DNA of 64,000 bases, taken from assembly GCA_030427805.1 (NCBI GenBank), contig JAUICP010000001.1:868001-932000 (forward strand), in the 5' to 3' direction. Positions 1 to 64,000 of the stretch are shown here, piece after piece. Position 1 is the first letter of the stretch. Every line of letters begins with the position of its first letter. A model generated the notes under the pieces. It was not told where the DNA came from, searched no databases, and saw only the letters and a program-made list of their open reading frames with translations. The position numbers were made by a program, and so were the translations under genes. Source of the DNA: Bdellovibrionia bacterium (GTDB lineage Bacteria; Bdellovibrionota; Bdellovibrionia; Bdellovibrionales; JAGQZY01).

Positions 1-1
1 A

Positions 2-742
2 GTTGTTAAATCAATCAAGAAGAAGACGGACACTAAAAAAACAAACAAAATACAACCTAAGAAGATTGCCAAAGCTGCGTCTTCAAAGTCTGATCAGCCA
101 AAGGCTAAAAAGCGCTTGGTAACTAATATTCGCAAAGCGGGACTCGGTAAGCTCATAGGTCGAATTTCGAAGCGCGCCAACCGCAGTCTTTCAATTGGAG
201 CGAAGATTGGTCAGAGAAAAAGTCAGTCTGAGTTCAGGGGCTCTGGTCGAGCTGTCGCCTCAGTGGCTTCGGTTAACGCTAAGCTCGGAAATGGGAATGT
301 TAAAGGAAGTCGCTATAAGTTAGCTGCAGTTGGCACAAAAGGAAAAGGTGGCGGAGTCTCTAGTTTTAAAGGACTCGGCGGCCTCAGTGCAGGTAATGTT
401 GCTAGTGGCGATGTCGGTATTATCGAAGAAGAAACAGAGATCCAAGGTGGACTCGAGCGCGATGTCATTGCTCGGTATATTAAGTCCCAGCTTGGGCAGA
501 TTCGCTACTGTTATGAAAGACAGCTCAGTGCGAATCCCGATTTGTACGGAAAAGTACAGGTCAAATTTACAATTGGTTCTACGGGTCGTGTTACGACTCA
601 GAATATAGGATTAACGACTTTAAAAAGCGCCATGGTTGAAGGATGTATTTTGAGGCGTGTAGCAAAGTGGCAGTTTCCGACGCCAAAAGGTGGTACTCAG
701 GTGAAGGTGAAATATCCTTTCTTGTTTAAAAGTACCAACTAA
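2..742 (+). CDS. AgmX/PglI C-terminal domain protein (TonB-like), 5' end cut by window
   Basis: The frame is open from the first bases of the window, so this is the last 246 residues of a longer gene and no start is visible. A Lys/Ser-rich linker (about residues 1-75) and a Gly-rich stretch (about 75-145) lead into a TonB-like AgmX/PglI C-terminal domain (about 150-240). That domain shows the family pattern RDVIARYI, then IRYCYERQL, GKVQVKFTI and a final AKWQFPTPKGG. In Myxococcus this domain occurs in gliding-machine proteins (AgmX/GltJ, GltG), where it is thought to reach across the periplasm to outer-membrane partners. The next gene encodes a predicted beta-barrel and the one after a TPR protein, the same company kept by Glt/Agl genes. 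Whether it drives gliding here is inference. Confidence 0.85.
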   Translation, partial: VVKSIKKKTDTKKTNKIQPKKIAKAASSKSDQPKAKKRLVTNIRKAGLGKLIGRISKRANRSLSIGAKIGQRKSQSEFRGSGRAVASVASVNAKLGNGNVKGSRYKLAAVGTKGKGGGVSSFKGLGGLSAGNVASGDVGIIEEETEIQGGLERDVIARYIKSQLGQIRYCYERQLSANPDLYGKVQVKFTIGSTGRVTTQNIGLTTLKSAMVEGCILRRVAKWQFPTPKGGTQVKVKYPFLFKSTN

Positions 743-799
743 AAATTTAAGGTTTAGGGATCTGCTCCTGCTACGCTGAACGTTTGTGAGGGAGCAAAC

Positions 800-1600
800 A
801 TGTCTCAAAATATGTTTAATTGGATAGTAGTGTGTGTTTTTCTAACCGCTGGCCTGCCTCTTGTGGCTCAAAGCAAGAAGACTGATGCGAAAGCACCAGC
901 GCAAGAAGCTAAAAAGGGTGGAGCGACCGAGGGCGATAAATTAGATATTTCTGATTTAGAGCAAAAGTACTGGGCTGCAAAAGATACCAACTTCAATGTT
1001 GTGCAGAACAGAACTTACGCCAAAGCAAAACGAGTCGCAGTCTCTGCCACGTATGGAAATCTTATCAACGATAGTTATTCTCGAGCCTCAAATCTGAGTA
1101 TCTCTGGTTCTTATTACTTTACAGAGCGCTATGGTGTTGAGCTGAACTACACTAATGTAGATTCGCAAGACAATAAGTTGGTCGAGACCTTCGAAAGTGA
1201 CTTTGGTACCACTCCAGATCACGGAAAGGTTAACTCGTACATCGGCGCCGGATTTCATTGGGTTCCTTTTTACGCAAAAATGAGTCTCCTGGGTAAGCGC
1301 ATTTTGTATTTTGATATGGCTTTTACTCCGGGCCTTGGAATGACGACTTACGATCAGCAAACGGATGTTGGAACTCGTTCGAAGTCAGCTCCAACATTTA
1401 GTATCGATGTCACTCAGAGTATCTTCTTTTCTAAAAACTTTGCGGTGCGAGTTGATTTTAAAAACCGATTTTTCCAAGAAGAAGTTATTGAATATAGAAA
1501 GTCGCCAGCCACGCAGGCAGCGGGACAGGATAACCAAACTGTGAGAACTGATTTTACGACCAATTCTCTTTTGATGTTTGGTCTAACTTTCTTTTATTAA
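800..1600 (+). CDS. Outer-membrane beta-barrel protein of the gliding cluster
   Basis: 266 residues with a Sec signal peptide of about 23 residues ending VAQS. A charged Lys/Ala linker follows, then alternating amphipathic segments from about residue 75 to the terminal aromatic residue (LTFFY), typical of an outer-membrane beta-barrel. The start ATG has GGGAG six bases upstream. Proteins of this type (the myxobacterial-style outer membrane beta-barrel domain, comparable to GltA/GltB) sit beside AgmX-domain and TPR genes, which is the arrangement seen here. It lies 57 bases after the AgmX-type gene and 15 before the TPR gene, so co-transcription is likely. The exact subfamily is not certain. 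Confidence 0.75.
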   Translation: MSQNMFNWIVVCVFLTAGLPLVAQSKKTDAKAPAQEAKKGGATEGDKLDISDLEQKYWAAKDTNFNVVQNRTYAKAKRVAVSATYGNLINDSYSRASNLSISGSYYFTERYGVELNYTNVDSQDNKLVETFESDFGTTPDHGKVNSYIGAGFHWVPFYAKMSLLGKRILYFDMAFTPGLGMTTYDQQTDVGTRSKSAPTFSIDVTQSIFFSKNFAVRVDFKNRFFQEEVIEYRKSPATQAAGQDNQTVRTDFTTNSLLMFGLTFFY

Positions 1601-1615
1601 TTATTGGAGGCAATA

Positions 1616-4147
1616 ATGCTTCGGTTACCATTGATTATATGTATCATAATACTTTTCTCTGCAGTGAATGCCTTTGCTGGTTCGATCTCTGCAGAGGGAG
1701 GTTATGAAGAGGCTTTGGTGTACTCGCAAAAATTTGAAGGCACTAAGGGAAGTTCACCTGAAGTGGCCCAGTCAAATGAAGTTAAAAGGCCAAAGGGAAT
1801 CGTCAATCAAGCTAAGGCCGCATGGACCAAGTTGAAATCTTGGGTGTTTTCAAAAGAAGAGGCTCAGCCGGTTGCCCAGCCACCTCAAAAGAAAGAAGTC
1901 AAACAAGTCGCACAGCCGGTTGTTAAAGAAAGAGAAAAAACCGAAGCCGAACTCTATCTTGAGGCACAGCCAAGAAACGCTAAAAAAGAAGTTCAAACGA
2001 TTTCAGAGGCAAGCAAAGAATTTGCACAGAAGGGTGGTATTGTTGTTGTCGATGGCGGTAAGTCAGCGACTCCGAATAAGGGTCTTGTTTTAAAGAAGAA
2101 TAAGGCTCCCACCTATGAGCCCATTGTGAAATTAAAGAAAGTTGAATCCATTCCAAGACTCGATATTGGTCAAGAGCCTAAAGTGAGTGCATCGGACTAT
2201 TCGATTAATAATATTCAGGATGCCCTTGGATTTGGAAACCTCAATTACAAACTCAAATTGAAGCCAGCTCTCACGAAGAAAGATAAAAAGAAGTTGGCAG
2301 AATCTAAGAAATTTAAAGTCCGTAAGACGGCTATGAAAACCAAAGCCAAAACTTCTAAAATTCCTGTGCCAAAGATGGGGGTGGAAGATGTTTTAGCTCT
2401 GGACCTAGCAAAGCTAAAAGAATCTCTCGTTCAGGAGAGAGCCTATAATCCACTTTCGAAAAATGAAATGCTCATGCTTGGTGGTCTTCTCCTTTTTAGA
2501 CAAAAAGGGGAGTGTGCATCGGCGGCCAGTCTTTTTCACCATTTATCAAGATTTAAAGACTTTAAAAATGAGGCCTACTTCCATCTCTCTATTTGTGGAA
2601 AGCGCTTAAAGCTCCTCGGGGACCACTACGAATATGCCATCAAGGTTCTCAATACACGAGATCCTTTCTATGCCAAAGAGATGGCACTTTACGTAAAAGA
2701 AGACGTGCCCTCTGAGTTTTTAGAGGCCTATGGGTCAGCTCTCTATGGAGCCCTTCGTGACAAAAACCTTAATTTGATGAGTAATGATGTCATTAAGAAT
2801 TCCGCATCTCTTGTGGTTGCAAACTGGGCACTACAGACTAAAAAGTTTTCTCTGGCACTTAAGTACGCCGGACAGGTCGATAAAAACTACGATAAGTACT
2901 ATCAAGCTCTATATTATAAGGCCATTGCAAACTATGCCTTAAATCGCGTTAAAGAGGGTATTGATGTGCAAAAGACTCTGTATCAAGCACTTAATACCAG
3001 TAAGAGCGATAAAAAGTTCGAAGCTTTGGCGGCATTGAATTTGGCACGAATGGAATTTCAATCGGGTCTTTATGTACGATCGCAAAAGAATTTTCTGAAA
3101 GTCTATAAAGATCACCCGCTTTGGTTGCCATCGCTTTTTGAGTTAGGTTGGGCCCAGCTGCAGTCGGGTGATTATTCGGGCGCCATCGGTAATATGTATT
3201 CACTTCATTCACCATTTTTTAAGCATATTTATAAGCCAGAAACCTATGTCATTCGCTCGATTGGTTATTTGAAGTTGTGCCAGTATGGGGATGCCTATCG
3301 ATCGCTTACTCGACTCGAAAAAACTTATCGCCCGTTCATGGATGAAATTGGTGGTTACACTAAGAAAAACAAGAAGGCTCGTACTTACTATAGTACTGTA
3401 AAGAAATACCTTCGTTCTAATCGAAAAGTTAAGATTGATGGGCTTTCGCCGGAAGTTATTAGAGAGATGGCTCGCCACCGCGATTTCATTAATCTGCAAA
3501 AATCATTGAATCGCGGTATTGACGAGACGAAGGTATACAATGGATTAGCTAACAGTATCCACGCCAATATTAAGAAGTATAAGAAGTACATCGCTCGCTC
3601 CAAAGAGAGAGTTAAAATGTATAAAGTGTCTTTGAAGCCACCTAAAAAGGGTTCGAAGCGCAAACCCCTTTCGAAAATCGAGAAAGATACAATCAAGAGT
3701 CGCATAGGTCATGAGGCCAATAAAATTGAGACCTATAAATTTATCTTAGCCATTCACAAGGATACCTTGAAATATCAAAACAAGTTTAAGAAGAGAAGTC
3801 TGAAGGCACTAAAAAAGAGAAACTTCAAAACTAAAGCAGAAGTTGAACTCGTCTTAGCTGCTAGACTTTTTAAGATGAAAAAAGATTTAAAAATGTATCT
3901 CGATAATAACGAATTCCTTCGATACGAAGTCTTTTCTGGTAGTGGTGAAAACATCCGTTTTCAGGCAGCTGGAGGGCAGGTTGAAGGTAAGCGGATTCCC
4001 GCTAACGTTATTCCCGAGTCAAAAGAATTAAAATGGGATTTCGATGGAGAGTATTGGGCCGATGAAGTTGGGCATTACAAGAGTTCTCTTAAATCCAATT
4101 GTCCTGAAGCGAAGAATCGTGGTCAGGCTAGTGTCGGAGGTTTTTAA
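1616..4147 (+). CDS. Large periplasmic TPR-repeat protein
   Basis: 843 residues. I chose the ATG at 1616 because GGAGG lies five bases upstream; the TTG at 1604 sits on top of that Shine-Dalgarno sequence. A signal peptide ends at VNAFAGS. Residues about 50-260 are Lys-rich and low in complexity. From about residue 270 to 600 there are helical TPR-like repeats (for example LALKYAGQ, ALYYKAIANYAL, LFELGWAQLQSGDY). A Lys/Arg-rich coiled segment follows to about 780. It probably acts as a periplasmic scaffold between the AgmX-type protein and the beta-barrel, comparable to the TPR protein GltC or GltE. The stop overlaps the next start by one base (TAATG), so the two are translationally coupled. 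Confidence 0.75.
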   Translation: MLRLPLIICIIILFSAVNAFAGSISAEGGYEEALVYSQKFEGTKGSSPEVAQSNEVKRPKGIVNQAKAAWTKLKSWVFSKEEAQPVAQPPQKKEVKQVAQPVVKEREKTEAELYLEAQPRNAKKEVQTISEASKEFAQKGGIVVVDGGKSATPNKGLVLKKNKAPTYEPIVKLKKVESIPRLDIGQEPKVSASDYSINNIQDALGFGNLNYKLKLKPALTKKDKKKLAESKKFKVRKTAMKTKAKTSKIPVPKMGVEDVLALDLAKLKESLVQERAYNPLSKNEMLMLGGLLLFRQKGECASAASLFHHLSRFKDFKNEAYFHLSICGKRLKLLGDHYEYAIKVLNTRDPFYAKEMALYVKEDVPSEFLEAYGSALYGALRDKNLNLMSNDVIKNSASLVVANWALQTKKFSLALKYAGQVDKNYDKYYQALYYKAIANYALNRVKEGIDVQKTLYQALNTSKSDKKFEALAALNLARMEFQSGLYVRSQKNFLKVYKDHPLWLPSLFELGWAQLQSGDYSGAIGNMYSLHSPFFKHIYKPETYVIRSIGYLKLCQYGDAYRSLTRLEKTYRPFMDEIGGYTKKNKKARTYYSTVKKYLRSNRKVKIDGLSPEVIREMARHRDFINLQKSLNRGIDETKVYNGLANSIHANIKKYKKYIARSKERVKMYKVSLKPPKKGSKRKPLSKIEKDTIKSRIGHEANKIETYKFILAIHKDTLKYQNKFKKRSLKALKKRNFKTKAEVELVLAARLFKMKKDLKMYLDNNEFLRYEVFSGSGENIRFQAAGGQVEGKRIPANVIPESKELKWDFDGEYWADEVGHYKSSLKSNCPEAKNRGQASVGGF

Positions 4148-4791
4148 TGAAAAGATATCTACTTGAAATTGGTATCATGGCGGTAATTATTATCCTTGCT
4201 TCTGCACTCCACGCTAAGACAGATGTGGAAGCGCAACTCAATCGACTTGAAGAAAATCGAGAGAATGCTGAGCACAACTATGAGCAGTATAAGGCGAATC
4301 TTGATATTGTCGATTCAAACCTCAAAGAGATTAATACGGCTCTTAAGAAGCTCGATATGCAAAAGAAAACCATCGATAAGTCCTATAAGGTTTTGAGTAA
4401 AAATAATAAAGTTGTCGATCAATCGATGCTGAAGTTGCAAAAACAAATTCAAGACGAAAGCAAAGCCATCGAAGCCGAAGAAAAGCAAATTGCAGAGATC
4501 GAAGCAATGATTCAAAAGCTGCGAGACAATCAATCTCGTCGTAAAAATCATATTTTGGCTTATAAGAAGAAGATTGTAGAATTAACCGATCTCAAGGCTA
4601 CATGGTCAGAGCGGGCACAAGCAGTGACAGAGTTAAAGACAACAGTTGATACTAAACACAAAGAAGCTGTTGACCAAAAAAAGCAATGGACGGCTAAGAA
4701 GAAGTCCTACAAGAAAGAAGTAGGTAAGTGGAAGAAGCAGATGCATCTCGCTGAACGCTCTCATACCAATTTCAAGCAAATTGCTGACTAG
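4147..4791 (+). CDS. Exported coiled-coil protein
   Basis: 214 residues with an N-terminal hydrophobic segment ending in ASALHAK (a signal peptide or anchor). Almost all the rest is heptad-rich helix with alternating Lys/Glu/Gln and Leu/Ile, a long coiled coil. No catalytic domain is visible. It is the last gene of the AgmX/beta-barrel/TPR cluster, overlaps the TPR gene by one base, and is followed by a clear terminator. It is likely a structural periplasmic component of the same complex. I cannot assign a named family. Confidence 0.7.
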   Translation: MKRYLLEIGIMAVIIILASALHAKTDVEAQLNRLEENRENAEHNYEQYKANLDIVDSNLKEINTALKKLDMQKKTIDKSYKVLSKNNKVVDQSMLKLQKQIQDESKAIEAEEKQIAEIEAMIQKLRDNQSRRKNHILAYKKKIVELTDLKATWSERAQAVTELKTTVDTKHKEAVDQKKQWTAKKKSYKKEVGKWKKQMHLAERSHTNFKQIAD

Positions 4792-4822
4792 ATTTCTGTG
4801 TTAAATAGAAGGTTCAAGTTGG

Positions 4823-4852
4823 GGCGGTACCTGGGAAGGTGCCGCCTTTTTT
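4823..4852 (+). terminator. Rho-independent terminator of the gliding-type cluster
   Basis: A nine-pair stem GGCGGTACC/GGTGCCGCC (one G-T pair) with a six-base loop is followed by six T. It lies 31 bases after the coiled-coil gene. Confidence 0.85.
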
Positions 4853-4891
4853 CTGATTGACTCGCTTCAGTTAGGTTTTTCTTGTTGAATT

Positions 4892-5350
4892 CTATTTGCG
4901 AAAGCAGCTGAGTTTTAGCCCGAAACTATGTGGTACCTTTTTTAGCGAAATTTCTGTTTTGTCGGAATAGATCGTTCCAATTCCCTTTTGACCATAGCCT
5001 CGAGCGCATTTAACCATCTCTAAATCAATTTGTGTCTGTCCATATTTGCAAAACGTAAACGCACGTTCCTCATCCCTTGTGTACCCGGATTTACCTGAGG
5101 GTTCATACTTGATATGTTCCCTTTCTAATTTAATTTTACAGTGGACTTCGAGGTCCTTGTGTGAAATCCCTTTTTTGAGTCTTTGATCGATACCTTCTCC
5201 GGTGAATTCAGATTGATTGCCATTTTCGGTCAGTAAAAGTTTCCAGTAAAGTTTAGTTTCTTTGGCAAAGACTTCATTCGCAGAAGCACCATGGCTGGCA
5301 GTTGAGAAAATAATGAACGTGAGAATGAAAATAGAAAAAAGAGATTTCAT
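4892..5350 (-). CDS. Small secreted protein with four cysteines
   Basis: 152 residues. A signal peptide ends near HGASA. The mature part is about 130 residues with four cysteines spaced across it (HCKI, FCKYG, KCARG, SCFRK), suggesting two disulfide bonds in the periplasm or outside. The start has a strong AAAGGAG seven to eight bases upstream. It follows the ABC exporter genes in the same direction by 21 bases, so it may be the tail of that transcript. No family recognised. Confidence 0.7.
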   Translation of the reverse strand: MKSLFSIFILTFIIFSTASHGASANEVFAKETKLYWKLLLTENGNQSEFTGEGIDQRLKKGISHKDLEVHCKIKLEREHIKYEPSGKSGYTRDEERAFTFCKYGQTQIDLEMVKCARGYGQKGIGTIYSDKTEISLKKVPHSFGLKLSCFRK

Positions 5351-5371
5351 GGTACTCCTTTTAGAGGACGA

Positions 5372-7141
5372 CTAAATATGTAACTCTGTCTCCAGTCGGC
5401 TCTCGATTTCTTCGACATTGAATTGATTTTTACAAAGTTCAAAGTATTCCGAGCGATTCTCGAGAAGTTCTGAGTGATTGCCCACTTCAATGAGCTCACC
5501 ATTTTTAAGAACTATAATTTTATCACTATTTACGATCGTAGACAGGCGGTGAGCAATAAATATACTTGTTCGGTCCTTACTAATAATCTCGGTGGCCTTT
5601 TGGATATAGTGTTCGCTCTGGGAGTCGATATTTGCGGTGGCTTCATCGAGAACAAGAATAGCTGGGTCGAAGGCAAGAATTCGAGCAAAAGAAATGAGCT
5701 GCCGTTCCCCCTGACTCAAGTTTTCTCCTCGCTCTTTGACCTCAGCATCAAGTCCACCGTGCTTCTTAACGATGCCATCCGAATAGCTATCTTTGAGGGC
5801 CTTGATGATGGCCTCTTCTGAAATTCGTTGATCACCGAGAGAGACATTATCTTTAATACTGCCCTTAAACATAAAAGGATCTTGCTGAACAACCCCAAGT
5901 TTTTGTCTGAGATCGGTTCGAGAAAGCTTGTTAATGTTCACTCCATCGATAAGGATCTCACCTTCTTCGATATCGTAAAAGCGCTGAAGAAGGCCAATAA
6001 TGGTCGATTTACCGCTGCCCGTGCGTCCAACCAGAGCCACTTGCTCGCCGGGCTCGATTTCAAAGCTCATATTTTTGAGGACATAGGGGAGGTGGGCCCC
6101 ATAGCGAAAACTGACGTTTTTAAATTCAATGTGGCCCTTGAGGTTTTCGAGCTGAAGTCCTTCATAGTCTTCGGTAGGCTCCCCAAGAATTTCAAAGATC
6201 CGCTCGGCTCCGGTCAAAGAATTCTGCAGTTGTTGATACTTCTCTAATATGAAACGAAGAGGATGGACGAAATCTTGAACGTGGATGATAAAAGCAATCA
6301 AAGCACCTATTTTAAGGGCTTCATTTTGATTGAGGTACCCGCCGTAGAAAACGGCGGTCACGATGGCCGCTGCATTAAAAAAGTTCATTGTCGGCCAGAG
6401 AAGGGCGTAAAGCCGAACGGCTTTTAATTGGGTTTGTCTATAGGTTTCAGAAAGACGGCTGAAATACTGTTTATTTTTGTCAATACGGTTGAAGACTTGA
6501 ATGACCTTCATGCCATTGACGTTTTCAGCGATAAAGGCGTTGATTCGCGCGACCTTTCTTTTAGCGATCTTTAAAGTCGAACGAATTTTATTGCTCAAAG
6601 AAATCCCAATATAAATGAGAATCGGAGCGGTAATTAAGGTCACCACACTGAGCTTTACCGAAATCAATGACATGGCCACAAGAATGAAAACGATAGACAG
6701 AGCATTTGAGAAGATGCCCACAAGCCCCTGGGTAAAGAGGTCTCCAAGACTGACCACATCGTTAGTGACTCGTGTGACAATTTTACCAGATGGAATTTTG
6801 TCGAAGTACTTTGCCGGGAGCTTTTGCACGTGTTCGATAAGGTCATTTCTAAGGTCAAAGAGCACTTGATTGCCCAATTTGAAAAATAAAAACCGATGGG
6901 AAAACAAAAGAAGGGTTCTAATGATCTCGAGCACGCCATAGGCAATACATATTTTGACGATATAATTAAGATCGTCTTTGATGATCCCTTCATCGATGGC
7001 AAGGCCGATAAGGGCTGGCAAGATCCGTCCCACTAGAGCGAGTAGGATAATTGCAGCAACGGTAACTCTCAGAAGATTCTTCTGTCTTTTTATGTAGGGC
7101 CAGAGGCTTATTAGGAGCTGTTTAAAACCAAAAGACTTCAT
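5372..7141 (-). CDS. ABC exporter half-transporter, catalytic subunit (MdlB/MsbA-like)
   Basis: 589 residues in the classic fused layout: six transmembrane helices (about 1-310), then an ATPase domain (about 335-575). Walker A is GRTGSGKST, the signature is NLSQGERQ, Walker B is ILVLDEATANID with the canonical catalytic Glu, and the H-loop is IAHRLST. The ATG overlaps the stop of the upstream transporter gene (ATGA), so the two subunits are co-translated and probably form a heterodimer like MdlA/MdlB, SmdA/SmdB or BmrC/BmrD. Substrate is unknown; lipids, peptides or drugs are all possible for this family. Confidence 0.9.
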   Translation of the reverse strand: MKSFGFKQLLISLWPYIKRQKNLLRVTVAAIILLALVGRILPALIGLAIDEGIIKDDLNYIVKICIAYGVLEIIRTLLLFSHRFLFFKLGNQVLFDLRNDLIEHVQKLPAKYFDKIPSGKIVTRVTNDVVSLGDLFTQGLVGIFSNALSIVFILVAMSLISVKLSVVTLITAPILIYIGISLSNKIRSTLKIAKRKVARINAFIAENVNGMKVIQVFNRIDKNKQYFSRLSETYRQTQLKAVRLYALLWPTMNFFNAAAIVTAVFYGGYLNQNEALKIGALIAFIIHVQDFVHPLRFILEKYQQLQNSLTGAERIFEILGEPTEDYEGLQLENLKGHIEFKNVSFRYGAHLPYVLKNMSFEIEPGEQVALVGRTGSGKSTIIGLLQRFYDIEEGEILIDGVNINKLSRTDLRQKLGVVQQDPFMFKGSIKDNVSLGDQRISEEAIIKALKDSYSDGIVKKHGGLDAEVKERGENLSQGERQLISFARILAFDPAILVLDEATANIDSQSEHYIQKATEIISKDRTSIFIAHRLSTIVNSDKIIVLKNGELIEVGNHSELLENRSEYFELCKNQFNVEEIESRLETELHI

Positions 7142-8925
7142 AGCGACGTCTCCGAGTTGCCCTGTCCACCGGGAAGTTCGCCAGACTGAAGTTGATCGAG
7201 GCGCTTATAGGTCTCAGACTTTTCTACAAGATCATCGTGACTGCCAATAGCATCAATCTTTCCGTCGTCAATAACTACGATTCGGTCGGCGTGCTTGAGT
7301 GTTGCCAATCGATGGGACACTATAATTATGGTCGGCTCATAACCTTCGGGGCCCTCGCTGACCTCTTTTATTTTTTCTACGATATTCTTCTCCGTGCGAG
7401 AATCCACGGCACTCAAGCTATCGTCGAGTATGATAATTGGTGATTCTTTAATAAGGGCTCGCGCGATGGTGAGACGCTGTTTTTGTCCACCTGATAGATT
7501 GACGCCTCTTTCCCCGAGCATGGCATGGTAGCCACCTGGAACCTTTTCGATTTCTTTGTGAATTCGAACCGAACGGGCCATTTCTTTAATACTCTCATCC
7601 GTAATATGATCTTTTAATGAAAAACGAATATTATCAGCAACCGTATTGCTAAAGAGAAAAGCATCCTGGGGGACGTAGGCAATGAGATCTCGTAGACTTT
7701 TTAAGCTAATATCATTTAATGGGATTCCATTGACTGAGACCATGTTCGAGGGAGTTTGCCAGAGTCGAGTCAGAACTTGAATCAAGGTCGATTTACCAGC
7801 GCCGACAGGTCCGACAAGACCGAGGGTCTCACCGCGATTTATTTTAAATGAAACATCTTTAAGTGCCTCTTGCTTGGCTCCCGGATAGGTGAAGCTCAGA
7901 TTGTGAAATTCGAGACTTTCAAAATCTTTAATGACTGTTTCACCAGAATCGACAACTTCGGGTTCTTCGAGAAGGAGATCATCAATTCGTTTAAACGAAG
8001 CGCGGCCCTGTTGAATAAAAGTGATACCGGCACCGATGGCGGTCATGGGCCAGGCCATTCTTTGGATAAACTGCTGGAAGGCAACCATTGTTCCAATTGT
8101 GACTTCGGCCCGCATGACATCGGGAGAAGCAACATACAAGAGGATGACACTGCCAAAGGCGACGGTGAATTCCATGATGGGATGAAAGGCCGAATCGACA
8201 AAGGCCACGTCGTTACAAGCGTTTTCGTAAGTCTTACTCTTCTGATTAAAAAAGCCTAGTTGATTTTTTTCTTGGGCAAAGCCCTTGATGACACGAACCC
8301 CAGAGATAATCTCTTGGGCGCGCCCGGACATGTCGGCGTAGCGATCCTGTTGAATTTTAAAGCGTTCAAAGACGAGCTTTTCAACTCTTTGAATAACAAA
8401 GGGAACAAAAGGCAAGAGAATCAGAACCTGAAGGGTCCACTGCCAATTCATGTAGAACATGATCGGTAAAATCAGTGCCGATAGAATAATTCCATCCATG
8501 AGGATGAGTATTCCCGGGCCAATCGCCATGCGAAACGAATTTACGTCATTAGTAACAAGGCTCATGATCTGGCCCACGGTCTTTTTCTGAAAAAATGAGG
8601 GGCTGAGCTCGGTGAGTTTTTCGAAGATTTGATTACGCAGGTCATCAGCCACCGAGTGGTGGAAGCGCCCGAAGTAAATACGCCAAAAATAGCGGAAAAG
8701 TGCCACAAGAGCGAGGCAGACAAAAAACAGGAAGCAGGTTGTCGCAAGACTTTCTACTTCGGCTTTATCGCGAATTTGATCGATGGCCTGTTTGAGAAGG
8801 GCCGGCGTGATCACATCAAAAAAATTGGTCAAAAAGACAAAGGCCATCCCCCAGCCGAAAAAAGAGGCATATTTTCGAATGAAATATCGAAAAGGTTTCT
8901 TGTGTAGATTTAGGGATTTAGCCAT
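7138..8925 (-). CDS. ABC exporter half-transporter, degenerate-site subunit (MdlA-like)
   Basis: 595 residues with an N-terminal six-helix membrane domain (about 15-320) and a C-terminal ATPase domain. Walker A is GPVGAGKST, the signature is NLSGGQKQR, and the H-loop is VSHRLAT. Walker B reads IIILDDSLSAVD: the catalytic Glu is replaced by Asp, as in MdlA and in the degenerate halves of other heterodimeric exporters. First gene of the exporter pair, divergent from the nuo operon. There is no Shine-Dalgarno before this ATG, but an in-frame TGA lies just upstream, so no longer start is possible. Confidence 0.9.
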   Translation of the reverse strand: MAKSLNLHKKPFRYFIRKYASFFGWGMAFVFLTNFFDVITPALLKQAIDQIRDKAEVESLATTCFLFFVCLALVALFRYFWRIYFGRFHHSVADDLRNQIFEKLTELSPSFFQKKTVGQIMSLVTNDVNSFRMAIGPGILILMDGIILSALILPIMFYMNWQWTLQVLILLPFVPFVIQRVEKLVFERFKIQQDRYADMSGRAQEIISGVRVIKGFAQEKNQLGFFNQKSKTYENACNDVAFVDSAFHPIMEFTVAFGSVILLYVASPDVMRAEVTIGTMVAFQQFIQRMAWPMTAIGAGITFIQQGRASFKRIDDLLLEEPEVVDSGETVIKDFESLEFHNLSFTYPGAKQEALKDVSFKINRGETLGLVGPVGAGKSTLIQVLTRLWQTPSNMVSVNGIPLNDISLKSLRDLIAYVPQDAFLFSNTVADNIRFSLKDHITDESIKEMARSVRIHKEIEKVPGGYHAMLGERGVNLSGGQKQRLTIARALIKESPIIILDDSLSAVDSRTEKNIVEKIKEVSEGPEGYEPTIIIVSHRLATLKHADRIVVIDDGKIDAIGSHDDLVEKSETYKRLDQLQSGELPGGQGNSETSL

Positions 8926-9281
8926 GGAGGAGGAGTTTCACTCCAGGAGCGAAAAACATCAAGTTCTATTTCTGTCATAGTCGTTTTTACACTGATTTTT
9001 TGGGAGGAAGGTGCGCCAATAAATGGGTTAAAAAATGCTGTAATTCCCTGGGCCCTAGAATCCTTCTTGAGACTGAATTTCAGTGCCTCGGTTAATGCAA
9101 ATTAATCGAGAAAATCATTGAATTTTCGGGTATCTAGCGTTTTATTATCACTCAATCTATACAAGCTCTTTGGGGGGCTAAATATTTGCTCAATTTAACT
9201 TGAGCACGGCTGTAGCTGAGTCTTCTTTTAGATTGGTAAGACTCTGAAATTAATAACTTTTGTAGAAATTAGAAGGCCAAT
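8926..9281. promoter_or_regulatory. Divergent intergenic region between ABC exporter and nuo operon
   Basis: 356 bases with no open frame worth calling. It must hold the promoters of both operons. Three inverted repeats stand out: CTCGGTTAAT/ATTAATCGAG at 9087-9110, GCTCAA/TTGAGC at 9188-9205 and GAGTCTT/AAGACTC at 9218-9244. The last two lie within 100 bases of nuoB and could be operators or leader hairpins. I could not identify convincing -35/-10 boxes by eye. Confidence 0.5.
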
Positions 9282-9896
9282 ATGAGCGAAGAAAATTCTT
9301 TAAAAATCAATGCGAGTATCGACCCAAAAGGGATGTTGCCCGAATCAAATAGTCTCTTGGAGTCTTCGGTTTTAACCACAAAACTCGACGACTTTATTGC
9401 CTGGGGAAGAAAGAACTCTCTTTGGCCACTACCATACGGTACAGCCTGTTGCGGAATTGAAATGATGTCCGTCATGGGGCCACGCTACGACTTGGCTCGA
9501 TTTGGAGCTGAGGTTGTTCGGTTTTCACCGCGCCAGGCGGATTTACTTCTCGTGGCCGGAACAATTACTGAAAAGATGGCCCCTATTCTCGTTCACATTT
9601 ACGAGCAAATGCTCGAACCCAAATATGTGATTTCAATGGGAGCTTGTGCCAGCTCGGGCGGCTTTTATCGTTCTTATCACGTACTGCAAGGTTGCGATAA
9701 GGTGATTCCTGTCGACGTTTATGTTCCAGGGTGTCCGCCAACACCAGAAGCGGTATTGGACGGAATCATGGCGCTACAAAAAATGATTCAAGAGGGAGCA
9801 CCTCGTCCTTGGAAAGAGAACTGGAAAAATCCTTTTGAGCACACGCTTCCAGAAATTGAAGGGGCCTTTGACGAACCAAGAGGCTTTCACGGTTAA
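9282..9896 (+). CDS. nuoB: NADH-quinone oxidoreductase subunit B
   Basis: 204 residues. NuoB carries the terminal 4Fe-4S cluster N2, which passes electrons to quinone at the junction of the peripheral and membrane arms. The four expected cysteines are visible: the tandem pair in TACCGIEMM (about residue 62), GACASSGG (about 125) and [10 protein letters not shown] (about 155). Length is a little above the usual 160-220 range midpoint because of an N-terminal extension of about 35 residues. AGAAGG precedes the ATG. First gene of a compact nuo operon; no nuoA precedes it. Confidence 0.97.
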
Positions 9897-9936
9897 CCAA
9901 ATTTAAGCGATTCAATAATTTTTAGAGTGGATATCT

Positions 9937-11625
9937 ATGAGTACAATTGACCATTTAAAAGACCATCTGAAGCAGGGGTTTAATCAAGACCTCGAAAAAC
10001 TGAAGATTCATCAAAGTTTCGGCAACGATGTGATCGAAGCTCCAAAAGAGCTTGTTCACCCGCTGTTGAAGTTTTTGAAATCCCATGGACATTTCGATTT
10101 TTTAATGGATGTTTGTGGGGCCGACTACCCCGAGCGCGAGGGTGGACGTTTTGATGTTGTTTACCATCTCTTTAGTTCCAAAAATGCGCGACGACTTCGG
10201 GTAAAAGCTCGACTTCATCAGGGAGAAAAAATTCCGACGGTCACCGATATCTGGCGCGGGGCTGATTGGTTTGAACGGGAAGCCTACGACATGTTTGGGA
10301 TTATCTTTGAAGGGCATAACAACCTGAGAAGACTTTTGACCCACCATCAGTTTAAGGGTCATCCCTTGAGAAAAGACTACGAAGCCGATCACCAACAACA
10401 TTGTGATTCAGCTTTACCTATACACTTTGATTACGACCCGAATTACATTGAAGATCCGAATAAAGACTTAGTTCCACTTAATATCGGTCCCTCCCATCCT
10501 GCCACCCACGGTACCCTTCGGGTCATGGCTGAGCTCGATGGTGAAACTGTTCACCGGGCTAATGTTGAGCTGGGTTACCTTCACCGTTGTTTTGAAAAAA
10601 TGGCCGAAACCCATGCCTACAATCAGGTCATTCCCTATACGGATCGATTGAACTATTGTTCAGCGCCGATCAATAATGTTGGATACTGTAAAACCGTTGA
10701 AAAACTTCTCGGGGTTGAGATTCCGCCCAAGGCTCAGGCCATGCGGATTATTCTATCGGAGCTTTCGCGAGTAATTGATCACATTGTTTGTATTGGAGCT
10801 AATGCTGTTGACCTTGGCGCTCTAACCGGCTTCTTTCACCTCTTTACCTACAGAGAAATGGTTTACACTCTTTTTGAAAAACTCTGTGGGGCCCGTTTAA
10901 CGGTTTCACTGACTCGCGTTGGTGGAATGGCACAAGATGCGCCTCCTGGCTGGTTCGACGATGTCCTCGAAACCTGTAAAAAGATTCGTGAAGGTGTTGA
11001 CCAGCTTGAGACTCTTTTGTCAGGTAACAAAATTTGGATTGAGAGAACTCGCGGTGTGGGAGCAATTAGTGCCGAAGAGGCTATTCAATGGGGATACACG
11101 GGCCCTCTACTTCGCGCAGCTGGAGTCTCTTTAGATTTACGAAAAGTAGATCCTTACTACGGTTATGAGACACTGGATTTTGATGTGCCCGTGGGCTCTA
11201 ATGGCGATTGCTACGACCGTTACCTCGTGAGAGTTGAAGAAATGAAGAACTCTCTAAAAATAATTGAACAAGTTGCCAAGAATGTTCCAAGCGGTGACTA
11301 CACAATTCGCGATAAATCTATTGTTCTTCCGGAGAAAAAAGATGTTTATGGAAACATCGAAGGTCTAATGAATCACTTTATGCTGGTGATCAAAGGGCTC
11401 CGTCCGCCAGCGGGCGAAATATATGACGCCACAGAAGGAGCGAACGGAGAGCTGGGCTTTTACTTAGTGAGTGACGGTTCGGCCCAACCCTATCGCTTAA
11501 AAGTGCGACCTCCATGTTTTGCCATCTATCAGTCTTTTCCGAAGCAAATTACGGGTGGACTTGTAGCTGATGTTATTACGGTTTTGGGAAGTATGAATCT
11601 TATTGCCGGTGAGCTGGACCGGTAG
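9937..11625 (+). CDS. nuoCD: Fused NADH-quinone oxidoreductase subunits C and D
   Basis: 562 residues. Residues 1 to about 165 match NuoC (30 kDa subunit; DIWRGADWFEREAYDMFGI and HPLRKDYE). From about 180 to the end it matches NuoD (49 kDa subunit), with IGPSHPATHGTLR, VELGYLHRCFEK, the region ARLTVSLTRVGG and the family C-terminus ITVLGSMNLIAGELDR. NuoD helps form the quinone pocket with NuoB. NuoC-NuoD fusions are known in enterobacteria and other groups. It lies 40 bases after nuoB in the same operon. Confidence 0.97.
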   Translation: MSTIDHLKDHLKQGFNQDLEKLKIHQSFGNDVIEAPKELVHPLLKFLKSHGHFDFLMDVCGADYPEREGGRFDVVYHLFSSKNARRLRVKARLHQGEKIPTVTDIWRGADWFEREAYDMFGIIFEGHNNLRRLLTHHQFKGHPLRKDYEADHQQHCDSALPIHFDYDPNYIEDPNKDLVPLNIGPSHPATHGTLRVMAELDGETVHRANVELGYLHRCFEKMAETHAYNQVIPYTDRLNYCSAPINNVGYCKTVEKLLGVEIPPKAQAMRIILSELSRVIDHIVCIGANAVDLGALTGFFHLFTYREMVYTLFEKLCGARLTVSLTRVGGMAQDAPPGWFDDVLETCKKIREGVDQLETLLSGNKIWIERTRGVGAISAEEAIQWGYTGPLLRAAGVSLDLRKVDPYYGYETLDFDVPVGSNGDCYDRYLVRVEEMKNSLKIIEQVAKNVPSGDYTIRDKSIVLPEKKDVYGNIEGLMNHFMLVIKGLRPPAGEIYDATEGANGELGFYLVSDGSAQPYRLKVRPPCFAIYQSFPKQITGGLVADVITVLGSMNLIAGELDR

Positions 11626-11638
11626 AGAGAGGATTGAG

Positions 11639-12115
11639 ATGTTTAAATTATCTCCAGAGGGAGTCGAATTCGTAAAAAGTGAAGTGGCTCGCTATGAATC
11701 AAAAGAGTCGGCGATTATCCCAGCTCTTTATCGAGTGCAAAAAGAAAACGATAATTGGGTGCCCAATGAAGCCATCTCTGAACTCAGTCAGATTATGGAT
11801 ATTCCAGAAGCACGCATTAATGAGGTCTTTCACTTTTACACAATGTTCAACAAAGAGCCGGTTGGTAAATACCACGTTCAGGTTTGTACTAACGTAGCCT
11901 GTGCCATGGCTGGAACTCGAGAAATTTTAAAGGATCTATGCGATGAGCACGGAGTAAAAGTTGGTGAAGTGACGAGTGATGGTCGCTACTGCTTTCAAAA
12001 TGTTGAATGCTTAGGTTCTTGCGGAACTGCACCCATGCTGCAGATCAATCAAGACAAGTATAACGAAAATCTCGATATCGAAAAAACTAAACAATTATTA
12101 AAGGATTTGCCCTAA
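11639..12115 (+). CDS. nuoE: NADH-quinone oxidoreductase subunit E
   Basis: 158 residues with a thioredoxin-like 2Fe-2S ferredoxin fold that holds cluster N1a. The four ligands are in VCTNVACAM and NVECLGSCGTAP. The ATG at 11639 is preferred over an upstream in-frame start inside nuoCD because GAGAGAGG lies directly upstream and the NuoE homology begins here. The stop overlaps the nuoF start by one base (TAATG). Confidence 0.95.
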   Translation: MFKLSPEGVEFVKSEVARYESKESAIIPALYRVQKENDNWVPNEAISELSQIMDIPEARINEVFHFYTMFNKEPVGKYHVQVCTNVACAMAGTREILKDLCDEHGVKVGEVTSDGRYCFQNVECLGSCGTAPMLQINQDKYNENLDIEKTKQLLKDLP

Positions 12116-13404
12116 TGCCAGAATCCAAATTACTTACCGAACACTATCATAAAGACGAATATCGCGGTCTCCAAGGTTACAAGGCTAACGGTGGCTACCA
12201 AGTTATTGAAAAAGCCTTTAAGATGGATCCACAAAAGATCATCGAAGAAGTTTTGAACTCTGGCCTTCGCGGCCGTGGGGGAGCCGGTTTCCCGACGGGA
12301 CGAAAGTGGTCGTTTCTTCCGGATAATGGTGAGCCTCGCTATCTTCTTTGTAATGCCGATGAAGGAGAGCCCTGTACATTTAAAGATCGCATGATGATGG
12401 AGCGAGCTCCCCATCAATTGATTGAAGGTATGGTTATTTCTGCATTCGCCATCAAGTCGCACAAGTCCTATATATACGTTCGTGGTGAGTACACTGAGAG
12501 TATTGAAATTTTGCGAGAAGCTATTAAAGAAGCTTACGATGCCGGTTACCTCGGTAAGAATATCCTCGGATCAGGTTTTGATCACGATATGGATGTTTAC
12601 GCTGGTGCCGGTGCCTATATCTGTGGGGAGGAGACAGGAATGATCTCTTCTCTCGAAGGTAAAAAAGGCCAACCCAAATTAAAACCACCTTTTCCGGCGG
12701 TTAAAGGGTATTTGGGTAAACCGACAATCGTTAACAATGTCGAAACGCTAGCGGCTGTGGTTCCGATTATTAAAGATGGAGCCGATGCCTATAAAAAATT
12801 TGGTACCGAAAAATCGACGGGTACCAAACTCTTTTCGGTTTCAGGCGATGTGCAAAAGCCCGGTAACTATGAGGTTCCACTCGGTATGCCATTGCGCGAA
12901 CTCATTGAGCTCGCCGGCGGCATGAAACCTGGTCGAACTTTGAAGGCTGTGATTCCGGGGGGAACTTCAGCTCCGGTACTTAATAAAGAAGAAGCTGAAA
13001 AAGCGACTATGGATTATGAGTGTTTAGCCGAAATGGGATCAATGCTTGGTTCTGGGGCTGTTACGATTATCGACGATACCCGTTGCATGGTGGATATGCT
13101 CCACGTAATCACTCATTTTTATCACCACGAATCTTGCGGTCAGTGCACTCCATGTCGCGAGGGCACGGGTTGGTTGAATAAAATTGTGAACTCAATTGTT
13201 GAAGGCCGTGGAAGGCTTCAAGATATCGATACACTTTGTAAGGTGGCCGATCACATGAAGGGTAAGACAATTTGCGCCCTTTCTGATGCTGCTGCACTAC
13301 CTGTTTTAAGTTTTGTACCTAAGTTCAGAAGTGAATTTGAGTTTTATATCCGTGAAGGACGATCTAAGGTTAAGGGAACACGTTATGCCGAAATGCACGC
13401 TTAA
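12115..13404 (+). CDS. nuoF: NADH-quinone oxidoreductase subunit F
   Basis: 429 residues, full length. NuoF binds NADH and FMN and starts electron flow into complex I. Visible motifs are the NADH site RGRGGAGFPTGRKW (about residue 50), the FMN site CNADEGEPCTFKDR (about 80) and the N3 4Fe-4S ligands in ESCGQCTPCREGTGW (about 340) with a later Cys in KTICALSDA. Overlaps nuoG by 20 bases. Confidence 0.97.
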   Translation: MPESKLLTEHYHKDEYRGLQGYKANGGYQVIEKAFKMDPQKIIEEVLNSGLRGRGGAGFPTGRKWSFLPDNGEPRYLLCNADEGEPCTFKDRMMMERAPHQLIEGMVISAFAIKSHKSYIYVRGEYTESIEILREAIKEAYDAGYLGKNILGSGFDHDMDVYAGAGAYICGEETGMISSLEGKKGQPKLKPPFPAVKGYLGKPTIVNNVETLAAVVPIIKDGADAYKKFGTEKSTGTKLFSVSGDVQKPGNYEVPLGMPLRELIELAGGMKPGRTLKAVIPGGTSAPVLNKEEAEKATMDYECLAEMGSMLGSGAVTIIDDTRCMVDMLHVITHFYHHESCGQCTPCREGTGWLNKIVNSIVEGRGRLQDIDTLCKVADHMKGKTICALSDAAALPVLSFVPKFRSEFEFYIREGRSKVKGTRYAEMHA

Positions 13405-14965
13405 TGGTAAAGAAATAGAAGTTGCCGAAGGCACGACTATTATCGAAGCTTATAAAAAGTTAGAAGAAGACATAGCACACTATTGTTGGCACCCTGGCCT
13501 CAGTGTTGCTGGAGTTTGCCGTCTCTGCATGGTGAAAGTCGAAGGAAACCCTCGATTGCAAATCGCCTGTAATACGGTCGTTCAAGACGGCATGGTTATT
13601 TCCAACCAAGACGATGAAGTGAAAGAAGCAGTTCGATGGGGTCTTGATTTCCATCTGATTAACCATCCATTGGATTGTCCGGTCTGTGACCAAGCGGGTG
13701 AGTGTGGACTTCAAGATCAATATATGAAGTTCGGAAAATACGACCCAGAAATGGCCGAGCGCAAAGTAAAAAAGAGCAAGGTGGTCGACCTCGGCAAGAG
13801 AGTTGTTCTCGATAGTGAGCGCTGTATCCTTTGTTCTCGATGTGTTCGCTTTACCGAAGAAGTTTCTAAGACCAATGAGCTTGGAATATTTAATCGCGGT
13901 GATCACTCAGAGATCGGTACCTATAGTGGAAAGCCACTTGATAACAATTACTCGTTAAACACAGTTGATATCTGTCCAGTAGGGGCTCTGACGTCCAGAG
14001 ATTTCCGATTTAAGCAAAGAGTTTGGTTCCTTAACAAAAAGCAGTCGGTATGTACTGGGTGCTCAACGGGATGTAATATCGATGTATACTTCAACAAAGA
14101 AGGGGTTTGGAGATTTAAGCCGGCCTTTAATGCTGAAGTCAATGGCTATTGGATGTGCGATAAAGGGCGTGATTACTATGCGAACCTCAACCCTTATGAA
14201 ACCCATGTTGAAGGTGAGCGCAAGGACAAGAAGGTTAAGCGGATTCCCGTGCGTCTACTCAATGGTATGAAAGGATCTGAGATGATTAATTCCCAGGATC
14301 TAGCCACTGAAGTGGGGCAGAAGCTTAAGGAATTGGGCGGAGAAAAAGTAGCTCTAGTCATTACAGGTCAGCAAACGAGTGAGGAGCTTGAAGCTGTTAC
14401 TGAGTTTTTTGCTAAAGACCTAAATTCTAAAAACGTATTCTATTGGGTTAATAATAAAGAGAACTTCGACGAATTTGACGGCATTCTAAAGCGTGGCGAC
14501 GAAAACCCGAACACAAAAGGGGCTCTTAAGACCCTCGAAAAGTTTGGACTCAATCAAACGTGGAGCCAGCTAACCGATGGAATCGAAAAAGGCCACATTG
14601 AAATGGTACTCGTTCTTGGCCCCGAGAATCAGCAAGTTTACCCCGACTTTAAAACGCGAGTCGAAGAGTTAAGCAAAGCAAAAACCCTCGTTTGGACAAC
14701 GGCTTGTTTGAACGAGTCTCTCGATAAATCAAATGTTTGGCAGATTCCTGCTAACACTTTTGTTGAGAAAGAAGGAACATTCATTAATCACGCGGGCCTC
14801 GAACAGAAGATTAGTTTTATTACTGACTTAGTTCACAATGCTTTTGACGGAGTTGAATTGGCACGCCTGATGAGAGGTGAGGACCTTCCTGAGGAAGAAC
14901 GTTTTAAAAATAGTCCTTACAAGCGTGTAGATAATGAATTTACATCGATCAGAGGTGACCTATGA
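13385..14965 (+). CDS. nuoG: NADH-quinone oxidoreductase subunit G, compact form
   Basis: 526 residues. The ATG at 13385, with AAGGGA upstream, begins exactly at the ferredoxin domain (MPKCTLNGKEIEV); the longer in-frame start lies deep inside nuoF. Order: 2Fe-2S ferredoxin (CWHPGLSVAGVCRLC, then a fourth Cys), the His/Cys 4Fe-4S motif HPLDCPVCDQAGECGLQ, a 4Fe-4S site CILCSRCVRF with CPVGAL, and the molybdopterin-type 4Fe-4S site CTGCSTGC at about 225. The remaining 300 residues are only a reduced version of the molybdopterin-fold domain; E. coli NuoG is about 900 residues. The electron-carrying part is intact, so it should still work. Confidence 0.93.
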   Translation: MPKCTLNGKEIEVAEGTTIIEAYKKLEEDIAHYCWHPGLSVAGVCRLCMVKVEGNPRLQIACNTVVQDGMVISNQDDEVKEAVRWGLDFHLINHPLDCPVCDQAGECGLQDQYMKFGKYDPEMAERKVKKSKVVDLGKRVVLDSERCILCSRCVRFTEEVSKTNELGIFNRGDHSEIGTYSGKPLDNNYSLNTVDICPVGALTSRDFRFKQRVWFLNKKQSVCTGCSTGCNIDVYFNKEGVWRFKPAFNAEVNGYWMCDKGRDYYANLNPYETHVEGERKDKKVKRIPVRLLNGMKGSEMINSQDLATEVGQKLKELGGEKVALVITGQQTSEELEAVTEFFAKDLNSKNVFYWVNNKENFDEFDGILKRGDENPNTKGALKTLEKFGLNQTWSQLTDGIEKGHIEMVLVLGPENQQVYPDFKTRVEELSKAKTLVWTTACLNESLDKSNVWQIPANTFVEKEGTFINHAGLEQKISFITDLVHNAFDGVELARLMRGEDLPEEERFKNSPYKRVDNEFTSIRGDL

Positions 14966-15495
14966 GTTTAGTTAAGCAACCGAGTTCGACGTCTTCGTGG
15001 TATTTGCCCGGTATTTTTAAAGGAATGCTTCTTACCTTTTTTGGAAAGATGTTAAAAAATCTTTTCAACAAAAAAGATATGATCACCTTGAATTATCCCG
15101 AAGAAAAATATCAGTACTCACCACGTTTCAAGGGGAATCACGTTCTTACGGTAAACAAAGAAGGGGATATTCGTTGTACGGCTTGTATGCTCTGTGCGAC
15201 GGCCTGTCCGGCTGATTGTATATCTATTGTTGCTTCAGAAGATGAAGACCCCACGGTCGAAAAATATCCAATTTCATACGAAATCGATATTCTTCGCTGT
15301 GTATTTTGTGGGATGTGTGAAGAGGCTTGTCCTGTAGATGCCGTTCGCATGGGACCAGAGTGGCAAACACCTGGTGTTAATGGGTCACAGTTTGTTTATG
15401 ATAAAGAACATCTTGCCTACCGACCACAACTCAATGGCGGAAAAGGTATTCAGTCTTTGTGTGAGGATACCGAACGCCATAACTTCGGAATCTAG
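14962..15495 (+). CDS. nuoI: NADH-quinone oxidoreductase subunit I
   Basis: 177 residues. NuoI holds clusters N6a and N6b in two ferredoxin-like motifs, both seen here: CTACMLCATACPADC and CVFCGMCEEACPVDA. An N-terminal amphipathic segment (about 12-45) would lie on the membrane surface. The ATG overlaps the nuoG stop (ATGA). It closes the operon; the membrane subunits A, H, J, K, L, M and N are not in the window. Its stop overlaps that of the convergent next gene by four bases. Confidence 0.95.
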   Translation: MSLVKQPSSTSSWYLPGIFKGMLLTFFGKMLKNLFNKKDMITLNYPEEKYQYSPRFKGNHVLTVNKEGDIRCTACMLCATACPADCISIVASEDEDPTVEKYPISYEIDILRCVFCGMCEEACPVDAVRMGPEWQTPGVNGSQFVYDKEHLAYRPQLNGGKGIQSLCEDTERHNFGI

Positions 15496-17564
15496 TAGTG
15501 AACGATGGCGTCGGGGGGAGTTCCACCTGGATTCCCCTTTAGGAGATGCTGTCCGACGGCTCTTGCATCGGCTTCCCAGCCGTCTCCCAAATAAAGCTTA
15601 AAGCCAAAGTACTCATTTAATAATCCAATAATACTGGAAGCACAGGAGACCTCTTCGACATTGAGGACTCCTGAAGTAACTTCGTGCTCAACGGGCCAGG
15701 GGACACCGTTTGGAGCCATGGCAAATCGTCTTCCAAGAATTTCGAAGTAATTTAAGCCTTCGTCTGTACTTGAAATTCTCATGTCTTTCCAGTCGGGTTC
15801 CGTCGCAAAGGGAGGGAATGAGTGTTCGTTAAAACCGACTACAAATCGATCCATGAGGGCTTGCAGGGCTTTAATTTTTTCTGGCGACCTTACAAACAGA
15901 AAGCCAGTTCGATCACCGGGGCGAACTTCAAAGACATTGCCTTTTCCCACTTGTCCTCCAGAAAAATCGGGATTGAAGTCGTAGCGCTTATCGCCGATCC
16001 GAACCACGAGGTGATCATATTCGAGACTTCGTTGGTGACTGACAACAACTTCAAAACTTGAATCCCGTAACTCAAGGTAAGTGTCATCCGAATTACTTTC
16101 TCGATCGAGTTTTACGTGGGGGATGGGGTTCGACTCAGTTTGAGGTTCGGCACTCTGTTCGTTTTCTACGTCGACTTTTTGAAGTTTTGAGATCAAACTG
16201 TAAGCAGTTAATTCGACCTCAGAGTCGCCTCTGAGGGTATTTTTCCAGTGATTAGTAAACAACTCGCCGATGCCGAGTTCAAAAGCCCACTGACTGATGG
16301 CAATTTGCAGTCCGCGAATGGTGTCACCGTCTATTTGTGCGTTAGAACTTGAGTTTGAGAGTTCAATGTATTTTTCAACTCTTTTAATGTAATTAGATCG
16401 GGCCAATTCAATTCTTATATGCATAGACTCTTTTTGCCGTTTCGGAAGCTCGAGAATGAGTGGGTGTAATTCTAAGGCTCGCAAAGGAAGAAGAAAGCGC
16501 TGGCTAATGGGAGCACCACCGCCTTCAGGGAAATCGAACAAGTAGAAATCCGGGTCTTTGTCATAGAATTCTCTAACTTTTTCTACGAATTGCCCCCAAG
16601 GTCTCCGACCCAATCGGGAGGATTCATTGAAAGGAATTTCGGTAAAAATTTCGGTACTAATGAGTGGTGAGTTTTCAAATTTCTTAAACTGTCCTAGCCC
16701 AGCATCCGAAAGTAATAGGTTTCTAAGCTCGAAGACATGCTCGTCTATAGGTTTGCCTCTTTTGTGAAATTGTCTGAGTTCAAAGCCCACTCGCGATGGT
16801 CCGTAAATATCCCCTCTTAATATTGAGCCATAAACGATTCGAGAGGTTCCCAGTTTAAGTAGGTCTCGACGGCTGAGTGCTCGTTCTTCGTTATTGATAT
16901 ACATTTGTCGATCGCGGTCAGAAAGTGGACCGAGGGAGTAGTTACTCAGATTGAGTCCTGGCGTTCGCTTTAGGGGTTCCCCCAGATATTTTTGAAATCC
17001 GACCTCGAGAGATGTAAATTGCGCCATATCTGCAGAAAAAATACTGTATCCGGCAGACCCTTCGAGGGCGTCTAACCTTTTTCCTGCGAGGCTGACATGG
17101 GCTTGGAGAGAGGCGACGCCAATGGTGTTTTCTAGTAAAAGTCGAGCTATTCGATATTCGCTATAGTAGTTAAAAACGAAGCCATTGAGTTCGACATTAC
17201 CATTTCCTTCTGACTCAAGAGTGTCTTGTAAAAACTCGGGGCTCGTACTGAGTTTCTTGTAAATGACTTTATGGTATGCATACCGCGCATTCGCTTCTGA
17301 TTCTTTTGCAATCTGGAGCTTTTTTTCTCGGGAGTATGTACGCCAATCGGATTCAGATATCTCCACGGGACGGTAATAATTAATGATATTTGGGTTTTCG
17401 GTAATGTTTATTTCCGCCTCAAGGCCATAAGCTAATTCGCTAGGTGATTCAAAGTGGGCTTCGCAATAAAAGGCCTTTGTAGCGCCGCTATATAGACATA
17501 AAGTGACTATAATGAATAGAAAGTGCAGAGAGAAGGATTGCTTTGCAGAGTTAGAGGCTTTCAT
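15492..17564 (-). CDS. Large exported protein, possible amidoligase-like fold
   Basis: 690 residues. A signal peptide ends near GATKAF, followed by CEAHFESPS, which resembles the mature N-terminus of the 1005-residue protein encoded just upstream (CESRFDLPS), so the two are probably paralogues. Three spots recall glutamine-synthetase/GCS-fold amidoligases: GLEAEIN near residue 45, a strand SLQAHVSL near 155, and FELRQFHK plus FELRNLL near 260-285. This is weak by-eye similarity, and a periplasmic location is odd for an ATP-using enzyme. The C-terminal 150 residues have a single conserved-looking CASS. GAGGAGAG lies upstream of the ATG. Third of three giant exported genes in a row, overlapping the previous gene by 14 bases. 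Confidence 0.7.
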   Translation of the reverse strand: MKASNSAKQSFSLHFLFIIVTLCLYSGATKAFYCEAHFESPSELAYGLEAEINITENPNIINYYRPVEISESDWRTYSREKKLQIAKESEANARYAYHKVIYKKLSTSPEFLQDTLESEGNGNVELNGFVFNYYSEYRIARLLLENTIGVASLQAHVSLAGKRLDALEGSAGYSIFSADMAQFTSLEVGFQKYLGEPLKRTPGLNLSNYSLGPLSDRDRQMYINNEERALSRRDLLKLGTSRIVYGSILRGDIYGPSRVGFELRQFHKRGKPIDEHVFELRNLLLSDAGLGQFKKFENSPLISTEIFTEIPFNESSRLGRRPWGQFVEKVREFYDKDPDFYLFDFPEGGGAPISQRFLLPLRALELHPLILELPKRQKESMHIRIELARSNYIKRVEKYIELSNSSSNAQIDGDTIRGLQIAISQWAFELGIGELFTNHWKNTLRGDSEVELTAYSLISKLQKVDVENEQSAEPQTESNPIPHVKLDRESNSDDTYLELRDSSFEVVVSHQRSLEYDHLVVRIGDKRYDFNPDFSGGQVGKGNVFEVRPGDRTGFLFVRSPEKIKALQALMDRFVVGFNEHSFPPFATEPDWKDMRISSTDEGLNYFEILGRRFAMAPNGVPWPVEHEVTSGVLNVEEVSCASSIIGLLNEYFGFKLYLGDGWEADARAVGQHLLKGNPGGTPPDAIVHY

Positions 17565-20500
17565 TATCTCTCCTCATTAATGTCAAAGACATATAGTTTT
17601 CAGCGCCCTTTAAGAGGAGGTCACCGTCTCTTGTGTTATTAGAAAATACGGGGGTTAATAGGGTAGTGAGTCTTTGTATAAGGCTGTCTTTTGTGCTCGT
17701 GCTGGGATTTTTAGACCATTCTTGCAGGTAGCGATCGCGAAAATATCTCGCTACTTCTGATCGAGACATTTGAGCAATATTTCTTTTAATCCAAAGATCT
17801 GTTTCTTCTTGGAGTGAAAGGAGGTAGGTCTTCTGGGCCTCTAATCCTTGGTCGAAAATACCTTCAAGCTTTTCAATCAGTGGGGTTTGTCGTCCTTGAA
17901 GATTCGATTTAATAAGGTTGGAACGAACCGGAAATATTTCTGGTAGAAGTGAGCCACTCGAAGCACCAAAGTTAAATTCGAGTATTACATATTGACCGCT
18001 AGCAAGTTGCGCGACATCGGCTCCGCCTGACAACATTTTTATTTCAGTGGGCGCTTGAGCAAAAAACTGATTTAATGCAGCCTTAGCCTCGTCGGCTTCC
18101 ACCGGATAGAATTCGTGGCTGTAACGTAAATTCGAGGCGATCGCCTGGCCGTAGAGAAAGTCGACTCGAAACTCAAGTGGAAATCCAAGTTGGGTCGATG
18201 CCAATTGCACTCGCTCTTGAACTAAGATTTGATCGTGGTCCATCAAAAGCTGAACGATGAATTTAAGTCCAGAGGCGTAATGCTGGTTTTCAATGACACT
18301 CTTTAGGTCTAAGGTTTCTTCTAGATTTCGTCGTCCTGAAAGGTAGCGCTCCAAGTGATGAATGAATTCCCATACCAAGTAATCTTCATTTTGCGAGAAG
18401 CTAGTCACTTGATTTCCGAGGTCGCCAGTGGCCCATTCGTCGAAGTTTTTCAAAAAGGCACCGCGGGGAAACTGACCATTGATAGATGTGAAAAGATCTC
18501 GTACAAGTCCAGTCAGTAATGGCTTGAGTTCTTCGAAATTGCGACTGGATATTAAAGCTAGAGCGTGATTTCGAGCTCTTTCAAATCGGGTGAAGGGCTC
18601 CTCGTTTTCGTCGAAAAAACGTTTTAGGCTGGTACTTTTAGGCATCGCTCCCGGTAAGATGGCTTCGACGAGCTGTCTTTCGGCATCCTTATCATCCCTT
18701 AGAATATCTTGAAAGCTTAAGTACCCTAGATGAGGGTTGAAGCTCCCGCGGACGGCATTGAGATTTCGCACTTCTTTTCCGGCAAAAGAGGGATGTAGAA
18801 CAACCCCCGGAACCTCTAGAGGAGTCCCGGTGTTTCTATAAATTACATTTTCACCATACATGAGGCGGTCAGAATCTTCCTCTTCGATGCTTTGTGGCGG
18901 GTTTTTGTGGACATAGGTATATTGACCATACCTGAGGGAGGCTTCTCGAAGCTCAGAGAGAGAAACCCAGTCATGGTTTTCGGGAAGTTGAATTCCACTT
19001 AAGCTGAGTCCCTGATTTTCTCCCTCAATTGTGAAGGACCCACGGGCCATAAGATCGGCGAGTAAGTCATCTCTTGGTGTACCGTCCGGTTTGAGAAGGG
19101 AAGTACTTGGTGACTCTAGTGTTACTGAGAAAAATTCGGCGACTTCGCGACTAAAAAGAAGGGGGCGGTGAAAGTTGAATTCCAAAACTCCATCGGAGTT
19201 ACCCGATATCAGGCTAAGACTAGAAGCGTCGCCACTGTAGCCTCCAAACGGAAAGTTACCACTTTCTTCGACAAATACACTTTGATTCATAATTGTCGTA
19301 TGAAAGTTATCTTCGAATGCTTTTCTTACGTGTACTAGAGCTGTATCTCCATGTTCCCCATAAATGGTGGCAAACATAGCACGTTTGCGAACACGAGAAT
19401 CGTTGGCAGCGGTTAGAAGTTGGTCTTGGTCGTCGTAAATAAAGTGAATAAGAAAGGGTGCGTAGTGATCAACAAGGGGAACCTCGTTGAACATAGAAAA
19501 GGGAAAGACAAATACATGGGGATCGACCCTTCTCGATGCACGATCTATAACCGCATCGGGTGTCTTAAGGTATTTTGCATATTTTTCTCGGAAACCAACC
19601 AGGTCATCGAGTGATTCACTGAAGGTCAATGGGCTGTAATCGGCCCCTTCACTATTTGGTAAACCAAAATGAAGATTTGAAATTTTATTGAGTAAGAGTT
19701 CGAGATACCGATGACTCAAGGAAGAATCGAGCAGGTAAAACTTCGGAGCAATACAGTCTTGAGATGTGTTGATTTGAATTGATAAAGTCGTATCATTAAT
19801 AATTTTATCGACTAAGGGTTCAGCTCGATCCGTTATGACGACAGGATTCAGTCCCGTCCCAAATTGTAGAAAGAGCTGTTTCCCGCGAAAACCAACTTGC
19901 TTCAGTTTTTCCAGGTTTCGCTCTCTGATATTGTTACCTGTTTCGGGCTTTCCCGTAAAAAGAACGACCTCGGCGGGTCCATCTTCGTCTAAGAAATTCC
20001 TTCTCTTTTTAGTGAGGCGAAGCACGTACTTTCTTCTAAAATCATCGTATTGGACATCTCTTTTTTCGTGAAGAATATTGATGTTAGAAAGATCCTTGGG
20101 GCTGTACTTTTCTATCAAAGAAAATAACTTGAGGTAAGTTTGCCGACTTCTCTCTGGAGTTCTGAACCATACTTGCGCGCCAGTACTTGCGGGAATGATG
20201 GCATGGAGAACGAGAGTGTAGAGGGGAATGTTTGTTGAGCCATAGATAGCAATATTTTTTAGCCCATTGATGCGCTTGAGGTAGTGGAGTTCGTGGTATT
20301 GAACACCTCGAAGTGTTTTTATGGCTTGTTCGACTTCGTACTCTGCCCCCTTGTAATTGTCGATTTCAACGAGAGCGTTTATGAATTCTTGTCTGTGAGT
20401 TTCGATGAGGTCGGCTAGAGAGTTAAAATATTCTGAATTGATCGATATTTTAGTTGATGATGGTAAGTCGAATCGAGATTCACATAGGTTGAGTTCAGCC

Positions 20501-20568
20501 CTCGCATGACTATGCATGAGCCATAGAATGAGACAAATCTGAGCTAGAGAGCGCATAATTGAAGTCAT
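17551..20568 (-). CDS. Giant exported protein, lineage-restricted
   Basis: 1005 residues from the ATG at 20568, chosen because the only earlier start is a GTG 66 bases upstream that would spoil the signal peptide. The signal is LAQICLILWLMHSHARAE. The mature N-terminus CESRFDLPS is like that of the downstream 690-residue protein. No catalytic motif is recognised. It contains two similar phrases, VLEFNFHR and ILEFNFGA, and EVRNLNA, which recalls ELRNLLL in the neighbour. Probably periplasmic or surface exposed. It overlaps the downstream gene by 14 bases, so the two are co-expressed and may form a complex. Confidence 0.7.
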   Translation of the reverse strand: MTSIMRSLAQICLILWLMHSHARAELNLCESRFDLPSSTKISINSEYFNSLADLIETHRQEFINALVEIDNYKGAEYEVEQAIKTLRGVQYHELHYLKRINGLKNIAIYGSTNIPLYTLVLHAIIPASTGAQVWFRTPERSRQTYLKLFSLIEKYSPKDLSNINILHEKRDVQYDDFRRKYVLRLTKKRRNFLDEDGPAEVVLFTGKPETGNNIRERNLEKLKQVGFRGKQLFLQFGTGLNPVVITDRAEPLVDKIINDTTLSIQINTSQDCIAPKFYLLDSSLSHRYLELLLNKISNLHFGLPNSEGADYSPLTFSESLDDLVGFREKYAKYLKTPDAVIDRASRRVDPHVFVFPFSMFNEVPLVDHYAPFLIHFIYDDQDQLLTAANDSRVRKRAMFATIYGEHGDTALVHVRKAFEDNFHTTIMNQSVFVEESGNFPFGGYSGDASSLSLISGNSDGVLEFNFHRPLLFSREVAEFFSVTLESPSTSLLKPDGTPRDDLLADLMARGSFTIEGENQGLSLSGIQLPENHDWVSLSELREASLRYGQYTYVHKNPPQSIEEEDSDRLMYGENVIYRNTGTPLEVPGVVLHPSFAGKEVRNLNAVRGSFNPHLGYLSFQDILRDDKDAERQLVEAILPGAMPKSTSLKRFFDENEEPFTRFERARNHALALISSRNFEELKPLLTGLVRDLFTSINGQFPRGAFLKNFDEWATGDLGNQVTSFSQNEDYLVWEFIHHLERYLSGRRNLEETLDLKSVIENQHYASGLKFIVQLLMDHDQILVQERVQLASTQLGFPLEFRVDFLYGQAIASNLRYSHEFYPVEADEAKAALNQFFAQAPTEIKMLSGGADVAQLASGQYVILEFNFGASSGSLLPEIFPVRSNLIKSNLQGRQTPLIEKLEGIFDQGLEAQKTYLLSLQEETDLWIKRNIAQMSRSEVARYFRDRYLQEWSKNPSTSTKDSLIQRLTTLLTPVFSNNTRDGDLLLKGAENYMSLTLMRRDNESL

Positions 20569-20671
20569 TAAAGTAATTATTCCCGGTACCAAACGTTGAG
20601 TGCGATCTGAGGAGTTTAAGTCCTCTCGGCGCACTACTAATTAAACAACTACTGAAGGGAATTGCAGGTTG

Positions 20672-20691
20672 GGTGCCAAGAAGAAGGCACC
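20672..20691. other. Hairpin between two giant exported genes
   Basis: Inverted repeat GGTGCC/GGCACC with an eight-base loop, just downstream of the lipoprotein gene (minus strand). There is no T run on the minus strand, so it is a weak terminator candidate or a processing hairpin. Confidence 0.35.
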
Positions 20692-20705
20692 GATACTTTT
20701 AGTCA

Positions 20706-23700
20706 TTAATTTCCGCGACTGAATAGATTGAAGAAGCGCTCCATGGCCCCTCGAGTTCGGTGCTTGAGAGCCATTTTCTCAGCATGGTCGATAATGAGTT
20801 TAATTTCACCTGTGCTAAACATCCGATCGCCTGCGAGATTAGCGTCGGTGATGGCATCAACGGCTTCGGCAACTCGAGGATTGTTGTCGGGCAGAAGCTC
20901 ATCTCTAAGATTTCGCGCGGCCCGTTTAATAGATCGAGGACTGGCGTTTTTGTTAACATTGAGAATTTTGAAAGCTTTCGACCCCTGAAAGTTATTAACC
21001 ACAGAGTTACTTCGCAGTCTTTGCTGGGCAATACGTATGTATCCTTTTTGGCTCTTATACCATTTTACTTTTCTAGCATTGGTGCCCATTCGACCGAATG
21101 CGCTCATTCTTCCCACACGCCCCATGCTGGATAAGCCATAAAAAGAAAAAGCGGCAAGCACAACTTCGACAGCGGCTCCCGTTCCTGACATTAGATTCTC
21201 AATAGAATAAAAGAGATCTTCGGCTTCACAAAGCATTGAGTCTTGCATTCCACCACTGGTACACCTTTGCAGGGTATTGTTAAATTGCCAAAGACTTGCA
21301 AAGTTGGCAGTAAAAAATCGCGCTCCTGCTTGTTGGTTCGCTCTTTCATCAGTCACATATTGAAAAGCCACACAGTAATCGCCACGAGTCTCTCGAGGTG
21401 CCGTTTCAATAATTTGTGCAGCCGTGGATTTAAAGTCTGAAAGGGCGTAGAGATTGCCGCCATTTTCGTTTTGCGACTGAAGTTCTTGGTTGAGCTCAAA
21501 TATGGTTTCTTTTGCGATTCGAAGGCCTCGCTTCATGTCCTCTCGCAGAACCTGAATTTCGTCTCCGACCTGCGGGCGAGCGACTTCTTCGGGGCGATCC
21601 TCGACGGCAACTTCATCCTCTACCTCTTCGGCAGTTTCCTCAGCAGTTTCTTCGGGAAGTCCTTCGGCCACAGCTGGTGCAATATCACTACTGACAGGGC
21701 CGTTCATATAGCGTAAGACTGGATATCTGTAGAAGATACTCTTGTAGCCTTCTTTGGCCGCTAAAGTAACATCTTCGATGATATCCTCAATGACGTGATC
21801 GATTTCATTTTCAGATTCAAGGTCGAGACCGGCACAGTCTGTCTCTGCCACTCTTTGGGCCTCAAGGGCTTCGGCTGCTTCTGCCTGGGCCTCTTCGTCC
21901 ATTTCGGCCCAACCTTCGATGGCTTCGAGATCTTCTTGAGTAATTTCAACTTGTATGGGTCTGCGAAATTGACAGGTTCCTTCGGTCAATGCGAGTTGTG
22001 CTTGTAATTTACTTAAAAAAGCTCTTACGGCTAGTGATTTCTCATCTTCACTCATCGCACCCATTTGACCAAATCGACCTCTCTCGCCTGCAATGGTTGG
22101 GGCGAGAGTTAAAGTGCCAGTGAAAACATCTAAGAAGCCATCCCCTTGATGAATGTCGTGGGAGAGTTCGTCGGGTAAAAGACAGCTCGGTTCTGCAATT
22201 AATCTTTCGGCAAAGCTATTTAGGGCGTCATCGGCCAGAGATTGATTTTCGATAAGGTGACTTAAAAAGTCAGAAACAGAATTACAACTCGTATTCATTT
22301 CAATTTGCGCCATCCCATTGAGAATTCGCATGGCTTTGTAAAAAGCGAGATAGGACTGTTCCTTGGGGCGAACACGTTCGCAAGACTGGGCGTCATTGTT
22401 TTCATAACAACTCACAAAATCCAAATGGGTTTGATCGGCGGCATTAGTAGCGCGCAAAGTGACTTCTAATAAGTAGTCATTGACGAGTGTGTAGAGTTCA
22501 AGACCCGCGTACATCATGGCACTAATGCGATCATTATGAGTCGGCATATTGGGATTATATCCGTCGAGGTCTTCTTCAGAAACGCCGTAATGTGCGAGCT
22601 CATCCGTCGTATAGCCATCCCACTGATGCCGTTCCCAGCTGGGGACAGTATGCATAGTTTCTAAGTCGACTCTCATTGCATGGGGAACTCGATCTTGGGG
22701 CTCGCGGAGAGACCAAAAAATTCGATCGAATGGAACGTGCTCGGTATTAATGAGGTCTCTCGAATCAAAGGTATAGGCATTGCCTAAGCGTTGGTCTTGG
22801 TAATAGGTCATTAGAGGTTCCGCATCAGTACTCTGGCAGACTGGAAATTGATCGGCGATTTCAAGTTCGTTGTACTGAAGGGGGCGCTTTTCTATATAAT
22901 CATAGAGGTACTCAAAGTGAGTTTGCTTCTGCGTAAGGATGTGAACAAAGTCTTCTCGTGCAGTTGCATTGTAGGGGCCTGATCCACCGAGATAGCGTTG
23001 ACTAATTTGACTCATAAGCCCTGGGCCCGCTTCGACAGGAGTGGCATCGGCGTTCGGTAGATATTGTCGGTAGAGTTCGTTGTAGTAATCGATATCTTGA
23101 CCGAGCCTTGGCAGAGCAATTCCGTTTCCAGAAAAATGATATTCAGGCAAATAAGTCTCGCTGGCAATTTCTGGGTCGAGTTCCACCGTTTCCGGGTCAG
23201 CGCCATCAATTATTTGATCAACGATTTCAGGGGCGTCGGCAACTGTCGCATCTGGAGCAGCAACTTCCTCTTCGGCAGGAGCGTAGAGTTCGGGATGGGT
23301 ATCCTCCACTTCCACTTCTTCTTCGGGACCCGCTGGTTCAGGCATTCGCTCAGACCGGCTCGGTTCCTCTTCTTCTTCGAGAGGATCTGTTTCGACAAGA
23401 GAAGCGTCGGGATCATATTCAACAACATCCTCTTCAATAACTTCTGGCTCAGGGGTGGGGTGAGTTTCAGCAGCTTCGCGAACTCGTCTTAAGCTATCGA
23501 GGTCTTCATCCACAGGAGTGATTCCAGCGGTGGCATCTACCGGAGAGTCGGAGAGGAATTCGCTTTCTTCTTGAGGGGCAATTTCTTCCTCTTCATTTTC
23601 CTCTGGTACCTCTTCGTCTTCTTCGACTTCTGAGGCCCTGAGATCTTCCACAGAGATGATTTCATCTGGATCGAGTAACAATCGTTTATGGGGACGCAAT

Positions 23701-23774
23701 TTGCCCTCACAAGCTGTGAACAGGGGCAAAAAGGCCAATAAAATCAGGGTGTAAAACATTTTACTCGATCTCAT
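20706..23774 (-). CDS. Giant lipoprotein with acidic N-terminus and degenerate J-like C-terminus
   Basis: 1022 residues from the ATG at 23774. A lipobox LPLFTAC gives a lipidated Cys near residue 22; two earlier in-frame starts only lengthen the signal. Residues about 35-200 are extremely rich in Glu, Asp, Pro and Val, likely a disordered spacer. A Cys-containing globular part follows (about 205-660), another acidic segment near 690-720, and a short hydrophobic stretch VVLAAFSFYGLSSM near 870. The last about 90 residues begin FKILNVNKNASPRSIKRA, which reads like helices I-II of a DnaJ J-domain, but the HPD tripeptide is LPD. First of three co-directional giant exported genes. Function unknown. 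Confidence 0.75.
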   Translation of the reverse strand: MRSSKMFYTLILLAFLPLFTACEGKLRPHKRLLLDPDEIISVEDLRASEVEEDEEVPEENEEEEIAPQEESEFLSDSPVDATAGITPVDEDLDSLRRVREAAETHPTPEPEVIEEDVVEYDPDASLVETDPLEEEEEPSRSERMPEPAGPEEEVEVEDTHPELYAPAEEEVAAPDATVADAPEIVDQIIDGADPETVELDPEIASETYLPEYHFSGNGIALPRLGQDIDYYNELYRQYLPNADATPVEAGPGLMSQISQRYLGGSGPYNATAREDFVHILTQKQTHFEYLYDYIEKRPLQYNELEIADQFPVCQSTDAEPLMTYYQDQRLGNAYTFDSRDLINTEHVPFDRIFWSLREPQDRVPHAMRVDLETMHTVPSWERHQWDGYTTDELAHYGVSEEDLDGYNPNMPTHNDRISAMMYAGLELYTLVNDYLLEVTLRATNAADQTHLDFVSCYENNDAQSCERVRPKEQSYLAFYKAMRILNGMAQIEMNTSCNSVSDFLSHLIENQSLADDALNSFAERLIAEPSCLLPDELSHDIHQGDGFLDVFTGTLTLAPTIAGERGRFGQMGAMSEDEKSLAVRAFLSKLQAQLALTEGTCQFRRPIQVEITQEDLEAIEGWAEMDEEAQAEAAEALEAQRVAETDCAGLDLESENEIDHVIEDIIEDVTLAAKEGYKSIFYRYPVLRYMNGPVSSDIAPAVAEGLPEETAEETAEEVEDEVAVEDRPEEVARPQVGDEIQVLREDMKRGLRIAKETIFELNQELQSQNENGGNLYALSDFKSTAAQIIETAPRETRGDYCVAFQYVTDERANQQAGARFFTANFASLWQFNNTLQRCTSGGMQDSMLCEAEDLFYSIENLMSGTGAAVEVVLAAFSFYGLSSMGRVGRMSAFGRMGTNARKVKWYKSQKGYIRIAQQRLRSNSVVNNFQGSKAFKILNVNKNASPRSIKRAARNLRDELLPDNNPRVAEAVDAITDANLAGDRMFSTGEIKLIIDHAEKMALKHRTRGAMERFFNLFSRGN

Positions 23775-23917
23775 GCCCAGTTTAATTGCAATCACCATTC
23801 CGAAATGTTTCAAAATGAGACTCTATGTAATGAGGCGTTCAGGCTGAGGCCTTTGTGAGGGTGGTTGACCAAGTGATAAATCTGGTGATCTTATCAATAT
23901 ATTAGAAAGGATTTCCA

Positions 23918-24889
23918 ATGCTGATTAACTGGCTAGATTCCGAGCGATGGTACGACCTCAACGAAACATTGGGCAAAAAATTAAGTCGCCCAGAGACTGA
24001 AGAGGTTAAAGTATTCGCCGGCCTTTCTATTGGACTTCTTGAAGTCTTACTTGGCCTCATTCGCCTGTTTCCCCATCGAAAACTCATTGCTATTGATCGA
24101 AAGCAGTCCCCTTTTTTTGAAGCCATTGCTATCGAAGCGTCAAAGCAGGGTCTAAAAGTACAAGACCTCTCTGCACTTCAAGGCGAGGAGTTAAGCGGTT
24201 TTTTTAAAGACAATAAAAGAGACCTTTTACTCAGTCTCTGCTCTTCAGCGGATCCTTGCACGTCTGAAATTTTCGATACCTCAAGGGACTATCAGAAACT
24301 CAGTAACGACCATAGGATTTTCTTTGTTCAGACCCATCACTTTTGGGAAGAGCCATTGGACTCTGTAAAAATCGGGACCCGCGAAGTTCATATGTTTTCA
24401 TACGGAACCGAAAGCTGTATTGGTCTCATGGGCAAGAAGTTACAGATAAAGGATGTATTGCACCCAGCTTTGGATTGGTCAAAGAGCCACTTAAGTGATT
24501 GGATTGCATTTTTGTCCGACTGCCAGCAAGATCGGCAAAAGGTAGAATCTTTTGAAGCTCAATTGCAGGATCATAAACTTCTCAAGGACGACTCCCTTCG
24601 TTTTTATGATCGGGCCCTTCTCAGTTTTGAAAGGGTGGATGGCTCATTTTTAATTTCTGAACTTCAAAAAAAGTACCCAGACACACAAATTGAGACGACG
24701 TCTTTATGTCAGTGGAAAACTCCAAGACTATGGGACTCTTTATTAAAGCGTGGATATAGTGAGACTCAGTTGCGGGGATTGTTAGTCATACCCCTTGCGG
24801 AAGTGAGCGATCAGCTCGCCAGTGAATTACAAGGGAGCTATCAAAACTGTCTCGGGCGACAGGGCCTTACTGACTCAGTTCAGCCTTGA
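23918..24889 (+). CDS. Uncharacterised protein, possible degenerate PLP-enzyme fold
   Basis: 323 residues, no signal peptide. AAAGGA six bases upstream supports the ATG. The layout loosely follows fold-type I PLP enzymes: a Gly-containing early segment, KLIAIDRKQSPFFEAIAIEA (substrate loop position), DLLLSLCSSADPCT (position of the usual NP-T motif), and a C-terminal subdomain ending RGYSETQLRGLLVIPL. The place of the PLP lysine reads SYGTES with no Lys, so if homologous it is probably inactive. Low-confidence idea; otherwise hypothetical. Convergent with the sugar-nucleotide operon, with a 23-base overlap at the 3' ends. Confidence 0.65.
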   Translation: MLINWLDSERWYDLNETLGKKLSRPETEEVKVFAGLSIGLLEVLLGLIRLFPHRKLIAIDRKQSPFFEAIAIEASKQGLKVQDLSALQGEELSGFFKDNKRDLLLSLCSSADPCTSEIFDTSRDYQKLSNDHRIFFVQTHHFWEEPLDSVKIGTREVHMFSYGTESCIGLMGKKLQIKDVLHPALDWSKSHLSDWIAFLSDCQQDRQKVESFEAQLQDHKLLKDDSLRFYDRALLSFERVDGSFLISELQKKYPDTQIETTSLCQWKTPRLWDSLLKRGYSETQLRGLLVIPLAEVSDQLASELQGSYQNCLGRQGLTDSVQP

Positions 24890-25805
24890 AGTACTCATAG
24901 GTTTTTTCGAGCCCATCTTTGAGAGAATACTGGGGCTTCCAGCCCAATAGAGAAGTGGCCTTGGAAATATCTGGTTTTCTCAGCTTAGGATCATTTTCTG
25001 GAAGTTCTTGAAAGATGAGTTCATTTTTACTACCGCAGACTCTCTGAACCGAATCCGCAATATCTAAAATTGTGGTTTCAAAGGGATTTCCGATATTAAC
25101 GGGTTCGGAGCAGTTACTTTGCATGAGCTTGAAGATTCCATCGACGAGGTCGGTGACGTAGCAGAGGCTTCGTGTTTGCTTACCATCACCATAAATAGTG
25201 AGGCTCTTTCCTTGGATGACTTGCGAAAAGAAATTGGGAATAACTCTGCCGTCATCCGGTCGCATGCGCGGGCCATAGGTATTAAATATTCGAACAATGC
25301 GAACATCAACTCCATGCTCTCTTTTGTAGGCCATGGATAGAGCTTCACCGAATCGTTTTGCTTCGTCGTAACAGCCCCGCTCTCCGGCACAATTGACGTT
25401 ACCAAAGTAGTCTTCTTTTTGTGGGTGCTTTTCGGCATCGCCATAAACTTCAGAGGAGCTGGCAAAAAGGACTTTCGCTCCGGTTCTTTTGCCAAGTTCT
25501 AAGAGGTTTTTATGTCCTTGCCCAGAGGTTTCTAGAATATAGATGGGCATGGTTTTAAAATCCACGGGAGATGCTGGAGAGGCCATATTGTAAATTTCGT
25601 CGAACGGGCCCTTAAGAAAACTGAGGTCGTCGGCGATATTACCTTCGATAAACTGAACACCTTTTTCGATAAGGTGAGTGATATTTTTTTTACGGCCTGT
25701 CACCAGACTGTCTAGAATGACAACTTCATAGTTTTCGTCAATAAGCCGGTCACAAAGGTGACTGCCAACAAAACCTGAACCTCCGGCAACAAGAGCTCTT
25801 CTCAT
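24867..25805 (-). CDS. uxs: UDP-glucuronate decarboxylase (UDP-xylose synthase)
   Basis: 312 residues, extended short-chain dehydrogenase fold. NAD site GGSGFVGSHL at the N-terminus, Ser in ASSSEVYGD (about 120), and the Tyr-Lys pair in CYDEAKR (about 150). RIFNTYGPRM, DDGRVIPNF and QTRSLCYVTDLVDG match UDP-glucuronate decarboxylases closely. It converts UDP-glucuronate to UDP-xylose. The ATG at 25805 overlaps the stop of the upstream UDP-glucose dehydrogenase gene (TGATG), whose product supplies the substrate. A more general NAD-dependent epimerase role is the alternative. Confidence 0.88.
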   Translation of the reverse strand: MRRALVAGGSGFVGSHLCDRLIDENYEVVILDSLVTGRKKNITHLIEKGVQFIEGNIADDLSFLKGPFDEIYNMASPASPVDFKTMPIYILETSGQGHKNLLELGKRTGAKVLFASSSEVYGDAEKHPQKEDYFGNVNCAGERGCYDEAKRFGEALSMAYKREHGVDVRIVRIFNTYGPRMRPDDGRVIPNFFSQVIQGKSLTIYGDGKQTRSLCYVTDLVDGIFKLMQSNCSEPVNIGNPFETTILDIADSVQRVCGSKNELIFQELPENDPKLRKPDISKATSLLGWKPQYSLKDGLEKTYEYFKAELSQ

Positions 25806-27121
25806 CAGTGATTTTCCTTTTGTGTGAGAACCTGACGGCCAATACAAAAATAATTAAATCCCATATCTTTCATCTTGTTGGGATTATAAACATTTCGCCC
25901 GTCAAAAACATTGGGTTCTTTGAGCAGTCTTTTCATTTTATCAAAGTCAGGACTTCTAAATTCATTCCACTCAGTAATCAGCATTAAAGCATCTGAGTTT
26001 TCAATGGCCTGGTCAGGGTGATCGCAGAGTTCAAAATTGTGAGGAATAGCTTGAGGAGCCGTTTCGTGGGCAACGGGGTCATAGGCTTTAACTTTGGCCC
26101 CTGCCTGTACAAGCTTTTCAATAATGTAGATCGAAGGGGCCTCACGCATGTCATCGGTTCTCGGTTTAAAACTGAGTCCCCAAATACCAATGGTCTTTCC
26201 TTTGATGTCACCAAAATGGGAAAGGAGCTTTTCGAATAAGAGTGTTTTTTGCAAATCGTTGACCTGGTCGGCGGCATCAACGACAGACATTGGAACTTGG
26301 TTTTCTTTTCCCGTGTAGACGAGTGCCTTTACATCTTTTGGAAAGCAGCTTCCACCGTAGCCAACTCCTGGGTAGAAAAAGGCGGGGTTAATTCGGTTGT
26401 CTGAAGTAAAGCCTTTTCTGACTTCATCGATATCGGCTCCAACTTGGTCGGCAAGTTTTGCCAATTCATTAACAAAACTAATTTTGACCGACAAAAAGGC
26501 ATTGGCTGCATACTTGGTCATTTCCGCAGAAGCATTGCTCATAAATAAAATGGGGTTTCCGTTTTTTACAAAGGGTGCATAAAGCTCTCGCATACTCTCG
26601 CGAGCATCTTCGCTATCAGTTCCGATGACCACGCGATCGGGTTTAAGGAAGTCATCGATCGCCGCACCCTCTTTTAAAAACTCTGGGTTATTAATGATCG
26701 TCATTTCAAACTGACTGTGCTCTTTGCAGAACCCTTTAAAATATTTAGCTGTTCCAATGGGAACAGTGCTCTTTAGAACAATTTTTTTAGGACCATTTGC
26801 AAACTGACATATAGACTCTACAACCTTTTGCGTTGGTCCCATGTCGGCGCTTCCATCCTCTTTTTCAGGGGTTCCCACGGCAATAAAAATCACTTCAGTG
26901 TCTTCGATGGCCTTTTTTATGTCGGTCGAAAAGGTCAGACGTTTTTTCGCGGTTCTAAGGATATCCTCGAGGCCGGGCTCATAAATCGGAACGCCACCAT
27001 CGTTGAGTTGCTTAATCTTGTTTTCATCTCGGTCCACACAATGAACTTTATGGCCCGCGTCAGCAAAACAGACGCCTGCGACGAGTCCAACATAACCGGT
27101 TCCGATGACTGAAATTTCCAT
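25805..27121 (-). CDS. ugd: UDP-glucose 6-dehydrogenase
   Basis: 438 residues, normal length. Oxidises UDP-glucose to UDP-glucuronate with two NAD. The NAD site GTGYVGLVAG is at the N-terminus, NPEFLKEGAAIDDF lies near 160, and the catalytic Cys is in YGGSCFPKD near 260; the C-terminal UDP-binding domain contains GLSFKPRTDDMREAPS. Start at 27121 is set by AAGGAAG upstream and by homology beginning there; longer in-frame starts run into the divergent gene. Together with the decarboxylase it forms a two-gene route to UDP-xylose for envelope polysaccharide. Confidence 0.95.
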   Translation of the reverse strand: MEISVIGTGYVGLVAGVCFADAGHKVHCVDRDENKIKQLNDGGVPIYEPGLEDILRTAKKRLTFSTDIKKAIEDTEVIFIAVGTPEKEDGSADMGPTQKVVESICQFANGPKKIVLKSTVPIGTAKYFKGFCKEHSQFEMTIINNPEFLKEGAAIDDFLKPDRVVIGTDSEDARESMRELYAPFVKNGNPILFMSNASAEMTKYAANAFLSVKISFVNELAKLADQVGADIDEVRKGFTSDNRINPAFFYPGVGYGGSCFPKDVKALVYTGKENQVPMSVVDAADQVNDLQKTLLFEKLLSHFGDIKGKTIGIWGLSFKPRTDDMREAPSIYIIEKLVQAGAKVKAYDPVAHETAPQAIPHNFELCDHPDQAIENSDALMLITEWNEFRSPDFDKMKRLLKEPNVFDGRNVYNPNKMKDMGFNYFCIGRQVLTQKENH

Positions 27122-27188
27122 GGATGCTTCCTTGGCAAGTGATTGATACAAAGGTACAAATGATTCTACACTTAAAGGCCGAATTATC

Positions 27189-28175
27189 ATGGGAAAAATG
27201 CCAAAACAAGCACTTATCAATGCACTCAAAGTCTTTATTGCACTTGGCCTCATATATTGGCTAGTCACGGCAGGGATTCTCGACTTTGAAAGTTTCAAAA
27301 AAGTTATGCATCCCACGCCCATTATTGCTGGATTACTTCTAGAGATTTTCGCGATTTTCTCAAATAATTGGCGCTGGCTCATTCTCCTTCGCGCTCGGGG
27401 AATTAACAGCACCCACCGAGAAACCATGAGCCTCTCTCTGATCGGTATATTTTTTAATTTTGCCGTACCCGGTGGGGTGGGTGGAGATTTAGTTAAAGGC
27501 TTTTATATCGTTAAGGATTATCCAGAAAAGAAGCTTGATGCTGCCCTCACTGTTCTCGTCGATCGAATTGTGGGATTGTTTTCGATGCTCACATTGGCCC
27601 TCTTTGGTTCTCTCTTTATCTGGAGCACAATGTCACGAAGTAGCGCTCTGATGACGACCATGGGATTTATCCTTTTGATGTGGCTGGGGATTTCCGTCTT
27701 CTTTGCTTTAGCCCTTCACCCTCGAATTGGTAAAAGTGCAATGATCCCCAACTTACTGCAAAAACTTCCGGGCGGGGAGATTTTCAAAAAACTCTTCAGT
27801 GCCATTTGCGCCTACAGTGATCACAAAAAAGAACTGGGTTGGGCTTTTTTACTGAGTGCCCTTGGCCAGCAAGCCCATATTTTTATTGGGGTCATGGTTG
27901 GATACTATTTAGGTCTCGACCTTTCTATTTGGTTCTATATTTGTTTGGTTCCAATCGGTATTGTTTCCAGTATTTTGGCGATCGTGCCCGCTGGAATTGG
28001 TGTGGGGCAAGCTGCTTTTTACTTTTTGTTTAAGTTTCACTCCGAGGAAGCCGGGCAAATTGGCGCTATCATCGCAACAGCTTTACAGATTTTTCTTTTT
28101 GCATGGGGCCTCATTGGAGCGGTACTCTATTTACAGCGTAAAAAGCCGAAACAGTTGGAAGAGGTTAGTCTGTGA
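27189..28175 (+). CDS. Lysylphosphatidylglycerol synthase TM region / UPF0104 family membrane protein
   Basis: 328 residues with about eight hydrophobic helices. NNWRWLILLRARG, FFNFAVPGGVGGDLVKGFYIV and VPAGIGVGQAAFYFLF are the family hallmarks of the MprF-type flippase region (PF03706). No cytoplasmic aminoacyl-transferase domain is present, so this is the stand-alone membrane type, found next to lipid or polysaccharide genes. It may move a lipid-linked product; this is inference. Divergent from ugd (67-base gap) and overlapping mgtE by four bases (GTGA). Confidence 0.85.
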   Translation: MGKMPKQALINALKVFIALGLIYWLVTAGILDFESFKKVMHPTPIIAGLLLEIFAIFSNNWRWLILLRARGINSTHRETMSLSLIGIFFNFAVPGGVGGDLVKGFYIVKDYPEKKLDAALTVLVDRIVGLFSMLTLALFGSLFIWSTMSRSSALMTTMGFILLMWLGISVFFALALHPRIGKSAMIPNLLQKLPGGEIFKKLFSAICAYSDHKKELGWAFLLSALGQQAHIFIGVMVGYYLGLDLSIWFYICLVPIGIVSSILAIVPAGIGVGQAAFYFLFKFHSEEAGQIGAIIATALQIFLFAWGLIGAVLYLQRKKPKQLEEVSL

Positions 28176-29539
28176 TTGATGCTCGCACTAAAATGTTAAC
28201 AGCGACGATTTCTAAACTCTACCGCCGTGGGGCCGAGGGGAATATTCGTCGAATTTTACAAAAGACCCATACGGCCGATATTGCGGCTTTGTTAGAGGCT
28301 TTAGATACCGAAGAACGTCTTTCTATCTTTCAGCTCGTTCATGATCTCGATCAAAAATCGCAAATCGTTGCCTATCTCAATGAAGATCGGCAAGAAGAGA
28401 TTCTTTCTGTTCTGGATACTGCTGAAGTTGAAAAAATTGTTTCCAATATGGAAAGGGATGATGCCGCTGATTTACTAGGTCACCTTCCTGACGATGTTTC
28501 GAAGAGAATTCTCAATGCCATGGTTCAAGAGGACTCAGAGGAAGTCGAAGAACTCATGGGTTACCCAGAGGATTCCGCCGGCGGAATCATGAGTTCCGAA
28601 GTTTTAGCCATGAAAGAGGAGATGACGGTCTCTGATGTGGTCAAGGCGATACAAAAAGAGGAAGAAGACCTCATCGCTTTTTATATTTATGTGGTCAATG
28701 ATTCTGAACAGCTCGTTGGAGTTCTTAGTTTAAAGCAACTCTTGTTATCCCGACCGAGTATGAAGCTCAAAGACATTATGTCGACGGACATCATCACCGT
28801 CGCTCTTTCGACGAACCAGGCAGAAGTGGCGCGAATCGTTGAACGCTATGACTTTTTGTCATTACCAGTTGTTGATGAGTCTAATAAACTGGTGGGTGTA
28901 ATTACAGTCGATGACGTCATCGATGTCATTCGCGAAGAGGCTGAAGAAGACTTCTTGGCCATGGGACGAGCTGGCTGGACCGGAGATGCAGATATATTGG
29001 GGCTTATCAAAGCTCGTTGGCCTTGGCTCGTGTTATCTTTTATTGGTTCGAGCTTTTGTTTTTCTCTGATTTTCTTTATTACCTTTTTTGGGCAGACCCA
29101 CCTTAAAGAAAACCTTTGGTGGTTAGTCGCTGCCTTCGTTCCTATTATTTTAGTTGTTGGGGCGACGGCCGGTCACCAATCGGCAACCTTTGCCGTCGGA
29201 ATTTTGCGATCGCGAGCCGATAACAATTTATCTCCATCAAAACATATTCTTAAAGAAATGGCGGTGAGCGGCCTCTTTGCCCTGGTTTTTTGTAGCATCG
29301 TCGTACTGACTGGCTTTTTTGTTTTCGATCTCGTTTCTTTAGCCTGGATTCTTGGCTTATCCTTAAGCTTTCAGATCATCTTTTCAGTGGTTCTCGGAAG
29401 TTCAATTCCCTTTTTACTTAAACGCCTGGGCTTGGACCCTACGGTGGCCTCGATGCCTTTGTTGACGGCCATTGCCGACATCTCAGGAATTACTGTGTTG
29501 TTTGGCTCGAGCCAGATCTTTCTCGATACTTTGATTTAA
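28172..29539 (+). CDS. mgtE: Magnesium transporter MgtE
   Basis: 455 residues, full length. The N-terminal superhelical domain (about 1-130) contains DAADLLGHLPDD; paired CBS domains (about 135-260) contain MSTDIITV and GVITVDDVIDV; five membrane helices follow (about 285-455). The pore signature LDPTVASMPLLTAIADISG is near the C-terminus, with VGATAGHQSATF in the pore region. MgtE is a Mg-gated Mg channel, the N and CBS domains sensing cytoplasmic Mg. GTG start overlapping the previous gene; its stop overlaps recO (TAATG). Confidence 0.96.
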   Translation: MIDARTKMLTATISKLYRRGAEGNIRRILQKTHTADIAALLEALDTEERLSIFQLVHDLDQKSQIVAYLNEDRQEEILSVLDTAEVEKIVSNMERDDAADLLGHLPDDVSKRILNAMVQEDSEEVEELMGYPEDSAGGIMSSEVLAMKEEMTVSDVVKAIQKEEEDLIAFYIYVVNDSEQLVGVLSLKQLLLSRPSMKLKDIMSTDIITVALSTNQAEVARIVERYDFLSLPVVDESNKLVGVITVDDVIDVIREEAEEDFLAMGRAGWTGDADILGLIKARWPWLVLSFIGSSFCFSLIFFITFFGQTHLKENLWWLVAAFVPIILVVGATAGHQSATFAVGILRSRADNNLSPSKHILKEMAVSGLFALVFCSIVVLTGFFVFDLVSLAWILGLSLSFQIIFSVVLGSSIPFLLKRLGLDPTVASMPLLTAIADISGITVLFGSSQIFLDTLI

Positions 29540-30156
29540 TGGAAAAAAGTAAAGTCATTATCCTTAAAAAAACGAAGCACGGTGAATCTGATTTGATTCT
29601 CCATGCATTAAAACCCGACGGCTCAAAGATCTCACTTTTTGCCGGGGGAGCCTTGCGCAGTAAAAAGCGTTTTGGTGGAGGAATACTTGAGCCCACCCAT
29701 TACTTAGAAGTTCATTTTCAAAAGCCCACGCGCTCAAGGGACTCAACGCTCTACACATTGAAAGAAGCCAAGCTCATCAAGGACTTTGCAAGTCTTCGCA
29801 GTGATCTTGACCGCTTAGAAATAGGACTTTATTTTGTAAAAATTCTTTACCAACTCTCTGCAGAAGACACTCTCGATTCCCATGGTCTATTCAACCTTCT
29901 TGGAAATGCATTAAGTGCCGCCCAATCTTCGGAGTCTTTAAAGTTACTGCGCCTTCATTTTGATATTAAGTTACTCGCACAACTGGGTGAAATTGAGCCA
30001 TTTGATGGAGCTGAGCAGTTTTTACATATTCCGGTCTCTGAACATCTAGAGATTGAAATCTCAGACGCCAAGAGACTCTATCTTCAGGATCAAATTAAAT
30101 ATCAAATTAAGCGAAGCCTCAGTGATCGCAATCTAGATATTGAACATTCGAATTAA
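29539..30156 (+). CDS. recO: DNA repair protein RecO, short form
   Basis: 205 residues; typical RecO is about 240. The N-terminal OB-fold is clear (KHGESDLILHAL, SLFAGGALRSKKRFGG, LEPTHYLEVHF), followed by the helical domain. There is no zinc-binding Cys cluster, as in many proteobacterial RecO. RecO works with RecR to load RecA onto SSB-coated DNA. Co-transcribed with mgtE by overlap. The C-terminus is shorter than usual, but no frameshift is evident. Confidence 0.88.
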   Translation: MEKSKVIILKKTKHGESDLILHALKPDGSKISLFAGGALRSKKRFGGGILEPTHYLEVHFQKPTRSRDSTLYTLKEAKLIKDFASLRSDLDRLEIGLYFVKILYQLSAEDTLDSHGLFNLLGNALSAAQSSESLKLLRLHFDIKLLAQLGEIEPFDGAEQFLHIPVSEHLEIEISDAKRLYLQDQIKYQIKRSLSDRNLDIEHSN

Positions 30157-30163
30157 TGAGTCT

Positions 30164-32476
30164 TTAAAAGTTAAAGCTCCAACTATTGAGGATCGTCATT
30201 TTATTGTAGGTGTTGTCATCGATATTGGAATCATTGATGGTGTAGTTAATGTTGAGACCACCATTCCAATGCTCGCCGAACTTTTTGTTGAGTCCTGCTG
30301 TGATGGCGTAATTGAGGTCCCCTCTATTGTTAGCATTCTCTGTGTAGTTGAGGGTATAAAGTGAAGCCCGAGAATTAAACGTCGTCTCCCACTTCCACTT
30401 GAAGAGATAGGTCACGGCAAGATCAAGACGAATGTATCTTAGGTTTTTTCCCGTGGCTGCATTATGAGTCAAGCTCAGCTCGGGAATGAGAATGCGTCCC
30501 TTCTCTTTATTCATAACGACAATGTTGTTGTAAGTGACTTTTGTCTTCAACGCATCTCCATCATTATCGCCAGTCGAAGAATCTAACTTTGAAAGGTCAT
30601 AACGAAATTTGATATTTAAAGAGGTAAACCAATCCTTAGACATCACGAGAGTATTATTGAGAGCAATGATGGGTGAACCGAGTATTTCTTTGTACTCGCT
30701 ATCTTCGGCACTCATATAGATTGTTTCGTAGGCCGGGGCCACAGTCAATTTATAGCCCTTTTCCCAAAGCGTCGACTTGAGAGTGTAGGGGAGGCTGAGG
30801 TTGACGAGCGTAGGGTCTGTATCTCTAAGAGTTTGGTTGCTACTAAAATCGGGTTCGACCGTATAAAGGTTAAAGAGGCTGAGTTGGGTCGCAAACTCTT
30901 TTTTCTTATCTTTAATTGGTCTGTACTGAACTCCAAATTGAGTGAGAAGTCGAACCCCTTCAATGTTCGATGCAACCCCTTGGTCACGGGAAGAATCCGA
31001 AGAGAGAGTGATGTTAGAGTCATAGATAAATCCGACAGCTCCAGAGTACTTCCATCTTCGTGCTAATTCGGCCTCGTAGGCTCTTGCCCGAATAATTTGC
31101 TCAATAAACTTTTCAGCCCGCTCATCAAGTTTCGGATCTTTCGAGGTGTTGAGTACGGTTTGAAAGGCTTCGGTAGCAGGATCCCATTCCTTTTTTTGGA
31201 TAAGAATTATTCCCTTATAAAAGGCCGCCGAAGGTGCGAGGGGTTGAAGTCCCGATTTAATGGTTTTATCAAGGGCTGTGATTGCTTTTGCATTGTCTTG
31301 AAGGCGATAGTAGTTAAGGCCTTCAAAGAAGGATTTTTCAGCCGGATTGACGGAGTCATCTTCGACCAGTCCGAGAGCCACAAGAGATCTGTTAAATTGA
31401 TCAGTTCGATAGAGACTGACTCCGTATTGAAACATGTATGATTTGTTTTCGGGATCGAGTTCCAAACTCTTATCAAAGAGTTCAACGGCCTCTTTAAAGC
31501 GGCCATCCTTAAAGGCTGCCAGAGCTTGATCGGCAAAATTCTTCGCTTTGCGCTTTCTCTTTTCTCTTTCGGCTTTATCAAAAGCCCTCTGTCTTGCGAG
31601 GCGCTCAATTGCTTTGCGTCGTTCGACCTGTTCGAGTCGAATTCGCTCAGCTTCGGCCCGGGCGGCTGCTGCCATTTTTGCGAGTTCTTTTGCCTTTTCG
31701 GCGGCATCAATGGCTGCCTGGTCGATAACTTGTTTTTGTTCAAGGCCTTCATTATTTTGTTGTTGTTGAAGAGTAACGTTTTGTTTTTTTCTCAGTTCAA
31801 TCTCTTGCTTGAAAAGTTTAAGGGCATCTTTGGCCTGGGCTCTCGTATCGTAGAGCTCGATCACCTGAAAGCCATCGGGCTCTCTACGCAAGATAAATGG
31901 GCGCCTTCTGAGTTTTTTAGAGGCAATTAGTTTCTGTAGTTTTTTAATCCCTTCTTTGGTGCGAAGGAGATTTTGTGGAGGGATGTAAAACTCAGCTTTG
32001 ATATCATCGATTTGCGCCCAAGAAATGGAATAGACTCCGGCAAAGATAGAAGAGTCAGGTTCAGTTTCTTGAAGAGAAATTTGTACGATGCGCCCAGAAG
32101 CCCCATCTCTTAGAAGAACTGAGGCTGAATTGATTCGCGTACTATCTGTATTCCACTTTGGGTAGCCGTATTGGAGTCGGACGACATTGCTGGTATTGAT
32201 CGAAACTCGTTTCTTATTTTTTGACGACTCAGTGTTTTCACTATCGTCATCACTGAGGCTTGATGTGGCCTCTTTGCTATCGGCATTCTTCTTAGCCGTT
32301 TTTCTTTGCTCGTCCGGCGTTTCTTTTGAGGCAGTCTCTTTGCTATCGGCACTCGCTTTGGACTCTTCTTGATTTGATTGATTTTCTTTTGGCTGATTGT
32401 TTTCTTGGGCATTGATATGCGTAGAGAAAATAAAAAGAAATAAAAGGCAGTAGAAGAATTTAAAGCGTGTCTTCAC
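30164..32476 (-). CDS. TPR protein with C-terminal outer-membrane barrel (first paralogue)
   Basis: 770 residues. GTG start with GGAG eight bases upstream; a signal peptide ends THINAQ. Residues about 25-75 are a Ser/Glu/Lys linker. Then come a domain with a SPOR-like strand (REPDGFQVIELYDTRAQAK), an Ala/Lys/Glu coiled coil (about 225-315), two or three TPR units (GRFKEAVELFDKSLELDPENKSYMF), and a C-terminal barrel from about 480. The barrel opens with GFIYDSN and ends SWSFNF. That opening and the TPR-then-barrel design recall Slam, PgaA and BcsC outer-membrane export proteins. Its last strands (YTINDSNIDDNTYNK) match those of the protein at 55641-56960 (YTLNESSFDPRDYNR), so the two are paralogues. 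Confidence 0.78.
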   Translation of the reverse strand: MKTRFKFFYCLLFLFIFSTHINAQENNQPKENQSNQEESKASADSKETASKETPDEQRKTAKKNADSKEATSSLSDDDSENTESSKNKKRVSINTSNVVRLQYGYPKWNTDSTRINSASVLLRDGASGRIVQISLQETEPDSSIFAGVYSISWAQIDDIKAEFYIPPQNLLRTKEGIKKLQKLIASKKLRRRPFILRREPDGFQVIELYDTRAQAKDALKLFKQEIELRKKQNVTLQQQQNNEGLEQKQVIDQAAIDAAEKAKELAKMAAAARAEAERIRLEQVERRKAIERLARQRAFDKAEREKRKRKAKNFADQALAAFKDGRFKEAVELFDKSLELDPENKSYMFQYGVSLYRTDQFNRSLVALGLVEDDSVNPAEKSFFEGLNYYRLQDNAKAITALDKTIKSGLQPLAPSAAFYKGIILIQKKEWDPATEAFQTVLNTSKDPKLDERAEKFIEQIIRARAYEAELARRWKYSGAVGFIYDSNITLSSDSSRDQGVASNIEGVRLLTQFGVQYRPIKDKKKEFATQLSLFNLYTVEPDFSSNQTLRDTDPTLVNLSLPYTLKSTLWEKGYKLTVAPAYETIYMSAEDSEYKEILGSPIIALNNTLVMSKDWFTSLNIKFRYDLSKLDSSTGDNDGDALKTKVTYNNIVVMNKEKGRILIPELSLTHNAATGKNLRYIRLDLAVTYLFKWKWETTFNSRASLYTLNYTENANNRGDLNYAITAGLNKKFGEHWNGGLNINYTINDSNIDDNTYNKMTILNSWSFNF

Positions 32477-32607
32477 CGGTGAGCTCCAAGGCTGTGTAAA
32501 CTAATGTTATCTCTATTATTTTGTATTATTTGCGCGTCTTCGGCTAGGCTCTCAGGACTAATTAGAAATAGAATCATCCTTTGTCTAGCTCTTCGAAAGT
32601 CTTAAAT

Positions 32608-32635
32608 AGAAAAGCCCCTATTTGGGGGCTTTTTG
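32608..32635 (-). terminator. Terminator of the glucanase gene
   Basis: Stem AAAAGCCCC/GGGGCTTTT with a six-base loop and A/T flanks on both sides, so it may act in both directions. It lies 40 bases after the glucanase stop on the minus strand. Confidence 0.8.
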
Positions 32636-32675
32636 TGTTTCATAATTTTTCAAGATAATTAGAATATGAAGTCCA

Positions 32676-34529
32676 TTACTGCGGAATAGCAAGACTTTGA
32701 TAGGTGTGACCAAGATCAGTCATGTCGTAATATCGGTAACCATCACTTTCACGAGTCAAGCTATCGAAATAAAGTCTAGAAGGACGGCAGTTTTCCTTTT
32801 GAAAATTTCCGGCACCAAACCAGGCGTACCCCTGAACATAAGGGCGGCTTTCAAGTTCAGGGATTAGATCTCTCATAAATGCATCTACATCGGAAGTACT
32901 CAGCATATTCTTGTTTACGTAACTGGTATCGGCTTCAGTGCCCGGGAAGTTCGGAATATCAGTTCCATGACCTCTTTGAAAGAACCATTCACAAACACCC
33001 ATCTCAGTGATCCAGATGGGGAGTCGATACTTCTCCCAGAGTGCATCCAGCTGATCTGTTACACAGCTAACACCTCGATTAAAGTTAAATTTGTCATCTT
33101 TATTCAAATTATTATAGTTTGATCGACTCGCGTTATGGTCAACATCATTACAAACTTCTACTCCACTAGAGTTATGATGACACCTTTCAACCGTATCATT
33201 CCTTATGGCGTGACCATTTTGCCCCCAATTTTCGTTGTGATAATTGCAGTATAAGTGGGTAGCAATAAAATCGAGTTTTTTATCAACGCTTAGGATGCCG
33301 TTCATAAACGTCTTGAATTTATTTGTATGTGTTCTGTACCGTTCAACTCCGGAATCAATATCTTGTAGAATTTCCCCATCGATCCCTGCCATGGCGACAC
33401 TGGATGCTTTACCTGTCGGATATCTCACGTACCAATTGTATTGGTACCAAAAGTCAAGAATGTCGTTTAAGGAGCCCTCGGCCCTGTGAATAGGTACATT
33501 TTCAGTATGTGGTTCATTGATAATCAATAGTCGTTCGATCGTACCAATTGGGTAGTTAGAGGTGATATCTGAAGGGGGTTGGAGGTTCCAGTGGTCTACT
33601 GTCAGCATTGGTACGAACTCGATACTGGCATCGACACCTGGAATGGGATTACCACTCCACGTATAGTACCAGTTGACATTCAGTTCGTTTATTTTCTTTG
33701 AAGCTCTTCTTGCCTTGATACCTGTAGGGTCTTCATCGGGGTCATAGAAGTGACCGACTCCTTTTTTTCGGTTGGGCTGGGTCCTCCAGTACCATTCAAA
33801 ATGTTCCTTACAAGCTCGACTGAGATGCATAGACGATACTGCACAGTCTCTCGCGATCCATGGATTACTTTGAAAATTCCCGATGAGGTTAAAGTATAAT
33901 GTGTTTGTTAATTTTTGCAATCCGTCCGTAGATTCAATTCCATAAAAGGGACAGCTAAGACTTGTAATCGCACTTGAATTTTCTAACTGGTTGGGACTTG
34001 CTACATAAATTTTAGGGACATTGAGGTGGTTGGCCACACAGCTCATTAAGTTTTCGTCTTTAAAAGCCTTAAAGATGTCCTGGTACCATGAAAAATGTCT
34101 CATACATCTATGGCGCCTATCCCCTTCGTTGGCATAATTAAACCAATACCTGCAGACACTCTGGAGAGAGTTGTTTCCTTTTAATCCGATGCTCCTTATG
34201 AACCTTAGAGATCCAGGAATTGAATTGTGAGTGAGTAGGTTATTTTGGAAGTTGAGATATGATGCCTTTCGCAAAAGAATAAGACCATTTAGGGATCGGA
34301 TCTTACCTATACCATTCGTCGTATTATTTCCATCACATATTACTGGCCCCGTATGATTCAGAATATGGTTAACGTGAAGGTCATTCCACCTGTTAACATT
34401 GCCACGAATTGCCTTGGAAATGCACTTTTGTAAATTGACATCGGTAACCCAGTTTTTACTGTTCGCATGCGCTACGGAATTAACTGATAAAAGAAAAAGA
34501 AGGGCAATGCCCAAATTGAAACGTCTCAT
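32676..34529 (-). CDS. Secreted GH128-type beta-1,3-glucanase-like protein
   Basis: 617 residues from the ATG at 34529 (GGGG upstream). A signal peptide ends SVAHANS. Residues about 30-230 form an N-terminal region with two leucine-rich-like strands (LNGLILLRKASYLNF, LRFIRSIGLKGN) and several Cys pairs. The C-terminal about 370 residues have the GH128 (Glyco_hydro_cc) pattern: NWYYTWSG, FVPMLTVDHW, IINEPHTEN with the acid/base Glu, a His-containing IATHLYCNYH, IWITEMG with the nucleophile Glu, and GYAWFGAG. GH128 enzymes cleave beta-1,3-glucans. It sits between a FecR gene and a TPR-barrel gene, all on the minus strand. Confidence 0.82.
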   Translation of the reverse strand: MRRFNLGIALLFLLSVNSVAHANSKNWVTDVNLQKCISKAIRGNVNRWNDLHVNHILNHTGPVICDGNNTTNGIGKIRSLNGLILLRKASYLNFQNNLLTHNSIPGSLRFIRSIGLKGNNSLQSVCRYWFNYANEGDRRHRCMRHFSWYQDIFKAFKDENLMSCVANHLNVPKIYVASPNQLENSSAITSLSCPFYGIESTDGLQKLTNTLYFNLIGNFQSNPWIARDCAVSSMHLSRACKEHFEWYWRTQPNRKKGVGHFYDPDEDPTGIKARRASKKINELNVNWYYTWSGNPIPGVDASIEFVPMLTVDHWNLQPPSDITSNYPIGTIERLLIINEPHTENVPIHRAEGSLNDILDFWYQYNWYVRYPTGKASSVAMAGIDGEILQDIDSGVERYRTHTNKFKTFMNGILSVDKKLDFIATHLYCNYHNENWGQNGHAIRNDTVERCHHNSSGVEVCNDVDHNASRSNYNNLNKDDKFNFNRGVSCVTDQLDALWEKYRLPIWITEMGVCEWFFQRGHGTDIPNFPGTEADTSYVNKNMLSTSDVDAFMRDLIPELESRPYVQGYAWFGAGNFQKENCRPSRLYFDSLTRESDGYRYYDMTDLGHTYQSLAIPQ

Positions 34530-34681
34530 ACATACCCCATCCACCAAAAGTTCAGTGCTCGTTATCGGATTAGAAAGACGTGCCTAAAGAAGGCGACGAA
34601 AGATTCTTAATTTAACCCAGGAGCACTTCATTAGATTGTGGCATTAGTACGTGGCAAAGACTGTCATGTTTATAAATGAGA

Positions 34682-34704
34682 AAAGGCCTTCTTAGAAGGC
34701 CTTT
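34682..34704 (-). terminator. Terminator of the first FecR gene
   Basis: Perfect ten-pair stem AAAGGCCTTC/GAAGGCCTTT with a three-base loop; on the minus strand it is followed by TTTTCTC. It lies about 50 bases past the FecR gene stop and also before the glucanase promoter. Confidence 0.85.
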
Positions 34705-34751
34705 GACTTGTGTCTATAATAATTGACTGAGAAGTGAGTATACCGAAACGG

Positions 34752-36191
34752 CTAGTTCCCACATTCCCCCGCTGTGTTTTCAAAGCAGACATCGATCTGC
34801 AGGTTGGTAAAACCAGTGATGGTCCCAATGTCATTTTGGGTATCATCGATGACGCGAGTAGGGTCATCAGTTATTACTCCAGCCACATCGTCAATGCGGG
34901 TAAAGTCATCGCCAATTGGGATGTTATCCATATCACCCACTTCAAGTTCAGGCTCTTTAAAGTCACCACAGAACATACATCCACCGGCAGGATCACCACC
35001 AGGAATCGCTGCTGGTCCTCTCGGCGGTGGGTTGCCATCTATTGGCGGAGCATTGATTGGTTGTGGTCCCCTTGGACCACCAGCTACAGGAGCTGGCCCC
35101 TTTGATCCACCATTGGCAAGGCCCGGGTCTTTTCTTTCGCCATCAGTTGGCTCTCCAGAGCGATTGTCACCAACGGCACCATCATCGCCGGGCGCGCCTT
35201 CACCGGCGTCACCACCCTCGTCACCATCTGGGATACCATCATTGTTCCGATCGACGATGGCACCGGTGCCTCCACCGCCGCCGTTGTTTCCAACCCGTGG
35301 TCTTCGTCTTCGATCAGGACCTTGAGCATCTCTTCGGCCACGATCGTCGCCTTCCCGTGCATTGGGGCCCTTTTTATCTCCTTCATTTCGCGCGTTGCCG
35401 TCTTTCTTGTCGGGATCTTTTTTGCCGGCATCATCTTGGCTTTTACCATCGTCGGCAGGCTCTCTTTTATCAGGATCCTTTTTCTCAGGTCGTCTTCTTT
35501 GACCATCGTCGTTTCTCGCTGTGCCCTGATCCGCAGAGTCGGCTTGGGTTTCTTGATTGAGCTGTTGAAACTCGGCCTTTGGAACTTGAATAGGGGGAGC
35601 CGGTGGTTTGTTTAAAGCAATTCGAGTTTTTTGTCCGGCTCCGACCATGACTGGGTTTTTAAATTCAAAGCCATTTCCAGTAGGTTGTCCCACTTCGACC
35701 TGACCTCGAAAGGTGACGATCTCCGAAGGGGCTCCACCCTGAGGTTGTGATGTTAAAAACTGAGTTCCTCGAACCCCTGCCACTGCCGATTTGGTTTTTA
35801 CTCGGAACTGATTCTTCTTAGAGTTGTCGTAGGAGTCTTTTTTCAGGTTGGCTCTGAGTTTTCCGTAGATGACATTGATCAAAACTCGTTTTTTATTCTT
35901 GTCTTCTTTGTCGGTCTTTAGATCTTCGATAACCAATTTAGAATTGGGCGATATATGGATTTCATCTTGCGTAGGCATTTTAATAAGAGCTCTTGAGTTT
36001 GCATCTGTGACAACCGTTCCTCCAGAACAAATTCGCGCTCTTTGCCGAGCTCGTTTCATTCTCTTTGCGCCTTTTCTTTCGAGATACTGAACTTTCCCTT
36101 TTACGACGTGGAAAGTTCCGCAGGAACTTTTAAAGGCTTCGGCGGTCTTTGGTAATAGAAACACAAAACTTAGGGCAATAAGGTATTTCAT
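34752..36191 (-). CDS. FecR-domain periplasmic protein with long charged/Gly-Pro tail (first paralogue)
   Basis: 479 residues. A signal peptide ends TAEAFK. The FecR domain (about 25-200) shows FHVVKGKVQYLER, EIHISPNSKLVI, VIYGKLRANL and the diagnostic AVAGVRGTQFLT, then a strand VTFRGQVEVGQP. From about 215 to 400 the protein is low-complexity: Lys/Asp/Arg-rich, then Gly/Pro-rich, with one Ca-loop-like DRNNDGIPDGDE. The C-terminal 70 residues hold CMFCGD and two more Cys. GTAGGAG precedes the ATG. It resembles the FecR protein at 54794, and a TPR-barrel gene is nearby in both cases. Not a classical iron-sigma regulator: no sigma factor or TonB receptor is near. Confidence 0.85.
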   Translation of the reverse strand: MKYLIALSFVFLLPKTAEAFKSSCGTFHVVKGKVQYLERKGAKRMKRARQRARICSGGTVVTDANSRALIKMPTQDEIHISPNSKLVIEDLKTDKEDKNKKRVLINVIYGKLRANLKKDSYDNSKKNQFRVKTKSAVAGVRGTQFLTSQPQGGAPSEIVTFRGQVEVGQPTGNGFEFKNPVMVGAGQKTRIALNKPPAPPIQVPKAEFQQLNQETQADSADQGTARNDDGQRRRPEKKDPDKREPADDGKSQDDAGKKDPDKKDGNARNEGDKKGPNAREGDDRGRRDAQGPDRRRRPRVGNNGGGGGTGAIVDRNNDGIPDGDEGGDAGEGAPGDDGAVGDNRSGEPTDGERKDPGLANGGSKGPAPVAGGPRGPQPINAPPIDGNPPPRGPAAIPGGDPAGGCMFCGDFKEPELEVGDMDNIPIGDDFTRIDDVAGVITDDPTRVIDDTQNDIGTITGFTNLQIDVCFENTAGECGN

Positions 36192-36368
36192 GGATACTCC
36201 TACAACGTACTTCTATTAGTATTTTCGGCTCTTTAAGGGGGGAGCTTGATCGTTAATAGGGGAGTTAGAGCAAATGTTTAGAAAACTTAAGAGTCCAGTT
36301 CAATGCTCTCGAAAATGATCGTTTCAGAGCGCGGAAGTGTTGGGAATTGAAACAGGAGAGCTCGAAAA

Positions 36369-36941
36369 CTAGACTCGAGCCTCTGTATGGTTTTGAGAAT
36401 TACAGTTATTGAGGATGAAGTCAGTGGCTTCAACCAGCCCCGGAACGAATGCTTCAGGAGCATCAAATTGAGAGTCCTGGGGTGTTTCCACTCCCTCAAG
36501 AAGTATACTTTTTAGTCCCGCACGGTGGCCTGCTTCGACATCAGTCATACGGTCACCAATCATCCAGCTGCCCTCTCGCTGTAGAGAAAAATCATTGATC
36601 CCTTGATCGATCATCCCTGGACTTGGCTTTCTGAAAGGGTGATTGCTTTCAACAAGATAAGGAGCGTAGTAAAACTGTAAAAACTCGATCCCTTCTTTGG
36701 CAAAGTCACGGGCAATGATTCTGTGGATTTCGTAGAGATTCTTTATGTCCACGATTCCCCGTGCGACTCCCGATTGGTTGGTGACGATAACAAATTGAAA
36801 CCCCGCATCTCGCAAGCGCTTGAGAGATTCAAAGGCTCCCGGGAGATACTCAATTTGCGTGGGATCATTGAGGTAGATTTTATCGATGATTATTGTACCA
36901 TCGCGATCGAGGAATATGGCTTTGTTACTACTCTCACCCAT
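36369..36941 (-). CDS. HAD phosphatase of the GmhB/HisB-N family, zinc ligands missing
   Basis: 190 residues. HAD motif I is FLDRDGTI, motif II is VTNQSGVARG, the Lys is in FRKPSPGM and motif IV is IGDRMTDVEAG. This matches D-glycero-D-manno-heptose-1,7-bisphosphate 7-phosphatase (LPS heptose synthesis). However, the usual Cys-x-His and Cys-x-Cys zinc loop reads YYAPYLVESNHPFRKP, with no cysteine, so specificity may differ. GAAGGA lies about eight bases before the ATG. Confidence 0.85.
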   Translation of the reverse strand: MGESSNKAIFLDRDGTIIIDKIYLNDPTQIEYLPGAFESLKRLRDAGFQFVIVTNQSGVARGIVDIKNLYEIHRIIARDFAKEGIEFLQFYYAPYLVESNHPFRKPSPGMIDQGINDFSLQREGSWMIGDRMTDVEAGHRAGLKSILLEGVETPQDSQFDAPEAFVPGLVEATDFILNNCNSQNHTEARV

Positions 36942-37009
36942 AATGATAGTCCTTCGTTGAATCTAAGCCCCAACTTAGTCGATCCCGATTGAAGGGGCAA
37001 GACAGGACT

Positions 37010-38047
37010 CTATTTGCTGGTTTTCTTGTTGTGGCTGCCAAGAGGGTGGTGGGTATCGAGAACCTGAGCCAGGTGATCCCGATCTAAATGGGTGTAGAGC
37101 TGGGTCGTTTGCAGGCTATCGTGACCAAGAATCTTCTGAAGAACCCGTAGATTAGTTCCGCTGGTCAGCATTTGGGTGGCAAAGGAATGTCTTAGGGCAT
37201 GGGGGTGGAGCGGTCTGGTGAGGCCCGCTTGAGCTCCGCGGTCTCTCACGATTTGATAAGCCTTGCGGCTGTTGAGGGCACTTTCTCCGAAGAGATATTG
37301 AGTTTTACCGAGGGACTGTCGGAGATTTCTCAAGGGAGTGATGAGAATCTCAGGGAAATAAACCATGCGCTCTTTAGCTCCCTTGCCCTGTACCTTGAGC
37401 TGCCTGCGCTTGAGGTCGATATCCTTCCACTGGAGGGCTCCAGCCTCGCTGACTCGCAGCCCGCAGCCGTAGAGTAGGAGAATCAGGCTGAGATCAAACC
37501 ACCTTCTTTTTTCATCGGAGTCGTCTTTAAAGCTATTGATCAGGGCCACGGATTCGTCCACTGAGAGGAAGTGGGGGAGTTTCCGGTTGGTTTTAGGCAG
37601 GGGGATTTTCTCGGCCAGGGGCTCGTTGATCAGCTCGTATTCGAAGCACCAGCTGAGAAAACTTTTCAGGCAGGCAGCCTTACGATTTCGTGAGGCCGAA
37701 GAGAGATCTCGCCAAGAATGGATGGCTTTCATTGAAATCTCTAATAGTGTACTTTCTGAAAAATTATGGGGTTTCACAATGGAACCAGTTTTTTTATCTA
37801 TATAATGTACGAATTTTATAGGGCCAAATGAGTCTGAATTGGTACCTTCTTGGTCCCACTCAAATTTTCCTAGAACGCTTAGTGCAAAAACTTGCGATAA
37901 ATCGCTCATATAAGCCCGAATGGTATGCTTGGAGGCAGCCCTCTGAGCCTGTAAATAATTCAGGAAGTTTGTAATAATTTCAGGTGTTTGAGGGGGTCGC
38001 GAAGACCGTCTTTTGCTGTCTTGGTCATGAAACATCTTCACACCCAT
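37010..38047 (-). CDS. Xer-type tyrosine recombinase
   Basis: 345 residues, longer than usual (about 300). The core-binding domain (about 20-165) carries an extra loop of about 35 residues around position 65-100. The catalytic domain has all conserved residues: Arg in GCGLRVSEA, Lys in VQGKGAKER, HALRHSFAT, His in ILGHDSLQTT and the nucleophile Tyr in YTHLDRDHL. This matches XerC/XerD, which resolve chromosome dimers at dif. No mobile-element genes or att repeats surround it, supporting the housekeeping role. No Shine-Dalgarno is seen before 38047; an in-frame ATG at 38035 is an alternative start. Confidence 0.88.
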   Translation of the reverse strand: MGVKMFHDQDSKRRSSRPPQTPEIITNFLNYLQAQRAASKHTIRAYMSDLSQVFALSVLGKFEWDQEGTNSDSFGPIKFVHYIDKKTGSIVKPHNFSESTLLEISMKAIHSWRDLSSASRNRKAACLKSFLSWCFEYELINEPLAEKIPLPKTNRKLPHFLSVDESVALINSFKDDSDEKRRWFDLSLILLLYGCGLRVSEAGALQWKDIDLKRRQLKVQGKGAKERMVYFPEILITPLRNLRQSLGKTQYLFGESALNSRKAYQIVRDRGAQAGLTRPLHPHALRHSFATQMLTSGTNLRVLQKILGHDSLQTTQLYTHLDRDHLAQVLDTHHPLGSHNKKTSK

Positions 38048-38165
38048 AAAAAAACTGCTTGCACGATTTACAAGGCCTTGTTACAACGCAACGCATCAGC
38101 ACGAGGCACCAAATTGGAACCAGTGCTGCGGGGTAACAATTAACTTGAACGGAGAGGCGGTACAC

Positions 38166-39218
38166 ATGTCACAGATAGATAATCCATCTATTCTGCCACC
38201 TAGTCAAAATCCAGTTGCGAACTTTTTTGACCAGGTCAGACCCTATGACACGAATACTATTGTTTACAAATCTGAGGTTATGAGACAGCTCATGAAAATG
38301 GTTGATCGCGTAGCCCCTTCAAACGCTACGGTATTGATCCTTGGTGAGAGTGGTACAGGTAAAGAACTTATTGCCCGTGCGATTCACGAGAGATCATCTC
38401 GACGTAACAAACCATTTGTTGCGATCAACTGTGGTGCTTTGCGGGAAACTCTTTTAGAGTCTGAGCTTTTCGGCCACGAAAAGGGCGCTTTTACTGGTGC
38501 TTACTCTAAAAAAATCGGTCTTGCAGAGGCTGCTAACGGCGGAACTCTTTTCTTAGACGAAATCGGTGAGTTGACTCCTGGAATCCAGGCTAAACTTTTA
38601 CGATTTGTCCAAGAAGGTGAAATCTACAGAGTGGGTGGAAAAGATCCAATCAAAGTAGATATCCGATTGATTTCTGCAACAAACAGAGAACTTGATGTTG
38701 AAGTCGTAAAAGGAACTTTTAGAGAAGACCTTTACTACAGAATCAACACAATCAGTGTTCAATCTCCTCCATTGAGAAGAAGAAAAGAAGACATTCCTCT
38801 TTTAATTGAGCACTTTCTAGCTAGTGGAAACCACAGAATCCTCAATCGTGGTCGTCAGATGTCTGAAGACTCTATGAAGATTCTTATGAAGTACGACTGG
38901 CCAGGAAATATTCGTGAACTACAAAATGTTTGCGAACGATTACAAATCCTTGCTGATGGTCATACGATCATGCCTGGTGATTTACCAGAGAACATCATCA
39001 ACCCTGAGCACAAAGTGGTTATCGATGATTATGATCCTACACTCACTCTTTACGAGCTAGAGAAGCGTTACATCCTTAAAGCTTTGAATTATTTCGATGG
39101 AAATAAAACTCAAGCAGCTAACGCTCTCGGAATTACTATCAAAACTCTTTACAATAAACTTCACGAATACGGTGAGTTTGAGAAGTACGCTGTACATTCT
39201 AAGACTCCTACGAAGTAA
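38166..39218 (+). CDS. Sigma-54-dependent activator without receiver domain
   Basis: 350 residues from the ATG at 38166, which has GGAGAGGCGG upstream; the TTG 21 bases earlier is less likely. Only about 40 residues precede the AAA+ domain. Visible are Walker A GESGTGKE, the sigma-54 contact loop GAFTGAY, Walker B TLFLDEIGEL and the R-finger region FREDLYYRIN. A C-terminal Fis-type helix-turn-helix ends NALGITIKTLYNKL. It activates sigma-54 promoters, but with no receiver, PAS or GAF sensor it would be controlled by level, by partner binding, or be constitutively active (as with PspF or HrpS). Divergent from the xer gene. Confidence 0.93.
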   Translation: MSQIDNPSILPPSQNPVANFFDQVRPYDTNTIVYKSEVMRQLMKMVDRVAPSNATVLILGESGTGKELIARAIHERSSRRNKPFVAINCGALRETLLESELFGHEKGAFTGAYSKKIGLAEAANGGTLFLDEIGELTPGIQAKLLRFVQEGEIYRVGGKDPIKVDIRLISATNRELDVEVVKGTFREDLYYRINTISVQSPPLRRRKEDIPLLIEHFLASGNHRILNRGRQMSEDSMKILMKYDWPGNIRELQNVCERLQILADGHTIMPGDLPENIINPEHKVVIDDYDPTLTLYELEKRYILKALNYFDGNKTQAANALGITIKTLYNKLHEYGEFEKYAVHSKTPTK

Positions 39219-39266
39219 CCAAAGGTAGAAGCTTCCTTTTGGTAGCGCGGGTGCAGCATGCACCCA
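39219..39266. other. Tandem hairpins downstream of the sigma-54 activator
   Basis: Two hairpins follow the stop codon at once: CCAAAGG/CCTTTTGG at 39219-39242 and a perfect GGGTGCA/TGCACCC with a three-base loop at 39249-39265. Neither has a T run; the real terminator comes 75 bases later. They could stabilise the 3' end or belong to a small RNA. Confidence 0.4.
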
Positions 39267-39339
39267 TTGAGTAAAGAATTTGATAGAACCCCCAATAAGT
39301 TAATTGTTTACCTTGTTGGAAGTGAAAGCTTGTAGCAAA

Positions 39340-39369
39340 AAAGCGACTCAATAGAGTCGCTTTTTTTTT
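39340..39369 (+). terminator. Terminator after the sigma-54 activator
   Basis: Eight-pair stem AGCGACTC/GAGTCGCT with an AATA loop, followed by nine T. Confidence 0.92.
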
Positions 39370-39469
39370 GCCCTAATTACTTTTGAAGCACTCGAAGGCT
39401 ATTTTCGAAATACCCTTAGAACTGGTCGGTAAATTGCTTTAAGTATCTGCAATAGAGGTGAGTTTCATA

Positions 39470-40711
39470 GTGAAAACTGTAAAAATGCGAAAGATCTTTC
39501 AATTACTATTTTTTCTGTGCCTAGCATTGATTACAACTGCATCGGTCAGTCTTTTTAAAAATTTGGAAGCGGCAATTGAAGGAACCTTTGCTGTAGATGC
39601 GCTAAATTCACAAATTAAAATAAACTTTGATCGGTTCGGTAAAACTGAAGATGGTCAAATTAGTATTTCTGAAGCACTCAACTTTAATTTCGAAAAGAGA
39701 TCTAATTTAGAGATTCCAGTTCTCGAGGGTTCAGAGCTATTTCCTGTGGGAGTTATTGATTCCGGGCTAGAATATACCCACGATGACTTAAAAGACTTCC
39801 TCTATAAATTCAACGACACACCCCCCATTGAGGTATTCGGAGGTCTGCGAATTGAAGGCGATTATTATGGTTATGATTTTTCAAATCGAGACTTACTTCC
39901 TTACGATGACCATTACGTCGACGAAATCGAAGATTACGAAGAACTTGATTCATTAAATTTCTGGAACCCCCTCATGCGCAATGGTTTACGCTATCTCAAT
40001 AAAATTCTGCGACAAGGGGCTCCTGGGCATGGCACCCATGTGTCTGGAATTGTCATAGAAATGTGTGATGAAAGGTGTTCGATTCTACCTATGAAGGTTT
40101 TCGGCTGGCAAAAAGCGAGTGCGATCGATCGAATCATTCAAGCCGTTGACTACGCTCAACAGCGGGGAATTCGCGTTGTGAATATGAGTCTTTGTATCAC
40201 AGAGTCTTCGACTCGAACCTTGCGTGAGGAAAACCCTGAATTACTTGCCGAAAAAATCGAAACCCTTAAAGCTAAAATGTCGAGCGCGAAAGAGACCCTC
40301 TTTGTGGTTGCCGCTGGAAACAACTCCACTCATCTGTCTGAATCATCTGGATTTTTCTATCCCGCACAGTTCGATATTGAAAATATGATTGTTGTTGGAG
40401 CCGTCGATGAAGACGGGGTGTTGGCCTCGTTTTCAAATTATGATTTAGTTTCGGTAGATGTTTACGCTCCGGGAGTAAAAATCAATAGTACCTATCCCTT
40501 TAACACCTATATGGAAGCTTCAGGGACTTCGATGGCCGCTCCCTACATTGCGGGGCTTGTCAGCAAGTTTTGGCAGGATAACCCGAGCCTAACTGTTACC
40601 GAGTTAAAGAATGAATTTTTGAGTCGAGTTCCCGAAAGGCAGCTTGTTAATCTAGAAGGTGACATCTTAGAAGGCTTTGAAATTCCGATTCTTTTAAGAG
40701 GCGATCTTTGA
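39470..40711 (+). CDS. Secreted subtilisin-family serine protease
   Basis: 413 residues from the GTG at 39470, placed by AGAGGTGAG seven bases upstream; an earlier GTG at 39458 is inside that site. A hydrophobic N-terminal segment (signal or anchor) ends near TTASVSLF. After a short pro-region with an EF-hand-like stretch (KTEDGQISISEA, about 55-65), the S8 catalytic domain shows the Asp in GVIDSGLEYTHDD, His in GHGTHVSG, the oxyanion Asn in VAAGNNS and Ser in ASGTSMAAPYIAG. Only about 50 residues follow the Ser. A secreted protease fits a predatory or scavenging lifestyle, but the target is unknown. Confidence 0.92.
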   Translation: MKTVKMRKIFQLLFFLCLALITTASVSLFKNLEAAIEGTFAVDALNSQIKINFDRFGKTEDGQISISEALNFNFEKRSNLEIPVLEGSELFPVGVIDSGLEYTHDDLKDFLYKFNDTPPIEVFGGLRIEGDYYGYDFSNRDLLPYDDHYVDEIEDYEELDSLNFWNPLMRNGLRYLNKILRQGAPGHGTHVSGIVIEMCDERCSILPMKVFGWQKASAIDRIIQAVDYAQQRGIRVVNMSLCITESSTRTLREENPELLAEKIETLKAKMSSAKETLFVVAAGNNSTHLSESSGFFYPAQFDIENMIVVGAVDEDGVLASFSNYDLVSVDVYAPGVKINSTYPFNTYMEASGTSMAAPYIAGLVSKFWQDNPSLTVTELKNEFLSRVPERQLVNLEGDILEGFEIPILLRGDL

Positions 40712-40961
40712 ATCTAGATCCACGAAAAGTCGCAAAATGTGTAAATTTTTTTGCAAAGTTTGGAGACTCGCTACGATTCATTTTTTCGATCAAGATAAAA
40801 CTTCTGATCTCAATTTCAAAAATATCACAAGAATGATTAGATTTTGAATAGTTCTCTCAAAAAATAGTATTTTTATTTGTTGGTATATTCGGCGTCTCTG
40901 GAGACTCTTTTGCAAAGTATAAACAATAGAAAAGGGAAGAGGGTCTAAAAAAGGACTCGTT
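40712..40961. other. AT-rich intergenic region with a repeated motif pair
   Basis: 250 bases without a gene. TTGCAAAGT with GGAGACTC nearby occurs at 40751-40769 and again, in swapped order, at 40900-40918; the second copy sits in the palindrome GTCTCTGGAGAC. No terminator is seen after the protease gene. The second copy lies about 45 bases before the next gene's start and may be part of its promoter. Confidence 0.4.
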
Positions 40962-42356
40962 GTGAAAAATTTAACACTAACTTTACGACTTTCTATTTGG
41001 ATATTTTTCGGCGTACTAACTTTCGCTTCAACCTCGAATGCCCAAATTTCAATCGAGCCAAGGACCGCCAATCCAATTATCTGTGAGGATCATTTTAAAC
41101 CAGGTCGTTTGGCAACCCAAGCAGGTCCGATTAAGAGTTTTTCCCATATCCCCAATGTACGTCAATCAGCACTTCGACTCGAACTGAATGATGAAATCAT
41201 TCTTCTCAATGTTTTGCCTTATCAAGCGTGGACCTATAGTCGGTCTAAGTATACGTCTTTGAAAACAGAAGACATGAATGTTTATTTTCGAGAGGCCGAG
41301 TCACGACTCGATTTTAAGCGTTTTTACATTAATGAGCGTTCCTTCCGTGGAATTAGAGCTGAAACTCTGGAACTTCAGCGAAGATATACTTCTGATCAAA
41401 TTCTGGCTGGAGTCGAAGCTTCCCATGTTCTCAATTTTTTAGTTCACCCTCGCTTTGGTCTTATCGTGGTTGATAATAATGGGATTGTATATCGGCTACC
41501 TTCTGAGGTTGATGCTTTGGGCCCGCAAGAAATCGTAAGAATCAATCAATTAGAGGAAGGAGCTGAGGATAGTTTTCTTATTGAAACAACTTCCGGTAAA
41601 CTCATCCGTCTATATCGTTCTCGAAACTCCTCATGGCCTGCTTTTGAGGCCCGTGTCGATGGAATAGTAGATGTTGATCCCACGGAAAATCCCAGTAGGC
41701 CCGATTACGAGATTGTTCATTATCAGGAATTTGGCTTAGATGTGAGGCCATTTGCCCAATTTAACAATGATTACGAAATAGGTCGGCAAAGGATTGAAGT
41801 CAGATATGACCAGCTATATGCTTCTGGTTTTATTCCCGGTGCAAGAACTGCCTTTGAAGGCCATGATAGAAATTATCAAATTATCGAACACGAGGGCCGT
41901 GAATATATTGTTGCCAGTTTTAATATGGGATTTATTGTTGTCGATCTCGAGACGGGAGAGTATTTTGAAAAATACTTAACATCTGACGTTACTCTGCCTG
42001 TAACTTTTCAGGTGACTAATCTAATTCATTTGCCAGAATTAGGAAGCCTTTTTCTGACGACTCTAAGCGGGCATAGTCGAATTGTTAATGTCGAAGAATT
42101 ATTCAATAGAGATTCAAGTACTATAGCATTTAATAGAATGAGGCCAGGGGTCATCGAGTCGGGAGATTTTCCGATAAGTTGGTTCTATAATTATCAAGTC
42201 AACGGAAATCAAATAGTGGCGATCCAGAAAACTCGTGAAGGCTTTCAAAAAATTCGAATCACGGTGTCTCCTGATCAGCCTGAGGATCAAGTAGAACTCT
42301 TAGAGTCCATCACTTTTGAACAGCCTCAGACAAGAGTTATTCAAGACAGTTTGTGA
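40962..42356 (+). CDS. Secreted protein of unknown function, propeller-like strands
   Basis: 464 residues; GTG start with AAGGAC upstream; a signal peptide ends STSNAQ. The mature protein is rich in beta strands with repeated phrases such as FGLIVVDNNGIVYRL and MGFIVVDLETGEYF, spaced irregularly as in beta-propellers. One Cys only (ICEDHF near the N-terminus). No catalytic motif found. It follows the protease gene in the same direction with a 250-base gap, so it probably has its own promoter. Confidence 0.65.
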   Translation: MKNLTLTLRLSIWIFFGVLTFASTSNAQISIEPRTANPIICEDHFKPGRLATQAGPIKSFSHIPNVRQSALRLELNDEIILLNVLPYQAWTYSRSKYTSLKTEDMNVYFREAESRLDFKRFYINERSFRGIRAETLELQRRYTSDQILAGVEASHVLNFLVHPRFGLIVVDNNGIVYRLPSEVDALGPQEIVRINQLEEGAEDSFLIETTSGKLIRLYRSRNSSWPAFEARVDGIVDVDPTENPSRPDYEIVHYQEFGLDVRPFAQFNNDYEIGRQRIEVRYDQLYASGFIPGARTAFEGHDRNYQIIEHEGREYIVASFNMGFIVVDLETGEYFEKYLTSDVTLPVTFQVTNLIHLPELGSLFLTTLSGHSRIVNVEELFNRDSSTIAFNRMRPGVIESGDFPISWFYNYQVNGNQIVAIQKTREGFQKIRITVSPDQPEDQVELLESITFEQPQTRVIQDSL

Positions 42357-42413
42357 TTTGATTGAGTGTCAACTTCGACGAATCGGCGAGCCTCTGTTTC
42401 AAATGTTCTGGCT

Positions 42414-43490
42414 TTAAAATGAATGAGCAATCTTTTTTAGGGTCTCAGTTTTCGGCTTTGTAAAATAAAGGGTGTCGTAACCCCTCGTGCCAAAGCTATG
42501 GCCAACCCCTTTTAGATATGTGAATGAAAGGTTGCTTTTCTTCCAGGTCGTTTTGTTCACCAGTTCAATGGCTTGTGTGTAATAAGGCGGAGTCTGATTG
42601 TCGTTAAGAGCCGTCACAAATGTGATGGGAATTGTGCTCTCTTGAACGATCACAGAAGGCTTTCTAAACATGAGTTCATTTTTTAAATAGTCGCGATTAA
42701 GAAAACGATCGTTAAGAACTAAGTTTGAGTAGTTGCCAGCTAAAAACTCATTAATATCAATTTGGCCATCGCCATTGTTATCAATTGTCTTGAGTTGTGG
42801 ACCAATAGCGGCCGCATACTTATTTTTAGTGTTGAGTTCTTTTTTGGATATTTTAAAGTCGTGATTAGTGTCGAGACTCGAAAAAAAAATTCTTTGAGCT
42901 CGGAATAGAGTTTGTTCGAGCATCAAAAAAGACTGGGGTTCATTACTAAAACCCGATAAAACCAGTTTGTCGACGGGAGCTTTTTGCGAAAGGGCAAATA
43001 GGGCCAGGTTAACTCCTTCGCTGTGTCCAAATAGTATGATTTTGTCATTAGGTCGATTGACCTTTGTCCACGCGATGACACTCATTAAATCTTTAACTAG
43101 GGTGTTCAGAGGAGATTTTTGAAACTCCATAAATTCGGGACGGGTTTGGTAACCGGGGTCTTTCTGTAGAATTTGAGAGACCACGTAGGAACGTTTGTGG
43201 TAGCGCAATGTATGGTGGCCTTGATCGCGAATAACTTGGGCTAAGTCTCGATAGACTTTGTTTTCTGTGCCGGTCGGTTGGGTGAGTCTTGTAAAGTCTC
43301 CATCGGCATCGGTTGGGCCGGACCCGTGTACGAAGATCACGGTGGTATCTGTAATATTCTTTTGCGCTTCTTCAAAAAAGTAGGGTAGTTCAAAATTGTC
43401 ATAACTTGGGATGACTGAACCCGTTGCATAGGTTGCTCGTCCGACTAAAAGCAATACTAGACTCAAAGAAACTGTTAAGAAAAATCTCAT
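42414..43490 (-). CDS. Secreted alpha/beta hydrolase with paired EF-hands
   Basis: 358 residues; signal peptide ending ATYATG; a strong GGGGGG site before the ATG. The hydrolase core shows VIFVHGSGP (oxyanion), the nucleophile elbow FGHSEGVN (about 155), the acid in ALNDNQTPP and the His in GVGHSFG. Two EF-hand Ca loops are inserted in the lid position: DTNHDFKISKKE and DNNGDGQIDINE (about 204-245), both with the canonical Asp/Asn, Gly or Asp, Ile and Glu pattern (the first loop has Asp-Phe in place of the Gly). Calcium may order the lid and gate activity. Substrate (ester or peptide) unknown. Confidence 0.85.
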   Translation of the reverse strand: MRFFLTVSLSLVLLLVGRATYATGSVIPSYDNFELPYFFEEAQKNITDTTVIFVHGSGPTDADGDFTRLTQPTGTENKVYRDLAQVIRDQGHHTLRYHKRSYVVSQILQKDPGYQTRPEFMEFQKSPLNTLVKDLMSVIAWTKVNRPNDKIILFGHSEGVNLALFALSQKAPVDKLVLSGFSNEPQSFLMLEQTLFRAQRIFFSSLDTNHDFKISKKELNTKNKYAAAIGPQLKTIDNNGDGQIDINEFLAGNYSNLVLNDRFLNRDYLKNELMFRKPSVIVQESTIPITFVTALNDNQTPPYYTQAIELVNKTTWKKSNLSFTYLKGVGHSFGTRGYDTLYFTKPKTETLKKIAHSF

Positions 43491-43528
43491 AATCCCCCCA
43501 AATGCTAGGGGTGACTATTATCTATCCA

Positions 43529-44482
43529 CTAGTAAATGGGAAGTAAAAAGTGCTTGTCGAGGTTGGGCCCTGCGCACGCAGCATAGATATGGAGATTCCA
43601 GAATCGGGCGGGATGGGCTCCCGCTTCGGAGCTTAATTCAGTATTTTCAGGGAGATCAACGGTAAATCGAGCGATTCCTCCACTGACCTTTTGAATTTGT
43701 TTTATTTCGTAGAGCGATTTCAATTGTACATTTTTCTGTCCACTGGATTTCGACTTATATGAGAAGACCTCTTGGTAGCAAACTAAGTTGATTTCGAGTT
43801 CTTTAATGGCAAAATCCTGAAGACCAATTAATTGCAAGTCGTAGGTGTTTCCCAAGTGTAATGGGAATGCTGGCAATGAGACATTAACTGGTTTTGCTCG
43901 ACGGCCTCTTTGTCCAGACAGGTAAAATCCATAAACGATGAGCACATCAAAGAGGGCCATTCCCAGATAAACAAAAATTCCAGGCCATTCAAAGGGAACT
44001 ATTTTAAACAAGATGACGTGAAATCCCGCGACAATCGAAATGCCTACAAAGTGACTTAGTAAGCTCGTTTTGTTGTCTCGGGCATAGGCCCATTGGCTAC
44101 TCCATTCAAAATCATACTTCCAGGCCTGCCTCTTGTACTTTTTTTCTAAGGCCTTTCTCTTTTGGAGTTTTATAAAGTTTTGAATCCCCGAGACTGTGAC
44201 TTTTAATCCAGCTAAAAAAAACATCCCGCTAATCATGAACAAATACTTAAGAGCGAGCTTGGATTTTTTTGGCGTCTCTTCGAGTTTCTCCCAATTGAAG
44301 TCAGAAAAAAACTGAACTTTAAAATCGACAAAAGCGAGGCTCATTAAAATCGAAACGGCGACAAAGGTGAGTCCAAATAGGATAAGGAAGATTCCCGATG
44401 TATTGGCCTGACTCAGGGGAGCGACCCCTAGTTTTACCGAAAAAGTTCCCTTATTCTTTGATTTCAACTTGATAGCGCCCAT
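43529..44482 (-). CDS. Membrane protein with C-terminal beta domain
   Basis: 317 residues with four predicted helices: two near 28-55 and 78-105, then, after a Lys-rich loop (KLQKRKALEKKYKRQ), two near 150-195. The last 110 residues are beta-rich (NVSLPAFPLHLGNTYDLQLIGL, INLVCYQEVF, ARFTVDLPENTEL), loosely like an arrestin-type sandwich. No enzyme motif. Follows 38 bases upstream of the EF-hand hydrolase in the same direction, so probably in one transcript with it. Unknown function. Confidence 0.65.
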   Translation of the reverse strand: MGAIKLKSKNKGTFSVKLGVAPLSQANTSGIFLILFGLTFVAVSILMSLAFVDFKVQFFSDFNWEKLEETPKKSKLALKYLFMISGMFFLAGLKVTVSGIQNFIKLQKRKALEKKYKRQAWKYDFEWSSQWAYARDNKTSLLSHFVGISIVAGFHVILFKIVPFEWPGIFVYLGMALFDVLIVYGFYLSGQRGRRAKPVNVSLPAFPLHLGNTYDLQLIGLQDFAIKELEINLVCYQEVFSYKSKSSGQKNVQLKSLYEIKQIQKVSGGIARFTVDLPENTELSSEAGAHPARFWNLHIYAACAGPNLDKHFLLPIY

Positions 44483-44719
44483 GCTGTCTTATCGGGTTTT
44501 CCGAGCTTGGACAGGAGCTAGGGAGCTCTCGTGGGTAGGGATGGTGTTTGTGCGACGTCACAAAACAGGGAGTTCTTTTCAAGTAGTTTCAATAGGTTAG
44601 AGGGGCTAGCGGACTCTTTTGACAGTAATAACAGATGTTCTCTGTGATACTTCTTGTTTAAGACCTTGGTTTAGGTGAAATATGGAGCCAGGTTTTTTTG
44701 AAGGGAAAGGGGAGAACCT
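44483..44719. other. Divergent intergenic region
   Basis: 237 bases between the membrane protein and the secreted protein at 44720; it must contain both promoters. No repeat, RNA gene or clear box recognised. Confidence 0.4.
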
Positions 44720-45184
44720 ATGAAACTTATTTTATCAGCTCTTATTTCACTATTCACAGCAACTGCCATGGCTTCTTTGGACTCAAATGGTCTCCAATTA
44801 AATTGCCAACTTGCGACGGCCTCGATCGGTGGGTCTTTTAATGGCTCAATTATGATTACTCCAGATTGGAGCGGTCATAATATCACATCTCAGTTTAGCA
44901 ATTTTGATATGCAGACGGGTGACCGTACAACTGTAAAGTCGGAGCAACCGAGTTTCTCTTGTACTTTCGAAAACTCTCCACTCAGAATTTATCCACCTAT
45001 TTTGGTTTCAGGTGAGTGTCACAGAGATATGGCCGGCACTAATATTAAGGTGATGATTGAACCATCGAGCACCAAAGATCTATTTACGATTGCTCTTGAA
45101 ATGACTTCAGATCAAGCTTCTTCACAAACTCAAGACGGACTTGAGTACTCCTGTGTATGGCAAGAAATGGTCGTTACTCAGTAA
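44720..45184 (+). CDS. Small secreted protein, four cysteines
   Basis: 154 residues; strong AAAGGGGAG before the ATG; signal peptide ending ATAMASL. The mature part has Cys at LNCQL, FSCTF, GECHR and YSCVW and is beta-rich, likely a small disulfide-bonded sandwich in the periplasm or outside. Monocistronic, with its own terminator. No family recognised. Confidence 0.7.
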   Translation: MKLILSALISLFTATAMASLDSNGLQLNCQLATASIGGSFNGSIMITPDWSGHNITSQFSNFDMQTGDRTTVKSEQPSFSCTFENSPLRIYPPILVSGECHRDMAGTNIKVMIEPSSTKDLFTIALEMTSDQASSQTQDGLEYSCVWQEMVVTQ

Positions 45185-45213
45185 GTTCGATAGTCTCATT
45201 GTTTAATGATTGA

Positions 45214-45242
45214 AAAAGGGAGTTTTTAGACTCCCTTTTTTT
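45214..45242 (+). terminator. Terminator of the small secreted protein gene
   Basis: Stem AAAAGGGAGT/ACTCCCTTTT with a six-base loop, continuing into a T run. Confidence 0.9.
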
Positions 45243-45255
45243 GTGAATGCTGAAT

Positions 45256-45284
45256 AAAAAAAGGAGCCGAAGGGCTCCTTTTTT
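45256..45284 (-). terminator. Terminator of the histone-like gene
   Basis: Stem GGAGCC/GGCTCC with a four-base loop between an A run and a T run, so it works on either strand. On the minus strand it ends the histone-like gene. Confidence 0.85.
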
Positions 45285-45310
45285 ATGGGCTCTACTGGAA
45301 GAGTCGCTAA

Positions 45311-46138
45311 TTAAAAATAGCCTCCCTCGTCGTCTCCCATGTCGTCGTCGTCGATGTCATCGAACGAGTCAGACTCTGGATCGTCGAAGAGATCATCTTC
45401 CATGTCATCATCACTTTGGTCTTCAAAGTCTGAAGAAGTTTCAACAACCACTGGAGCCACGTCCTCATCGTCTGAGTTGTCCGTGGACGCCATGACTTCT
45501 GTGTCTTCTGAGTCCTCTGCGATTGAGTCTCTGACGTCGTCTGCCTTAAAGGGATTGTTAATGACGGGCGTCTCGTTTGTGTCTTGCGCAATTTCCTCGA
45601 GTGAAGGGACGCTTGGTTTGGACTCTTTTGCTGGAGCTGGCTCTGCAGCAGCTGCTGCTCCTGCGGCGACGGTCTTTTCCTCAGCTGCTGGTTTTGGAGC
45701 TGATTTTTTTTTGGTTGCCGTCTTCTTAGTCGTCTTCTTTTTTGCCGTCTTTTTTGTGGTCGCCTTTTTAGCTGCCTTCTTTTTGGTGGCCTTTTTCTTA
45801 GTCACCTTCTTCTTCTTGGCTGCCTTTTTGGTCGTCTTTTTCTTAGCTTTTTTCTTAGTTGTTTTCTTTTTGGCGGCTTTTTTCTTAGTGGCCTTTTTCT
45901 TGGTCACTTTTTTCTTAGCTTTTTTCTTAGTAGCCTTCTTCTTCTTTTTAGCGGCTTTCTTTTTAGTCGTTTTCTTTTTCGTAGCCTTTTTTCGGGTGGC
46001 CTTCTTCTTAGTCACCTTCTTTTTCTTTTTAGTGGCTTTTTTCTTAGTTGTTTTCTTTTTCGCAGCTTTACGGGTTGCCTTCTTCTTGGTCGTTTTCTTT
46101 TTGGCTGCTTTTCTTGTGGTTTTTTTCTTCTTGGCCAT
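45311..46138 (-). CDS. Histone-H1-like Lys-rich protein with acidic tail
   Basis: 275 residues; GGAGCGGAAA before the ATG. Residues 1 to about 155 are almost only Lys, Ala, Thr, Arg and Val in repeats such as KKKATKKK and RKAAKKKTT, like the tails of histone H1, Hc1/Hc2 and AlgP-type bacterial proteins, which bind DNA without sequence preference. An Ala/Pro/Glu linker follows (about 155-180). The last about 95 residues are strongly acidic (DQSDDDMEDDLFDD, DDIDDDDMGDDEGG). The acid tail could fold back on the basic part or recruit partners. Likely nucleoid compaction, inferred from composition alone. Confidence 0.85.
   Translation of the reverse strand: MAKKKKTTRKAAKKKTTKKKATRKAAKKKTTKKKATKKKKKVTKKKATRKKATKKKTTKKKAAKKKKKATKKKAKKKVTKKKATKKKAAKKKTTKKKAKKKTTKKAAKKKKVTKKKATKKKAAKKATTKKTAKKKTTKKTATKKKSAPKPAAEEKTVAAGAAAAAEPAPAKESKPSVPSLEEIAQDTNETPVINNPFKADDVRDSIAEDSEDTEVMASTDNSDDEDVAPVVVETSSDFEDQSDDDMEDDLFDDPESDSFDDIDDDDMGDDEGGYF
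45710..46135. repeat. Degenerate tandem coding repeat (Lys-rich)
   Basis: On the + strand this is a run of imperfect units built from TTTCTTAG, GTCGTTTTC and TTTTTGG variants, 9-24 bases long, encoding the Lys/Thr/Ala repeats of the histone-like protein. Such runs change length by slippage, so copy number probably varies between strains. Confidence 0.7.
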
Positions 46139-46167
46139 TTTCCGCTCCTACTTGATCTAAAAATAAG

Positions 46168-46196
46168 ACTCCCTCAATTTAACTCATTGAGGGAGT
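46168..46196 (-). terminator. Terminator of the lipoprotein gene at 46236
   Basis: Perfect eleven-pair stem ACTCCCTCAAT/ATTGAGGGAGT with a seven-base loop. On the minus strand it is followed by CTTATTTTT. Confidence 0.85.
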
Positions 46197-46235
46197 GATT
46201 CAAGTATTTTAATGGCTAGTCTGAGACGAAAGTTC

Positions 46236-46985
46236 CTAGAGATAGTCCTCTAGAATTCGGGCGAGTTCGTCTGGAATTTTCATGGAAGTAAAGAATCCAC
46301 CGTCGAATCCATTTTTCTCAGGAACCACAGTGAAATAGCCCATTGTTTCAGTTTTATCCTTATTTCTGATCGGAAAGGTCAGGTAAATAAACGGATTAAA
46401 CGGTGTGGTAACGAAGACTCCAAAATTGTTGGCACCTAAGTAGAGGTAAGCCTCGGTTTCGTCGTTTTCATGAATTTTTAAGCCTAGTTTCGGAAGCTCT
46501 CCGCCAGCGATTTGTGGAAGTGGATCTCCGTTCGGAAGGGTTCCTGGTTCAATCGTATCTAAACCATCTAAGAAGACGTCGAGGGGAAGGTGAACTGAGA
46601 AAACCAAAGATCCAGGATTGAGGCTATCTATAGTTACCATTGCACCCGGAATTTGAGGAATATCAATTTGGGCATAGGCGCTCAGCAGAACTGGATCGGC
46701 CGCGAGTGGAAGACGCAAGATAACCATCTTATTGTCTTTATCGAGCTCAATGACGCTGACCTTATCAAAAACACCACCATTGATTTCACCATCGATCACG
46801 ATGTCATCTGGTATTTTATCGGGTTGCTGGTTGTTGTTGCCACCACCGTTGTTTCCACTGCTCCCATTATTAGGATCTGGGTTCACACAGTCGGTGCACG
46901 AGCCAAGTTTTGATTGAAGTCCATCTCCGCAGGCTGTTAAACCTAAAGATGCGATAAATAATAATGACCAAAAGAGCGCTTTCAT
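46236..46985 (-). CDS. Lipoprotein of unknown function
   Basis: 249 residues; GGGGGAG precedes the ATG. Lipobox SLGLTAC gives a lipidated Cys near residue 19. A Gly/Asn linker (PNNGSSGNNGGGNNNQ, about 37-55) precedes a beta-rich domain of about 190 residues with no Cys and no catalytic motif. Two further Cys (SCTDC) lie just after the lipid anchor. The codirectional flagellin gene is upstream, but a terminator separates them. Probably outer-membrane attached. Confidence 0.72.
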   Translation of the reverse strand: MKALFWSLLFIASLGLTACGDGLQSKLGSCTDCVNPDPNNGSSGNNGGGNNNQQPDKIPDDIVIDGEINGGVFDKVSVIELDKDNKMVILRLPLAADPVLLSAYAQIDIPQIPGAMVTIDSLNPGSLVFSVHLPLDVFLDGLDTIEPGTLPNGDPLPQIAGGELPKLGLKIHENDETEAYLYLGANNFGVFVTTPFNPFIYLTFPIRNKDKTETMGYFTVVPEKNGFDGGFFTSMKIPDELARILEDYL

Positions 46986-47233
46986 TTTCTCCCCCTTAAA
47001 ACACTTACATTTAGCCTTTCGGTCATGGTCGGGGGGACCTTTAGTCTAAGTTGTTGAAATTATTGATAAAAATATTAACACTTTTTACCGAAATTGCATT
47101 TTCAAGTTCTAATGCCTCTCATTTCACGCAAATTTCCGAGAAGTGGTAAAAAGCTTTGCAACACCAAAGTCTAGCGAAAAAAAATATCGGAATCGAATTG
47201 GATGATAGTGAACATATTAGTGACAGAACAAAA
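46986..47233. other. Non-coding region upstream of the lipoprotein gene
   Basis: About 250 bases between the lipoprotein start and the flagellin terminator. It should hold the lipoprotein promoter. No RNA gene, repeat or clear promoter box is recognised. A short plus-strand frame at 47156-47362 runs through the terminator and is not believable. Confidence 0.4.
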
Positions 47234-47263
47234 AAAAGACTCGGGGCAAGGCCCGAGTCTTTT
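47234..47263 (-). terminator. Flagellin terminator
   Basis: Twelve-pair stem AAAAGACTCGGG/CCCGAGTCTTTT; the minus strand continues with a run of T. Confidence 0.92.
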
Positions 47264-47285
47264 AGTGTGTTGCTTCTAAGTTGTA

Positions 47286-48119
47286 TTAACCAATTAGCTG
47301 TAAAGCTAATGCTGATTTTTGGTTCGCTTGCGCAAGAGTTGCTGTACTCGCTTGAAGCATGATGTTGTTTCGCGTGAGCTCAGCTGAAGCGTTCGCTACA
47401 TCTGTGTCTCGGATTCGAGAGTTGGCAGCTGACATGTTTTCTTCAGCGATGGCCAAGTTGTTCACAGTTGAAGTGAGTCGGTTTTGAAGAGCACCAAAAT
47501 TTGCTCTCATTTCGTTAACGCTTTCTTGTGCACTATCAAGAACTGCTAGGGCTTCTTGTCCACCTTCCTTAGTAGAGAAGTCGAGTCCTGCAAGTCCAAG
47601 AGCATCGAGCGTCGCTACGTTATCAGAGGCATCAAAAGTGATTCTATCTTCGAAAGAATCGTTGAAAACACCTACTTGATAATCAAACTGTGGAGTTGAA
47701 CCATCAAGAAGCTTTGCTTTTCCCCAAGTCGTCACACCAGCAATACGATCAAGTTCGTTTTTAAGCTGTTGAACTTCTTTGTCTACGAAAGATCTTTCAG
47801 TATCACTGATAGTATCTGAAGCAGCCTGGATACCTAGTTCTCTCAATCTGATAATGATGTTACCAGTTTCGTTCAATCCACCTTCAGCAGTTTGAACCAT
47901 TGAGATACCGTCGTTAGCATTTCTTCGTGCCTGGCGAGCTGATCTGATTTGTGCCTTGAAATTTTCTGAAATCGCAAGACCAGCAGCATCGTCACCGGCT
48001 TTGTTAATTCTAGAACCACTCGCTAATTTTGAAAGCGAGTTGTCGATGTTGTTCTGTGAATTTAAAAGATTACGTTGAGCATTCACAGACGCGATGTTAG
48101 TTGAAACTCTCATTCCCAT
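47286..48119 (-). CDS. fliC: Flagellin
   Basis: 277 residues from the ATG at 48119, with GGAGG eight bases upstream. The conserved N-terminal D0/D1 region (MRVSTNIASVNAQRNL, LASGSRINKAGDDAAGLAIS, DGISMVQTAEGGLNE) and C-terminal D1/D0 (NRLTSTVNNLAIAEENMSAA, TRNNIMLQASTA) flank a short middle of about 60 residues, so there is almost no variable D2/D3 surface domain. Bdellovibrio-type flagellins have this compact size and several copies per genome. Single gene here with its own terminator; no other flagellar gene is in the window. Confidence 0.97.
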   Translation of the reverse strand: MGMRVSTNIASVNAQRNLLNSQNNIDNSLSKLASGSRINKAGDDAAGLAISENFKAQIRSARQARRNANDGISMVQTAEGGLNETGNIIIRLRELGIQAASDTISDTERSFVDKEVQQLKNELDRIAGVTTWGKAKLLDGSTPQFDYQVGVFNDSFEDRITFDASDNVATLDALGLAGLDFSTKEGGQEALAVLDSAQESVNEMRANFGALQNRLTSTVNNLAIAEENMSAANSRIRDTDVANASAELTRNNIMLQASTATLAQANQKSALALQLIG

Positions 48120-48639
48120 TTTTTTATCCTCCAAAAAAATTCATTGTCATCCTCCTCCTTGTTTCATTCGTGAATAGATCTTTTTCCCGTTTTCTCTATT
48201 CAAGTGGCCTATCCGTGCCTTGGTGGTTGTACAAATTGATAATTCAATTCCATGTACTTATTTCATCCGTGATGCCCTCCTTTCTGCTCCAAAGTTTTTT
48301 GCGTCTGTGGAGCTCCCAAGTTAGTGGGACGACATTAACCCATTTAACAATTACTTTTTCGGGCTCGGTGGTGGATTCTTGACAGGACACCAGTCCTGTA
48401 TTTGGCTAAGAGTCTGTAAAAGCGACGATTGGCTAGTCTGGAAATTGAGTTTAAAAGCGAAGAATTCAAGCCTATAGTTGTGAATTAAAGACGATGGTCC
48501 ATAACAAAAAACAAACAGTGAGGTTTTTTTTTAGAGGTAAAAATTTTGGCGATGGACCTTATTGAGCGAGAAATCACTCATCCAAGAATTTATCTATGAA
48601 ACCCCTTTAAACGCCGGTATCTAGGGGGTTTTAGGGGTT
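48120..48639. promoter_or_regulatory. Long region upstream of flagellin
   Basis: 520 bases without a believable gene. It should hold the flagellin promoter, but I found no clear sigma-28 box. A perfect inverted repeat ACAGGAC/GTCCTGT with a four-base spacer at 48382-48399 could be an operator. GC/AT-mixed sequence follows, and the far end carries the hydrolase terminator. Confidence 0.45.
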
Positions 48640-48642
48640 TTA
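48600..48642 (-). terminator. Possible terminator overlapping the hydrolase stop
   Basis: Imperfect inverted repeat AAACCCCTTTAAAC / GTTTTAGGGGTTT, covering the last bases of the hydrolase gene. The stem has a bulge, so the call is moderate. Confidence 0.5.
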
Positions 48643-49587
48643 AAGGACAAAGTTTTCATTGAAAAATTCAAGGCTCTTTTCGTAGACCCATTGGGGCTGA
48701 TCCTCCATCGTATGATGGCCGGCCTCGGGATGGCACAGGAGGCGGCTTCCAGGGATGGTGTCGTTTAATTCGTTCATATATTTCTTGGCAACAACCTTAT
48801 CTTCTTCTCCGTAGAGAATAAGAACTCGACTCCTTAAATCCTTGAGTTCTACTGGGAGGCGGGGATCCCTAATAAGCTCCGTGGCTTTTAAAAAAACCGG
48901 GATCGATTGCTTGTGCTTAAAAGGGTGAATGTAGCGATCGATAATTTTATCTGAAATATCGTGCTTATTGTGGATGACTCTATTGTATATGGTTCGCATC
49001 GTAAGGCGAGTTAAACTCCAGCCAAACAGTTTACCGGCCTTTGCAATTCGCGAGACCTCGACCGGCACCAGGTTTTTATTTGTTGCTGGCGAAAGGCAAA
49101 CGATTTCAAAAAAGTCTTTGGGTCGTTTTCGGGCCAACCAAAGTCCAATGGCCGAGCCCATGGAACTCGAAATAATTCGAGCTTGGTGTATGCCGAGTTT
49201 TTCTAAAAATTGCTCGACCCTCTGGCATTGTTCATCGAGTCCATAGCTAAACCTGGCATCTTTATGACTCTGACCAAAGCCGGGTAGGTCGAGAACAGTC
49301 ACTCGATAGTGTTTGGCAAAAAGGGGAATGACCTTGCGCCAGCTAAATGTCGATGCACCAATTCCGTGGAGCATGACTAAGTTTGGTTTTTTCTTAGGGC
49401 CTGCCTGAAGGTAGTGAATCTCAAAGTTGTCTATATGTATGAATTTATTTTCGAGACCGTCGTAATAATCTTCATAATCTGGAGTCTCGCCGAGGAGTCT
49501 AGTTTTTTTCGATCGGAACCAGAGATAGACCAAAAGAACGAGGCCGAGGAGAGTTCCAATTAAAATTGAGATCTGCCAAACTTCCAT
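48640..49587 (-). CDS. Membrane-anchored alpha/beta hydrolase
   Basis: 315 residues. One N-terminal helix (about 5-24) anchors it, followed by a full alpha/beta hydrolase domain: oxyanion loop MLHGIGAS, DLPGFGQS, nucleophile elbow ISSSMGSA (Ser at the first position instead of the usual Gly), acid in LYGEEDKV and His in EAGHHTMED. This is the epoxide-hydrolase/haloperoxidase/lipase type; the substrate cannot be read from sequence. Its ATG overlaps the stop of the upstream Cys-rich gene by one base. Confidence 0.88.
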   Translation of the reverse strand: MEVWQISILIGTLLGLVLLVYLWFRSKKTRLLGETPDYEDYYDGLENKFIHIDNFEIHYLQAGPKKKPNLVMLHGIGASTFSWRKVIPLFAKHYRVTVLDLPGFGQSHKDARFSYGLDEQCQRVEQFLEKLGIHQARIISSSMGSAIGLWLARKRPKDFFEIVCLSPATNKNLVPVEVSRIAKAGKLFGWSLTRLTMRTIYNRVIHNKHDISDKIIDRYIHPFKHKQSIPVFLKATELIRDPRLPVELKDLRSRVLILYGEEDKVVAKKYMNELNDTIPGSRLLCHPEAGHHTMEDQPQWVYEKSLEFFNENFVL

Positions 49588-49838
49588 TAATCAATCTCTA
49601 GAAATCGACAAAAAGTCATATGTCCATTGATGTAGTAGCGCTTTAACTGCACAGCCCTGCGATGGAGATGGGCGGGAAAGCCAAGAGTGCACTTTTCTGC
49701 CTTGGGAGCGAAATGAGAGCATTGCTCACAGCTGTACATCATAAAGTCCTCATGGAAATCCTTAGGGTGGACTCGATCGGCTATGACGCTCTTTTTAGAG
49801 GAGGCAAACTCTCCTACTTTCTTCTTTTTTCCTGCCAT
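49587..49838 (-). CDS. Small Cys-rich conserved-looking protein
   Basis: 83 residues from the ATG at 49838 with GGAG nine bases upstream; the longer start at 49862 has no such site. After a Lys-rich N-terminus there is a C-x2-C pair (YSCEQCSHFA), a Cys in EKCTLG eight residues later and one in HMTFCRF near the end, plus several His. This looks like a zinc or iron-sulfur site. Coupled to the membrane hydrolase gene by a TAATG overlap. Function unknown. Confidence 0.72.
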   Translation of the reverse strand: MAGKKKKVGEFASSKKSVIADRVHPKDFHEDFMMYSCEQCSHFAPKAEKCTLGFPAHLHRRAVQLKRYYINGHMTFCRFLEID

Positions 49839-49931
49839 TGACAAAGCTCCAAACCGACCCATGTTAAAGGAGTAGAAATCATCTGTAAAGATGAACTAAG
49901 CTTATGAAAACATCAATAATTAGAGGCTGTT

Positions 49932-52514
49932 ATGCAAGATATTGAAAAAATGACTCAAAAAGCTCAAGAAGCCATGCAGTCAGCAGCAAAAAGTGCAGAG
50001 AACAAGGGGCACCCTTCGGTGGAACCTGAGCACTTAATGTTTGAGTTGATGGTACAAAAAGATGGAATGGTACCAAGACTCCTACAGAAAGCTGGAGTCA
50101 ATACGGCGACTTGGCAGGCAGAGCTTGAAAATAAACTGAATAAATTACCCCAGGTTTCTGGTGGAAATAAGAAGACATATGCTAGTCAGAGACTAGTTAA
50201 CCTTTTTGACCGTTCTGAAGAAACGGCTGCTCGGATGGGAGATCTTTACATTTCGACCGAGCACTTTGTTTTAGCTTTAAAGCCGGCAGGCGAAAAAGAG
50301 CTTTTGCAGCTCCTTGAAAGAGCTGGATACAAAGAGGCTGAATTTCAGAAGCAGGTTAAAGACTCACGAGGTGGTGAAGCCTTGGATAATAATAATCCTG
50401 AAACTCAATTTGATGCTTTAAAAAAATATGGACGAGATTTAACTGAGGCTGCTGCCGAAGGAAAGTTAGATCCTGTTATTGGTCGCGATGATGAAATTCG
50501 TCGCACCATTCAGGTTCTCAGTCGAAGAAAGAAAAATAACCCAGTTCTTATCGGTGAACCTGGAGTAGGTAAAACGGCGATTGCCGAAGGTATGGCCTTG
50601 AGAATCATTAACGGTGATGTTCCTGAGGTTTTACTCAATAAAAAAATCGTAAGCCTTGATATGGGAGCTCTTGTTGCAGGCGCTAAATATCGAGGGGAGT
50701 TCGAGGATCGTCTCAAAGGAGTGATTAAAGAAGTCACAAAAAGTGATGGCGAAATCATTCTCTTTATTGATGAACTGCATACTCTTGTGGGTGCGGGAAA
50801 AACAGATGGAGCCATGGATGCGGGTCAACTCTTAAAACCAGCCCTGGCCAGAGGAGAGTTGCGAGCTATTGGTGCGACCACTCTTGATGAGTACAGAGAA
50901 TATATTGAGAAAGACAAGGCCCTAGAAAGACGTTTTCAAACGGTCTTTGTTGAAGAACCTTCTGTTCAGGACACGATTACCATCCTTCGGGGGCTCAAAG
51001 AAAAATATGAAGTTCATCACGGTGTTAGAATTAAAGATGCAGCCTTAATTTCGGCGGCGGAACTGTCGCACAGATATATCACTTCAAGGTTCCTACCGGA
51101 CAAGGCCATTGATTTAGTCGATGAAGCGGCTGCAAAACTTTCAATTGAGATAAACAGTGTTCCAGTCGCTCTAGACCGCATACGCCGAAGAGTCATGGAG
51201 CTACAAATTGAAAGGGAAGCTCTTAAAAAAGAAAAGGACCCGGGCTCTGCGGAGCGACTTGAAACCCTCGAAAAGGATTTGGCTAATCTGCAAGAAGAAG
51301 AGCGAATCTTTGAATCGAAGTGGAAAGAAGAGCGCGCTGTTGTTCAGGGTTTAAAAGAAAACAAACAAAAGTTAGAAGCTCTGCGCTTAGAAGTCGAGCA
51401 AGCAGAAAGAACGGGTGACCTGGAGAGAGCTGCACAAATAAAATACGGTGATTTACCAGCCCTAGAAAAAGCCATTGAAGAGGCGGATCAAGCTGCTGAA
51501 ACTCTCAAAGAATCTTCTGAGACCATGATTCGAGAAGATGTGGGGCCCGATGAGGTCGCCGAAGTCGTCGCACGATGGACGGGAATTCCGGTTAGTAAGA
51601 TGTTGGAGAGTGAAACCCATAAACTTTTAAAGATAGAAGAGCGCCTCGGTGAGCGAGTTGTGGGCCAGGACAATGCTCTGTCGGCGGTGGCCAATGCCAT
51701 ACGTAGATCGCGAGCAGAAATCTCGGATCCCAATAGACCCATTGGATCGTTTTTGTTCCTCGGGCCAACGGGAGTCGGGAAAACCGAAACGGTTAAAGCT
51801 TTGGCTGAGTTTATGTTTGATTCTGAACAAGCCATTGTTCGCATCGATATGAGTGAATACATGGAAAAGCACTCGGTATCGAGACTCATAGGAGCGCCTC
51901 CGGGATACGTCGGTTATGATCAAGGTGGGCAGTTAACAGAGGCCGTCCGCAGAAGACCCTATAGCTTGGTTCTTCTCGATGAGATCGAAAAGGCTCACCC
52001 TGATGTTTTCAATGTTTTGTTGCAGCTCATGGATGATGGTCGTCTCACTGATGGACAGGGCAGAACTGTAGATTTTAAAAATACAATTGTAGTGATGACA
52101 TCCAATGTGGGTTCGAGTGCGATTCTGGAGGCGGATCTCAGTGATGCGCAAAAAGAAGAGCGCGTCCTCGATGCCCTCAAGGACTATTTTAGACCCGAGT
52201 TTCTCAATAGAATTGACGAAACTGTGGTCTTTAAGAGCCTCAGTCAGGATCTCATAAACAATATAGTGAGAATTCAGCTCGGTGAAGTGGCTGAGAGAAT
52301 GAAGCATAAGAAAATTGATCTTGAGTTTGATGATAGCGCCATAGAGTTTCTGGCCGCTCGGGGATTCGACCCTGCATACGGAGCCAGACCTCTTAAGCGA
52401 GTCATTCAAAACCAGCTCCTCAATAAGTTGGCTGAAAAGATTATTGCTAAAGAAATCGATGCTGGTGACAAGGTTAAGGTTGCCGCAAATGAACTCGGGC
52501 TCGAGTTTTCATGA
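49932..52514 (+). CDS. clpB: ATP-dependent disaggregase ClpB
   Basis: 860 residues, full length. N-domain (about 1-145) with [11 protein letters not shown]1 with Walker [14 protein letters not shown] (about 205) and [13 protein letters not shown]; the long middle coiled-coil domain (about 400-525) that marks ClpB rather than ClpA or ClpC; NBD2 with GPTGVGKTE (about 610), [21 protein letters not shown] and FLNRIDE; C-terminus with [11 protein letters not shown]. ClpB works with DnaK to rescue aggregated proteins. AGAGG precedes the ATG. No CIRCE element or obvious sigma-32 box seen upstream. Its own terminator follows. Confidence 0.98.
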
Positions 52515-52546
52515 AATTGAGAGTGCAAATATTAGAGTTATGTACG

Positions 52547-52579
52547 AAGGCGGCTCCGAAAAGAGTCGCCTTTGTTTTT
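52547..52579 (+). terminator. clpB terminator
   Basis: Stem AAGGCGGCTC/GAGTCGCCTT (one G-T pair) with a six-base loop, then TGTTTTTT. Confidence 0.88.
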
Positions 52580-52928
52580 TGCTACGGACTTCTGTCTTAA
52601 AACTTTAGTCTTAGGCTTAAAGTCCTGTTTGCAAAGGGCTTCGACACTTTTTTTCAATCTAAAAGTCTTAAACCATTAGTCTTGCAGCAAACTTCAGTTA
52701 AAGTGGCGACACTCTTTACAGGACCAAAAAAAATTTAAATTACTGTTTTTTTTGATTCTGAATTATTTCAATAGTTTATCTCGACTCAATCAGTAACATT
52801 CATAAAATTTCTAAGTTCATTCGCAAACTTAGGTCGCGTTTTTATTTTCCCAACATCGGTCCGATACTAGTCATAGAGCGGGTCTTGAGAGGTCACACCC
52901 ACTCCAAAGGTATAGTGAAGGGGAGAAC
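52580..52928. other. Non-coding region with short repeats
   Basis: About 350 bases between the clpB terminator and the next gene. A 20-base direct repeat (GTCTTAAA-rich, 15-16 matches) occurs at 52594-52613 and 52665-52684. A perfect inverted repeat CTAAGTT/AACTTAG with an eight-base spacer is at 52811-52832. Otherwise AT-rich; presumably the promoter region of the downstream gene. Confidence 0.45.
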
Positions 52929-54044
52929 GTGAAAAACATAATCAAGCTTATCTCATTCTTGTGTTTAGGCCTAAGTCTTATGGGTAATGAAGGTTGCCAG
53001 AAGGAACCTGCTCCAGCCCCAGAGGGACGAGTCCTAAAGAAAACTGCCGACCTATCTAGACTAACTTCACCTAAGATGATTCTTCCCGACGGCAAACCAT
53101 TTGATTTCGAATATCTTGTGAATGCCCAGATCTATGATGTGATCGGCAAGCACAATAAATTTATCGTACCATTTACACCGGCAACGAATACTTCATTTGA
53201 AGCAGCCTCTTTAGGAATTGCTGATAGTGATTACGATCGCCTCGAAGACTGGCAACTCGATACGCGGAATCGAGTCATGGCAGCAAACCAAGCTGGAGTT
53301 CCAGAGTGTCTTAAGCGTGGCCCTCAGGTAGAAATTGGTGGCGCTGTAGAGAGTTTTGAAATTCAAGGCGGCGGTGGCCTATTCTTTGGATTTGGCCCCA
53401 ATGTTGGTGGTGTCACCGATGTCGGAGGATCAATCCGAGTTCAATTTGCTCAACTTGCAACCACGCTCATTGGATATCACCCGCTATCGAAAGTCGTATC
53501 CGGAACGGGACGAGCTCGATCGACCCAAACTCGAGTGGATCTTGATTTAACGATAAACTTCGGTCTCTTTCGACTTGGACCCCAGTTTTTCTTTCAAAGT
53601 CCACTTGCTAATGTGAGTCGTCGTGCTCTCGATCAAACTCTAGTAAATCTATCTAATGATATGGATCAAAAGGCCGAAGCCGATGGTCGTCCTGTTTGGG
53701 AGACTAAGGTTAGAAATGATTTAGATACTCACGTCATTGTCTATGGCGGACGCAGACACGGACTTAAGGTCGGTGATGAAATGGCCGTCTACAATATGCA
53801 GCACTACTGGGAAAACGATGGCACCCCATGTGCGGCAAGATACGAAGGAGCACTGAGAAAGTCAGACCTTCCTGCTGCCATCCTAAAAATCGAAACAAGT
53901 TCTGAACTCGGTGATGACATTACTCGGGCTCGAGTCATTCAACAGGGCAAAGATCAGCGTGAGCCAGGTGCTCAGGTGGTCATGTGGAAAATGGTTGAAG
54001 ATGACGAAGGTGCCGACGGTGAAATGGCTGATCAGATGAACTAG
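52929..54044 (+). CDS. Exported protein, possible CsgG/FlgT-like
   Basis: 371 residues; GTG start with GGGGAG six to eight bases upstream. A signal-like segment ends in GNEGCQKE; the Cys could be lipidated, but the lipobox is not canonical. A Gly-rich strand (QGGGGLFFGFGPNVGG) lies near 155. The region VDLDLTINFGLFRLG, FQSPLANVSRRALDQTLVNL, then HGLKVGDEMAVYN recalls CsgG/FlgT-type outer-membrane assembly proteins; this is tentative. Monocistronic with its own terminator. Confidence 0.65.
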   Translation: MKNIIKLISFLCLGLSLMGNEGCQKEPAPAPEGRVLKKTADLSRLTSPKMILPDGKPFDFEYLVNAQIYDVIGKHNKFIVPFTPATNTSFEAASLGIADSDYDRLEDWQLDTRNRVMAANQAGVPECLKRGPQVEIGGAVESFEIQGGGGLFFGFGPNVGGVTDVGGSIRVQFAQLATTLIGYHPLSKVVSGTGRARSTQTRVDLDLTINFGLFRLGPQFFFQSPLANVSRRALDQTLVNLSNDMDQKAEADGRPVWETKVRNDLDTHVIVYGGRRHGLKVGDEMAVYNMQHYWENDGTPCAARYEGALRKSDLPAAILKIETSSELGDDITRARVIQQGKDQREPGAQVVMWKMVEDDEGADGEMADQMN

Positions 54045-54075
54045 GATTTCCCATTAATCCTCATTCCATTTAATT

Positions 54076-54108
54076 AAAGACTCCGATTTCCCGCGGAGTC
54101 TTTTTTTT
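54076..54108 (+). terminator. Terminator after the CsgG/FlgT-like gene
   Basis: Stem AAAGACTCCG/CGGAGTCTTT with an eight-base loop and a run of eight T. Confidence 0.9.
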
Positions 54109-54221
54109 ATCTAGGCTTTAGTAAAAACATGAAGAGTCAATAGCATGCTCCATTGAATTCGATTTATTACGCTGTATCCTTATTAACAATTCGTTAATTT
54201 TTAAGTGAAATGGAATTCCTT

Positions 54222-54785
54222 ATGAAGCGATGTCTCTTTGTTGTCCTGTTTGCGGCTCTTAGCTTTACGCTCTCTTGCCAAAGATCTCCAAAACAAGAAG
54301 TTGAAATGGTAAGGGTTAGTTTTAAGCCCCAATTTTTAAAAGAGGGAAAAGTTTCGACCCAGGCCCTACCTACGGGGTTTTTCTGTTACGCCATTGGGGT
54401 GGATTTGGAGTCCGAGCCTGTTACAGCCTTTACTCCCCACTGTAACCTGGGAAGTTCAATATTTCCAAAATTGAGTTCAATAATAGGGCCGTTCGAGAAT
54501 GACGAGATTGCACAGTTCGAAATGCCGACCGGTAACCATGAATTTTATATTTTTGCTTCTACGAACTCGGCCAACTGTCAGCCGGGGGCTACATTAACCA
54601 GTCCCGACTTTTTAAGTTCGACTCCTCAAACCTTGATGGTTGAAGAGGAAGTTTCTATTTCTTCTGGTGAGAATAATATTCAACTAACCATCACACTCTC
54701 TTCGGGGTTAGATCTCCTGCAGTGTGCAAACGGCGTAGAGAATATTACTAACATCACTGACACCCCATTCAATACTCCAGACTAG
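54222..54785 (+). CDS. Small probable lipoprotein
   Basis: 187 residues from the ATG at 54222 (GGAA upstream); an in-frame ATG at 54210 is an alternative. The signal ends FTLSCQRS, a near-lipobox, so it is probably lipidated. The rest is beta-rich with three or four more Cys (GFFCYA, PHCNLG, ANCQPG, LQCANG). No motif of known function. It lies eight bases before the second FecR gene in the same direction, so it belongs to that operon and may be a partner of the FecR/TPR-barrel pair. Confidence 0.7.
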   Translation: MKRCLFVVLFAALSFTLSCQRSPKQEVEMVRVSFKPQFLKEGKVSTQALPTGFFCYAIGVDLESEPVTAFTPHCNLGSSIFPKLSSIIGPFENDEIAQFEMPTGNHEFYIFASTNSANCQPGATLTSPDFLSSTPQTLMVEEEVSISSGENNIQLTITLSSGLDLLQCANGVENITNITDTPFNTPD

Positions 54786-54793
54786 GATACTTA

Positions 54794-55636
54794 ATGCTTA
54801 AAAGTTTAAGAGTTACTTTATTAGTATTTATTGTTGGTTTTTCCGTGAATTCTTTTGCTGGCGATGGAGTGATATCCTCGGTTAAAGGTAAAGCCTTTTC
54901 TAAGAAACCAGAAAAAAAAGAGCGCAGGGCACGACGAGGCCAACGTTTACAGCCAGGCGATGCCATCAAGACCGAAGCAGGCGGATACGTAAAGGTCACC
55001 ATGAGTGACAAAAATATTTTCCACGTCGGCCCAGATACCGAAGTCATACTTAAATCCTATCAGCTCGAAGGTGAGCAAGAAGAGGGGCAAAAGCCCCTAG
55101 CTCAACTGGAGGTTCTTTATGGAAAGGTAAGAACCGTCATTGACGAGGACTTTAAAGCTAAAGGCCATCGCTTCGAAGTAAATACTCGTGCCGCTGTCTT
55201 GGGCGTTCGGGGAACTGACTTTTTAACCGAGCACAGTGAGGTGGCTGAGCAAACGAGAGCTACTGCGTTTTCGGGTGTTGTCAATATCACGGGTGTTGAT
55301 GAGCAAGGAAACTCGGTGGGTTCTATTGATTTAACCGCCGGCCAAATGACATTAATTAACTTTGGAGGAACTCCTCTCGAACCTCTTGATCTTCCCGATT
55401 CGATACTTGAGACCATTAACTCGGGTTCCTTGGGTGCGACCGGAAGTCGCTCCCTTAAACCAGAAGCCATAGCACGTCTAGAATCGGATGTGCCAGACAT
55501 TAATGTGACGCTAGCGGAGCTTCCCGTGATTGAGCCTAAAGCTGAGCCTGAAGAGTTCGTCGATAGAAATGTAATCTCTTCTGGCGCATCGGGCGCAAAT
55601 ACGACCGTTAACCTTGAACTCTTAGATGGAACTTAA
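54794..55636 (+). CDS. FecR-domain periplasmic protein (second paralogue)
   Basis: 280 residues; AGGAT before the ATG; signal peptide ending NSFAGD. The FecR domain covers about 20-200: ISSVKGKAFSKK, LQPGDAIKTEAGGYVKVTMSD, LEVLYGKVRTVI and the key AAVLGVRGTDFLTEH, then SGVVNITG. The last about 80 residues are acidic and less ordered. Similar in design to the FecR protein at 34752 but without its long charged tail. It is followed within five bases by a TPR-barrel gene and, convergently, by a CHASE2 cyclase. Likely a periplasmic, possibly peptidoglycan-linked, sensor or scaffold. Confidence 0.88.
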   Translation: MLKSLRVTLLVFIVGFSVNSFAGDGVISSVKGKAFSKKPEKKERRARRGQRLQPGDAIKTEAGGYVKVTMSDKNIFHVGPDTEVILKSYQLEGEQEEGQKPLAQLEVLYGKVRTVIDEDFKAKGHRFEVNTRAAVLGVRGTDFLTEHSEVAEQTRATAFSGVVNITGVDEQGNSVGSIDLTAGQMTLINFGGTPLEPLDLPDSILETINSGSLGATGSRSLKPEAIARLESDVPDINVTLAELPVIEPKAEPEEFVDRNVISSGASGANTTVNLELLDGT

Positions 55637-55640
55637 AATT

Positions 55641-56960
55641 ATGAAGTTGATACTAATACTCCTGCTCCTTGCACCGACCGCTGTTTTCGCAGCACCTCAA
55701 TCAAGTGCTGATAAGGCTAAAGACTTTGAAGAGGCTGCATACAATTATATGTATTTTGGAGACTTTAAAAATGCCCAGAAGATGTTCTCTGAGGCTATTC
55801 AATTGCGCCCCGATGATTCTCAACTCAAATTGAGTAGCGCGAAAGTTTTGATCGCCGCCAAGGATTTTGATGGGGTAGTTCGTCAATTGGAGTCTACCGA
55901 TCTTACTGGAGACCAGAATGACGAAAAGAGTTTGTACTTGGGAATAGCCTTTCTCGGTAAAGGTGACTCAGATAAGGCCCAAAAGAACTTAATGGCGGCA
56001 CAAACCAATCCAAAGTTTCAGATTCAAGCAGCCAACTATCTCAAGCAACTGTCCCAAGGAGGAAAGAAGTTAAAGCTCGGTTTTGATTTTGGGCTTAACT
56101 ACGATTCTCGAATTATCGATGAAGAGCTACTATCAACAACGGATGGTTCTGGCGGCAGGCTCTTCATGCGAGGCGATGTCAGTTACCTTGCAAAACGCTT
56201 TTCAAATGCTCAGCTTTCACTTGGAGCAGAGTTCATTACACTTTATTCTTTCGACGACGATGTGTCCTTGGGAGACGCCACTGTAGCCCGTATTAAAGCG
56301 CCTTATCAAAGGGAGCTTTCGCTTTTTGGTAAAAACCACGACTTTGTTTTTGATACGCGAGTTGAGCAGGTGTGGTTGGACATTAATAATGATGGATCAA
56401 AAGAAGATCTCTTGCGCTCTTTTATTTTAAATTCAATTGCCATGCAGAAAACTGATAACCCAAGTCAGTTCGGTTATCGTCTTGAATTGCGATACGATGA
56501 TGGAATTGAAGATAGTCTTAAAGAAGGAGTCAATGAAGTTACGGGACTTGGGCTCACTCTCGGGGGGATTTGGAATCAATTTAAAGGCTCTGGTGACGAT
56601 CTTATGTGGACGGCATCGGCCTATTTGAAGATGAATATGGCGGGTGGAGAAAACATGAAATATCAACGACTTGGTATAAATTATGTTTACTACTTGGCAA
56701 AGCGAGGATTTCAGTTTGGTTTTACCGGAGCACTTCGCTACACTATGTTTCCAGACTATCTCGTGGATCGAAACGATTCTTACTTTTCGGTAGGAGCACT
56801 GGCCCGAAAGAAGCTGAGTGATTGGATCAAGGCCGACTGGGCTCAGTTTTTTGCCACTGAGTTTAATGCTTCATATACTCTCAACGAGTCAAGTTTCGAC
56901 CCGAGAGATTACAACCGAATCATTATCTCAGCTATGCTCAAAGGGCAGTGGAAGTTTTAA
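55641..56960 (+). CDS. TPR protein with C-terminal outer-membrane barrel (second paralogue)
   Basis: 439 residues from the ATG at 55641; an ATG at 55626 would overlap the FecR gene and lacks a good signal start. Signal peptide ending AVFAAPQ. Two or three TPR units (FGDFKNAQKMFSEAIQLRPDD, LYLGIAFLGKGDSDKAQ; about 30-140), then a beta-barrel (about 150-439) starting FGLNYDSR and ending LKGQWKF. The same design and end strands as the protein at 30164. TPR-then-barrel proteins such as Slam, PgaA and BcsC move lipoproteins or polysaccharides across the outer membrane. The likely cargo or partner here is the adjacent FecR protein (inference). Confidence 0.8.
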   Translation: MKLILILLLLAPTAVFAAPQSSADKAKDFEEAAYNYMYFGDFKNAQKMFSEAIQLRPDDSQLKLSSAKVLIAAKDFDGVVRQLESTDLTGDQNDEKSLYLGIAFLGKGDSDKAQKNLMAAQTNPKFQIQAANYLKQLSQGGKKLKLGFDFGLNYDSRIIDEELLSTTDGSGGRLFMRGDVSYLAKRFSNAQLSLGAEFITLYSFDDDVSLGDATVARIKAPYQRELSLFGKNHDFVFDTRVEQVWLDINNDGSKEDLLRSFILNSIAMQKTDNPSQFGYRLELRYDDGIEDSLKEGVNEVTGLGLTLGGIWNQFKGSGDDLMWTASAYLKMNMAGGENMKYQRLGINYVYYLAKRGFQFGFTGALRYTMFPDYLVDRNDSYFSVGALARKKLSDWIKADWAQFFATEFNASYTLNESSFDPRDYNRIIISAMLKGQWKF

Positions 56961-56964
56961 AGTC

Positions 56965-59598
56965 CTATTTGGTTTTCATAATAAAAACTCCGTCCCAATC
57001 TTCAGGTGGCGGATTTTTGATAAACTCTTCGCAACGATTCATATACATCTTTGAAACACTGTCGTTAGAATACGCGTAAGCGCTTTCGAAGTTCTTAAGG
57101 GCTTCTGAAAACTTTTGCTGGCGATAAGCCTCGTACCCCTGGCGATAAAAATTTACTGATACCTGGAATTCGTCGTGTAGTTCACCTTCGCCCATGAGCT
57201 CAAATATTTTTACGGGTTCATTCTTTCCCTTGACCTGAACCCAGTCGATTTCTCGGCGGAGAAAATCACTGCCCAAGCTTTTTTCGGTAAATTCACTAAT
57301 GATAATATGTGTTCCATAGTTTTTATTAATTCCCTCAAGACGGGAACCGAGATTCACTGCATCCCCCATAACTGTATAGTTTCGTACTGTTTGAGAACCC
57401 ATATTTCCTACAGACATCTCTCCGGTATTGATGCCTATCCCTATATCGATCGTTGTTAGATTCTGTGCAGCTAATTCGGCATTGAGTTCATTCAGCTTCA
57501 TCATCTGTTCGAGGGCACACCGGCAAGCATCTTCAGCGTGACTTTCGTTGTTCACTGGCGCACCAAAAAAAGCCATTATTGCGTCGCCCATGTATTTATC
57601 AAGTGTCCCTTTGTTTTCAAAAACAATTTGAGTCATGGGAGTGAGGTACATATTTAAAAGCTTAGAAAGATCAGTAGGGTCCAACGATTCAGAGATCGTC
57701 GTAAAACCTCGAATATCGCTGAAGAAAACACTCATAAATTCTTTTCGTCCACCGAGTTGCAAGTTTTCGGGGTGAGCAAGTACCTCCTGTACAATTGATG
57801 GAGATACGTATTTCTCAAAAGTTCCTTTTATAGCTTTCTTTTTTCTTTCTTCACCGAAATACCGATAGAGTGTGATCGTAGAATAAATGAGGACAATAAA
57901 AAGTCCTAAGATGCTAGCAGGAGTTAGTACATTACTTTTAAAGAACACAAAATAGTCGACGAGAACTAAAGTGAGAAGACTTGATAAGCTTGTAAAGAAA
58001 CCCACCATGGAACCACTAATTGAAAGTACAACGGTTAAAATGAGGCCGAGTACGAGAATTATAAGAAGGGTGATGATCTCTGAAGAGTCCAAGGGATGGA
58101 AAAACTGGTCATTGACGATGTTTTCTAGGGCGGTGAGGTGTGCTTCCACTCCAGCATAGTTCTTATCAAAAGGAGTGACTCGTAAATCGTAGGTTCCGAG
58201 GGCCGTTGCCCCGATAATCAAAGTTTTACCCTTGAGGAAATCTTCTTTTTTAAAACGGACTTCTTTTAATCGACCTGCGACCAACTGTTTTACTATTATT
58301 TCATCTGCATCAGAATCTAGAAGGTCAGCGGCACTAATGTGGGGGAATTGGTAACCCGGGCCTAAAAAGTTGAGCTGAGCTTTACCTTGATCATTCAAAT
58401 TTATTTTTTTGTGAATCTCACCCTCTTTAGTAATTTCACTAGAAGTGAGCGCAAATTCGTTTGGCTTCTTGTGGTTGATTCTTCTCGAATACTGGGCTCC
58501 GTCTCCGCCAGAGTAACGAATGGCAAGAGCGTAGGAAAGGGAAGGAAGTACGAAAGGTCCCGTTTTTACTAATAGGGGAATCTCACGAACGACGCCGTCA
58601 ACATCGGCCTCGAAATTCATAAATCCAAGCCATGTCAGTTGATCATGGAGCTCTTGGATATTTAAGAGCCAATGGTCGACATGGCTGAGCGCACTAGTTC
58701 GCCCCCAGTTTCGAATTGAAGAAATCATTTCTTTTATGACTTCATCAGTAACTCTACTTTCTTTCGGTAGTAAAGAACCCGCCTCATCCAAAAAGGATTT
58801 TAAACTTTTAGTGTCCTCTTCGAGCCAGGTTGCGCAGTAGTTGTATTTTTCTTCGAGAGTTTCTAAGTTTTTCAATTCTTGTTTTAAATGATTAAAAGCG
58901 GCACTAAAGATTTTGTCTTTTTTGGAGTCATCGGGGCTACTTAAGCGAATGACATTGTAACCGACGGCTTCGAGTTTTTCGAACTCAGGGTCATTCTCAT
59001 AAACCCATTCAAAGCAAGGGTATTGGTAGGGATAGTAATTGAATTTGGGAATTGAGTAGGCTGTGCCGGCCACGATTTTGTCGGAATATTTTTCAAATAC
59101 CTTTCCCAGGTAGCCGTCGTGATCTTGCTCTTCTTTTTTAAGCGCCGCAAAAGACTTCACTCTCTTTTTTGATTGCGGGGATAGACCTTCAATTTTTTCA
59201 AGTTCTTCAATGACCTTATTAGCCTCAGTATTTGAGTGTTCGGGAAATATCACGTCCAGGCCAATAACTTTTGCACCAGAAGCAAAAGCGCTTTCGATCA
59301 GTTTCGCCAATTTCTTGCGACTCCAGGGCCATTCCCCTAATTTTTCAAGAGAGCGATCGTCGATGGCGATGATAGCCAAGTCGTCGGGAACCGCTCGAGG
59401 TCCTCGAAGTTTTAATTTGAGATCATTGGTTTTAGCCTCGTAGGTATCGAGAAGGTTCAGCACCAGGTGATCTCGTTTGGCGAGTGGAGTATTAAAACTC
59501 CAAAGCAAAAAGCCAAAGCACACCAGGCTCACGAAAGCTCCGAGGCTGACAGCTATGCTATGGTCTTTGATTTGTTGAAGAATTTGCTTTTTTCTCAC
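56965..59598 (-). CDS. CHASE2-domain class III adenylate cyclase
   Basis: 877 residues, GTG start (no later Met nearby). One N-terminal helix (about 15-35), a large periplasmic CHASE2 sensor (about 45-500, with AIIAIDDRSLEKLGEWPWSR and VIGLDVIFPE), three helices (about 510-590), and a class III cyclase domain (about 615-790). Metal Asp residues are in FFSDIRGFT and DKYMGDAIMAFFG; MGDAVNLGSRLEG supplies the transition-state Asn and Arg. The Lys in DKYMGD favours ATP, hence cAMP. A single TPR-like unit and the family ending PPPEDWDGVF follow. Ends four bases from the TPR-barrel gene (convergent). CHASE2 cyclases often neighbour FecR genes. Confidence 0.93.
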   Translation of the reverse strand: MRKKQILQQIKDHSIAVSLGAFVSLVCFGFLLWSFNTPLAKRDHLVLNLLDTYEAKTNDLKLKLRGPRAVPDDLAIIAIDDRSLEKLGEWPWSRKKLAKLIESAFASGAKVIGLDVIFPEHSNTEANKVIEELEKIEGLSPQSKKRVKSFAALKKEEQDHDGYLGKVFEKYSDKIVAGTAYSIPKFNYYPYQYPCFEWVYENDPEFEKLEAVGYNVIRLSSPDDSKKDKIFSAAFNHLKQELKNLETLEEKYNYCATWLEEDTKSLKSFLDEAGSLLPKESRVTDEVIKEMISSIRNWGRTSALSHVDHWLLNIQELHDQLTWLGFMNFEADVDGVVREIPLLVKTGPFVLPSLSYALAIRYSGGDGAQYSRRINHKKPNEFALTSSEITKEGEIHKKINLNDQGKAQLNFLGPGYQFPHISAADLLDSDADEIIVKQLVAGRLKEVRFKKEDFLKGKTLIIGATALGTYDLRVTPFDKNYAGVEAHLTALENIVNDQFFHPLDSSEIITLLIILVLGLILTVVLSISGSMVGFFTSLSSLLTLVLVDYFVFFKSNVLTPASILGLFIVLIYSTITLYRYFGEERKKKAIKGTFEKYVSPSIVQEVLAHPENLQLGGRKEFMSVFFSDIRGFTTISESLDPTDLSKLLNMYLTPMTQIVFENKGTLDKYMGDAIMAFFGAPVNNESHAEDACRCALEQMMKLNELNAELAAQNLTTIDIGIGINTGEMSVGNMGSQTVRNYTVMGDAVNLGSRLEGINKNYGTHIIISEFTEKSLGSDFLRREIDWVQVKGKNEPVKIFELMGEGELHDEFQVSVNFYRQGYEAYRQQKFSEALKNFESAYAYSNDSVSKMYMNRCEEFIKNPPPEDWDGVFIMKTK

Positions 59599-59820
59599 CT
59601 CTATTTTTCGGCTTTTTTGCGCTTCGACCTGACCGATTGTAGACCTTTGAATAGTGCGCCGTGCAAATCGCTCTGGAGGAGGCTTCTCGAGCAGGCCTTA
59701 ATTGACGATTTCGCCTCTAAAGTATAGGTTTCGCTCTAAGTTCTCAGATTTTGACCGGCAATTACCGCCAGAGTGTCTATCAGATTACGTCGGTCGAGCA
59801 CAGTGTAGAGAGGAAATCTT
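59599..59820. promoter_or_regulatory. Divergent region between cyclase and riboflavin operon
   Basis: 222 bases carrying both promoters. I checked for an FMN riboswitch before ribE and do not see the conserved RFN element, although ACCGGCAATTACCGCC at 59755-59770 is a faint echo of one of its segments. Confidence 0.35.
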
Positions 59821-60465
59821 GTGTTCTCAGGAATAATTGAAACTACTGCGAGTATTTTACAGGCCAAGACCGATGGCGCTAATGTGCAAATTTCTGTGGA
59901 AAAACCGAGTAATTTTAATGACATATCTGTCGGCGATTCGATTGCTCACGACGGGGTTTGCCTCACCGTTGAGTCTTTTGACGACCAACAAATCACTTAT
60001 ATCCTGGCGGCAGAAACCTTGCACATTACAGGGTGGAAGGCAGAAACCTTGAAAGGTCGAAATATGAATGTGGAGCGATCCCTAAAGCTCAACGACCGAA
60101 TCCACGGCCACTTAGTTACGGGTCATGTCGATGGCCTGCTTCGATTGGCTGAACGAAAAGAACTTGAGGGCTCTTTAATTTTGAAGTTTCAAGTTCCCGA
60201 AGAATATCTGCCCATGGTTTGGCGCAAGGGAAGCATTTGTATTAACGGTGTTTCTCTGACCATTAACGATGTCGAAGGCGAGTGTTTTGAAGTTTGCTTA
60301 ATACCAGAAACACTTCGACGAACGAACCTGGGTGCGATTCAAGTCGGCGACTCTGTGAATTTTGAAGCGGACCAATTGGCCCGAGGAATTTTGCGATTAA
60401 TCGATACCGGCCATCTCAATCAACCAACGTGGATGATTGCAGGGCTGAACGAGGAGAAGAAGTGA
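59821..60465 (+). CDS. ribE: Riboflavin synthase alpha chain
   Basis: 214 residues; GTG start, MFSGIIE being the invariant N-terminus. Two lumazine-binding barrels: the first ends in the GWKAETLKGRNMNVERSL region and the second carries GHLVTGHVDG and KGSICINGVSLTIND. It dismutates two molecules of 6,7-dimethyl-8-ribityllumazine to riboflavin, the last step. AGAGAGGAAA precedes the start. First of three overlapping riboflavin genes; ribD is not here. Named ribC in some species. Confidence 0.96.
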   Translation: MFSGIIETTASILQAKTDGANVQISVEKPSNFNDISVGDSIAHDGVCLTVESFDDQQITYILAAETLHITGWKAETLKGRNMNVERSLKLNDRIHGHLVTGHVDGLLRLAERKELEGSLILKFQVPEEYLPMVWRKGSICINGVSLTINDVEGECFEVCLIPETLRRTNLGAIQVGDSVNFEADQLARGILRLIDTGHLNQPTWMIAGLNEEKK

Positions 60466-61667
60466 ATACGATCCCTGAACTGATAGAAGACATTCGAAAC
60501 GGAAAAATGGTTATCCTTGTTGATGACGAAGACCGCGAGAATGAAGGTGACCTTGTACTCGCATCTGACTTTGTCACTCCTGAAGCTATTAATTTTATGG
60601 CCACTGAAGCGAAGGGACTCATCTGTCTTTCTTTAAAAGAGGAGCAGTGTAAGAGATTAAAACTTCCCATGATGGTTGTCGAAGATGCCAACCGTTCACC
60701 GAATAAAACGGCCTTTACCGTATCGATTGAAGCGGCAAGAGGTGTTTCGACGGGAATCTCTGCGGCCGATCGCGCTCACACCATTCGTGTAGCGGCGAAT
60801 CCCAACGCTCAGCCGAGTGATATCATTATGCCAGGGCATATTTTTCCTATTAAAGCCCAAGAAGGTGGAGTTCTAAAACGTGCTGGTCATACTGAAGCCA
60901 GTGTTGACCTTTCTATTTTGGCAGGGCTGACTCCGAGTGCTGTTATCTGCGAAATTATGAAACCCGATGGTTCTATGGCTCGAGTCGGAGACCTTAAAGA
61001 GTTTTCCAAAAAACACGATATCAAAATTGGTACCATTGAAGACCTGATTAGTTATCGTCTTGAAACCGAAACCTTGGTACAAGAGACAGCCTACTGTCGT
61101 TTTCCAACGAAGATCAGTGAGGACTTTAAGTTGCGAGTCTTTAAATCTCTTCTCGACAATACAGAGAGTTTAGTTATTCAAAAAGGTCGGATCAATCCCG
61201 ACGAGACAACTCTAGTCAGAGTCCATGTCGAGGATACTATTGGCGATATTTTTACTTCCCTTCGTCACGACTCTCACTGGAAGCTCGAAGAGTCTTTAAA
61301 GAGAATAGCCAGCGAAGAAGCTGGAGTCCTTGTTTACTTGAGAAACCCGCATCACGAGAGTTTTATTTCTGATGAAATTCGTAAGCTTTCTGAAGAAGAC
61401 GACTCTTTACGAGTGCCGGCGTCACCGCCGAAGAGCCGCATGATGGATATCAAGGACTACGGGATTGGCGCGCAGATATTGCGAGCCATTGGCGTGACGA
61501 AAATAAATTTAATTTCAAATAGTTTATCAAAACGTGTGGGCTTAAAAGCTTACGGCCTCGAGATTGTAGATGAAACTCCTTTATTTGAAGGGGCCAGTGA
61601 GCCGGGTAAAACCCATGTTTCGATGGATAAGAACTTAAAAAAGCGAATTGAAGGCAAGGATCAGTAA
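60462..61667 (+). CDS. ribB: DHBP synthase fused to a degenerate GTP cyclohydrolase II domain (RibBX type)
   Basis: 401 residues from the GTG at 60462, with GAGGAG upstream and a GTGA overlap with ribE. RibB domain (about 1-205): DDEDRENEGDLV, TEAKGLICLSL, TGISAADRAHTI, PGHIFPIKAQEGGVLKRAGHTEA; it makes 3,4-dihydroxy-2-butanone 4-phosphate. The C-terminal RibA-like domain (about 210-395) has lost the zinc cysteines (RVHVEDTIGDIFTSLRHDSH where RibA has three Cys) and the catalytic GRNIGL segment. It is therefore probably inactive as cyclohydrolase, the pattern described as RibBX. A true RibA or FolE2-like source must exist elsewhere. Confidence 0.9.
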   Translation: MNTIPELIEDIRNGKMVILVDDEDRENEGDLVLASDFVTPEAINFMATEAKGLICLSLKEEQCKRLKLPMMVVEDANRSPNKTAFTVSIEAARGVSTGISAADRAHTIRVAANPNAQPSDIIMPGHIFPIKAQEGGVLKRAGHTEASVDLSILAGLTPSAVICEIMKPDGSMARVGDLKEFSKKHDIKIGTIEDLISYRLETETLVQETAYCRFPTKISEDFKLRVFKSLLDNTESLVIQKGRINPDETTLVRVHVEDTIGDIFTSLRHDSHWKLEESLKRIASEEAGVLVYLRNPHHESFISDEIRKLSEEDDSLRVPASPPKSRMMDIKDYGIGAQILRAIGVTKINLISNSLSKRVGLKAYGLEIVDETPLFEGASEPGKTHVSMDKNLKKRIEGKDQ

Positions 61668-62113
61668 TGTACAAGGATAGTCTTAAAATTGGTGTTGTAA
61701 CTGCTCTTTTTAATCGACCTGTTACTGAAAAACTTCAGCAGGGAGCTCTTTCGGAGCTTGAAAAGTTGGGTCTTAAAGCCCAACAAATCAAGTCTGTTGA
61801 AGTTCCTGGCGCTTTTGAAATACCGCTAGCCGTCCAAGCTCTATTTGACGATGGCTGCGATGGAGTTGTTGCTATTGGTGCTGTTATTCGCGGGGATACA
61901 GCCCACTTTGATTTTGTCTGTAATGCTGTGGAGCGCGGCTGTACCGAGCTTCAGTTACAGTACAAAAAACCTGTTGGATTCGGAGTTATTACCACTGAAA
62001 ACGCGGAACAAGCTTATGACCGCGCTGGCGGTAAAAAGGGGAATAAAGGGGCTGAGGCCTCTGAGGTTGTTATGACCATGTTAAATCTATTAGATGAAAT
62101 AAGAACCCCCTAA
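61667..62113 (+). CDS. ribH: 6,7-dimethyl-8-ribityllumazine synthase
   Basis: 148 residues, usual length. Motifs VTALFNRPVTEKL, VEVPGAFEIPLAVQAL, VAIGAVIRGDTAHFDFV and PVGFGVITTENAEQAYDRAGG are all typical; the His in GDTAHFD is the catalytic base. Joins the butanone phosphate from RibB with the pyrimidine intermediate. The ATG overlaps the ribB stop by one base. In many bacteria nusB follows ribH; here it is replaced by a small unknown gene. Confidence 0.97.
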   Translation: MYKDSLKIGVVTALFNRPVTEKLQQGALSELEKLGLKAQQIKSVEVPGAFEIPLAVQALFDDGCDGVVAIGAVIRGDTAHFDFVCNAVERGCTELQLQYKKPVGFGVITTENAEQAYDRAGGKKGNKGAEASEVVMTMLNLLDEIRTP

Positions 62114-62135
62114 ACTACATTGAAGGAGCCAAACA

Positions 62136-62378
62136 GTGGACCAAACTAATGACAATCAAGCGATTAACGTCCAATTATTTTATGACAGCCTGCGAGAGAA
62201 AGTGACATCAAACAATGCTCGTTTGATTCTAAACTCAGCTTTAATGCAGAGTGGATTAAAGGACCGAGATGATAGCCTCAACTCGGATGAAGCTAGGCAA
62301 TTATGCTTAGAACTTATCAATATTGGCGGTCCGGCCTTTAAAATTGGCCAGACGATATATCGCCAGTACTTACAGTAA
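62136..62378 (+). CDS. Small helical protein of unknown function
   Basis: 80 residues; GTG start with AAGGAG five to nine bases upstream, 22 bases after ribH and five before the NtrY-like gene, so clearly in the operon. No signal peptide and no membrane helix; helical throughout with a Gly-Gly-Pro turn (LINIGGPAFKIGQTIYRQYLQ, shown here by its ends only: LINIGG...YRQYLQ at 61-80). It occupies the place often held by nusB but is too short for NusB. Function unknown. Confidence 0.7.
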   Translation: MDQTNDNQAINVQLFYDSLREKVTSNNARLILNSALMQSGLKDRDDSLNSDEARQLCLELINIGGPAFKIGQTIYRQYLQ

Positions 62379-62383
62379 AGAGT

Positions 62384-64000
62384 ATGCAAGAGAACGAACA
62401 AAAAGAGACCCGAGACGACGAAGTTTTAGTTGAGAGTAGAAAACGTAAGCGAGAGATTTTTCTTATCTTCGGTCTTGGTCTTCTTTTTGTCCTTCTCACG
62501 TTTTTCGAAATAAAATTGTTTTCGACCAGTGAACAGCTGCCTTTCGTCCATTCCATTTTCTTTTTTGGACTCGTCAATTTTAACATCATAATCCTTCTCC
62601 TGCTTCTCTTCTTTATTTTTAGAAATGTCGTAAAGGTATTTGCCGAGCGCCAAGGGAAGTGGATCGCTCAAACTCTCAAAGCGAAACTCATTGCTGCCTT
62701 CGTCGTTTTCTCTTTTGTTCCGACATTGCTGATGTTTTTGATTTCGGTTTTTTATATCAATTCAAGCTTTGATAAGTGGTTCTCAGTAAAAATGGGTAGC
62801 GTACTTAGAAACTCTCTAGAAGTAACCCATGAGTATTATTCCACGGAAAAAAGGCGAAATTATCACTTTGCCGAGGAGATTTTAAGTAATGTACCCCACT
62901 TTCGGTTTGGTAAAGACCGACTGGAAGGTGAGCTTTTGCTGCAGCAAAAAAAGTACTCCTTAGACGCCATTGAGTACTATCCCAGTGTTATCGGCAAAAG
63001 AACGATCGCCATTCGAGAGAGTGGAGTTCTACCTGAAATTCCTCCAGTTTCTCTAGAATTTTTAAGAAAGGGTCTCAAGTCCAAGCTCGATTCTTCGACC
63101 ATACATCAGTTTGGTGAAGGGAACTTGGTGCGAGTTATTACTCCTGTTGATAAGTCAAAGGGGGGCGGAGCCTTAGTCGTTTCCACCTACATCCCTCTTT
63201 CATTGATCTCAAAAATGGAGAATGTAACCGCCGCTTATGAGGAGTTTAAAAACACCAACCCTCTCGAATATCCATTAAAGTCGATCTACCTCATTATTTT
63301 GGTTCTAATGACTTTGGTGATCCTCTTTGGAGCCACCTGGTTTGGTTTTTACCTGGCCAAGCAATTGACAAATTCTTTTGCCGCCTTGGGAAAGGCCACC
63401 AGAAGGGTTGCTCAAGGGGACTATCGCAAGGTGGTTCTCACCACAGGAAACCAAGAAGTTCAACAACTCGTAGAGAACTTTAACGGAATGGTGGTCAATC
63501 TCGATCGTTCAAAGCGTGAAGTTTTACAGGCGAATAAAGATTTACAAGAAACTCTTGAACGGCTCGATGAGCACAGTCGTTATATTCAAGAAGTATTAGA
63601 GAGTGTCAGCACGGGAGTGATCTCGGTCTCTCCCGAGGGAAGAGTTAACGTTATCAATCGTCATGCTGCTCAACTTTTAAAAATTAACCCCAAAGAATTT
63701 GAAGGGGAAATGCTGGCGAAGCTGATCGATCGCGCGCAATTCGGTTTGGTAAAAGACCTTTTTGATCATATGAGTAAACACGGTCTCAGCAGTTTACAAA
63801 AAAGTTTGAGAATTGAAGTCGACTCTGAAACATTGCCCATCCAAATGACAATTTCACTGATGCAAGACGAAAAGGGTGAAGACATTGGTAAGCTCCTTGT
63901 CTTTGATGATCTGACTCCAGTTGTAAAAGCTCAGAGAGCTGCAGCGTGGACGGAAGTGGCCAGAAGAATTGCTCATGAGATCAAGAACCCGCTGACGCCA
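62384..64000 (+). CDS. ntrY: NtrY-like sensor histidine kinase, 3' end cut by window
   Basis: 539 residues visible, open to the right edge. A charged N-terminus (about 1-24), then two helices (about 25-75), a third near 100-120, a periplasmic sensor of about 180 residues, a fourth helix near 305-325, a HAMP linker (ATRRVAQGDYRKVV), a PAS-like domain (about 395-510; YIQEVLESVSTGVISVSPEG) and the start of the kinase core with the phospho-acceptor in RRIAHEIKNPLTP at the very end. NtrY kinases work with NtrX on nitrogen or respiratory and envelope control. The ATP-binding domain lies outside. AAAGAG precedes the ATG. Confidence 0.88.
   Translation, partial: MQENEQKETRDDEVLVESRKRKREIFLIFGLGLLFVLLTFFEIKLFSTSEQLPFVHSIFFFGLVNFNIIILLLLLFFIFRNVVKVFAERQGKWIAQTLKAKLIAAFVVFSFVPTLLMFLISVFYINSSFDKWFSVKMGSVLRNSLEVTHEYYSTEKRRNYHFAEEILSNVPHFRFGKDRLEGELLLQQKKYSLDAIEYYPSVIGKRTIAIRESGVLPEIPPVSLEFLRKGLKSKLDSSTIHQFGEGNLVRVITPVDKSKGGGALVVSTYIPLSLISKMENVTAAYEEFKNTNPLEYPLKSIYLIILVLMTLVILFGATWFGFYLAKQLTNSFAALGKATRRVAQGDYRKVVLTTGNQEVQQLVENFNGMVVNLDRSKREVLQANKDLQETLERLDEHSRYIQEVLESVSTGVISVSPEGRVNVINRHAAQLLKINPKEFEGEMLAKLIDRAQFGLVKDLFDHMSKHGLSSLQKSLRIEVDSETLPIQMTISLMQDEKGEDIGKLLVFDDLTPVVKAQRAAAWTEVARRIAHEIKNPLTP

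Follow-up and report, generated by a model that had tools for sequence, protein, structure and literature searches.

A J-domain-like segment without the HPD motif at the C-terminus of a Bdellovibrionia lipoprotein

What defines a J-domain is a single task, the stimulation of Hsp70, and HPD is its key motif. In the 64,000 nucleotides of DNA from a Bdellovibrionia bacterium that we analysed (the whole stretch, hereafter the window), a lipoprotein of 1022 residues ends in a segment that resembles a J-domain but has lost the histidine of that motif. We consider it probable that this tail is an exported, HPD-less helical contact module, derived from a J-domain and not serving Hsp70. On this reading, residues ~932–985 would derive from a J-domain whose Hsp70-activating function has been lost, and the J-like segment and the helical tail behind it would form a small all-helical module, carried by a lipoprotein anchored through its lipidated Cys22. 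The gene and its parts are laid out as follows.

20706..23774, minus strand: gene of the 1022-residue lipoprotein (P0001), an open frame with an ATG before the lipoprotein signal and an orthologue 94% identical
23709..23774, minus strand: lipoprotein signal peptide, residues 1–22, lipobox LFTA followed by the cysteine, read in the sequence and the same in the orthologue
21123..21179, minus strand: moderately hydrophobic stretch, residues 866–884, with one Glu (Kyte–Doolittle mean 1.42 over 19 residues)
20979..21122, minus strand: basic linker, residues 885–932, joining the hydrophobic stretch to the J-like segment (residue counts)
20829..20975, minus strand: J-like segment, residues 934–982, with helix I, helix II, loop and start of helix III (Pfam DnaJ, local J profiles, phmmer against PDB)
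20886..20894, minus strand: LPD in place of HPD, residues 961–963; LPE in the orthologue (sequence, orthologue comparison)
20709..20828, minus strand: C-terminal helical tail, residues 983–1022, with zero amino-acid changes between the two species (codon comparison, model)

The first-pass annotation had placed the resemblance at residues 935–983 (20826–20972 on the minus strand, FKILNVNKNASPRSIKRA...LLPDNNP), with frame, sequence and coordinates that proved correct, and the likeness itself holds beyond chance by Pfam, by phmmer against PDB and by local profiles with shuffles. The Pfam DnaJ model (PF00226) matches residues 934–974 over 41 of 63 positions with E = 2.9e-4, its 21.3 bits falling short of the cut-off (27.8 bits); when the DnaJ model is run on the genome translated in six frames, the segment reaches 25.8 bits (E = 5e-5), the weakest of eight matches there. 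The best NCBIfam matches are likewise DnaJ-type models (E 0.005–0.05, far below their cut-offs), and phmmer against PDB chains returned two sequences at E ≤ 1, both of them DnaJC5 J-domains (E 0.016 and 0.046). A first local profile, built from 25 HPD-bearing J-domains of this and related genomes, scored the whole protein at 26.1 bits and its last 193 residues at 28.7 bits, 20,000 shuffles of the latter scoring 10.8 bits at best; with a profile of 63 DnaJ-type domains the corresponding scores were 22.7 and 25.5 bits, and a separate set of shuffles peaked at 8.8. Fifteen of the 37 columns that are at least 80% conserved in those 63 domains are identical here, as are 14 of the 30 conserved J columns that lie before residue 983. 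The match runs through helices I and II and the loop into helix III (residues 934–981) and leaves the remainder unmatched; helix III keeps some of its hydrophobic positions, and then the likeness ends. From the sequence, common descent of the segment with the J-domain is likely.

Structure prediction speaks partly for and partly against the earlier proposal of a J-fold. AlphaFold models of the 194-residue C-terminus and of the last 100 residues were each made from a two-sequence alignment, without any DnaJ, and are close to a single-sequence guess because only two sequences exist. The longer model has a pLDDT of 41.7; the shorter reaches a pLDDT of 71.5 and a pTM of 0.67, with helices predicted at 946–960, 966–981, 988–1000 and 1005–1016 in a block of pLDDT 65–84. 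The first two of these helices coincide in position with helices II and III of a J-domain, in keeping with the proposal; helix I itself does not form, its region being modelled with low confidence, and no J-domain is matched significantly. Foldseek listed many J-domains for the 194-residue model, none below E 0.75, while the best 50 matches listed for the 100-residue model included a single J-domain, 2lgw at E 3.8; none of these is significant. VIA-align 2 placed J-domains at Z ~3 for the longer, low-pLDDT model (5nro_B at Z 3.3, rmsd 3.0, 49 residues aligned). Its top matches for the shorter model were PedB (Z 6.8, rmsd 3.3, 78 aligned) and Tsi6 (Z 6.5, rmsd 3.0, 74 aligned), Z values of a kind often obtained with helical bundles; no J-domain was listed for this model, which we do not count as proof of a different fold.

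These models bear on an alternative that we regard as unlikely, though it retains a real share of our doubt: that the likeness is one of chance or convergence, and a Lys/Arg-rich helical tail forms an ordinary four-helix bundle with no common descent with helices I–II of DnaJ. The better of the two models is indeed a helical bundle without helix I, whose nearest shapes are unrelated helical bundles, designed ones as well as Tsi6 and PedB among them, and the Pfam match is both below its cut-off and limited in length. We leave this share to chance because the segment was singled out from a great deal of sequence, so that no one E-value carries its full weight. Against the alternative stand the shuffles, which fall far below the real score with the 25-domain profile and with the DnaJ-only profile alike, the identity of the matched residues, which are the J signature itself, and the fact that the PDB sequence matches are both J-domains.

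The motif needed to stimulate DnaK is gone, as the first-pass annotation had read it. Where all 63 of the DnaJ-type domains compared carry HPD, the window protein has LPD and its counterpart in a sister species LPE; in addition, the helix II Tyr has become Ala, and the Ala after the conserved helix II Leu has become Arg, while Pro, the N-P after the motif and, in one species, the Asp of HPD remain. Between the two species, residues 933–1022 differ by two amino-acid changes (Asp to Glu in LPD, and T976A) and 29 synonymous ones, giving a dN/dS of 0.013 over the 90 C-terminal codons versus 0.054 for the whole protein; residues 866–932 differ at 8 of 67 positions. With two changes in 90 codons, one of them inside LPD, it follows that the domain has been kept by selection and the motif has not. 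His33 and the helix II aromatic residue are among the contacts to DnaK. With Leu in place of the His, Ala in place of the helix II aromatic and an Asp that can give way to Glu, the module should not stimulate DnaK.

The other end of the protein carries an export signal. Its N-terminus, MRSSKMFYTLILLAFLPLFTAC, reads by eye, in both species, as a signal peptide with the lipobox LFTAC and Cys22, judged by the lipobox consensus, and this signal peptide is the hydropathy peak of the protein. A strongly acidic region follows (residues 31–210, with 66 Asp/Glu versus 7 Lys/Arg), and the lipoprotein ends in a basic, helical C-terminus. The module would thus lie outside the cytoplasm, away from DnaK. 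It is distinctly improbable that residues 866–884 instead cross the inner membrane, leaving the lipidated N-terminus and the acidic part outside and bringing the J-like C-terminus into the cytoplasm near DnaK. The sequence does turn basic after the hydrophobic stretch, and with 11 Lys/Arg versus 1 Asp/Glu in residues 861–932 it has the charge pattern of a cytoplasmic side; the usual Kyte–Doolittle limit for a membrane span is about 1.6, however, and this stretch, with its lower mean and internal Glu, is not a convincing one. The divergence of residues 866–932 between the species also speaks against a span, and HPD is absent whichever side the domain lies on. That the J-like domain still acts on an Hsp70, whether by means of a relaxed motif or because the Hsp70 belongs to prey or to a neighbouring cell, is very improbable: the Pro, the N-P and one species' Asp survive, and the class does contain exported J proteins that keep HPD, but His33 and the helix II aromatic have given way to Leu and Ala, the Asp is Glu in the sister species, and there is no evidence for predation by this organism or for protein delivery from it into cells.

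The lipoprotein was found in this genus only and is therefore, as far as searched, an orphan of the genus. A whole-protein search of 98 relatives found it in two, the genome itself and the sister species; a profile of residues 201–929, run against 290 genomes of the phylum, found it in one, the genome itself; and a search of further genome contigs found a single locus, again in the sister species. The homologue search suggested at the outset accordingly yields one orthologue, from a Bdellovibrionia metagenome-assembled genome of another species of the genus, in which the J similarity is kept and HPD is absent. The last 142 residues find matches at E ≤ 0.5 in 134 of 143 genomes of the class, those outside the genus pointing to proteins of DnaJ type by frame lengths and by the up to 30 loci read, several frames of which were other than the matching one; a plasmid search gave four weak DnaJ matches. 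The gene next to the lipoprotein (23918–24889) is present in three other genomes of the family, and neither the lipoprotein nor any J-profile match was found beside it in the stretches of G002, G003 and G004: nuoI runs directly into this neighbour in G003, only 578 bases separate nuoG from it in G002, and in G004 other genes occupy the place, including a different lipoprotein-like frame of 919 residues.

Downstream of the lipoprotein lie two further genes for exported proteins.

17551..20634, minus strand, ATG probably at 20568: next gene downstream, a 1027-residue exported protein and possible operon partner (Pfam, NCBIfam)
15492..17564, minus strand: third gene, an exported 690-residue protein, overlapping the previous gene by 14 bases (relatives in seven other genomes of the class)

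The order here is thus lipoprotein, 1027-residue protein, 690-residue protein, and on contigs of the sister species the first two genes are adjacent and the last two overlap. The protein of 17551–20568 has a signal peptide and matches Pfam over an aldehyde-dehydrogenase-like region (E 3.4e-15) and, weakly, over an R2K ATP-grasp region (E 0.004); these regions would be cofactor-dependent enzymes outside the cytoplasm. The 690-residue protein has no Pfam match. It and its relatives (L064, L065, L066, L067, L068, L069, L070) share GLEAE/GLEIEY near the start and GFELR/GYELR later on, motifs that presumably recall amidoligases; no copy of the lipoprotein was seen near those relatives in the stretches fetched from the seven other genomes. 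By position only, the two downstream proteins are candidate partners: the module would most likely dock another envelope protein, perhaps these two, by analogy with what the J-like protein Pam16 does. By eye, a Cys-x-x-x-Phe-like motif stands just after the signal peptide in both downstream proteins and in L064, L068 and L070, and near the C-terminus of the exported J proteins L160, L162 and L110.

The first-pass annotation had regarded a J-fold reused for protein contacts at the envelope as unusual. In a survey of the class, J-domains outside the cytoplasm are not unusual, as nine other J proteins, in 8 of the 18 other genomes, have signal-peptide-like starts; what survives of the first-pass interpretation is the J likeness, the loss of His, the lipoprotein signal and a probable use other than Hsp70. 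The survey, made with PF00226, covered 19 genomes, this one (G000) included, and gave 105 matches, 97 of them in the other genomes; among these 97, the 58 weaker were read singly and 7 of the 39 stronger in full, the other stronger ones being screened by script. The calling of signal peptides relied on inspection of the sequences and on hydropathy. HPD-bearing proteins with a signal-peptide-like start are L100, L157, L158, L159, L160, L162, L110 and L131. Searched against 143 genomes, L158 has family members in 11, all of one genus (E ≤ 2.5e-21) and all with a signal-peptide-like start, and a hydropathy screen of fetched loci, which put out 18 proteins, adds L212, L213, L214 and L220. In several Bdellovibrionia families an HPD-bearing J-domain follows closely on a signal peptide (L158:1423–2151, L162:582–1832, L160:1419–2333, L110:2096–3781, L212, L213, L214, L220 and relatives). 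A second exported J-like protein without the His, L154 (927–1997, minus strand), has FPD for HPD. One of the 18 proteins from the hydropathy screen, L004 of the present genome, is more likely of a membrane-anchored cytoplasmic type.

HPD-less J-domains are not rare in this class either. Twenty-two of the 58 weaker matches have no HPD; one of them, L156, is truncated where its contig stops and is left out of the count, and the other 21 comprise 18 members of one cytoplasmic family (197–273 residues), two response-regulator fusions (L127, L151) and the exported L154. With L006 and the window domain, 23 of 104 judged J-domains lack HPD, 19 of them from the one cytoplasmic family, a count that takes the 39 stronger matches as HPD-bearing, as was seen in the 7 read and in the 63 DnaJ-type domains, among which are many, though perhaps not all, of the other stronger matches. 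Proteins of this family (L006, L105, L113–L118, L121, L124, L128, L132–L134 and others) are cytoplasmic, of about 200–270 residues, and have a clear J-domain with SPD, SGD, SSN or the like; the C-terminus of L006 is helix-turn-helix-like.

To our knowledge, Hsp70 is not expected outside the cytoplasm in bacteria. The 31 PF00012 matches in eight genomes resemble DnaK, MreB or a shorter Hsp70-like protein, and no signal peptide was found at the 30 loci read, a count that includes L181, where the wrong frame was read, and L177, where the neighbouring dnaJ was read. More surprising as a lead are the J proteins that are exported and yet bear HPD. No exported Hsp70 was seen in the eight genomes checked, and the target of these J proteins is a testable question. 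It is a long shot, but J-domains may have been exported repeatedly in Bdellovibrionia, the lipoprotein of the window being a late, HPD-less form; the HPD-bearing proteins of predatory species could then act on prey Hsp70 and the HPD-less ones as adaptors.

Set beside known systems, the segment shares with DnaJ/Hsp40 (PF00226) the signature of helix I, helix II and loop, including A-S-x-x-x-I-K-x-A and P-D-x-N-P, but it lacks HPD and the helix II Tyr, its helix III is weak and its helix IV not recognisable, and it is exported where DnaJ/Hsp40 is cytoplasmic. The L006-type cytoplasmic proteins (L006 and 18 others) also have an HPD-less J-domain and occur in the same genomes; theirs, however, is N-terminal, has no signal peptide and fits the J profile far better, over its whole length, and the profile of that family gives the window domain 6.5 bits. 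A profile of the response-regulator-fused J-domains gives it 10.9 bits. The exported J proteins of Bdellovibrionia (L158, L162, L214) resemble the window protein in placing a J-domain outside the cytoplasm, yet theirs lies near the signal peptide and bears HPD in 17 of 17 profiled, whereas the window segment is far C-terminal and HPD-less, so that the order of signal peptide and then HPD-bearing J-domain is not found here. A special kinship to this exported family was considered for a pairwise match to L157 (65 residues, 34%, E 0.002) and dropped, as the family's profiles score 15.7 and 22.7 bits on the window domain versus 25.5 for DnaJ.

Papers joining a J-domain or DnaJ lipoprotein with HPD, periplasm, outer membrane or Bdellovibrio were not found, a weak negative given that few subscription journals were covered. 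In the part of its text available, one paper names two DnaJ homologues and does not mention exported ones (PMC2797640), and a review, by its available part, deals with export of J-domain proteins (PMC9867986). The nearest parallel is the degenerate J-domain of Pam16, which, according to the available text of PMC3174187, has no HPD, cannot stimulate Hsp70 and works by binding a partner. Pam16/Tim16 and the window segment alike are J-derived and HPD-less; the former is mitochondrial and paired with Pam18, and the likeness between the two is known at the level of the J-domain only. If an exported lipoprotein indeed carries a J-derived, HPD-less domain held under strong selection, bacteria would have a parallel to Pam16.
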